Source: Candidatus Uhrbacteria bacterium RIFCSPHIGHO2_02_FULL_46_47 (GTDB taxonomy: Bacteria > Patescibacteriota > Patescibacteriia > GWA2-47-26). Taken from it: a DNA stretch of 33,161 bases. The notes below the pieces were generated by a model. The model was not told where the DNA came from. It saw nothing but the letters and a program-made list of their open reading frames with translations, and ran no database searches. The translations under genes and the position numbers were made by a program. Of this stretch, positions 1 through 33,161 are shown in pieces. The stretch covers positions 1-33,161 of the forward strand of contig MGDU01000005.1 of assembly GCA_001790815.1 (NCBI GenBank), read 5' to 3'. Every line of letters begins with the position of its first letter. Position 1 is the first letter of the stretch.

Positions 1-46
1 TTTGTTCCATGTTCTTGCGTTACACGTTACACGCTACAAGCTACAC

Positions 47-69
47 AATCAAAAGCGTAGCTTTTGATT
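47..69 (-). terminator. Perfect inverted repeat spanning the stop codon of the 430-aa gene
   Basis: AATCAAAAGC and its exact complement flank a 3-nt loop, and the TGA stop of the minus-strand gene lies inside the stem. No clean T-run follows on the minus strand, so it is a possible 3'-end hairpin rather than a proven intrinsic terminator. The neighbouring stretch 15-46 holds degenerate short repeats (TTACACG and GCTACA words). Confidence 0.35.
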
Positions 70-1341
70 TAGCTCCATTATAGCATGAAACTCGTCAGGA
101 GTCAGGGAGGGTTTGCCAGTTTGTTCCTGTAACTTAAGCACTTGCTCGGGAGAGGCGCGACTAATCATGGTCTTGTGCACAATTTGAAAATACTCTTGGT
201 TAAGCGGCGATTTGCGCCAGGCCTCAATGCCTTGCGCGCGCCGCACAATTGATTCCTTTTGCAAAAACTCTATTTTAGAAACAATCTTTTGCGCGCGCTC
301 CTGCGAAGTCCCGGCCAGCCGCCTGAAATCTTCAAGGGTGAGGATTGCTAGTTCCTCAATCGGCCCCACAAATTTCGGCGCCATCCGCACATCGGTGACT
401 TTTGAAGAAGGGGTAGAACGTAGTATGTAGGACGTAGTGGAAGATGGTGTGGCAGGCGGGAGTACGGTTTTCATTGTAGTGACCTGGTCACGGGTTGCGC
501 CTGCGGCAGTGACCTGGTCACGAACAATATTTTTTACTGCATTCACTTGTGGCTCCTTTTTAGGAATTTCCACTTTTGGTTTTGGAATTTCCTTGGGAAT
601 TGGGATTTGTTTGGAAATTGGTAATTGGGATTTGTAAATTCCGCCGGTAAGGCGGCTATACCGCTCTTCCAACTCCTGCTCCTCTTTCTTTCTGCTTTCC
701 TCATCCCGCCTTCCCGCATCCTCTGCCTGTTTCTTTTTCCACTCCTCAATCCGCTTTGCTTCCAGCGCCTTCCATTTTCCCTGAAACTCCCCAAATGCTT
801 TCTCAATAATTTTCATCACCCGAATTACATCTAATTCGCTAATCTCTAATCCGCCAATTCGCTTATTCCGATTAAGCATCTCACGCGTCTCCAACGTATC
901 CCGCACATCCCGCAAACGCGATGACACAATAGTTCGAAACCGCTTTTGCAACAATGAATCGCCTCCAAAAAGCTGAGCTTCTGCCGCAGGCGCAACCCGA
1001 AGCTCAGCTTTGACATTTTCAATAACCCGATCAATCACTTCTTCCAACTCAACGCGCAAAGGATGCTCCTCATGCGAAACCGGAACCACAGATTTTTGAA
1101 CCACAGATGTTGGTAACACAGATTTCACAGATGATCTTTGTGTTATCTGTGCTGGTTGTATCTGTGGTTTTGCCTTCTCCATCTTCTCATATTCCTCCTG
1201 GCTAACCCCCTTCGGCAAATCAACAACTCCTAATTCCTGATTCCTAATTCCTAATTCATCTTTGCCATACGGCAAAAGCTCTTCCCCGCGCAGGATATAC
1301 CATTTTCCATCTTGTCCTTTAACTAAGATTTCATCATTCAT
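49..1341 (-). CDS. Uncharacterised charged coiled-coil protein, 430 aa
   Basis: I do not recognise the family. The ORF track starts at an upstream TTG (1365). I prefer the ATG at 1341, but neither has a convincing Shine-Dalgarno. The N-terminal ~30 residues (KWYILRGEELLPYG) look like a small globular segment. A charged, Lys/Glu-rich, helical and probably coiled-coil stretch lies around residues 90-230, followed by a Pro/Lys-rich low-complexity linker and a helical C-terminus. Several low-complexity stretches are encoded by short DNA repeats: the GIRNQELG segment by AATTAGGAATC words, the SSVKSVLPTSVVQKSVV segment by CACAGAT words, and the KSQLPISKQIPIPKEIPKP segment by CAATTCC words. A 13-bp inverted repeat is also read through in frame. 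It sits downstream of the DUF3800/small-RNA region and is transcribed away from it. No signal peptide or membrane span is visible, so it is probably cytoplasmic. Function unknown. Confidence 0.75.
   Translation of the reverse strand: MNDEILVKGQDGKWYILRGEELLPYGKDELGIRNQELGVVDLPKGVSQEEYEKMEKAKPQIQPAQITQRSSVKSVLPTSVVQKSVVPVSHEEHPLRVELEEVIDRVIENVKAELRVAPAAEAQLFGGDSLLQKRFRTIVSSRLRDVRDTLETREMLNRNKRIGGLEISELDVIRVMKIIEKAFGEFQGKWKALEAKRIEEWKKKQAEDAGRRDEESRKKEEQELEERYSRLTGGIYKSQLPISKQIPIPKEIPKPKVEIPKKEPQVNAVKNIVRDQVTAAGATRDQVTTMKTVLPPATPSSTTSYILRSTPSSKVTDVRMAPKFVGPIEELAILTLEDFRRLAGTSQERAQKIVSKIEFLQKESIVRRAQGIEAWRKSPLNQEYFQIVHKTMISRASPEQVLKLQEQTGKPSLTPDEFHAIMELNQKLRF
478..523. repeat. Tandem copies of a 13-bp palindrome inside a coding region
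   Basis: The palindrome GTGACCTGGTCAC occurs twice, about 33 bp apart, within the 430-aa gene. It is translated as two RDQVT units, giving an in-frame peptide repeat. Confidence 0.8.
969..1011. repeat. 13-bp perfect inverted repeat in coding sequence
   Basis: AAAGCTGAGCTTC and its exact complement flank a 17-nt loop within the 430-aa gene. The same AAAGCTGAGCTT arm recurs as the hairpin behind the orphan tail at 10163-10197, so this is one repeat family used both inside and outside genes. Confidence 0.75.
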
Positions 1342-1358
1342 AGTATTGTGGATAACTC

Positions 1359-1387
1359 TTGACAACTCCCCCTTTTAGTTGTATATT
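1359..1387 (+). promoter_or_regulatory. Promoter for candidate small RNA 1
   Basis: TTGACA (1359-1364) and TATATT (1382-1387) are separated by exactly 17 nt on the plus strand, a near-consensus sigma-70-type promoter. No plus-strand protein gene follows. It overlaps the divergent start region of the minus-strand 430-aa gene. Confidence 0.6.
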
Positions 1388-1393
1388 AATATT

Positions 1394-1462
1394 GCAAGTG
1401 ATCGCAGGGTCATTTGTTATCAACTGCAGGATCCCGCTCAAAAGGCGGGATTCTTTGCGTTT
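1394..1462 (+). ncRNA. Candidate small RNA 1 (promoter plus terminator-like hairpin)
   Basis: A start near 1394 is predicted from the promoter at 1359-1387. The transcript would end in a hairpin with a 7-bp ATCCCGC/GCGGGAT stem (1431-1451, extendable by two pairs), followed by the imperfect T-rich run TTCTTTGCGTTT. It contains no usable ORF. It lies directly upstream of a second promoter-RNA-terminator unit on the same strand. Alternative: the hairpin is only a boundary element. No known RNA family was recognised. Confidence 0.4.
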
Positions 1463-1471
1463 CGCCCCCTC

Positions 1472-1499
1472 TTGACAGTAATTATACATGTGATAGAAT
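1472..1499 (+). promoter_or_regulatory. Promoter for candidate small RNA 2
   Basis: TTGACA (1472-1477), a 16-nt spacer and TAGAAT (1494-1499). A TG dinucleotide one base before the -10 makes it an extended -10 promoter. Confidence 0.65.
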
Positions 1500-1505
1500 G
1501 ATAGT

Positions 1506-1599
1506 GAAAGCAACAGCCGAATACTTCCCTTTAGGTAGGTGCTCCGAGTTACATCGGAGATAGGCTGCGCCCCCTAACCATGGGGGTTTTGTTTTTTTT
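1506..1599 (+). ncRNA. Structured small RNA of about 90 nt beside a DUF3800 gene
   Basis: The region has a strong promoter, no ORF and a clear intrinsic terminator: CCCCC, a 7-nt loop, GGGGG, then TTTTG and a run of T (1571-1599). Between these, CAGCC (1514-1518) can pair with GGCTG (1563-1567), closing a multistem that holds a 6-bp hairpin CTCCGA/TCGGAG with a 6-nt loop (1542-1559). The RNA ends 14 nt from the convergent stop codon of a DUF3800-family gene. From memory, conserved RNA motifs named DUF3800-I to -XI were described next to such genes, so this is a candidate member or relative, but I cannot test that here. The core resembles part of the M-box riboswitch, yet no downstream plus-strand gene exists. 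Confidence 0.6.
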
Positions 1600-1613
1600 G
1601 ATCATTACATTGG

Positions 1614-2173
1614 TCAGATTTCTTCAATCAGATCATTACTCATACCCTGTTCATATAATTCTACCATGACTTCATCGCCTTCCGTAGCATCTCTAACAAA
1701 ACCGGCTATTGCATCGGCAAGGCGAAGCAATGGATCACTTTGCTCTCGCCCTCCTCGTACCTTGCGTACTTCAATGTTAAGTCGCCTAAGTCCTGCGGCA
1801 AATCGATGCCATTCAGATTGTAGTAACCCATCAACCATTATAGTAGTTTCATAAGGATGCTTTGCTTTTTGAAGAATTGCTTTTGCGGTTGTAAAAATAG
1901 TCAAATCAAGGTATGATTTACCATCCTCATATTTCGAATAAAATAATGATCTTCCGAATGCGCCGCTGGCGATGAGTTCACGAATATATTGTGTCTGCGC
2001 ATCTTGTTGGTATGGAACCATTTGCGCGTCCCTTTACGGCTGACTCGCTCAATTAATTCAAGCTTGGCCTGTAGGGTTTCTCTATCATGGTCTAATACTA
2101 CGACTGCCACAAGAAAAAAGTTTCCTTTAGTATCTTGCCCGGTCTCATCAACGTAACAGTATATTTTCTGCAT
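1614..2173 (-). pseudogene. DUF3800-family protein, interrupted by a one-base deletion
   Basis: Two overlapping minus-strand ORFs make one family-length protein of about 186 aa if one base is restored. The first frame carries the family's N-terminal YVDETG motif and FFLVAVVVLD strand. The second carries RELIASGAFGRSLFYSKY and the C-terminal SDPLLRLADAIAGFVRD signature. The frames meet in the HTNK region near 2000-2010, where one extra A or G would restore reading (total length 560 nt, one short of 187 codons). I choose the ATG at 2173, with AAAGG about 12 nt upstream. As I recall, DUF3800 proteins have an RNase-H-like fold and the Asp in Y-x-D-E would be an active-site candidate; the function is unknown. 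It may be a decaying gene, a sequencing indel or a frameshifted gene; no classic slippery heptamer is present. A small RNA converges on its 3' end. Confidence 0.8.
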
Positions 2174-2231
2174 ACTTTTGTTTTTATACCTTTTCACTTA
2201 TTCTTCGCCCTGCATTCTACATTCTACATTT

Positions 2232-2336
2232 TCAATTCTTCCATTTAAAAGCTCCACTTCCTTGATCAAAGTACGCCATGTCAAAATATTCCGGTTTGCC
2301 TTTTTCCTTTAAGGTACATACCAGCCCGCTTGACAT
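2232..2336 (-). pseudogene. Orphan 3'-tail copy of the 443-aa gene (34 codons)
   Basis: The minus-strand reading frame ends KGKPEYFDMAYFD...FKWKN-stop. It aligns with the true C-terminus of the 443-aa protein (TGKPQYFGMAYFD...FVWKL) at 14 of 26 positions, in the same register and ending at the same distance from the stop. The rest of the gene is absent. It is separated from the true 3' end by the plus-strand 83-aa gene, whose -35 box overlaps the upstream end of this fragment. It has no likely function of its own. It is best read as the displaced or duplicated end of a diverged allele. Confidence 0.7.
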
Positions 2337-2358
2337 AATGGACAAACTATACTATCCT
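2330..2358 (+). promoter_or_regulatory. Promoter of the 83-aa membrane protein gene
   Basis: TTGACA (2330-2335), a 17-nt spacer and TATCCT (2353-2358). Transcription would start near 2365, leaving a leader of about 22 nt with the Shine-Dalgarno AAGGAGGG at 2375-2382. Confidence 0.6.
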
Positions 2359-2386
2359 ATGGGCGTATCTAGATAAGGAGGGAACC

Positions 2387-2638
2387 ATGGCAGATCCCGG
2401 CGGACACAGCAGTGGAGACAGCTACGTCGCAACGATTGTCAGCGTAGGAATACCCTTTGTGTTGCTCCCTGTCGCTATCGTAGTCATTGCGGTGAAAGAT
2501 GGCCTACAGGCGCTTCTTGCCAAAAAGGAGGTGCGCGAGGATCCGCACGAAGCCGCTCTCAAACGGATCCGATTCTTCATCAACAATCCTGACTACCGCC
2601 ACCCCGATCCCCCTGCCAGCCGCTCCGATCATCACTAG
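2387..2638 (+). CDS. Small single-span membrane protein, 83 aa
   Basis: No family recognised. After a polar N-terminus (GGHSSGDSY), residues ~14-36 form one hydrophobic span rich in Val, Ile and Pro. A basic/acidic amphipathic segment follows (KDGLQALLAKKEVRED), then a His/Pro-rich end (DHH). The positive charge after the span suggests N-out/C-in topology. Expression signals are complete and strong: promoter, AAGGAGGG five bases before ATG, and an immediate intrinsic terminator whose first stem base is the last base of the stop codon. It is on the strand opposite to its large neighbours and sits exactly between an orphan 3' tail and the true 3' end of the 443-aa gene, which suggests an inserted cargo gene. 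Confidence 0.75.
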   Translation: MADPGGHSSGDSYVATIVSVGIPFVLLPVAIVVIAVKDGLQALLAKKEVREDPHEAALKRIRFFINNPDYRHPDPPASRSDHH

Positions 2639-2670
2639 GGAACGCCCGCACGCGTTCCCTTCTTTTTTTT
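2638..2670 (+). terminator. Intrinsic terminator of the 83-aa gene
   Basis: GGGAACGC and GCGTTCCC form a perfect 8-bp stem around a 6-nt loop, followed by TTCTTTTTTTT. The T-run overlaps the TAA stop of the convergent 443-aa gene, so the two genes are packed end to end. Confidence 0.85.
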
Positions 2671-4000
2671 ATAATTTCCACACAAACATCTTTAATTGCG
2701 CGTCAAAATAGGCCATGCCAAAATATTGCGGCTTGCCCGTGCTTTTCATAAGATTTCCAAGCCGTGCGGCGAATTTTGCCGATTCCGCTTCAGTCATTTT
2801 CAGCGCGCCAATAAGAAGCGCGCGCAAAAATTGCGCCGCATACTGCGGGGCAGACGGCTGAATCTTAAATCCTTCAAGCGCGGCGTCTTTTCCTTGGCCG
2901 CGAAGATATTCCTCATAAAACGCGCGCCATTTTTCCGATTGGCCAAGCATCATATCAAGAGCACCGCGCTGCGCCAGCAAAACCAACGCGGCAAGCGCCT
3001 TGTTTTTAAGCGGCCCTTTGCCAGGCCCCGGAAGCGCCGCGTCATAACAAATATCCGATATCAGCTGGGTTGACTGCGCAGTGGTTTTTAGTTTTTCAAG
3101 CTCACTTGCAACCTCTTTTGGCAATGGCTCGGAAAATGCGCGCCGCGCCCGCGCAATAAGCTCGGTTTGATCTTTTTTAAACCGCTCCACGCGCTCAATA
3201 AGCGGAAGATTTGGATAAGCAAAAAATCCTTTTTGCTTCATTCGCGCCAGCACTTCTTCAGTTTTTTTGTCGCGCACCTCCTCAGCGCGCCCCTTGCGAA
3301 ATACTACCAGCTTTCCATTGCGTTCAAAAACATAGTCTTCTTCAATCCCTCCGGCTTCCATGGATGAAATTTTCAATTGCTCGTAAACATCAATTAATTT
3401 TTTCACTTTTCCCCGATCCGCATCCTTAAGCCCTTTGGTATTAAGAGAGCTGGTAAGGTATGTTGTTTTTATAAGAGTGGACGCTCTTCCACCTCCTACT
3501 GCTTTTACATAGTCGCCAGTCCAATTTCCAACAGTGCCGAGCACGCGCCTTTCTCCTTCCTGGAGAGTTACCTCAGTTAGCGGCTCGTCGTTTGCCGCAA
3601 GCGCGGCGCGCAATTTTTGTTTAAACGGATCGCGTTCTTCAAATACATAGATGCGCACAAGTTTTGCTTCAATTTTTTGCCAAAGATCAATATCCGGGTG
3701 CAAAAGCGCAACTGTCGCATGCGTTCTTAAAAATTCCTCAACTTCCTGCTCGGAAAGCGCAGGAAGTGCGCAAGCGGCAAGCAGACGCGCGAGGCGCTCA
3801 TACTCCGCGGCCGCGGTTTTTTCTTCCAAAGAAGCGCTTTTTTTCGCCTCCTCTATCAGCCACGCAAGATAACGATAAGATTGCAAAGCTTCAGCGACAT
3901 CATCATCAAAAACCAGGTTGTTAACCAATTCATTCCAAGTGTCGCGCACATACGACGGCGCTAAAGCCATGGGTTCTTTGGAAATAGTAGGAAGTGGCAT
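2669..4000 (-). CDS. Uncharacterised soluble protein, 443 aa, paired with the 444-aa gene
   Basis: No family recognised. The sequence is mostly predicted helix with many Ala, Glu and Lys residues and no signal peptide or membrane span. A more structured middle (around residues 150-270) contains GNWTGDYVKAVGGGRAST and a short strand pair VFERNGKLVVFRKG. The conserved-looking C-terminus is KPQYFGMAYFDAQLKMFVWKL, the part that recurs as an orphan tail at 2232-2336. The ATG at 4000 lies three bases after the stop of the 444-aa gene and has no Shine-Dalgarno, so translation is probably coupled; an internal Met at residue 11 is an alternative start. Together with the 444-aa gene and the VirB6-like gene upstream it forms a cluster that may serve a type IV secretion-like surface machine. 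That is context only. Confidence 0.75.
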   Translation of the reverse strand: MPLPTISKEPMALAPSYVRDTWNELVNNLVFDDDVAEALQSYRYLAWLIEEAKKSASLEEKTAAAEYERLARLLAACALPALSEQEVEEFLRTHATVALLHPDIDLWQKIEAKLVRIYVFEERDPFKQKLRAALAANDEPLTEVTLQEGERRVLGTVGNWTGDYVKAVGGGRASTLIKTTYLTSSLNTKGLKDADRGKVKKLIDVYEQLKISSMEAGGIEEDYVFERNGKLVVFRKGRAEEVRDKKTEEVLARMKQKGFFAYPNLPLIERVERFKKDQTELIARARRAFSEPLPKEVASELEKLKTTAQSTQLISDICYDAALPGPGKGPLKNKALAALVLLAQRGALDMMLGQSEKWRAFYEEYLRGQGKDAALEGFKIQPSAPQYAAQFLRALLIGALKMTEAESAKFAARLGNLMKSTGKPQYFGMAYFDAQLKMFVWKL

Positions 4001-4003
4001 ATT

Positions 4004-5338
4004 TTATGCGGCGGCGCGTTCTCGTAATTTTTGCGCCTCGTACACTTTTCGGGCTTCTCCTATGCGCGTGATTAATTTTTTCAATCCATCCATGGTAATA
4101 GTTTGCGCTTTTACTTTTTCTTCTGTTTCCTCCCCTGCCAAACGCTTAACCAGCGGTTCAGGTAATCCGGCATCGCGCAACAGTTGCTTATGACGCGCCG
4201 GATCTTTGTCAATAAATTCCTTAAACTTTGTTCTCAAATTTAAATTAAATTCCTTTTTATCAAACTGCGCAGTCATGTATTCCGCTTCTTTTGCAAAAAA
4301 TAACAATCCCAAAAGCGCAGGAGTAAAGCTTCGGCCAATATCTCCTCGGCGATAATCTCCAAGATTTCCTTCTTCCCAATCAATCTCTTCTCCGCCGTAA
4401 GCCAGCCGATTCAGTCCACGGGCAATAGCGCGAGGATCACGCGTTTTTCCTATTTCAATCGTGCATTCCAGCGCATGTTCCTCTTCGGACATTTGCACAA
4501 ATCTTCCGCTCACATCGCGCTTGACCACGCGCGCAACTTCCCAATGCCCGATTTTTTCAGCCGCATAAGATATGTCGCTTTGGAGCATATACGCTTCCTG
4601 CTCGCCCATGCCCAATGGATGAGTGCTGGGATCTTGCGGAAGATGGTCCAGTTTTCTCCAAATGGGTTCGCCGGCTTCATCGCGCATGCTTCTGCCCGTT
4701 ACCGGATCTTTATCTGTACGGCCAATCAGCACTTCATTAACAAAATCATGCATTCCCTGCATGGTTGAGGGATAGCCAAACCAGTTAGTAAGTTCATTTT
4801 CATTTCCGTCATTGGTAAGCTTTCTCATAATCGCATCCGCGCGCGGCACATCTTTATGATGCAAAGCATCTTCAAAAAATCCCACCAGTTCCGACCAGTT
4901 GTCAGTGGCCAGCTCCTTGAATTTCTTAAGCGAAGTTTCGCGAATCTGGCGCATGGCTTCAAACATTTCCGGCGCTTTAAAGGTCCGCGCCTCACGCTCA
5001 AGCTGTTCTGCTTCAGCTTTAAGCCGTTCCATTTCTGCTTTATTAAGCGCGATGACTTTTTTGCGCTCGGCATCCGGAAGCGCGGCAAGGCGCGCTTGCT
5101 CTTGCATAAGCGCGGTTTGAGTATCAAACTCTTTCATTTTCTTTGTCCGCTCCTGCTCATCCGGAATAGCCGCGATTCTCTCAAGCTCCTCGGAAGTTGT
5201 CAAAATCATCTCTAAATACGCGGCCTCATCCGCGCTTAATCTTGACCGCGCCTCTTCTGCTTCAAGTTCAGCTATATTAAGCTCAAATCCTTCCTCAGCG
5301 GGTTTTTTTTCTTCTTTTGGTCTTTTTGGCTCTGCCAT
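4004..5338 (-). CDS. Uncharacterised charged helical protein, 444 aa
   Basis: No family recognised. The N-terminal ~130 residues are a highly charged Glu/Lys/Arg helix likely to form a coiled coil (EELERIAAIPDEQERTKK). The middle portion (around residues 140-300) looks globular, with WFGYPSTMQGMHDFVNEV and HWEVARVVKRDVSGRF. The C-terminal third is helical. There is no signal peptide or transmembrane span. The start is the ATG at 5338, about 10 nt downstream of the predicted transcription start, so the mRNA would be nearly leaderless, in keeping with the missing Shine-Dalgarno. It ends three bases before the 443-aa gene, so the two form a bicistron. Placement directly after the VirB6-like gene suggests a shared process. 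Confidence 0.75.
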   Translation of the reverse strand: MAEPKRPKEEKKPAEEGFELNIAELEAEEARSRLSADEAAYLEMILTTSEELERIAAIPDEQERTKKMKEFDTQTALMQEQARLAALPDAERKKVIALNKAEMERLKAEAEQLEREARTFKAPEMFEAMRQIRETSLKKFKELATDNWSELVGFFEDALHHKDVPRADAIMRKLTNDGNENELTNWFGYPSTMQGMHDFVNEVLIGRTDKDPVTGRSMRDEAGEPIWRKLDHLPQDPSTHPLGMGEQEAYMLQSDISYAAEKIGHWEVARVVKRDVSGRFVQMSEEEHALECTIEIGKTRDPRAIARGLNRLAYGGEEIDWEEGNLGDYRRGDIGRSFTPALLGLLFFAKEAEYMTAQFDKKEFNLNLRTKFKEFIDKDPARHKQLLRDAGLPEPLVKRLAGEETEEKVKAQTITMDGLKKLITRIGEARKVYEAQKLRERAAA

Positions 5339-5355
5339 ATCTTTAATCTATTTCA

Positions 5356-5384
5356 ATTATACGCTAAAAATATCCTGCTGTCCA
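5356..5384 (-). promoter_or_regulatory. Promoter of the 444-aa/443-aa bicistron
   Basis: On the minus strand, TGGACA (5379-5384) and the consensus TATAAT (5356-5361) are 17 nt apart in the short gap after the VirB6-like gene. Start site near 5349, giving a very short leader. Confidence 0.65.
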
Positions 5385-5387
5385 TAA

Positions 5388-7910
5388 TTACTTGCGCACA
5401 TATTTGTTCAAAATCGCTCGCGCTTCCGACGAGTTAATTGCGCGATCAAGAGCTTCCGCGTCGCTTGGCGCCAATTTATCTTGGAGTGTGGTTTTAATTT
5501 CATTTCTGAGCTCTTCCAGTGTTTTTCCAGTTGCGGAGGCGGCAGTCATTCTAATCCGCATATCAATGCCTTTGTTCCTATCCTCAAGCCAGCGTGCGGC
5601 CAACGCGTCTGCATCCAGCCCGGACGTACTTTCCGCATCGCGCTGGCGCTGGCGATAATTCTGAACCATGCTTAAAAGCTTTTTTTCAGCATCCGTGCCT
5701 GATGCCACGCCGCCCATTTCCGCGTTTACTTTTATCCTTGTGCGCTCCATTTTCTTTTTAGTAACCTCCCCTTGCGCTCCTTTTACATCAGTATGCGCGT
5801 TTTCTACATCAGGACTAATACTTCTAAGCGCGTCGGAAAACTTAGAATAAAGATCATCTCCTTTGTCAGTAATACTTGCCGTTTTATCATCATGATCTTT
5901 TTTGCGCTTTTCAAGCGCTTGGCGCGGTTCTTCATATTTTTTGTCATGCTCATCTGTTCTATTGTCTACCTCAATTTGAAGCTGTGGCAGCTTATTTTCA
6001 ATATCCTTAAATTCTGCTTCTTCTTCATCAGTGCGCGCATATCCCGTCGTTTCTAATTCGCTTTTGCGCGAGGTTAGACGCTCTTGTTGCGCTTTTAATG
6101 GCGCCGTGTCTATTTCCAGCTCCAGATTAATCTGCGCTTCTTCATTTTCAATGCGCGCGCCTTCTTCAGTATTGTCCATAAACTCTGCTTCCACTTTTTT
6201 TCTGTCTTTTTCAAAATCCTTAATCAAACCGCTTGCTTTGCCGCGATCATCCTTGGAAAGGCCGCCCAGCGCGCTGTCCAGACCTTTACGCGCGTCTTTT
6301 TCCTCGCCTTCAGCTTCTTCAACTGCTTCCCCGGCTTTTTTGCCTTGATCTTTCCAATGTTGCTGTCTAGATCTGACAAGATTGCTTTTTCCTTGCTTAA
6401 CCATGGCGCCGGAATGTCCCGCATCCTGTTCCTGCATTTCACTATATGCTCCCATGCCGCGCGATATTATTTGATGATCCATCATTTTTGTGCGCAACTC
6501 CTGCGCCTTAAGCAAACGATCACGCGCCTCGCTCGGACCGCCTTTAGCCGCGCTTTTTAAAAATCCCATGGGATTTTCCAACGTGTCAATTGGAGAAGCA
6601 CCCGCGGCTAAAAGCCGGACTAGGCCGCTCTTGGATTGCAATCTTTGCATTCCTTTTTGCGCAATTGATCTTTGCCGCTTAAGCTGTGAAGTTTCGCGCA
6701 TATGCTTATATGCTTCTTTCCATTTTGAAGGCCGCATTTCAATGCCGGTAGCCGCGGAAAGTCGTTCCACCCCATACCCTACTGCTGGTTTTGCCGCTTT
6801 ATAGGCAAGCCCCGCTGCTAACTTGGTTCCTCTTCGTAATGCGCTCTTGGCCTGGCCAGCTACCCCGGCAATGGCTCCGCCCATTTGTTGCGCCATTTGC
6901 ACGCCGGCCAAAAGCATCATGTTGCCAATGATAAATGAAATAATCGCGTCGGTGTTTCCGACATTTGTACAGGCAAATTGTATTTGGTCTGTGGAAGATA
7001 CTTTTGCGGAGCCGAGCTGTGCCGCCGCGTTTCCTCCACCCACCGTTACAAGCGAAAGCCACAAGAAAAACGCGAGCATTGGCCCAACCATCACATTATT
7101 TTTAAATTCATCCCACCATTGCGTGTAATATTTTTGCCCTTGCGGAAAAGTTCCGGCTAAAAACGCGATCGGCGAAAGCACAGTTAAAAGCCACAGCGAA
7201 ATAATGCGCAAAACCAAAACCGCCAAAATCACCGCGGTGGTAATAATTGAAATAACAACAAAAATAAGCGCCAGAAGCGCTCCGATAAGTATGCCCTGGT
7301 CGCCTGACAATGTGCCCTGCGGACTTGCCGTGCTTTTACAGGCATCTTGATTATATTGAAGCAAATCAATAATTTGAAAAATAGCCGCAAAGTTTCCACC
7401 CGCCGCGGCTTGATAACCATTGACAAAAGTCAGCATGATGACCTGAGAAAAATCAATCATTACTCCCACAATCGTGCGTGAAAAATTCACCAGCACAGCA
7501 AGGATAAGCATTTTAGGAAGGAGTTTTTTATAATGATACTCTTCCTGCCCTAAAATCGTGCCAAACGCGATAATCAAAAGCACCACAATAAAAAACATGT
7601 TGGCAATATCGCGCACAATCACCCAGCCATTAACCACGGCCAAAGAATTTACAAAATCGTTGTATTTTGAAAATGAAACAATGCCGGAAACCAAAATATT
7701 CAAAAGATTGCCTAACAATTTGATCAAAGCCCAGATAATATTGGTAAGCACCCGCAAAATCCAATTACTGCCATCATCGCCGGCATTTTTATCACCTGGT
7801 GTTGCCTCCGCATAAACCGGAGAGACCGCCAAAAACACCGCAAAAACAACTGCCAAGACAACCAAAAAAGTAATCCACTGCTTCTTGTTCCTCTTGAAGC
7901 ATTGCATCAT
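5388..7910 (-). CDS. VirB6/TrbL-like polytopic membrane protein with long coiled-coil C-terminus, 840 aa
   Basis: I take the start at the ATG ATG pair (7910), because it puts a typical signal sequence at the N-terminus (basic MMQCFKRNKKQ, hydrophobic core, VYAEA cleavage region). The GTG at 7946 would precede the predicted -10 box. About six further hydrophobic segments follow up to residue ~350, including ILRVLTNIIWALIKLLGNLL, a long double span ending in RIISLWLLTVLSPIAFLAGTF, and MMLLAGVQMAQQMGGAIAG. This arrangement matches the VirB6/TrbL/TraG-N class of conjugation and type IV secretion channel proteins. Residues ~400-840 are very rich in Glu, Lys, Asp and Arg and would form long cytoplasmic coiled coils, much longer than a plain VirB6. 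Likely role: inner-membrane part of a type IV secretion, DNA-uptake or surface-export machine. VirB6-like assignment moderately sure; partner genes unknown. Confidence 0.75.
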   Translation of the reverse strand: MMQCFKRNKKQWITFLVVLAVVFAVFLAVSPVYAEATPGDKNAGDDGSNWILRVLTNIIWALIKLLGNLLNILVSGIVSFSKYNDFVNSLAVVNGWVIVRDIANMFFIVVLLIIAFGTILGQEEYHYKKLLPKMLILAVLVNFSRTIVGVMIDFSQVIMLTFVNGYQAAAGGNFAAIFQIIDLLQYNQDACKSTASPQGTLSGDQGILIGALLALIFVVISIITTAVILAVLVLRIISLWLLTVLSPIAFLAGTFPQGQKYYTQWWDEFKNNVMVGPMLAFFLWLSLVTVGGGNAAAQLGSAKVSSTDQIQFACTNVGNTDAIISFIIGNMMLLAGVQMAQQMGGAIAGVAGQAKSALRRGTKLAAGLAYKAAKPAVGYGVERLSAATGIEMRPSKWKEAYKHMRETSQLKRQRSIAQKGMQRLQSKSGLVRLLAAGASPIDTLENPMGFLKSAAKGGPSEARDRLLKAQELRTKMMDHQIISRGMGAYSEMQEQDAGHSGAMVKQGKSNLVRSRQQHWKDQGKKAGEAVEEAEGEEKDARKGLDSALGGLSKDDRGKASGLIKDFEKDRKKVEAEFMDNTEEGARIENEEAQINLELEIDTAPLKAQQERLTSRKSELETTGYARTDEEEAEFKDIENKLPQLQIEVDNRTDEHDKKYEEPRQALEKRKKDHDDKTASITDKGDDLYSKFSDALRSISPDVENAHTDVKGAQGEVTKKKMERTRIKVNAEMGGVASGTDAEKKLLSMVQNYRQRQRDAESTSGLDADALAARWLEDRNKGIDMRIRMTAASATGKTLEELRNEIKTTLQDKLAPSDAEALDRAINSSEARAILNKYVRK

Positions 7911-7920
7911 ACAGTTATTA

Positions 7921-7950
7921 AGTATACCACTTCCTGACTTAGGCACACAA
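7921..7950 (-). promoter_or_regulatory. Promoter of the VirB6-like gene
   Basis: Minus strand: TTGTGT (7945-7950), an 18-nt spacer and TATACT (7921-7926). Start site would be around 7914, only a few bases before the chosen ATG at 7910, implying a leaderless mRNA. This supports the shorter start. Confidence 0.5.
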
Positions 7951-7966
7951 TAATGCTATTGTACAG

Positions 7967-8038
7967 GCAGGTTCAAACCAAAATCCCCTCACCGGCCTAA
8001 CGGCTCTCCCCTCCCTTAGGAAGAGGGTAGGGTGAGGG
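7967..8038 (+). repeat. GC-rich CCCTCACC/GGTGAGGG palindromic element, copy A, with lipoprotein-type leader
   Basis: A palindromic element with outer arms CCCCTCACC and GGTGAGGG and inner CTCCC/GAGGG arms. Its 5' flank (GCAGGTTCAAACCAAAATCC and onward to GGCCTAACGGCT) matches the leader of lipoprotein gene 2 at 10734 base for base over about 39 nt. Here no lipoprotein gene follows, only a terminator-like hairpin, so this looks like a leader whose gene has been lost. The 64-aa ORF reading antisense through it is a shadow. Confidence 0.75.
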
Positions 8039-8077
8039 TCAACCAGGTGGTGTACACCCGTACCAAACGCCACAGGG

Positions 8078-8110
8078 CCGGCTCCGAACTTTTCGGACCC
8101 GGTCTTTTCT
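8078..8110 (+). terminator. Terminator-like hairpin after leader copy A
   Basis: CCGGCTCCGAA pairs with TTCGGACCCGG (one mismatch) around a 3-nt loop, followed by TCTTTTCT on the plus strand. It occupies the place that the shared terminator occupies after the two lipoprotein genes. Confidence 0.5.
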
Positions 8111-8224
8111 AATTTAATATTTTTCATCAACAAAAAGCTAGAAAATTAAAAGAAAAACTAAAATAAGAAAAACTAAAAAACACTAAAAAACAAGAAAGCT
8201 AAAATATCTTAAAGCTAAAATGCT
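8111..8224. repeat. A-rich low-complexity spacer
   Basis: This stretch repeats words such as AAAACTAAAA and AAGCTAAAAT. No ORF, promoter or structured RNA could be supported. Confidence 0.6.
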
Positions 8225-8261
8225 TCGCGTCCAAAAAAGCGACGGCCGCATCTTTTCTGGA
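8225..8261 (+). repeat. Left 37-nt inverted repeat flanking the Cas2-like gene
   Basis: Begins TCGCGTCCAAAAAAGC and contains the centre ACGGCCGC. It matches the reverse complement of 9036-9072 at 35 of 37 positions. Each copy is also an imperfect palindrome around CGGCCG, so each could fold as a hairpin, and the left copy could also terminate transcription of the gene. Confidence 0.8.
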
Positions 8262-8348
8262 TATGGAATATCTTTGAGATATTTAAGACGCAGATTGAGT
8301 TGGCTTGAGATACAAAACTTTTTATCACTACCACCCTTCCCATTCTTC

Positions 8349-8915
8349 CTATGTTTTGTAATTTTGCCGAATGACAAGACGATCCAAGGGTGAGGCGGCA
8401 ACAATCTTCCCCACGACAATGCGAATCCATCGCTCTAATTTTTTTCTCTGCAAAAGTTGCCGCAGAGGTTCAACCACATCTCGATCGGTTACCCATACGC
8501 TATGTTGTAAACGAATAAAACCGCTTTCCTTCAAAAATTGGCGCAACATATTGCGCATAGCGCGTTCCTTCTCGGGAATATCAAAAATCACAAAACATTT
8601 TCCGTCGGAACATTGCGCTTTTGATGTTTTGATTTTATCGCGTAGCGCTTGCGTCCATCCTTTTTCCGTAAGCCGGTAGCATAAGCGTTTGCCGATCTTG
8701 CGCATCTCAATCAACTTTTGTTGCTTAAGATACCGAAGCCGTGCGCGCTCCTCTTTAGTAATTTCACGCTGTCTCAACTCTTGATACTGCTCAATATTTA
8801 GATACTGTTTACCGGAAGTTGCCCAGGAGAAAAATTCGGCGAATTCTTGCAACATTCCGCGCGCAACGCTCAAGCGCGCATTTAACCGAGATGACTTTTG
8901 TGCTTTCTTGGCCAT
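8349..8915 (-). CDS. Winged-helix protein with Cas2/PaaX-C-like domain, 188 aa
   Basis: The N-terminal ~110 residues resemble a DNA-binding winged helix (YQELRQREITKEERARLRYL, then a basic wing RKIGKRLCYRLTEKGW). Residues ~120-180 match the ferredoxin-like fold shared by Cas2 and the PaaX C-terminal domain: the strand FVIFDIPEKERAMRNMLR carries the characteristic Asp after hydrophobic residues, followed by GFIRLQHSVWVTDRD and WIRIVVGKIV. Similar proteins in Patescibacteria are often annotated as Cas2, but no repeat-spacer array or other cas gene is present, so a PaaX-like repressor or a free Cas2-type nuclease is more likely. A promoter lies at 8972-9001; no Shine-Dalgarno. The gene and promoter are enclosed by 37-nt inverted repeats, giving an 848-bp unit that could be mobile. 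Confidence 0.8.
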   Translation of the reverse strand: MAKKAQKSSRLNARLSVARGMLQEFAEFFSWATSGKQYLNIEQYQELRQREITKEERARLRYLKQQKLIEMRKIGKRLCYRLTEKGWTQALRDKIKTSKAQCSDGKCFVIFDIPEKERAMRNMLRQFLKESGFIRLQHSVWVTDRDVVEPLRQLLQRKKLERWIRIVVGKIVAASPLDRLVIRQNYKT

Positions 8916-8971
8916 ACATTACAAATTATGAGATTACTTCCGTGAATGACTTATTCAATGATTTATCCACA

Positions 8972-9001
8972 GTTATATATCCGGCACCGGAGTTGTAACA
9001 A
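8972..9001 (-). promoter_or_regulatory. Promoter of the Cas2-like gene, with DnaA-box-like site at its start
   Basis: Minus strand TTGTTA (8996-9001), 18-nt spacer, TATAAC (8972-8977). A TTATCCACA match to the DnaA box consensus lies just downstream (8963-8971), near the predicted start site. The match may be chance. Confidence 0.45.
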
Positions 9002-9035
9002 CGGGTATACATACATACTACCACAAAATATGGTG

Positions 9036-9072
9036 TCCAGAAACGATGCGGCCGTTGCTTTTTTGGACGCGA
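9036..9072 (-). repeat. Right 37-nt inverted repeat flanking the Cas2-like gene
   Basis: Reverse-complement partner of 8225-8261 with two mismatches. No target-site duplication is visible outside the pair. Confidence 0.8.
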
Positions 9073-9116
9073 GGTATTTTTTGTAATTTTCTTACACAGT
9101 ATTTTCTTACACGGTA

Positions 9117-9146
9117 TTGACAACAACCCCAAAAATCAGATAGGGT
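9117..9146 (+). promoter_or_regulatory. Promoter of lipoprotein gene 1
   Basis: TTGACA (9117-9122), 18-nt spacer, TAGGGT (9141-9146), then GCAGG. The same -35/-10 words and downstream GCAGG occur before lipoprotein gene 2, which supports this as a shared promoter. The leader is about 115 nt and contains a GC-rich palindromic element. Confidence 0.55.
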
Positions 9147-9175
9147 GCAGGTAGGTGAAAACAAACGCGGGGCCA

Positions 9176-9239
9176 CTCCTCACCTGCTCCGACCATGGTC
9201 TGAGCTTCCTCTCCCTGGGGGAGAGGGTTGGGGTGAGGG
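9176..9239 (+). repeat. GC-rich palindromic element, copy B, in the leader of lipoprotein gene 1
   Basis: Arms CTCCTCACC, then CCTCTCCC, GGGGGAGAGG and GGGGTGAGGG. It lies between the promoter and the Shine-Dalgarno, so it would be transcribed as a leader hairpin. Confidence 0.75.
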
Positions 9240-9267
9240 CGCTTCGCAACAAAAAGGAGAGAGACCG

Positions 9268-10092
9268 ATGCGTTCTTTCACAAGTTCCCTGCTGTTCGCG
9301 TTCATCCTGTCCATCCTGGGGCTGACCACCATTTCCTGCGGCGGAGGAGACGATGACTCGTCGTCCAATGAGGGCGAAAGCGAGGCGGAGGGTGAGGACA
9401 ACGTTTGTGTGGTAGGCACTCCGTCTACCTGCGAATCGCAAAGCCAGTGTGCTCAATTTGATCACTGTGATCAACTTCTGGTCAAGGCGGATGACGGCGG
9501 GGACGATAGTGACAACGTGACCGAAGATAGTTATCAAAGTTATAAATCTTGTATCGCGGCAGAGGAACATTCTCCCTGCACCCTGCGTTGCGGCGATGGA
9601 CAAACTCATCCGGGCCAGTGGACGCCTAATGAAGGGTGCTATTGCCGTTTCCTCGACGATGATTTCACTTTTGGACGCATTGAGGAAACTTGCAACGGGC
9701 TAGACGATGATTGCGATGGAGAAGTTGATAACGGCTTTGATGTCGGCCAGCCGTGCGACGGAGACGATGACGATCGCTGTGAGGAAGGCGAATGGGTGTG
9801 CAGTGCAGACGGCACAGATCAGGTCTGCACGGATGAAACCGACACGATTCCAGAGCTTTGCAACGGGCTTGACGATGACTGCGACGAGCAGGTAGATGAC
9901 GGCTTCTACGATAGCGGTTACCTCGGCCAACCGTGTGGCAAGGAGGGTAGCAACATGTGTTACATGTGCAACTCCGATGGCACAGGCACCATCTGCACGG
10001 ACTACCCTGGCCCATACGAAGAGATATGCGGCGACGGTATGGACAACAACTGCAATGGTGTCATCGATGGTGGCGGCGACGACGGCTGCTAA
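9268..10092 (+). CDS. MopE-type metal-binding-motif lipoprotein 1, 274 aa
   Basis: The ORF track begins upstream in the repeat. The real start is the ATG at 9268, preceded by AAAAAGGAGAGAG. A lipoprotein signal peptide ends in the lipobox TISC (Cys24), followed by GGGDDDSSS, a flexible acidic linker typical of myxobacterial/deltaproteobacterial lipoproteins. The mature part has many Cys pairs and three MopE-like putative metal-binding motifs: CNGLDDDCDGEVD, CNGLDDDCDEQVD and CGDGMDNNCNGVID. These motifs are known from copper-binding MopE and from many secreted proteins; metal identity cannot be read here. It would be anchored outside the cytoplasmic membrane. It is a diverged paralogue of lipoprotein 2, with long stretches of near-identical DNA. 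The strong Shine-Dalgarno and Asp/Gly-rich composition differ from neighbouring genes and suggest acquisition from another lineage. Confidence 0.85.
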   Translation: MRSFTSSLLFAFILSILGLTTISCGGGDDDSSSNEGESEAEGEDNVCVVGTPSTCESQSQCAQFDHCDQLLVKADDGGDDSDNVTEDSYQSYKSCIAAEEHSPCTLRCGDGQTHPGQWTPNEGCYCRFLDDDFTFGRIEETCNGLDDDCDGEVDNGFDVGQPCDGDDDDRCEEGEWVCSADGTDQVCTDETDTIPELCNGLDDDCDEQVDDGFYDSGYLGQPCGKEGSNMCYMCNSDGTGTICTDYPGPYEEICGDGMDNNCNGVIDGGGDDGC

Positions 10093-10111
10093 TCAGGAGA
10101 GAGAAACAACA

Positions 10112-10149
10112 AGACCGGCCCGCCTTGCGGCGCGCCGGTCTATTTTTTT
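10112..10149 (+). terminator. Shared intrinsic terminator after lipoprotein gene 1
   Basis: AGACCGGC pairs with GCCGGTCT around a GC-rich inner stem, followed by ATTTTTTT. The same sequence recurs after lipoprotein gene 2 (11738-11773), part of the duplicated unit. Confidence 0.85.
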
Positions 10150-10162
10150 CATCACAAAATCC

Positions 10163-10197
10163 AAAGCTGAGCTTTGGTTGGGGAAAAGCTCAGCTTT
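10163..10197 (-). terminator. Hairpin at the 3' end of the orphan tail
   Basis: AAAGCTGAGCTTT and its exact complement form a 13-bp stem with a 9-nt loop, just after the stop codon of the orphan tail. The minus-strand T-run (GGATTTTG) is weak. Same arm sequence as the repeat inside the 430-aa gene at 969-1011. Confidence 0.5.
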
Positions 10198-10199
10198 TT

Positions 10200-10619
10200 C
10201 TATGGAGCTATTACAATATCTCCGGCAAATGAAGTCCAAGGATTATCCGAAGTAAACGGATTAACATCATCGCATTCCGCATCAATACAATTGCTTCCGT
10301 CAGATGGACTTAGCAACTGCCCTGTTGCGGGCGATATAACAACTGTCGGACAAGTTCCATTGCAAAATCCCCAATTATCTACGACCTGAATTTTTGGCGT
10401 AAACACACAGCACCCGCCATATAGTCCATTAAAATCAGCATCTGGACAGGCATTAGCGCCCGTAGCCGCTTTCCAATTCGGATCGCCCGGACCACTGCAA
10501 GAATACACATGGTCATAACGGTAATACGCGTCTGGCCCTTCCTGGCACGCGCCCGCGCTTTTTCCAAATGTACTGTTATCACACTTGCCGGCCCCGAGAC
10601 GGTTTTTATACATTCCATT
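10200..10619 (-). pseudogene. Orphan C-terminal cassette of the giant Cys-rich protein
   Basis: The encoded ~137 aa match the last ~135 residues of the 2953-aa protein: YKN at the beginning, YSC..G..DPNW, then YGGCCVF-PKIQVVDNWGF nearly unchanged, CIDxECDxVNP, and the end NPWT-FAG-IVIAP. One 44-nt DNA block (10354-10397) is identical to 11911-11954. The homology begins at a GGA-TGTATAAAAA word and stops within a couple of bases of a perfect 36-bp palindrome (10621-10656). It has no signal peptide and no Shine-Dalgarno, so it is unlikely to be expressed alone. It lies between the two lipoprotein genes, on the strand of the giant gene. It may be debris of a tandem duplication or insertion, or a silent cassette able to recombine with the giant gene's end. 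Confidence 0.8.
10354..10397 (-). repeat. 44-nt block identical to the giant gene's tail
   Basis: Identical to 11911-11954, while flanking parts of the two tails differ at many positions. Such a patch is what gene conversion or a crossover point would leave, although strong protein conservation contributes. Confidence 0.8.
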
Positions 10620-10620
10620 G

Positions 10621-10656
10621 CGTCCAAAAACGAGACGGCCGTCTCGTTTTTGGACG
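10621..10656. repeat. Perfect 36-bp palindrome at the orphan-tail boundary
   Basis: CGTCCAAAAACGAGACGG followed by its exact reverse complement, centred on GGCC. It shares the CGTCCAAAAA arm and CGGCCG centre with the inverted repeats around the Cas2-like gene. It abuts the point where homology to the giant gene ends. Confidence 0.9.
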
Positions 10657-10700
10657 TTTGGTATCTCGAGTGCAAGCCATGTTCAACCCCACGAACATAA

Positions 10701-10729
10701 TTGACAGTCAAATGCAAATGAGTTAGGGT
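10701..10729 (+). promoter_or_regulatory. Promoter of lipoprotein gene 2
   Basis: TTGACA (10701-10706), 17-nt spacer, TAGGGT (10724-10729). Same boxes as lipoprotein gene 1. The leader to the ATG is about 175 nt and carries palindromic copy C. Confidence 0.6.
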
Positions 10730-10733
10730 GGAA

Positions 10734-10806
10734 GCAGGTTCAAACCAAAATCCCCTCACCGGCCTAACGGCTTTCCTCTCCCTACGGGAGAGGGTAGGGT
10801 GAGGGG
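10734..10806 (+). repeat. GC-rich palindromic element, copy C, with leader shared with copy A
   Basis: The GCAGGTTCAAACC leader followed by CCCCTCACC, CCTCTCCC, GGGAGAGG and GGTGAGGGG arms. It is located in the 5' UTR of lipoprotein gene 2. The region 10807-10895 that follows is GC-rich with further small inverted repeats and no gene. Confidence 0.8.
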
Positions 10807-10909
10807 CCAACAAGGCGTAGCGTAGCGAAGTCCTCCGAGTATGCGGGTGCCACAGACCCGCAGCCCGAAGGGCAAAGGCATGCGCGGCGCCAAAAGAGGA
10901 GGAAGAGAG

Positions 10910-11719
10910 ATGAAGACGTTCTTTTTCAGCATGATCCTGGGGCTGATCATCATCGGCTGTGGCGGCGGGGACGATGACTCGTCGTCCAATGAGGGCGAAT
11001 CCGAGGCGGAGGGTGAGGACAACGTTTGTGTGGTAGGCACTCGGTCTACCTGCGAATCGCAAAGCCAGTGTGCTCAATTTGATCATTGCGGTAAATTGTT
11101 GCCCAAGGAGGACCTCAACGACAAGTGGGACGCCAGCGACTACGATAGTTATTACGCTTGTATGGAGGCAGAGGAATATTCTCCCTGCACCCTGCGTTGC
11201 GGCGATGGACGAACTTATCCGGGCCAGTGGACGCTTCCCGATGGAGTCGGTGGAGACTGCCATTGCTATTTCCTAGAAGATAATAATTTCGATTACCCGG
11301 AGGAGCTCTGCAACGGGCTAGATGATGACTGCGATGGAGAAGTTGATTACGGCCAGACTGACGGAGACCATTGGCGTCCCGGCGGATCCTGCGACGGAAA
11401 TGACGATGACAGTTGTGAGGAAGGCGAATACGTGTGCAGTGCAGACGGTATAGGTGTGGTCTGCACGGATGAAACCGACACAATTCCAGAACTTTGCAAC
11501 GGACTGGATGATGACTGCGACGAGCAGGTAGATGACGGCTTTTGGGATTATCCCTACGGGCTTGACGGCAACTGTGACGGCGACGACGATGATCTCTGTG
11601 AAGGTGGTGTTTATGTTTGCGATTCCTCCGGCACAGGAACAGTCTGCTCGGATACCGACGAAAATACCCCGCTTGAAGAAAAGCTCAAAAAGTACCAAGA
11701 CTCGTGCTACTATTTCTAA
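10910..11719 (+). CDS. MopE-type metal-binding-motif lipoprotein 2, 269 aa
   Basis: Start at the ATG at 10910, behind AGAGGAGGAAGAG; the upstream part of the tracked ORF is leader sequence. The signal peptide ends in the lipobox IIGC (Cys17), followed by the same acidic linker as paralogue 1. Two MopE-like motifs, CNGLDDDCDGEVD and CNGLDDDCDEQVD, alternate with Asp/Cys blocks such as CDGNDDDSCEEGEYVC and CDGDDDDLCEGGVYVC. The third MopE motif of paralogue 1 is replaced by a short Lys-rich end finishing DSCYYF. Over the first ~45 mature residues the two genes are almost identical in DNA, then alternate between conserved and diverged blocks. It is convergent with the giant gene and shares its terminator region. 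Predicted role: surface-anchored, calcium- or copper-type cation-binding protein; the partner is unknown. Confidence 0.85.
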   Translation: MKTFFFSMILGLIIIGCGGGDDDSSSNEGESEAEGEDNVCVVGTRSTCESQSQCAQFDHCGKLLPKEDLNDKWDASDYDSYYACMEAEEYSPCTLRCGDGRTYPGQWTLPDGVGGDCHCYFLEDNNFDYPEELCNGLDDDCDGEVDYGQTDGDHWRPGGSCDGNDDDSCEEGEYVCSADGIGVVCTDETDTIPELCNGLDDDCDEQVDDGFWDYPYGLDGNCDGDDDDLCEGGVYVCDSSGTGTVCSDTDENTPLEEKLKKYQDSCYYF

Positions 11720-11737
11720 GAAGGAGATAGAACAACA

Positions 11738-11773
11738 AGACCGGCCCGCCTTGCGGCGCGCCGGTCTATTTTA
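11738..11773 (+). terminator. Shared intrinsic terminator after lipoprotein gene 2
   Basis: The same AGACCGGC/GCCGGTCT hairpin as at 10112, followed by ATTTT. It lies between the convergent stops of lipoprotein gene 2 and the giant gene and could serve both. Confidence 0.8.
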
Positions 11774-11777
11774 ATTG

Positions 11778-14700
11778 CTACGGAGCTATGACGATATTCC
11801 CTGCAAATGGAGTCCAGGGATTATCTCCTCCAATTACTGGATTCACTTCATCACATTCTACATCAATACAGTTGGCTGCATCGTTAGCTAATCCGACATC
11901 TCCAGGACAGGTTCCATTGCAAAATCCCCAATTATCTACGACCTGAATTTTTGGATTGAAAACGCAACACCCACCATAGAGCGATTTAAAATCAGTGCTC
12001 GGACACGCAACTCCTGTTTCCCAATTCGGATCATCAGTGCCGGCGCAGGAGTATAAATGCTCCACAGTGTATGGCTCGGTTTGACACGCTCTTGAGCTTG
12101 TACCAAGTCCGTGAGTTGTGTCTTCTCGTTTGCATTCTGTAGTACCAGGGGCGGCCGCTTTGGCATTTTTATACAATCCATCCGCGCTTCCGGTAATATA
12201 GCCGTCGTCCCAATCAATTCGCATCCGGCGAATAGGCAAATGCTGATCCGCGGCAAAGGCAAAATATCGCGCGGTGGCCACTAAGAAACCATTGACGCCA
12301 ATGACTTGTGATCCCACAGCATACTCACCATTGATGGCCAGCGGTTCAGTCGCACTGCCCTGCGTTAAGGACGGCGCTGTGCCTATCGCGGCCCGAATCT
12401 GAGGCGCTCTTGCGCTACTACCAGAACCTGCTATTAGTCCGGTAGTATTAATTCCCATGCGGTTGTCCCATGTATTTCCTGCAAGAAAATACCATTTATT
12501 TGTCGTACTCCAGCCAAAGAGACCCCCCAAACCCGACGATTTGGCAAAAAGTTTTTCAAAACGTGCTATTCCACGAGTTACGGTTCCAACAGTTAAGGTT
12601 TCTTCGTCGCTTACCGGCAAAGGTGGGGTTTGTGGAGTAATTTCACCAGTTAAGTCTGAACCTGATGGTGCAAGATATTGCACTGCGCAGTCTTCTATAC
12701 CACCTTCACCCTCGGCATCCTCTATATCGGCGCAAGCCCAGGGCCAGCCGGCAAACGGCACTACATTTCCTGCCACATCAAGGGCAAACGAATCAAGCCG
12801 ATTATGATTCAAAAACCAGGGATTAGAATTTAAAGCAGTAGGCGGATCATTTTGTCCCAATGAGCTTGCAAAAGGCGTTGGCTGTTTATTTGAGAGATAA
12901 ATACTAGCGACACCATCTAGCAAACATCTCTCAATTCCGTTACCGCCTCCGCTTCCACTGGATCCGGCATCACCTGAACCGCACTGTGACCAAAGTTTTT
13001 CCGTATCCGGCGCGCTGGCGCGAGCTCCAAGGGCCTCATCAATTTTTGCAATATAGTCGCAGTGAGGATGATAATGAAAATTTACATCAAACTCAACAGG
13101 ATAGGAACCACCCCCCGTATTGCAAAGTGCTAGACGCAACCAAAGAAGTTTTTGAGTTTCATTATCAAAATTTAGGAGAACAAAAGCACCCTCGTATTGT
13201 TCAACACCCACATCATCCCATGTTCCATCTGCTTCACAGCTCACTGCACTGTTGCCATTATTCATAAGAGGAAAGCTGCTTTCATTTTTAAGCAAAGGAA
13301 TAATTTTATTGGTCATGACATGTTCATTCGCTTCATTAGGTCCGCGATCATTTCCGCTCTCTCCATCAAAATTATTATCCGCACCCCAAGCCCACCAAGC
13401 TTCCTCCGGATTAAAGCGCATATCAAACATGTAGAAAGCTTCATCACTAATCTCTACATCTCCGTCGGTGTGTTGAGCAGGAAAGGTTGCATTGTACGAA
13501 CCCTTCAAAATTCTTCCTGTCCCGGGATTAATACTAAACTCCCCATCCCGCTCGCTTGTATTACTCCCATTTTTTCCATTTACCCTAATCACAACTCTTT
13601 GAATATCATACCGATAAATATTCTTACTGCGCATGTCATAGGTTAAAGCGCGCAATTCTCCATCGCTGGTGCTTAACGCCCGAAACTCAATATCCTCTTT
13701 GATTCTTTCGAAAGAACTCTCCCCTCCCAACAAACAATAATATCTCCCATACGGCCCTTCAGCCAAACTGTCAGGATTGCCAACAGTATAGCTGGCCTGA
13801 ACCGCGCGGGCGTAAATATCCTGCTCAGAGGGCAATTGGTCAACCGGAAGCCATGTAAGACAAGGATAGGTCGTTTGATCGCCATTTAAGACAGAACGAT
13901 TTTGCGCCATATCATCCTCAAGACAATATCCGGCCAAGCCAATAACCGTGCGCGCGGCTCCTTTTGTTTGCCAGGTTCCTCCGGCGGTTTCGCACGCCAG
14001 TTTAGTGCTATTAAATGCCGGAAATCCAACACAGAGATTGTCCGGAATTTCAACTGAGCTTCCCGCGGTTCCGGCCAAAAGCGGGAAATAACGCGTCTCC
14101 CCGCCGTATTCAACTTTTTGATACTTGCATTCGCAGTTTGAAGAATCTGACAGTTCGCGCGCGTGTTCAGGTTCCACTTCGTTTTCACACAGCTTTATAT
14201 TTTCATAGCTTAGATTATTTTTTGTATTTTCCGTTTTTGGAAATGGGGAGGCGCGCTCCGGATAGGCACGGCAGAATTTTTCTTCCGAGTGCGTTGTATT
14301 GAAACTCACTCCATCAGGAGAAATCACGCATCGGCCATCCGCGGTACAATCCTGTGAACCCAGACATCCTCCTGCACCGCTCCCCGGCGTGCAAGGAGTG
14401 CTAAGTACATGAGCAAGCACGTATTTTGGAGCTTCTCGCGTACCAACATTTACTTCCTGAAGCTGATCAATCCGGTAAAGGTTGGCAATTGAGTAACCAG
14501 TATAGTCTTGTCCTGAAAAAGTACGGTCGCGCAAGCGATACATAGTTTCCTTAAGAATGCCTAACTCACAGCGGGAAGGCGAACCGCCAGAGGCGGGGTG
14601 CCAAATGCCGCCTAACTCTCCGCATTTTGCCGAATCGTTAATTGTACATCTCTGCGCCAGGCCATCCCAATCAAATCCGGCATTGGCGCATGAGGCGGGA

Positions 14701-17700
14701 TCAACTTGCGGCCGAAGATTTAAAAGCGGGCGCGGAACCCAAGAACCGCAGGTATTAATGGAAACGCTTCCTTCCTCCGGAGTTGCGGCCGAAGCATTAC
14801 AGCGGCCCAAAATATCGCATACCGTCTTAAACCGTCCAAGCTGATCATCATAGGTAAATCGCGCGGAGGCGCATTGGAACCACTCCGCGCAAACCCGATC
14901 ACGCTGAACTTTGAGCACCGTATTGGTGTTATTGGCCGCCCCTGCTCGGCATATTCCGCCGCCGCCTGTACATGCTGAGGAAAGAACTTGCCCAACTCCT
15001 GCTCCGCTTGCGACACAAACTTTTCCATGCTGGGTTCCTCCTACACAAATAGTTTCCTGAGAAGAAACGGTATTGACCAGCGCGCCTCTTTGCGCGTCGC
15101 TTAAGAAATAGGTTTGCTCCGCGCTCCAAAGTTTTGACGGATTTTCTTTGTTGTCAAATAAAACACATCCTTGCGCGCGCGAAACTTGTCCTTTGCAGGC
15201 CGAGCGCGCATCAATGAGCCGCGTGTTGTCTTTAAGGTAATAGGTTTTGCCAACTCCATTTACATCAACATCCGTAGGATCAGTAAGCGCGGTACAGGTT
15301 GCCTGCGGAGCCGGACAGGCCCCGGCTTTGCCGCCATAGCTTGGATCGGCGTTTTGCCAAAGTCCAAAGGTCGTGCCGCCAATTAAGTAGGTGTTTATCA
15401 CATCAACTTTAACGCGCGGCCGCACATCTCCGCCCGGAGCACCTTCAAGATCTTCAACCGTAACCGCGCCATAGCAGGGCGTTTCAGCTTCGCACTGTCC
15501 AGTTGTGGGAGTAAGTTGTTTCCATTTTCCGCCCGCGCCTTTGGTGCAGGTTTCCACATTGCAATCAACCCCGCCGCATTCTCCGGGATCAAGTGTATTT
15601 CCACCCGGATCAACGCAGGTGCCGGTTACAAAATTCCACGCGCCAAATCCTTGACACTCTTCTTTGGTATTAAAATATATTACGGCAAGAGTTGCGGGAT
15701 CAGTATCAGTGGCTCCATCTACCACGGGCTGTTTTTGCGCTCTAAACCACCCCAGATAAGTGCCGGCGCCAATTGCCACATTTGTTTTCCACTCGCATCC
15801 GGAAGCGCCGGGATTTTTAAAGTAGGCCGGACTGTTGTCTGAGCGCGTCCAGGCCTCGCACCCTCCGGCTTCAAACGTACAAAGCGTTTCATTGTACTTG
15901 TTTGGATTATTGATGCGGCGCAGAGTGATATCCGGCGCAGACTCTGCGGCAAACGCAGTACATCCTTTTTGTTTTTCATTGCAAGCTTTGGCAGAGGCCT
16001 TGTCAATGACCACAAAGCGATGAAGGTCATTTGGAACTGTCCAATCATCAACTGTTAAATTAAGATTATATGAGCAATAAGTCTCATCTGTTCCAATGTC
16101 ACAAACATTTATACTATTAACAAAACAGTCACCCGGCGCGCCGCGACAGATGCCGGAATTGGTGGTATTGAATTGTTGACTATACTGAGAATCCAAACCG
16201 CGCGTGTCAATCAAATCCGTACAGCCCACAGCTTCCTTGCGGCAAAGCGAAGAGAAGGATTTTAGATATTGCGGCGGCGTACCGGCACGATCTTTGTACT
16301 CGCGACAACCCAGCATTGCTCCGCGCAAATATCCTCCGCCGGCTTCAGAGGAAAGCGTATCGCAAGAAGCCGGAATTCTTGATGAGTTTTTCACCAGATA
16401 AACCGTGTCGCGGACTTCGCGTAAAATCACATCATCAAGATAAAAAGTCGCGGTTGATCCGCTCACATTGCGGAAAAGAAGTTTTGGATCATTTAGATAA
16501 TTGCAAGTTGAGGTGCCTTGAGGAATTGTACAGCGCACCTCGCCTCCAATTGAACAGGGAGTAGAGGCAGTAACAGTAACTGCGCCGGTAGAAGGACAGG
16601 GCAAAATATCAGCTTGAGCAACAGTTGAGAGTGCTAATGGTCCTAATTCAAATCTTTGCCAATCCGGAGTAAGCGCTACTGCGCCGAGAGCTCCGCCGAA
16701 AATATCTTCCGGTGCGCCAGTTCCGCCATGGTTTTTTAGGAGCGCGCGCAGTTTGCTTCCCGCAGTGCCTTTGGCATTGAAGGAAACAAAGTAATTGCCT
16801 CCGGGAGTAAGGAGCGGGGAAGCCCCAGTCGGATTATTCAATCTCCTATCCGTGCCGCCATCATTTGGCACACTGCCGTTTTTGAGCGAATGCCCTTGCA
16901 CTGTAAGCGCCTCACTGGAATATTCACCGTAAAGGGAAGGCCAGCCAATTGTGCTAAGCGGAGTGGTAATAGATTCAAAATCTTCGCTAAATACTTGCGC
17001 GATATTTGATCCTGTATTTCCCTTAAATCCGCGACAACCGTTAAGAGCCGCAGAGCATCCTTTGGAAAGTGACGGCGCGCCAAGATAAAGACATTGCTTA
17101 AGTATTCCATCCCATGAACCATGCGAAGCCAAGCAAGCTGTTTCTTCCAATCGCAAACGCAAAGCATCAGGTGTTTCTCCAGTTTTTGGCGCAATTTCCG
17201 GCAGGCGCGGCAGTCCAGTCCAGCGGAAGCTTTGACACTCATCAGTGGAGATAATCGTGCGGCTTAAGAAACGATTAAAGATATTGCCATTTGCGTCATA
17301 AAATGCGCGGCAATCAGTGCGCTCCTCAGGAGTCAGATCTGAATCCGGGGCAGGATCGCAAATAGCTTGATTAGTTCCTGCGTCTGTTGCAGTATTGTCT
17401 TCACAATTAACAGTAACAATGCCGCCGGTCGTAGTGGGAGGAGTTACTGAATAATTCGTACAAGGCGGTATTGCAGGGCCAGCAGTAAAGGTTTTAATCA
17501 AGTCGTTACCGGCGCTATACGAACGGTTAGATCGCTTAAAGCTCCAGGTTTTAAGTTGATACCCGGTTGTATCTGATCCTTCCCAAGTAAAGTAGGTTTG
17601 AGAATCAGGCGCGGGAACTTGACAAGCGCGCAAATCTGAATAGTATTGTCTTTGCTCGGTGCGCAAATTGGTAAATTCTTCACAGCCGTCATTTTCCGCG

Positions 17701-20639
17701 TTGCAGACAGTAGATTTTTGTGGAATAATCGGATACAAATCCTCTTGCGGAGTTGGCGGAGTTGTAGGCCAAAGACGATCAAGATCAGCAGTGGAAAGTT
17801 TTGTCTGCAAAGCCACGCGCGTAAAGGCCGGTTCAAACTTGGAAGGCAGTTTCAAATATGTATCATAACCAACGCATTCGCCCGGACATTTGTCCAGGGC
17901 AGTGGCAATGGCGGAAATAGGGCTTAGCCCTGCGGCAGGGCTAAGCCCTGAAGGCGTGTATAATTCGCACCCAACTTCTTCGCCTCGGCAGTAGCGCGTA
18001 TAACCTTCACAAAGAGAATTTTGATTGGCTTCACCAGTACAGCCAAGGTAATCCGGCGGAATGCGGTAATATGATTTTTTAATCTCAGTTGTAGTACCAT
18101 AACCTTCACGATAATTTGTGGCCTGCGCACCTGCTTCAAGTTGGACTGCGTCAGCATAAATATCAATAAGGATAGTTGAACTGCCACTTCGTAAAAGAAA
18201 AACTTGCGCTTTTACTGCATTTTGTGGCGCAGTAAATCGGCAAGAGCGACGAACATAACTTGTTGTATTTCCTGCCTCAGTTGAAGGTGCAAATTCAAGT
18301 AGGGCGTCATTACCTGGTGTTGTTAAAGTACAAGTAGTATCTGCGCTACTCAAGTCAATCAAACTACTACTCTCGGTTGAGAGCCTAACAAGTGCATGTG
18401 CACGTTCAGTAATATCACTCCCTCCTTTGGCTGACAAAGAAATTGCATAGGTTAAACCGCCTTGAATAGGAATATTAGCTTGATGAACTGCACCTGAAGA
18501 AAGTTTTATTGCGCCTCTGCCTTCAAATGATTGCGCTCCATCTGAAGACCATTGCCCAGCAGCTACTACATCTAGCCAATCATCCGGCGCGCCTGTTGGA
18601 GCAACATCATCCTTTTCAAACCCGGGATTTTTAATAAGATTTGGCGCCGGAGACGAGATAAATTCCGTACAGCCCTCATTTGTTGCGTCGCATTTTGGAG
18701 CATCGCGATCAAGATAAAGCCGCGAAGAGTTTGGATCCCACGTGCCGGCAGGAGTTTGCGCGGTAAGTAGCGCTGTGCATCCGGCGTTTTCCGCATTGCA
18801 TGAACCAAAGTCCACGGTATTTTCCAAAATTGAAACCACACTTCCTTCTTTTGGCGTAAACGTATCGCAACTCGCGTATTGCTTATCGCAAGTATCCGCG
18901 TCAAACCGCCAAGTATTTCTCTCGCGCGTGCAATATCCCCAAGCTTGGCATCCTCCCTGATTATCCTCGGCCACGCAGTGTTTCAAATCCGCGCAGGTAT
19001 CTTGCCGACCGCTTTGCAATCCGTCCAGGCTGGCGCCGGAGACAATCGCGCCGCAGGTTGCTGGAGGCGCGTCAAGAACCCAATTTGGATCAACCAGTCC
19101 GCAAAAACGATCTTCCGCAGGATCAGCGGTTTTTCCTTGGCATCCGGGACTGTCTCCTTCTTTGGTATAGCCGTCAAGCACGTCGCCAAACGTTGCAGTG
19201 GATACAGTGGATGCAGTGGATGCGTCCTGTAAAATCCTTTGCGCGGCAAATTCCCAACCCAGCGGAATGATACGCAATAATCGAAGTTTCTTAAGTGATG
19301 AATTAGGATAGGCAGTTAAATAGTCTCCTTCATTTGGTGTTCCTTCATTAGCAGGACTGATATATCCAAACGGCCGGTTGCGTTCAAGATACCCTTTTTG
19401 CACTGCCTCAGAAACTGTAAGCGGCGTCCCGGCAAGCGCTTGTTGAATCGCGGCCATAAACTTAGTGTCAATGGTGCATTGAAACTGCGTGGCAAATTTT
19501 TGTTCATTAATACCTGTAGGACAAGAGCCAAGTTCAGTTACATAATCAAAACCGCCATTGCTTACCCGAATTTGGGGGGTAAGGAGCGAAGCAACAACTG
19601 GCGAAAGTCCGGGCGCAACCGCGACTCCAGCCGATGGCGACGGCCCGCCTACTTCACTGGCTAGATTGGGAAAAGTAGTTGGCTCGTCAGAAACCAGTCC
19701 GGCCATAATAGACTTAAGCACGCGGGAAATCAGGGTGTTGGTAAAGGTTGACAAAATTGTCGTGCCAACCGCAGACCAAACCGCGCCTGAACGCGAACCA
19801 ATAAGACCGCTTGTAATATCGCCTGTTGTAATATTATTGCCACCTTTTTCTTTGGCAAGTTCGTCAAATTTTGATTTTATCGCCGTAGATGGCGTGGTAA
19901 TATTGCCTGAAATAATCCCGCTTTGCGGCAAAATCCCTTCGCTTTCCTTGCGTTTATTCGCCGCTTCTTCTTTTTTGCGCTTAATGACAATGCGAAATTC
20001 TTCATTCGCTTTAAAGGCCTGGCCAAGATCAGTATTATCCGAATCAAATGAGAGCGAAGCGTGCTTGAGCAGTTCTTCTGAACTGGTCAATTGCCGCGAA
20101 AAATTTTGCCAATTGCCAAGGGTTTGGACAAAATCGCATTTTGGCTTTGGCCTTTGAAACCGCTCAGCAAGACCAAGCGCGATAGAAAGGGCAATATTGG
20201 GAAGCGCTGGACCACACAGACTAAATCCAAGATCGCCCCAAATCGGATTTTCTGCAAGCGTGCCAATAAATTCTCCAGCGCCATCATAAGCCACAGAGGT
20301 AAGATAAGTTCCCCAATCTTCCCTTTCAAAACAGGCATTTTCGCCTTTGCAACCCGAAGCTAGTCCAACAGCCAAATCATAGGCAAGCTGTTGACCCATT
20401 AATGTTACTGTATTAACCAGCCCCATTAGAGCTGAAGCCCAAAGTGCGTCCCATACACCAAATTCAATGTTTTCTTTAATTTCTTGCGTAGCATATATAG
20501 CAACTGGCGAAACAGGCGCTTCTTCTGTCGGAATAGCAAAAACTGGCCGCGGCGCAAATACCGTTGCGACAACAAAAACAAAAGAAAAACAGACGAGCAG
20601 GGCTGAAATAGTAATGCGACGAGCAAAACGACTAAGCAT
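11778..20639 (-). CDS. Giant secreted cysteine-rich surface protein, 2953 aa
   Basis: An N-terminal signal peptide (basic MLSRFARR, hydrophobic core, cleavage near PVFA) leads into a 300-residue non-repetitive region. Most of the rest consists of Cys-rich units around a C-x6-GC core, for example CDATNEGCTEF, CNAENDGCEEF, CNEKQKGCTAF and CRGEEVGCELY. At least two beta-sandwich, carbohydrate-binding-like modules are embedded: one around residues 665-845 (NLIKNPGFE through QLEAGAQATNY) and one around 1215-1405 (FSEDFE through YLDDVILRE). Near the C-terminus an IDWDDG...EHLYSC segment resembles a PKD domain, and a final Cys-rich cassette ends FAGNIVIAP. That cassette recurs as an orphan at 10200-10619. 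The abundant Cys implies disulfide cross-linking outside the cell. There is no Shine-Dalgarno and no anchor at the C-terminus. A host-contact or sheath role beside the VirB6-like gene is inference. Confidence 0.85.
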   Translation of the reverse strand: MLSRFARRITISALLVCFSFVFVVATVFAPRPVFAIPTEEAPVSPVAIYATQEIKENIEFGVWDALWASALMGLVNTVTLMGQQLAYDLAVGLASGCKGENACFEREDWGTYLTSVAYDGAGEFIGTLAENPIWGDLGFSLCGPALPNIALSIALGLAERFQRPKPKCDFVQTLGNWQNFSRQLTSSEELLKHASLSFDSDNTDLGQAFKANEEFRIVIKRKKEEAANKRKESEGILPQSGIISGNITTPSTAIKSKFDELAKEKGGNNITTGDITSGLIGSRSGAVWSAVGTTILSTFTNTLISRVLKSIMAGLVSDEPTTFPNLASEVGGPSPSAGVAVAPGLSPVVASLLTPQIRVSNGGFDYVTELGSCPTGINEQKFATQFQCTIDTKFMAAIQQALAGTPLTVSEAVQKGYLERNRPFGYISPANEGTPNEGDYLTAYPNSSLKKLRLLRIIPLGWEFAAQRILQDASTASTVSTATFGDVLDGYTKEGDSPGCQGKTADPAEDRFCGLVDPNWVLDAPPATCGAIVSGASLDGLQSGRQDTCADLKHCVAEDNQGGCQAWGYCTRERNTWRFDADTCDKQYASCDTFTPKEGSVVSILENTVDFGSCNAENAGCTALLTAQTPAGTWDPNSSRLYLDRDAPKCDATNEGCTEFISSPAPNLIKNPGFEKDDVAPTGAPDDWLDVVAAGQWSSDGAQSFEGRGAIKLSSGAVHQANIPIQGGLTYAISLSAKGGSDITERAHALVRLSTESSSLIDLSSADTTCTLTTPGNDALLEFAPSTEAGNTTSYVRRSCRFTAPQNAVKAQVFLLRSGSSTILIDIYADAVQLEAGAQATNYREGYGTTTEIKKSYYRIPPDYLGCTGEANQNSLCEGYTRYCRGEEVGCELYTPSGLSPAAGLSPISAIATALDKCPGECVGYDTYLKLPSKFEPAFTRVALQTKLSTADLDRLWPTTPPTPQEDLYPIIPQKSTVCNAENDGCEEFTNLRTEQRQYYSDLRACQVPAPDSQTYFTWEGSDTTGYQLKTWSFKRSNRSYSAGNDLIKTFTAGPAIPPCTNYSVTPPTTTGGIVTVNCEDNTATDAGTNQAICDPAPDSDLTPEERTDCRAFYDANGNIFNRFLSRTIISTDECQSFRWTGLPRLPEIAPKTGETPDALRLRLEETACLASHGSWDGILKQCLYLGAPSLSKGCSAALNGCRGFKGNTGSNIAQVFSEDFESITTPLSTIGWPSLYGEYSSEALTVQGHSLKNGSVPNDGGTDRRLNNPTGASPLLTPGGNYFVSFNAKGTAGSKLRALLKNHGGTGAPEDIFGGALGAVALTPDWQRFELGPLALSTVAQADILPCPSTGAVTVTASTPCSIGGEVRCTIPQGTSTCNYLNDPKLLFRNVSGSTATFYLDDVILREVRDTVYLVKNSSRIPASCDTLSSEAGGGYLRGAMLGCREYKDRAGTPPQYLKSFSSLCRKEAVGCTDLIDTRGLDSQYSQQFNTTNSGICRGAPGDCFVNSINVCDIGTDETYCSYNLNLTVDDWTVPNDLHRFVVIDKASAKACNEKQKGCTAFAAESAPDITLRRINNPNKYNETLCTFEAGGCEAWTRSDNSPAYFKNPGASGCEWKTNVAIGAGTYLGWFRAQKQPVVDGATDTDPATLAVIYFNTKEECQGFGAWNFVTGTCVDPGGNTLDPGECGGVDCNVETCTKGAGGKWKQLTPTTGQCEAETPCYGAVTVEDLEGAPGGDVRPRVKVDVINTYLIGGTTFGLWQNADPSYGGKAGACPAPQATCTALTDPTDVDVNGVGKTYYLKDNTRLIDARSACKGQVSRAQGCVLFDNKENPSKLWSAEQTYFLSDAQRGALVNTVSSQETICVGGTQHGKVCVASGAGVGQVLSSACTGGGGICRAGAANNTNTVLKVQRDRVCAEWFQCASARFTYDDQLGRFKTVCDILGRCNASAATPEEGSVSINTCGSWVPRPLLNLRPQVDPASCANAGFDWDGLAQRCTINDSAKCGELGGIWHPASGGSPSRCELGILKETMYRLRDRTFSGQDYTGYSIANLYRIDQLQEVNVGTREAPKYVLAHVLSTPCTPGSGAGGCLGSQDCTADGRCVISPDGVSFNTTHSEEKFCRAYPERASPFPKTENTKNNLSYENIKLCENEVEPEHARELSDSSNCECKYQKVEYGGETRYFPLLAGTAGSSVEIPDNLCVGFPAFNSTKLACETAGGTWQTKGAARTVIGLAGYCLEDDMAQNRSVLNGDQTTYPCLTWLPVDQLPSEQDIYARAVQASYTVGNPDSLAEGPYGRYYCLLGGESSFERIKEDIEFRALSTSDGELRALTYDMRSKNIYRYDIQRVVIRVNGKNGSNTSERDGEFSINPGTGRILKGSYNATFPAQHTDGDVEISDEAFYMFDMRFNPEEAWWAWGADNNFDGESGNDRGPNEANEHVMTNKIIPLLKNESSFPLMNNGNSAVSCEADGTWDDVGVEQYEGAFVLLNFDNETQKLLWLRLALCNTGGGSYPVEFDVNFHYHPHCDYIAKIDEALGARASAPDTEKLWSQCGSGDAGSSGSGGGNGIERCLLDGVASIYLSNKQPTPFASSLGQNDPPTALNSNPWFLNHNRLDSFALDVAGNVVPFAGWPWACADIEDAEGEGGIEDCAVQYLAPSGSDLTGEITPQTPPLPVSDEETLTVGTVTRGIARFEKLFAKSSGLGGLFGWSTTNKWYFLAGNTWDNRMGINTTGLIAGSGSSARAPQIRAAIGTAPSLTQGSATEPLAINGEYAVGSQVIGVNGFLVATARYFAFAADQHLPIRRMRIDWDDGYITGSADGLYKNAKAAAPGTTECKREDTTHGLGTSSRACQTEPYTVEHLYSCAGTDDPNWETGVACPSTDFKSLYGGCCVFNPKIQVVDNWGFCNGTCPGDVGLANDAANCIDVECDEVNPVIGGDNPWTPFAGNIVIAP
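17919..17949. repeat. 15-bp perfect inverted repeat in frame in the giant gene
   Basis: AGGGCTTAGCCCTGC and its exact complement with a one-base centre. Translated as the internally repeated peptide SGLSPAAGLSP near residue 900. Confidence 0.85.
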
Positions 20640-20640
20640 A

Positions 20641-20695
20641 AATCCGAATGACGAATTTCGAATGACTAATCAATCTTTAATGATCTAATGATTTA
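20641..20695. repeat. AT-rich spacer repeat before the giant gene (ATGACGAAT words)
   Basis: Repeats of GAATGACGAAT and AATGACTAATCA words lie between the four-helix-bundle gene and the giant gene's start, and overlap the last codons of the former. The same words recur at 21052-21118. Confidence 0.6.
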
Positions 20696-21051
20696 ACTTT
20701 ATTTGCTCTACTAGTGCGTACAATACTGGCAAATATAAGATTGAGCTCATGCGCTTCTTTCCAAAGTCTACGCGCCTCTTCTTTACATTCTAAAACTGTA
20801 ATGGCTAGCATACGCAACCAATATTTTACTTCTCTAGACTCCTTTCGGCAAATGCCTATTTTATGGGTAAAATCATTCCGTGATTCTGCATCGTCAGCCT
20901 CGCAATAATTCGCACCTACGCTTGTCCCCGCTCGTATACCTTGACTTATAAGCGGCATAGTAATCGGATTCATTGGTACTTTTTTATAGAATTTGATAAT
21001 TTCCTCACCAAATCGGGCTGTTCTTTCCTCCAAATCAAATTTCTTTTCCAT
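20677..21051 (-). CDS. Four-helix-bundle (23S rRNA intervening-sequence type) protein, 124 aa
   Basis: Family features are clear: EERTARFGEEIIKFYKKVP, then SQGIRAGTSVGANYCEAD, then DFTHKIGICRKESREVKYWL and a closing LEEA-type helix. These proteins form pentameric four-helix bundles; the fold is shared with Avd of diversity-generating retroelements and with proteins encoded by 23S rRNA intervening sequences. Their cellular role is poorly defined and they probably bind nucleic acid. I prefer the ATG at 21051; an in-frame ATG at 21066 lies in a repeat. Length is normal for the family. No reverse transcriptase or variable-repeat pair is present, so this is not evidence for a retroelement. Confidence 0.85.
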   Translation of the reverse strand: MEKKFDLEERTARFGEEIIKFYKKVPMNPITMPLISQGIRAGTSVGANYCEADDAESRNDFTHKIGICRKESREVKYWLRMLAITVLECKEEARRLWKEAHELNLIFASIVRTSRANKVKSLDH

Positions 21052-21118
21052 ATTTTGGCTCGTCATTCGTCATTCGAATTTAGTCATTGATTAGTCATTC
21101 GTCATTCTGGTTTCGTCA
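21052..21118. repeat. Tandem GTCATTC-type spacer repeat
   Basis: TCGTCATTCGTCATTCGAAT words between the TSP3-like gene and the four-helix-bundle gene. Same family as 20641-20695. Confidence 0.65.
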
Positions 21119-21880
21119 TTTCTTATTCACATCTTTCAACGTCTCCTGATATAATTTCACAATCTGTTCGTCAGTAAATTTTGCCAGCAGATTTTTATCA
21201 ATCCCGCCTTGCAAAAGCAGATCGCGAATTGCTTGCGGTGAGGGATTTTTCGGAAGCTCCTCAATTTGCGGCTCTTGATTTTGAGGGCCGCTCACCGGGG
21301 CAATGCCGCTTTGAGCGGCCGCTTGTTCAAACATTTTTCTCAGTGCCGCATCATCAAACTGGCTTAAGACATCTTCAGATACTCCTGCTTGCCGCAAAAA
21401 ATTTCGTATTGAGGCAGGATCGCTAAATCCCGGTACCCCTATCTTTTCAAGCTTGGCCGTAATTGATGTCTGATAAAGACTTTTGGTAATTTCGTTTTGT
21501 TCAGTTTCGCGCGCGGACGGAAGCGCCAGCGCGCGGCAATCAGTACCTTTGGGACAATTAGGATCTGTCCCTGCTTCAATCTCTGCCTTATCAATTATAC
21601 CGTCAGAATCAGTGTCTTCCAAAAAAGGGCTGGTGCGATAAATTTGAAGCTCTTGCGCATCCGGAATTCCGTCGCGATCAGTATCTTTGGTGGAGGTAAA
21701 AAGTTCCTCCTCCGCAGTTCTGCTTTGCGAAAGCGATTTAAGCTCATCTGCGCTTAAAAGATGAAATGGCGCGCGCAAACGCTCCGGAAAAGTAGACATT
21801 GCCAGCGCAAATGTTCCCAGCCCCAATACAATAACCGCACCAAACCCGGCGGCTATTATCCATGGCTTTTGCTTCTTCAT
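21116..21880 (-). CDS. Membrane-anchored protein with thrombospondin type-3-like calcium motifs, 254 aa
   Basis: Start taken at the ATG at 21880 (MKKQKPW); the tracked upstream Met lies in a repeat. One N-terminal hydrophobic segment (IIAAGFGAVIVLGLGTFALA) would act as an uncleaved anchor or signal. Two DxDxDGxxD motifs follow at about residues 65-105 (DTDRDGIPDAQE and DTDSDGIIDKAE), the pattern of TSP3/Ca-binding repeats in surface proteins. The remainder has two similar helical segments (IRNFLRQAGVSEDVLSQFDD and IRDLLLQGGIDKNLLAKFTD), an internal duplication of about 30 residues separated by a Pro/Gln-rich linker. It probably sits on the outer face of the cytoplasmic membrane. It lies two genes upstream of the giant secreted protein and could belong to the same surface assembly. 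Confidence 0.75.
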   Translation of the reverse strand: MKKQKPWIIAAGFGAVIVLGLGTFALAMSTFPERLRAPFHLLSADELKSLSQSRTAEEELFTSTKDTDRDGIPDAQELQIYRTSPFLEDTDSDGIIDKAEIEAGTDPNCPKGTDCRALALPSARETEQNEITKSLYQTSITAKLEKIGVPGFSDPASIRNFLRQAGVSEDVLSQFDDAALRKMFEQAAAQSGIAPVSGPQNQEPQIEELPKNPSPQAIRDLLLQGGIDKNLLAKFTDEQIVKLYQETLKDVNKK

Positions 21881-21889
21881 AGTAGCATT

Positions 21890-21990
21890 ATTATGATGCA
21901 AATCTACAAATCTAATGCTAATCCTCGAATTGCGAATCTATTTGCTATTTGTAGATTGGCATGAAATTCGTATATTGGCATTATATACCA
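21890..21990. repeat. AT-rich palindromic spacer (AATCTACAAAT family), copy 1
   Basis: Contains GCAAATCTACAAATCTAA and, further on, TTTGTAGATTGGCATG, which are near-complementary arms. It occupies the whole gap between rsmA and the TSP3-like gene. Same words as at 26632, 27001 and 32972. Confidence 0.7.
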
Positions 21991-21995
21991 GTATA

Positions 21996-23012
21996 TCAAA
22001 GCAAACGCGCAAGCGCAATCCAATTTTCCACGCTTAACTCCTGGGGGCGCGCCCGCGCGGAAAGACCTGCGCGTTTCAAGGCCTCAAATACCTTGTCCCG
22101 AGGCATTTTCAGACCGGCAGAGAGGTTATTTTGAAGCTGTTTTCTGCGGCTTGAAAACCCAATTCGGACGATTTGAAACAGGTGTTTCTCAAAGTTATGA
22201 GTTGATGGAGCGCCGGGGACGCCTCTCTTTTTGTCTTGGGCAAAAAGAGAAGTGTCCCCTAGCTCAATTCTCAAAATCGCAGAATCCACCTCCGGCTCTG
22301 GCCAAAACGCACTGCGCTCCACATACGCTACAATCTCGGGCTTACCAAAGTATTGTACTGCCACCGAAAGGATTGACATCCCCTCACCCTTTTTCCCTCT
22401 CCCTAAAGGAAAGGGCACGGAATCAATTCCCTCTCCCCGTGTGGGAGAGGGTGGCCGCAGGCCGGGTGAGGGGCTTGCGCATACCCTTTGCGCCACTTCT
22501 TTTTGCACCATCACCACAATGAGTTCTGGCTTAGGTTCTTGCTCGGTAAACTTCCTAAGCACCGCCGAGGTGATGGAGTACGGAAGATTAGCTACAACTT
22601 TATAAGGCGTCCCCTCACCCTCCCCTCTCCCCAAGGGAGAGGGTGGCCGCAGGCCGGGTGAGGGAGGATGGGTGGGGTTATGCAACATCTCCACTAGTTT
22701 CTTATTTGGAATTTTCAAAATATCGCCAAGCACTATATCCGCATTTTTATAAAGCGCAAGCAATTCGGTTGCCGCGCGATACATCTTTTGGTCAACTTCC
22801 ACTGCAACTACCTGTTTTACCTTTTGTGCCAGCTCTTGCGTAAGCGCTCCCAACCCCGGCCCAACCTCCACCACGCAGTCATCCGCGTTCAGCTTCGCGG
22901 CATCCACTACCATTCGCGTAATTCGCGCGTCAACAACAAAATTCTGTCCGAATTTTTTACTCGGCCTAATACTATATTTATCGCACAATGATTTAATTTC
23001 ATCTATTTTCAT
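21996..23012 (-). CDS. rsmA: 16S rRNA dimethyladenosine transferase RsmA (KsgA) with three repeat-derived insertions
   Basis: Dimethylates the two adjacent adenosines in the 3'-terminal hairpin of 16S rRNA using SAM. The motifs are in order: KKFGQNFVVD at the N-terminus, SAM-binding VVEVGPGLGALTQEL, acidic VAVEVD and ADIVLGDIL, catalytic motif IV NLPY, and FSSRRKQLQNNL near the C-terminus. The start is the ATG at 23012 (MKIDEIKSL); the extra 41 tracked residues lie in a GC-rich spacer. At 338 aa it is about 60 residues longer than usual. The excess is explained by three in-frame palindromic insertions, near residues 117-134, 180-211 and 252-270. They give Pro/Gly/Arg-rich loops (SPGLRPPSPLGRGEGEG is one) and leave the catalytic motifs intact. 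They fall between strands, so the enzyme may still work. The middle one replaces the usual post-motif loop. Confidence 0.9.
   Translation of the reverse strand: MKIDEIKSLCDKYSIRPSKKFGQNFVVDARITRMVVDAAKLNADDCVVEVGPGLGALTQELAQKVKQVVAVEVDQKMYRAATELLALYKNADIVLGDILKIPNKKLVEMLHNPTHPPSPGLRPPSPLGRGEGEGTPYKVVANLPYSITSAVLRKFTEQEPKPELIVVMVQKEVAQRVCASPSPGLRPPSPTRGEGIDSVPFPLGRGKKGEGMSILSVAVQYFGKPEIVAYVERSAFWPEPEVDSAILRIELGDTSLFAQDKKRGVPGAPSTHNFEKHLFQIVRIGFSSRRKQLQNNLSAGLKMPRDKVFEALKRAGLSARARPQELSVENWIALARLL
22205..22259. repeat. Inverted repeat with GGGGAC ends, in frame in rsmA
   Basis: Outer GGGGAC...GTCCCC and inner TCTCTTTTTG/CAAAAAGAGA arms. Encodes SLFAQDKKRGVPGAP just before the conserved C-terminal helix of RsmA. 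Confidence 0.8.
22380..22473. repeat. GC-rich palindromic element, copy D1, in frame in rsmA
   Basis: CCCCTCACCC at one end and GGGTGAGGGG at the other, with two internal CCCTCTCC/GGGAGAGG style arms. Read through without a stop as a Pro/Gly-rich segment. Confidence 0.85.
22611..22664. repeat. GC-rich palindromic element, copy D2, in frame in rsmA
   Basis: CCCCTCACCC, CCCCTCTCCC, GGGAGAGGG, then GGGTGAGGG. Encodes about 18 Pro/Gly-rich residues before the VVANLPY catalytic motif. Confidence 0.85.
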
Positions 23013-23158
23013 AAAGCGAAACTGGTCGCGGAGGTGGCTGCCAGCAAAAATGTTGCGGAGGCCGAGCGGGCACGGTGTCCCGCCTTGGCGGGACGAGCGA
23101 GGCTGAGCACAAGCACCGCTTTGCACGCTGGGCAAAGCGAGTGCGGTTTTTGCGGTAG
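23013..23158. repeat. GC-rich spacer with inverted repeats between prfB and rsmA
   Basis: The 146-bp spacer holds GTCCCGCC-TT-GGCGGGAC and TTTGC/GCAAA type inverted repeats. It is open in the rsmA frame, which is why the ORF track extends rsmA. No independent gene is seen. Confidence 0.55.
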
Positions 23159-24350
23159 CTACCGCCGAGAATCAGTTGAGCGACCCTTCTTCCATCGTAA
23201 AAAGCTTTCCACAAATGGTTCTAATTTACCATCAAGCACACTGTCTGTGTCAGAGGTTTCGTATTTTGTGCGCAAATCCTTAACCATATGATATGGCTGC
23301 AAAACATAAGAGCGAATCTGATTTCCCCACGCCGCTTCTTTATATTCTCCGCGCACTTTTTTTAATTCTCTGGTCTGCGCCTCATCAGCCAGCAAATGCA
23401 ATTTGCCGCGCAAAACTTTCATGGCGGTTTCTTTATTTTGCTGCTGACTGCGTTCATTTTGGCAAGTGACTACAATTCCGGTTGGAATATGCGTAATCCG
23501 CACAGCGCTGTAAGTTGTTTGCACGCTTTGCCCGCCATGCCCTGAAGACAAATATGTATCAATGCGCAAATCTTTGGGGTCAATGGTAACCGCCACTTCT
23601 TCCAGTACCGGCAAAATTTCTACCAGCGCAAAGGAAGTATGACGCATTTTCTCCGCGTCAAATGGCGAGATGCGCACCAAGCGATGTACTCCCCGCTCGC
23701 TCTTTAGCCAGCCATACGCAAAGCGGCCACTTATCTCAAGCACAATAGATTTTATTCCGGCTTCCCCACCGCGCGACTGAGAAATCTCACGCGCAAACAG
23801 TCCGCGCCGCTCGCAAAAGCGCGTATACATGCGCAGAAGCATTTCTGCCCAATCTTGCGCCTCGGTCCCGCCAGTGCCGGCATGAATTGCTAAAATACAA
23901 TCGCTCTTGTCGTAATCGCCGGAAAACAGTACAAAAAATTCTAAATCTTCAAATTTCTTTTTTGCCTCCTCATATTGAATGTGCAACTCTTCTTCAAGGG
24001 ACACGGTCTGGCGGCGCGGGTGAGCGGCATTGGGAGCGTCTGCAGCGTTAGCGAAAGAGGACCCTTGCAGCCGCGAATCCTGCGCTGCCGGGCCATGTCC
24101 CGCCGTGGCAAGATCGATCAACATTTTTACTTCTTCTTTTAATTTTTTCCACTCCTCAAGTTCGCTTACCAATTCCTCGCGCCGCTTGGATTTCTTTTTT
24201 GCCTCTTCAGGCAAAGACCAAAAATCGGGGCGCGACATCTGCGCCTCGATCGCGGTGATTTCTTTTTGAGAAGAATCCAGGTCAAAGCAGCCTCCAGGTG
24301 TTTTCTATCCTGGAGGCAAGGTCATTAAGTTGTTTGAGAAATTCTTTCAT
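23159..24350 (-). CDS. prfB: Peptide chain release factor 2, with programmed +1 frameshift, 396 aa
   Basis: RF2 releases peptides at UGA and UAA. The ORF track shows only the second frame. A 22-codon first frame starts at the ATG at 24350 and ends CTT TGA C. Slipping +1 there continues DLDSSQKEITAIEAQ into the tracked ORF, giving 396 aa. Key motifs: SGHGGQS with the catalytic GGQ, the SPFDAEKMRHTSFA segment matching the RF2 codon-recognition/domain signature, and HAGTGGTEAQDWAEMLLRMY. It is about 30 residues longer than usual, because an Ala/Arg-rich segment (~residues 80-115) interrupts the N-terminal helical domain. The start codon overlaps the end of the DUF4870-like gene (one base between stop and ATG), so translation is probably coupled. 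Frameshifting would be autoregulated by RF2 level, as known for the family. Confidence 0.93.
24005..24108. repeat. GC-rich in-frame insertion in prfB
   Basis: A stretch of about 100 bp encoding ATAGHGPAAQDSRLQGSS and beyond, unlike the surrounding Glu/Lys-rich helix and absent from RF2 of ordinary length. It contains TGTCCCGCC and inverted-repeat words also seen in the spacer at 23013-23158. Boundaries are approximate. Confidence 0.5.
24281..24316 (-). promoter_or_regulatory. prfB recoding site with hairpin embracing the internal Shine-Dalgarno
   Basis: On the mRNA: GGAGG, three bases (CTG), then CTT TGA C. This matches the classic RF2 frameshift site in spacing and slip codon. The GGAGG is the 3' end of a perfect 8-bp stem CCTCCAGG...CCTGGAGG with a 10-nt loop (24291-24316), an arrangement that is not part of the textbook site. 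Confidence 0.9.
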
Positions 24351-24351
24351 A

Positions 24352-24702
24352 CTACAATTTAATCTGCCTCGCGTACTTCCCCAGTACCGGCATTTCCCAA
24401 TACTTCCCTTGCATGGCACTTTGAATTCCCAAGACAGCCAGTACTAAAAGTCCAATAGTGCCAAAAAATCCTACAATCCATCCGATAAGCGGGACCCAGG
24501 CCACAAGCCAAACAATAAATGAAGTAATGGTAAGCACAAGACCTTGCTTGCCATGAAACTGCGCAAACTCTGATTGGCGTTTGCCCAAAAGCGGCAAAAG
24601 ACACAAAATCCACAAATATCCAATCGCGGCTAAAATCTTCTCATCTTTGCTCGGGTTTTTCCGCCCTGCTTCTTCCTGAACAATTTTTTCTTTTTGAGCC
24701 AT
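24352..24702 (-). CDS. Tic20/DUF4870-like small membrane protein, 116 aa
   Basis: A polar N-terminus (KIVQEEAGRKNPSKDEK) is followed by three to four hydrophobic spans: AAIGYLWILCLLPLL, LVLTITSFIVWLVAWVPLIGW and IVGFFGTIGLLVLAVLGI. The EFAQFHGKQGLVL motif between spans 1 and 2 is the signature of the DUF4870/Tic20-like family of bacterial integral membrane proteins of unknown function. Start at the ATG at 24702, about 24 nt from a predicted promoter. First gene of a probable operon with prfB, whose ATG comes one base after this gene's stop. Confidence 0.8.
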   Translation of the reverse strand: MAQKEKIVQEEAGRKNPSKDEKILAAIGYLWILCLLPLLGKRQSEFAQFHGKQGLVLTITSFIVWLVAWVPLIGWIVGFFGTIGLLVLAVLGIQSAMQGKYWEMPVLGKYARQIKL

Positions 24703-24731
24703 AATTTCTTATTTTTATGGTTTATTTTACT

Positions 24732-24760
24732 AGTATATCATAAAAAAGAAAGCAGGGCAA
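24732..24760 (-). promoter_or_regulatory. Promoter of the DUF4870-like/prfB operon
   Basis: Minus strand TTGCCC (24755-24760), 17-nt spacer, TATACT (24732-24737). A GGGCA...TGCCC hairpin overlaps its upstream side (24755-24777). The rest of the gap to groEL (24778-24895) shows no gene. Confidence 0.5.
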
Positions 24761-24895
24761 CCAGCATACTGGTGCCCAGACTACCGAAGGGCAGGCCGCA
24801 GCGAAAACCCTGGCGCAGCCGAACAAAGTAGAACGATTTTGAAATCTCTATAAGAGTATTGTGAGGCGAGCCGGAGCGCGGGCGGGCAAGTCCAG

Positions 24896-24934
24896 AAAAA
24901 CGAAAACAGCCCGACGCGTGTTTTCGCGCGGGCT
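24896..24934 (-). terminator. Intrinsic terminator of groESL
   Basis: Minus strand AGCCCG-CGCG, a loop, CGCG-T-CGGGCT, then G TTTTCGTTTTT. It lies about 25 nt after the groEL stop. Confidence 0.85.
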
Positions 24935-24958
24935 GCTCGAGGTAGTCTCCCTCTTTCT

Positions 24959-26716
<1,758 letters not shown>

Positions 26717-26998
26717 TCATATTATTATTCCCATTATGTCTGATTCCTCCAAAATAAGATATTCTTTTCCTTCGACCTTGACTTCATCCGGGCTATACTT
26801 TTTAAACATCACTGTATCGCCCACTTTTACATCCATAGGCGCGCGCTGGCCATTATCCATTAGTTTGCCTGGCCCACAAGCAATAACCTTGCCCTTTTCC
26901 GACTTTTCTTTATCTGCCGTTGCCGGCAAGATGATTCCTCCCTTTATCTCTTCCTTAATGGGTTCCACAAGAACCCGATTTGAAAGCGGTTTAAGCAT
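26717..26998 (-). CDS. groES: Co-chaperonin GroES, 93 aa
   Basis: Heptameric lid of GroEL. Family segments: PLSNRVLVEPIKEEIKGGI for the first strands and mobile-loop region, KVIACGPGK, VKVGDTVMFKKY and EYLILEESDIMGII at the end. Length is typical. Start at the ATG at 26998, without a Shine-Dalgarno but behind an AT-rich palindrome. First gene of the operon, with CIRCE and promoter about 120-180 nt upstream. Confidence 0.96.
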   Translation of the reverse strand: MLKPLSNRVLVEPIKEEIKGGIILPATADKEKSEKGKVIACGPGKLMDNGQRAPMDVKVGDTVMFKKYSPDEVKVEGKEYLILEESDIMGIII

Positions 26999-27000
26999 AT

Positions 27001-27098
27001 ACTTGTGATACGAATCTACAAATGTTACGCGAATCTACCAATATACGAATTCGCATATTCGTTGATTCGTTCGAAATTCGCTGATTCGTATCGTATTA
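27001..27098. repeat. AT-rich palindromic spacer, copy 3, in the groES leader
   Basis: ATACGAATCTACAAATG, GCGAATCTACCAATATACG and AATTCGCATATTCGTTG words, closely parallel to copy 2. It would be transcribed as a structured 5' UTR. Confidence 0.7.
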
Positions 27099-27114
27099 AG
27101 GGTTTATTAGGAGG

Positions 27115-27141
27115 CTAGCACTTGGACCTAACGAGTGCTAA
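27115..27141 (-). promoter_or_regulatory. CIRCE operator (HrcA binding site) of groESL
   Basis: Minus strand TTAGCACTC, 9-nt spacer, AAGTGCTAG. The consensus is TTAGCACTC-N9-GAGTGCTAA; seven of nine bases of the second arm match. It lies just after the predicted transcription start, the usual place. hrcA is not in the window. Confidence 0.92.
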
Positions 27142-27154
27142 CCCAACTGGCCCT

Positions 27155-27183
27155 ATCTTGCTACAAAGCTAAAAATCTGTCAA
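27155..27183 (-). promoter_or_regulatory. groESL promoter
   Basis: TTGACA (27178-27183) overlaps the stop codon of the ligase gene. After 17 nt a weak -10, CAAGAT (27155-27160), follows. The predicted start near 27147 is a few bases before CIRCE. Confidence 0.5.
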
Positions 27184-28499
27184 GAGGCCGGCTTTGTGGG
27201 GTTTGTGGATAAACCAAGGACACTCCAGAAAAGCAGGGCACCAAACGGTAATGTCCACAGATAATGATCAAAAACTAAGAGTATGTAGAAAGTAGTAAGT
27301 AGTATGTAGTTTGGTGATTGACGCCAGAGAATATATAGTACAAATATAAACAACGCTAGGCCAACCACCCCTAACTCTGCCCACACAAGGAGTGGCACAC
27401 TATGCACGGGTTGGTAGCTATAGAGTGGATCATTTGGGCGCAGATCACGGCGTACGGCTTGCGTGTAGTTTCCAATCCCCACTCCGGCAACCGGATGCTT
27501 TTTAATTAGCGTCCACGCTTCACGCAATCCTTCCATTCTTTCCGCGCGCGACTTAACTTCCAGACGCGCGTCCCCCGCAACCCGCGCGCCTATAAGCGGG
27601 CGATATAGGAATGCAAGTATGAATATGTAGAATATAGTAAGTAGTATGTAGGGGTTTGTCACTCTAAAACGTTGCGGATGATTTGATGCGGCCGCACGCT
27701 TTTCTCCGCACCATAAAAAGACCAGTAGAAGCAAAGTTGCGAACCATGCCGCGCGAGAAAAAGTAAAAAAAATACCAGTGAGTAAAACAGGGATAGCAAC
27801 CCTGATGGCTACCTGACAAAATACAGTGCGGCCGCACTGTATTTTGTCAGGTAATGTTTTGTTGATTTTTCGCCATACAATAAACACAACCGCCAATGCC
27901 ACTGCTAAATACCCTCCCAGCACATTGGGATGCGGCAGTCCGCCATAGGCGCGTAGCCAGCGCTCCGTCCCAAACTCCACAACTGAAGTACCCAACGCGC
28001 GCGGATCATGAAGCGCCATACCTAGAAGGGTTGATGCAAAACTAGATTGGGTGAGAAATTGATAAATGCCAAGCCCGGCTTGTACGACTGCGCCAATGAT
28101 AAAAGCCCACATCACACCCTCACCCTGCCCTCTCCCATGAAGGGAGAGGGAACTTGTTTTTACTTCCTCTCCCCTTGCGGGAGAGGATTGAGGTGAGGGG
28201 TTACGCAATATCAAATACAACAGTACTCCCTCCAATAATACTAACGCACCTTGCAGTGCTACCGCGCGATCCGGAGACCAGAGCATGGAGAGAAATGCCC
28301 AGCCAGCAAACGTCATCCCGAGCACAGCGAGGGATCTCGCGCGCATGTGTGATCGCGATATAGCAATATAACAATATAGCAATATTACAATCCACCCTAC
28401 AATCTCAATCCCATACACCGAAAGCGTGCCATACTCATAAAACGGCACTTCCCGAATAATATACCTTGTCTGCAAAGGCAATAAAAAAAAGAAAAGCAT
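27180..28499 (-). CDS. O-antigen ligase/Wzy-type polytopic membrane protein, 439 aa
   Basis: About ten hydrophobic spans and the family's C-terminal loop pattern: TFSRAAWFA in the middle, then LREAWTLIKKHPVAGVGIGNY and VHSVPLLVWAELGVVGLALF. Members join or polymerise surface polysaccharide outside the membrane. The track starts at 28637, inside the preceding gene. The ATG at 28499 (MLFFFLLPLQTRY) gives a natural first span and is preceded by GGTGGGGG supplied by a palindromic element. Repeats are read through in frame: a GC-rich element (~residues 100-128, NPSPQSSPARGEE...), a perfect 44-bp palindrome (PDKIQCGRTVFCQV), and two TAC-rich repeats that encode hydrophobic YILLT-FYI stretches. Function at the family level is fairly sure; the substrate is unknown. 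Confidence 0.85.
   Translation of the reverse strand: MLFFFLLPLQTRYIIREVPFYEYGTLSVYGIEIVGWIVILLYCYIAISRSHMRARSLAVLGMTFAGWAFLSMLWSPDRAVALQGALVLLEGVLLYLILRNPSPQSSPARGEEVKTSSLSLHGRGQGEGVMWAFIIGAVVQAGLGIYQFLTQSSFASTLLGMALHDPRALGTSVVEFGTERWLRAYGGLPHPNVLGGYLAVALAVVFIVWRKINKTLPDKIQCGRTVFCQVAIRVAIPVLLTGIFFTFSRAAWFATLLLLVFLWCGEKRAAASNHPQRFRVTNPYILLTIFYIFILAFLYRPLIGARVAGDARLEVKSRAERMEGLREAWTLIKKHPVAGVGIGNYTQAVRRDLRPNDPLYSYQPVHSVPLLVWAELGVVGLALFIFVLYILWRQSPNYILLTTFYILLVFDHYLWTLPFGALLFWSVLGLSTNPTKPAS
27285..27320. repeat. TACTACTTACTA-type repeat in frame (copy 2)
   Basis: Minus strand ACATACTACTTACTACTTTC, encoding YILLTTFYILL in a membrane span of the ligase-like protein. A similar word (ACATACTACG) occurs in the 430-aa gene near 418-428. 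Confidence 0.65.
27612..27652. repeat. TACTACTTACTA-type repeat in frame (copy 1)
   Basis: Minus strand ACATACTACTTACTATATTC, encoding YILLTIFYIFI. With copy 2 it produces two nearly identical hydrophobic peptides in one protein. Confidence 0.65.
27810..27853. repeat. Perfect 44-bp palindrome inside the ligase gene
   Basis: TACCTGACAAAATACAGTGC GG followed by its exact complement, centred on GCGGCCGC. It can extrude as a cruciform or fold as a 20-bp RNA hairpin, yet is translated in frame. Confidence 0.95.
28115..28200. repeat. GC-rich palindromic element, copy E1, in frame in the ligase gene
   Basis: ACCCTCACCCTG at one end and GAGGTGAGGGG at the other, with CCCTCTCCC/GGGAGAGGG and CCTCTCCCC/GGGAGAGG inside. 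Encodes about 28 Pro/Ser/Gly/Arg-rich residues between membrane spans. Confidence 0.85.
28358..28395. repeat. Short tandem repeat (ATAGCAATA/TAACAATA) in frame
   Basis: Four imperfect 8-9-nt units on the plus strand, encoding the hydrophobic IVILLYCYIAIS run of a ligase membrane span. Prone to slippage. Confidence 0.65.
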
Positions 28500-28502
28500 T
28501 AA

Positions 28503-28573
28503 CCCCCACCTTCTCCCCCTTAGGGTAAGGCCCGCTTCGCCCGCAAAGCGAGGCGAGGGGAGGGAGAGGGGGT
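28503..28573. repeat. GC-rich palindromic element, copy E2, between nucleotidyltransferase-like and ligase genes
   Basis: CCCCCACCTTCTCCCCC at one end and GGCGAGGGGAGGGAGAGGGG at the other. It begins directly at the upstream gene's stop and supplies the G-rich sequence in front of the chosen ligase ATG. Confidence 0.75.
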
Positions 28574-29484
28574 TACGCCACCGTTGCCAATCGCGCCTCG
28601 TACTCTTTTCGATATTGCTCTCGTTTGTCATGGTCATGAAATTTAAGAAATTTATCGCTCACAACCACACTAGTATTTTTGTTCGCGGCATCCTTGAGAT
28701 ATGGCGGCATGATGCGCATTTGCACATTCCTTAAAATGCGCTCTATTACATCTCCGATTTTCCAACCCCCCGATCCCCTTTGCTCTTTTAAGACCATTAC
28801 ACACTTAGGCGGGTAAATCTCTTCTGCTTGCGGAAGTTCTTTATGCACCCAGCTATTGCTCCGCCAAAAACGCGCTTGCGCCTCTGCGCGCGCAAATACT
28901 GGCCTAAGCTTGCTCATCCAATAAAGATAGTATACATCATTTGGAAGTGCGAGAGTCTCCATCGGCGCCCCGGAAGCGGCAAAAAATGAAAGACAGAGTC
29001 CATCTTTTGCGTGATCGCTCTTTGGGCGAAATCCTGTGAGCTCTGCAAGCAGTACCGCGAAAAATCGCGTACTCCAAATCCTTCCGTTTCGCGTCACTAT
29101 AAATAAATCAATGTCGCTCTCCGACTTTGCGTGTAGAAATCCAAGTGAATTGCAGACGTAGACGGCTTCAATGCCGGGAAACCATTGAAGCAAACGCGCA
29201 AAACGAACCGCCTTTTCAACTTTTGACTTTGACCCTCGATAGCGCAACTCCCGCTCTTTTATACATTGATCGCCTCCGCGCAGATGCCACATTCCATTTA
29301 CGCATTGCAATTTCTTTTTTAGAAGCGCGCTCTTCTTTAGCGCCTCATATACACTTGCGTAGGTAGTACGCGTCCGAAGATTTTGCCAGACCTGAAGAGT
29401 AGTCAATGGGTAAGAAAAGACATCGAAGTACGTTATTGCCTCAAGAATTGCCCGCTGCAGACGCTCTTGGTTTGAGGAAAACAT
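28573..29484 (-). CDS. Nucleotidyltransferase-fold protein with N-terminal winged helix, 303 aa
   Basis: The N-terminal ~90 residues look like a winged helix (ITYFDVFSYPLTTLQVWQNL, then ALKKSALLKKK). Around residues 120-140, NSLGFLHAKSESDIDLFIVT resembles the nucleotidyltransferase motif (a G-S-like turn, then SD-x-D-L with paired metal-binding Asp). The rest is helical with a charged C-terminus (FLKFHDHDKREQYRKEYEARL). Members vary in substrate (nucleotides, antibiotics, proteins), so none is assigned. The start at the ATG at 29484 overlaps the 3' end of yidC by 44 nt; an in-frame start at 29508 is also possible. The stop is followed immediately by palindromic element E2. It lies between yidC and a polysaccharide ligase gene. 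Confidence 0.75.
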   Translation of the reverse strand: MFSSNQERLQRAILEAITYFDVFSYPLTTLQVWQNLRTRTTYASVYEALKKSALLKKKLQCVNGMWHLRGGDQCIKERELRYRGSKSKVEKAVRFARLLQWFPGIEAVYVCNSLGFLHAKSESDIDLFIVTRNGRIWSTRFFAVLLAELTGFRPKSDHAKDGLCLSFFAASGAPMETLALPNDVYYLYWMSKLRPVFARAEAQARFWRSNSWVHKELPQAEEIYPPKCVMVLKEQRGSGGWKIGDVIERILRNVQMRIMPPYLKDAANKNTSVVVSDKFLKFHDHDKREQYRKEYEARLATVA

Positions 29485-30163
29485 ATTGCTGTATGATAGT
29501 GAGTACATTTGTCACAAACCAGTACAGTATCACGCCGCCCGGTAAAGATGCGCCAATAAACACAGTAAAGACTGGCATCACATAAAGCATTTGCTTGTTC
29601 ATCATGCCAAGCATTGCCTCATCTTTGCTTGCTTCCGTAATCTTTTTCGGCTTATGAAAGGAGAGCATCTTCGCCTGCCAGAATTGTGAAATGCCGGCAA
29701 GTATTGCGATTGGAATACTTGCTTTTGCTAAATTTAAAAATCCAAACGCTAATACATTGATTGCATCCGGCTTATTTATAAAACCATATAAAAGTTCAGC
29801 TCCCCCGTTTTTAAGGCCAATCTGCATTGCTTGATAGAGCGCGATAAAAATCGGCAATTGTACCAGGAGTGGCAGGCATGAAGAGGCAGGATTTACTTTT
29901 TCCTGCTTATAGAGTTCCATCGTCGCCTTCGCTAGACCTTGCTTATTGCCTTTGTATTTTTCCTTAAGCGCGTTAAGCTTTGGCTGAAGCGTCTGCAAAG
30001 ATTTTTGCGACTTCATGGACTGCAATGTCACCGGCAAAATTATGAATCGCACCGCTAGTGTAAGCAGAATAATCGCAACGCCAACATCGCCAACAAGATT
30101 ATAAAGCGCGATAAGAGCGTTGAATGTTGGTTTGAGAAAAATGGTATTGTAGAGAAAAATCAT
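29441..30163 (-). CDS. yidC: Membrane protein insertase YidC/Oxa1, 240 aa
   Basis: Inserts membrane proteins alone or with Sec. Family signs: the first conserved span with its functional Arg (LLTLAVRFIILPV), the MKSQKSLQTLQPKLNALKEKY cytoplasmic loop, LPLLVQLPIFIALYQAM, and the final spans with LPGGVILYWFVTNVLTIIQQY. It is a short, Gram-positive-type version without the large periplasmic domain. Start taken at the ATG at 30163 (MIFLYNTIF); the tracked Met five residues earlier lies in the repeat-containing spacer. No Shine-Dalgarno. It lies between nusA and the nucleotidyltransferase-like gene, which overlaps its end. Confidence 0.93.
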   Translation of the reverse strand: MIFLYNTIFLKPTFNALIALYNLVGDVGVAIILLTLAVRFIILPVTLQSMKSQKSLQTLQPKLNALKEKYKGNKQGLAKATMELYKQEKVNPASSCLPLLVQLPIFIALYQAMQIGLKNGGAELLYGFINKPDAINVLAFGFLNLAKASIPIAILAGISQFWQAKMLSFHKPKKITEASKDEAMLGMMNKQMLYVMPVFTVFIGASLPGGVILYWFVTNVLTIIQQYVFLKPRASAAGNS

Positions 30164-30165
30164 AA

Positions 30166-30255
30166 TATAAAATCCCAATGATCAATTACCAATGACCAAT
30201 CAATGTTCAAATATCAAAATCCACAATTGGTCATTGAACATTGAGATTTGGGGTT
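30166..30255. repeat. CCAATGACCAAT-type spacer repeat at the nusA end
   Basis: ACCAATGACCAATCAATG and inverted ATTGGTCATTGAACATTG arms. The element supplies the last codons and stop of nusA (PNLNVQ) and fills the gap to yidC. Confidence 0.65.
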
Positions 30256-31460
30256 TCTGCCGCTGGGGCTTCCTCTGAGCTTGCTACGGCTTGTCCTCCT
30301 TCACCCAAAATATTAATCCTCCAGCCGGTAAGTTTTGAAGCCAGACGCACGTTTTGCCCTGCGCGCCCAATAGCAAGTGAAAGTTCAACATCAGGAACAG
30401 TTACATTGGCAATTTTAGTTTCTGAATCAAGCGCTACTTTCTTTACTTTTGCCGGAGAAAGTGCGGCAGAGATAAACTTCTCCGCGTCCTCATACCATTG
30501 TATCACATCTATCTTTTCTCCGCCTATCTCCGCGATAATCGTCTGGATACGGCCGCCACGCTGGCCAATACAAGAACCAATCGGATCAATATTAGGATCT
30601 TTGGAGATCACCGCGAGTTTTGAGCGAGATCCAGCTTCACGCGCCACGCCTTTAATTTCAACCACTCCGCTTTGCACTTCGGGTATTTCCAGCGTAAAAA
30701 GCGCGGAAACCATGCGCGAGTCAGCACGCGAAACAATAATCTCAGGTCCTTTTGAACCCATCCCAACTGACTTTACATAAAACTTCATGCGTTCACCCGG
30801 ACGATAGGATTCCTGCGGTATCTGTTCACCGAGCGGCAAAATCGCAGAAGTGCGACCAAAATCCACAAACTGAAGCCGCCCTTCACGCCGCCCGGAAACA
30901 CCGATCATGATTATTCCTTCTTTTCCTGACCATTCTTCAAAAATGGACTGCCGCTCTGCTTCACGGAGTTTTTGAGTAATAACTTGCTTGGCAGTCTGCG
31001 CGGCCATGCGTCCAAAAGCGTGCGGAATTTCAAGCTCAATGCGCAATTCTTCGCCAAGTTCCGCATCCGCTTTTATTGCACGCGCCCCGGAGACCATCAT
31101 CATGGTCTTGGGATTGAATTTTTCAACCTCTTTTTCAATCTCTCCCTCTACCTCGGTGGGAGAGGATTGGGGTGAGGGGGCCAACTGCGACGACACATTG
31201 CCCTGGCGTGCTTCGCCCTCTCCCTCTTTCATGGCCTCCAACTCCTCCTCCGTAAAATCTCGCGCCACGATCTTAATATCAAACGCGCGCATAGCGCCGG
31301 TTTCCGGATCAAACTCCACTTTGATATTCTGATTTTTTGTGCCAAAATCCTTGCGGTATGCCGCCGCCAGCGCCGCTTCAATAGTTGTTAAGACAGACTC
31401 ATAGGAGAGCCCTTTTTCCTCACAAATTTGTTTTATTGCTTGGACAATTGGGGAGGCCAT
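30231..31460 (-). CDS. nusA: Transcription termination/antitermination factor NusA, 409 aa
   Basis: Binds RNA polymerase and nascent RNA to control pausing, termination and antitermination. Order: N-terminal polymerase-binding domain (VLTTIEAALAAAYRKDFG to FGRMAAQTAKQVITQKLREAE), S1 domain (FVDFGRTSAILPLGEQIPQE), KH1 (DPIGSCIGQRGGRIQTI) and KH2 (ELSLAIGRAGQNVRLASKLTGW). It has the minimal S1-KH-KH architecture with no acidic repeats. An in-frame Pro/Ser/Glu-rich segment around residues 94-107 (APSPQSSPTEVEG) corresponds to half of a palindromic repeat and lies in a loop of the N-terminal domain. Start at the ATG at 31460. A promoter and a terminator-like hairpin precede it, compatible with the autoregulation known for nusA in other bacteria. 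Confidence 0.95.
   Translation of the reverse strand: MASPIVQAIKQICEEKGLSYESVLTTIEAALAAAYRKDFGTKNQNIKVEFDPETGAMRAFDIKIVARDFTEEELEAMKEGEGEARQGNVSSQLAPSPQSSPTEVEGEIEKEVEKFNPKTMMMVSGARAIKADAELGEELRIELEIPHAFGRMAAQTAKQVITQKLREAERQSIFEEWSGKEGIIMIGVSGRREGRLQFVDFGRTSAILPLGEQIPQESYRPGERMKFYVKSVGMGSKGPEIIVSRADSRMVSALFTLEIPEVQSGVVEIKGVAREAGSRSKLAVISKDPNIDPIGSCIGQRGGRIQTIIAEIGGEKIDVIQWYEDAEKFISAALSPAKVKKVALDSETKIANVTVPDVELSLAIGRAGQNVRLASKLTGWRINILGEGGQAVASSEEAPAAETPNLNVQ
31140..31180. repeat. Half of a GC-rich palindromic element, in frame in nusA
   Basis: CTCTCCC...GGGAGAGG followed by the outer arm GGGTGAGGGGG. The opposite outer arm is missing. Confidence 0.8.
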
Positions 31461-31578
31461 ATATCGCTGAATTATGCCGTGCTCGCTATGCTCGCCTACG
31501 CCGCTTTACGCTGAGTCAATCGGCGTGTTTCGGCGTTGGTTCCGTAAAACGGAACATAGCGTTTTATCGGCGGTTATT

Positions 31579-31603
31579 AAAAAACCAGTTCCTTATGGGA
31601 ACT
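31579..31603 (-). terminator. Terminator-like hairpin in the nusA leader (possible attenuator)
   Basis: Minus strand AGTTCC, 5-nt loop, GGAACT, then GGTTTTTT. It starts about 10 nt after the predicted transcription start and 120 nt before the nusA ATG. A second hairpin, GTTCCGT/ACGGAAC, follows downstream and shares the GTTCC word. Confidence 0.6.
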
Positions 31604-31617
31604 AGTGTAATGTGGAT

Positions 31618-31646
31618 ATGTTACCATCCAGCCATATTTCTGTCAA
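31618..31646 (-). promoter_or_regulatory. Promoter of nusA
   Basis: TTGACA (31641-31646), 17-nt spacer, TAACAT (31618-31623), directly after the yraN stop. The leader would be about 150 nt. Confidence 0.6.
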
Positions 31647-31647
31647 A

Positions 31648-32049
31648 TCAGCGACCACCAATTACATTTTCTAGGTGACGAACTGTAGTTTCTTTGCGCA
31701 TCAGGTCATACATCACGGCCACTGAATCAATTTGATATGGAGTATCATGCAATCTATGCTTGAGCATATACACATTTGCCATACGGCGCAATTTTTCCTG
31801 CTTGGACCAGCCAATGCCATCTTCCGGCGCCCCAAAATGCGCGTTCGTGCGGGTCTTTACTTCCACAAATACAATGCGGCCGCCTTTCCCAGCCACAATA
31901 TCCAGCTCGCCAATCCGATGTGTCCAATGTCGCGCGATAATCTTATATCCCTTTTCCTGCAAATGCAGTACGGCAGTCTCCTCTCCCCACTGCCCTACTT
32001 CCCTGCGTGAGGACCAATTGGGATCTTTTAATTTCCTCCTAAAAAACAT
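31648..32049 (-). CDS. yraN: YraN/UPF0102 family endonuclease-like protein, 133 aa
   Basis: The family core is evident: VGQWGEETAVLHLQEKGYKI, then RIGELDIVAGKGGRIVFVEVKTR, which carries the restriction-endonuclease-like E-x-D...E-V-K pattern, and the DSVAVMYD strand near the end. The biochemical role is uncertain; family members resemble Holliday-junction/restriction nucleases. The tracked ORF runs 62 codons upstream through a GC-rich repeat. The ATG at 32049 (MFFRRKLKDPNW) begins the conserved region and has GAAGGAG about 14 nt upstream. It lies between scpA and nusA. Confidence 0.88.
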   Translation of the reverse strand: MFFRRKLKDPNWSSRREVGQWGEETAVLHLQEKGYKIIARHWTHRIGELDIVAGKGGRIVFVEVKTRTNAHFGAPEDGIGWSKQEKLRRMANVYMLKHRLHDTPYQIDSVAVMYDLMRKETTVRHLENVIGGR

Positions 32050-32069
32050 ATTTTTTCTTTTTTCTCCTT

Positions 32070-32280
32070 CTAGAAGGCTCGGCGGATACCCTGCTGAGGA
32101 GACCCGCAGGCCCGCTGGAATTGCTTCTTTTAAGAGTTGGGTTGTGCGGGCCGAGGACGGAGCGACCCGCGCACCAGAGCAAAGCTCGGTGCGGGGCAAG
32201 GGCTGAGAGCGCCTGCCCCGCATCATGCGAAGCATTGGTGCGGGGTATCCGAAGCAGGGTGCCGTCGAGTCTTCGTTCCT
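32070..32280. repeat. GC-rich repeat spacer between scpA and yraN
   Basis: This gap contains GGATACCCTGCT and GGGTATCC-type partners and the hairpin TGCCCCGCATCATGCG...TGGTGCGGGG. The yraN frame is open through it by chance. No gene supported. Confidence 0.55.
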
Positions 32281-32967
32281 CTATCTCTTATGCTCTATCA
32301 TGATATCATGAAATAATTTTTCCTGCTTCACCTCCACAATCCTTTGCTTGCACAATTCCAATAGCGCCAGGAAGCTCACGATAATTTCGGTTTTTTCTTT
32401 TGAAGAACCCACAAAATGCTTAAACGACATCATAGCTTTTTCCACAATCATGGCTTTGAGCCGATCAATGCGCTCGCCAATTGAAATCGCCTTGAGCACG
32501 ATTTTTTTGGGAATGCGCACCAGTGGCTCCAACGCCTTGATCACTGCCAAAAATGTTTCGTGCAAAACATTTACCGTAACTTTTTGTGGCGGACGAAATA
32601 CGCGCTCCACCGGCATTTTTTCCCTAAAGTAGACAAAATTGCCTTGCTTAATTATGGCTTCAATTTGGCGCGAAGCATCATGATAGAGTTTCAAAATCTT
32701 CAATTGTGCTTCCAACGGTACGCCATCATCTTCTACTTCCAAATTGGGAAACAGCGCTTGCGATTTTATAAGCAAAAGTTTTGAAGCGACCAGCAAAAAA
32801 TCCGCCACCTCTTCCGGGGGCAATTTCGCCTCCTGCACGTATTTCAAAAAGTCCTCGGCAATTTTTGCCAAAGACACGGTGGTAATATTCAGCTTCTCCC
32901 CTTCAATCATGGAAAGTAGCAAATCCAACGGCCCTTCAAATTGTTGTGATTTCACGGCAAACGACAT
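32281..32967 (-). CDS. scpA: Segregation and condensation protein A (kleisin), 228 aa
   Basis: Kleisin subunit that bridges the SMC heads in chromosome condensation with ScpB. The start is the ATG at 32967, where the invariant N-terminal signature begins (FEGPLDLLLSMIEGEKLNI). DFLLVASKLLLIKSQALFP follows in the N-terminal helical bundle, and the C-terminal winged helix includes TEIIVSFLALLELCKQRIV. Length is normal. The 52 extra tracked residues lie in an AT-rich repeat. scpB usually follows scpA but is not here; yraN follows after a 231-nt gap. Confidence 0.94.
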   Translation of the reverse strand: MSFAVKSQQFEGPLDLLLSMIEGEKLNITTVSLAKIAEDFLKYVQEAKLPPEEVADFLLVASKLLLIKSQALFPNLEVEDDGVPLEAQLKILKLYHDASRQIEAIIKQGNFVYFREKMPVERVFRPPQKVTVNVLHETFLAVIKALEPLVRIPKKIVLKAISIGERIDRLKAMIVEKAMMSFKHFVGSSKEKTEIIVSFLALLELCKQRIVEVKQEKLFHDIMIEHKR

Positions 32968-32971
32968 AAAA

Positions 32972-33060
32972 TATAATGCCAATTTACAAATGTCATTCAA
33001 ATCTACAAATACGAATTCGCAATTTGTAGATTGGCATAAGATTCGTAGATTTGCATTGCA
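32972..33060. repeat. AT-rich palindromic spacer, copy 4, before scpA
   Basis: AAATCTACAAATACGAATTC and GCAATTTGTAGATTGGCAT form complementary arms, followed by GATTCGTAGATTTGC. It lies directly upstream of a start codon that has no Shine-Dalgarno. Confidence 0.75.
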
Positions 33061-33106
33061 CTCTATTGTACCAAACCCCGCCGCCCTTGACAAAGAGAGA
33101 ATGTTC

Positions 33107-33145
33107 CCGCCCGCGCGTCTCACGACCAGGGCGGCTCTTTTTTTT
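33107..33145 (+). terminator. Plus-strand intrinsic-terminator-like hairpin
   Basis: CCGCCC, a 16-nt loop, GGGCGG, CTC, then TTTTTTTT. No plus-strand gene precedes it in the window, so it may end an unannotated small transcript. Confidence 0.55.
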
Positions 33146-33149
33146 ATTT

Positions 33150-33161
33150 CCCCTCACCCTC
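33150..33161. repeat. GC-rich palindromic element cut by the window end
   Basis: CCCCTCACCCTC is the outer arm of the element seen elsewhere; the rest lies outside the window. Confidence 0.5.

Follow-up and report, generated by a model that had tools for sequence, protein, structure and literature searches.

The second of two short promoter-terminator units beside a DUF3800 gene in a 33,161-nt stretch of Candidatus Uhrbacteria DNA (here, the window) very probably gives rise to a small structured RNA partnered with the DUF3800 protein encoded next to it. This partnership is proposed because the predicted fold is conserved and covaries among relatives, the RNA occupies a fixed convergent position, RNA class tracks protein clade, and the RNA resembles the known DUF3800-IX RNA. 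To our knowledge, DUF3800-linked RNAs have been present in catalogues for years (as Rfam entries) without a known function. The analysis adds two undescribed RNA classes, termed types A and B, one of which is tied by fold to DUF3800-IX.

The segment is flanked by two minus-strand genes, one at 49-1341 and the DUF3800 gene, whose stop lies at 1614, with two plus-strand units between them. The promoter of unit 1 is TTGACA-17-TATATT (1359-1387) and that of unit 2 is TTGACA-16-TAGAAT with a TG preceding the -10 element (1472-1499); both agree with the sigma-70 consensus at 11 of 12 positions, and all type-A relatives of unit 2 carry a TTGACA promoter at the same place. Sites with at least 11 matching positions occur four times on the two strands of the window, compared with 0.7 expected under a first-order Markov model, and two of the four are these. 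Each unit also contains a terminator-like hairpin, at 1428-1454 with a weak T run and at 1569-1587 with a strong one, and no open reading frame (ORF) of at least 60 amino acids was present over the segment. Predicted folding energies were -30.9 kcal/mol for unit 1 (1393-1460; z of -4.9 versus shuffles), for which the terminator hairpin accounts in part, and -34.3 kcal/mol for unit 2 (1506-1598; z of -3.4). The first-pass annotation of this DNA had described two near-consensus promoters leading into short ORF-free segments that end in hairpins, the second with a multistem and a strong terminator, and all of these elements were found where it had placed them.

The predicted unit 2 RNA is about 93 nt long (1506-1598, plus strand), with its 5' end placed from the promoter. 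Its conserved core (1514-1567) consists of three helices, P1 (1514-1518/1563-1567), P2 (approximately 1522-1541) and P3 (1542-1559), with GAA and AUA in the junction. The core is followed by the terminator hairpin P4 and its T run (1569-1598), which can also pair with the 5' end of the RNA to form a further helix (P0) that is present in the minimum-energy folds of both the window and a relative in genome G034. The unit ends about 15 nt before the stop codon of the convergent DUF3800 gene. With R2, a covariance model built from four type-A cores, the core of the window scored 59.5 bits, the window being one of the four training sequences.

A DNA search of 144 relatives returned a single true match to unit 2, in G034, which belongs to a different family. 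In this genome, the outer stem CAGCC/GGCTG is changed to TAGCC/GGCTA, the third helix is altered on both sides, the stem and loop of P4 are identical to those of the window, and a DUF3800 gene remnant lies downstream of the RNA in the same convergent position. A protein search of 381 genomes of the class with the C-terminal fragment of the window's DUF3800 protein yielded further DUF3800 genes, and every locus read out from that search (including L025) showed a structured RNA and its promoter tail-to-tail with the gene. Whole-genome searches with R2 in the 381 genomes identified six convincing type-A RNAs, so that unit 2 has relatives in five other genomes (G034, G021, G095, G332 and G002), in which the fold is kept via compensatory changes and the RNA lies tail-to-tail with a DUF3800 gene or remnant. 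Those R2 matches scoring no more than about 25 bits that were inspected proved to be terminators or coding-like sequence, and two weak R1 matches (G054 and G173) were not accepted. An exact-motif scan for P3 gave two matches, in a Ca. Uhrbacteria metagenome-assembled genome (MAG) and in another MAG, one of which was a plain hairpin and the other a different hairpin element.

Type-A cores are about 46 to 54 nt long and are arranged P1-GAA-P2-P3-AUA-P1', while type B is arranged P1-GAAGG-P2-GAGAUU-P3-AUA-P1' and has members at G000:C22, in G002, G111, G304 and G028, and twice in G133. The G000:C22 member adjoins the second, intact DUF3800 gene of the window's own genome (G000). At G133:C2 (L026/L120, approximately 32760-32983 of the contig), a type-B RNA and a DUF3800-III RNA stand in tandem beside one DUF3800 gene. 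In alignments built without structure information, with the pairing chosen after the alignments had been viewed, the covariation score was 0.427 for type A (alignment A6), compared with 0.193 for shuffles, with eight pairs changed on both sides, and 0.471 for type B, compared with 0.218, with ten such pairs. The observed score of either type was above that of every shuffle, and sliding the pairs abolished the signal. As MAFFT shifts P3 of the window by one base, the type-A pair count is conservative. The window's RNA lacks the 5' AAGTAAGTC common to four of its relatives and may itself be decaying.

At both gathering and relaxed thresholds, Rfam searches of the window returned just weak matches to unrelated families, with no match to the DUF3800-IX model (RF02968) at E values up to 10, and types A and B were likewise unmatched at the related loci. 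Rfam did recognise DUF3800-II, -III, -V and -IX RNAs adjoining other DUF3800 genes. Within DUF3800 loci, the next best matches of R2 were DUF3800-IX RNAs, aligned in register, and reciprocally RF02968 aligned with the whole G034 core at 16.9 bits, below its gathering threshold of 36.8 bits. Type A has the P1-P2-P3 three-way junction of RF02968, in the same order and with CGAA and UAGG at the junction, and strong covariation of the common fold was seen when 16 type-A and IX sequences were aligned jointly, in an alignment that was fitted to the model and thus leans towards it. We conclude that type A is, as judged from sequence and predicted fold, a diverged relative of DUF3800-IX outside the family threshold, in which P1 is shorter and a terminator hairpin has been added. 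Further shared features are CCGAAC between P1 and P2, UAGG following P3, the P2 cap CCGUAUGG in relatives of the window, and the convergent position at the 3' end of the DUF3800 gene. In contrast, P1 comprises 11 bp in the DUF3800-IX model and 5 bp in the window, the type-A core is followed by a separate terminator hairpin closed by P0, and the partner protein of type A belongs to another clade. DUF3800-II, -III and -V RNAs resemble unit 2 in having their own promoter and in lying convergently beside DUF3800, but their folds differ from those of types A and B, neither of which matched the respective Rfam models. Among DUF3800 clades without an Rfam RNA match (L110, L112, L113 and L101; L042, L056, L040, L054 and relatives), the loci inspected carried convergent promoter-hairpin units of other kinds, with TAAGTCC common to the units of one clade. 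Further undescribed DUF3800 RNAs are likely to exist.

The DUF3800 gene of the window (approximately 1614-2173, minus strand) does present its 3' side to the RNA, as the first-pass annotation had it, but the gene is frameshifted, which that annotation had missed. It is spread over two frames (ORFs 1901-2197 and 1614-2021), with the N-terminal part, including a YVDETG motif, in one and the C-terminal half in the other. The N-terminal piece scored 20.4 bits against PF12686 (Pfam cut-off, 21), while the intact homologue in G021 scored 29 bits. Programmed frameshifting was rejected, as the breaks differ between the window's genome and G034 and the gene is intact in G021 and G095. DUF3800 proteins have an RNase H fold according to a published structure prediction (PMC10910872), and some members have been linked to CRISPR systems (PMC10910872, PMC12669027).

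All 45 loci that were measured, covering types A, B, II, III, V and IX, had the RNA on the strand opposite the DUF3800 gene, with the end of the RNA within about 90 nt of the stop of that gene, mostly within 40 nt. On a tree of 90 DUF3800 proteins, the distribution of RNA classes required 9 changes, compared with 43.4 when labels were shuffled. The partner proteins of types A and B formed one clade (support of 99) next to its sister, the class II partners, in what is a quick tree with several long branches. Promoter scores averaged 10.2 of 12 for the RNAs, 8.6 upstream of DUF3800 genes and 8.0 for shuffles. From these patterns we infer that each RNA is cognate to the DUF3800 protein beside it and is probably produced in excess.

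The DUF3800 gene is broken at four of the six type-A loci, in each case in a different manner: by a frameshift in the window, by absence of the stretch around VDESGQDT in G034, by an internal deletion in G002, and by loss of all but a C-terminal remnant in G332. All four retained the core of the RNA together with its promoter and terminator. For type B, the sole exception to the rule that the RNA lies beside a DUF3800 gene was G028 (L156, G028:C1:21973-22029), where no DUF3800 gene was found within 900 nt or, at an E value of 1e-4, elsewhere in the genome, and where the RNA has a poor -10 element. Loss of the protein with retention of the RNA favours the RNA as the harmless or protective half of the pair. 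Genomes that have lost the type-A protein mostly retain another DUF3800 protein, so cross-protection is possible. A strain-specific DUF3800 gene that was essential in a Legionella transposon screen, and was discussed alongside antitoxins (PMC7811196), points the opposite way.

We propose that the RNA is transcribed from its own strong promoter, folds into the three-way junction of P1, P2 and P3 plus the terminator hairpin, and ends a short way before the 3' end of the convergent gene. It would then bind its cognate DUF3800 protein, with the RNase H fold predicted for that family. The mechanism that we prefer, while holding it at somewhat less than an even chance, is similar to that of a toxin-antitoxin pair, in which abundant RNA would keep the nuclease inactive. 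Such an arrangement would allow the protein gene to degenerate and the RNA to remain, which is the state seen in the window, and the loci with a dead protein and a kept RNA make this idea testable. Omega RNA serves as a scaffold for TnpB, and by analogy the DUF3800-linked RNA could instead act as a scaffold, working with the RNase H-fold protein and not against it by activating it or targeting it to foreign nucleic acid. The fold, the CRISPR links of some DUF3800 proteins and the cognate coevolution of RNA and protein are consistent with such an effector ribonucleoprotein, which we nevertheless regard as rather unlikely: the RNA has no free guide-like stretch, as its variable part, P3, is base-paired and shows covariation, four type-A RNAs have survived the loss of their protein, the type-A DUF3800 protein was unmatched in PADLOC, and no relatives of the system were found in phages, plasmids or viral contigs.

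Retention of promoter-bearing RNA at four type-A loci after protein loss, together with the G028 RNA in a genome with no DUF3800 gene found, also makes it improbable that the roles are reversed, i.e., that the harm comes from the RNA, or that the RNA is a substrate for degradation or processing by the DUF3800 nuclease, unless the missing protein is replaced by other DUF3800 proteins. The essential Legionella gene, the RNase H fold and the poor -10 element of the G028 RNA-only locus would agree with such a reversal. The constant convergent geometry, with a nearly constant overlap of RNA and gene of 18 to 22 nt in class II and of 17 to 22 nt in classes II and III together, could alternatively point to antisense regulation, whereby the RNA controls DUF3800 mRNA through overlapping or nearby 3' ends and owes no more than its stability to the fold. 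However, the conserved and covarying part is the core and not the overlap, type-A and type-B cores lie mostly 10 to 40 nt outside the gene, and the RNAs persist where the gene does not, all of which renders antisense control very unlikely. Finally, chance promoter-terminator pairs between genes, giving no functional RNA, would fit unit 1 taken alone, and hairpins like the one at its end do recur in these genomes; for unit 2, this explanation is refuted by covariation, fixed position and clade tracking, and we give it almost no credence.

Unit 1 itself (1393-1460, plus strand) is a two-hairpin segment ending in the weak terminator. Apart from a generic terminator in its own genome, searches there, in genomes of the same family and across the class gave no homologues, and BLAST matches in G332, G095, G002 and contig C20 of its own genome were coding sequence or generic terminators; hairpins resembling its terminator recur in these genomes. 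It had no credible Rfam match, and no second such unit was seen alongside the other type-A genes. At a comparable place in G001, a promoter-like site and a short hairpin, unrelated in sequence to unit 1, are divergent from the orthologue of gene 49-1341, and the same slot in G002 holds two tandem units, of which the second lies tail-to-tail with a NYN-domain nuclease gene. As a guess, unit 1 may be an RNA left behind when the rest of a module was lost. The first-pass annotation had suggested that the pair of units may be the RNA component of a DUF3800 system, to be checked by a search with the Rfam DUF3800 motifs, by covariation in homologues and by presence beside other DUF3800 genes of the clade. 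The Rfam search left the window unmatched and the G034 relative below the RF02968 threshold. Covariation and recurrence beside other DUF3800 genes bore the reading out for the conserved, convergent unit 2 but not for unit 1, so that the RNA component is one RNA and not the pair.

The DUF3800 module of the window sits between a 430-aa gene (49-1341, minus strand; matches in six of six other genomes searched) and a 443-aa gene (2669-4000, minus strand), both without a Pfam family. Just upstream of the DUF3800 gene lies a partial copy of the 3' end of the 443-aa gene (2238-2324, minus strand; tail profile E value of 1.8e-11, 86% DNA repeat), the 443-aa gene thus being both the source of the copy and the array-side flank. 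Also in this slot, positions 2330-2660 (plus strand) hold a TTGACA promoter, a good ribosome-binding site, an 83-aa ORF that includes a likely membrane helix, and a terminator, all pointing towards the 3' end of the 443-aa gene. Elsewhere in the window, a 2953-aa ORF (11778-20639, minus strand) had a weak carbohydrate-binding domain as its sole match. The size and gene content of the genome suggest that it is a member of the Candidate Phyla Radiation.

The same slot in other genomes is occupied by arrays of small genes (DUF3800, NYN nuclease and an unnamed "IEIDQS" family), and a convergent promoter-RNA unit accompanies almost every one of them. The spacers of the arrays are copies of the 3' end of the gene orthologous to 2669-4000. 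G034 contig C36 (L179, 1-6480) carries seven copies of a 107-nt repeat at a spacing of 730 to 1030 nt. Between these are a class II DUF3800 gene, the broken type-A DUF3800 gene, a NYN gene, two short unknown genes and two genes of the unnamed family starting MHIEIDQSGKIE, each array gene with a convergent TTGACA promoter and hairpin RNA. A similar array in G021 (contig C61, L178, 1-7400) has the orthologue of the 430-aa gene at its far end and includes a four-helix-bundle cassette with no obvious RNA.

The IEIDQS family (proteins of about 150 aa starting MxIEIDQSGKIE, with no Pfam match) was found in 4 of 286 genomes at six loci (L178:2252-2698, L178:4061-4510, L179:2396-2860, L179:5630-6196, L187 and L188), and at every one of these a promoter-RNA unit is convergent with the gene. 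Stacked P1 and P2 helices are common to five of these RNAs and to one similar RNA beside another G034 gene; all counted pairs in their alignment are standard, and three have both sides changed. The G027 RNA has a different fold. NYN genes with a convergent promoter and short hairpin RNA occur at L161:2860-3621 (G002:C4) and L179:4806-5437, and the NYN RNAs of G034 and G002 are alike, while that of G021 is unlike them. No paper linking the NYN or IEIDQS families with such RNAs was found in the literature. Homology between DUF3800 and IEIDQS is not claimed, as profile comparison aligned the first strand alone, with a probability of 1.4%.

The arrays suggest the same arrangement for two more protein families, and the phenomenon may thus exceed DUF3800. 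The chances are about even that DUF3800 and its RNA exemplify a wider class of compact modules found in bacteria with small genomes, in which a small nuclease-like protein (DUF3800, NYN or IEIDQSGKIE) is combined with a structured RNA convergent at its 3' end, and which can pile up as cassette arrays at one slot, each unit following a copy of the same host gene 3' end; the window would then be a worn-down array. The sample for this wider class is small, with the NYN and IEIDQS association coming from few loci. If this reading is true, RNA partnership is not special to DUF3800.

Compared with known systems, the preferred mechanism would share with type III toxin-antitoxin systems (ToxIN-like) a nuclease held by a small structured RNA. 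However, the type III RNA is a tandem repeat located upstream of the toxin in one transcript, whereas unit 2 is a single convergent RNA with its own promoter, and the protein fold of type III systems differs from that of DUF3800. The arrays are similar to integron-like cassette arrays in consisting of single-gene units of 0.7 to 1 kb, separated by related repeats, at one chromosomal slot. They differ in that no integrase was seen in them, the repeat is a coding copy of a host gene 3' end, and nearly every unit carries a convergent RNA.
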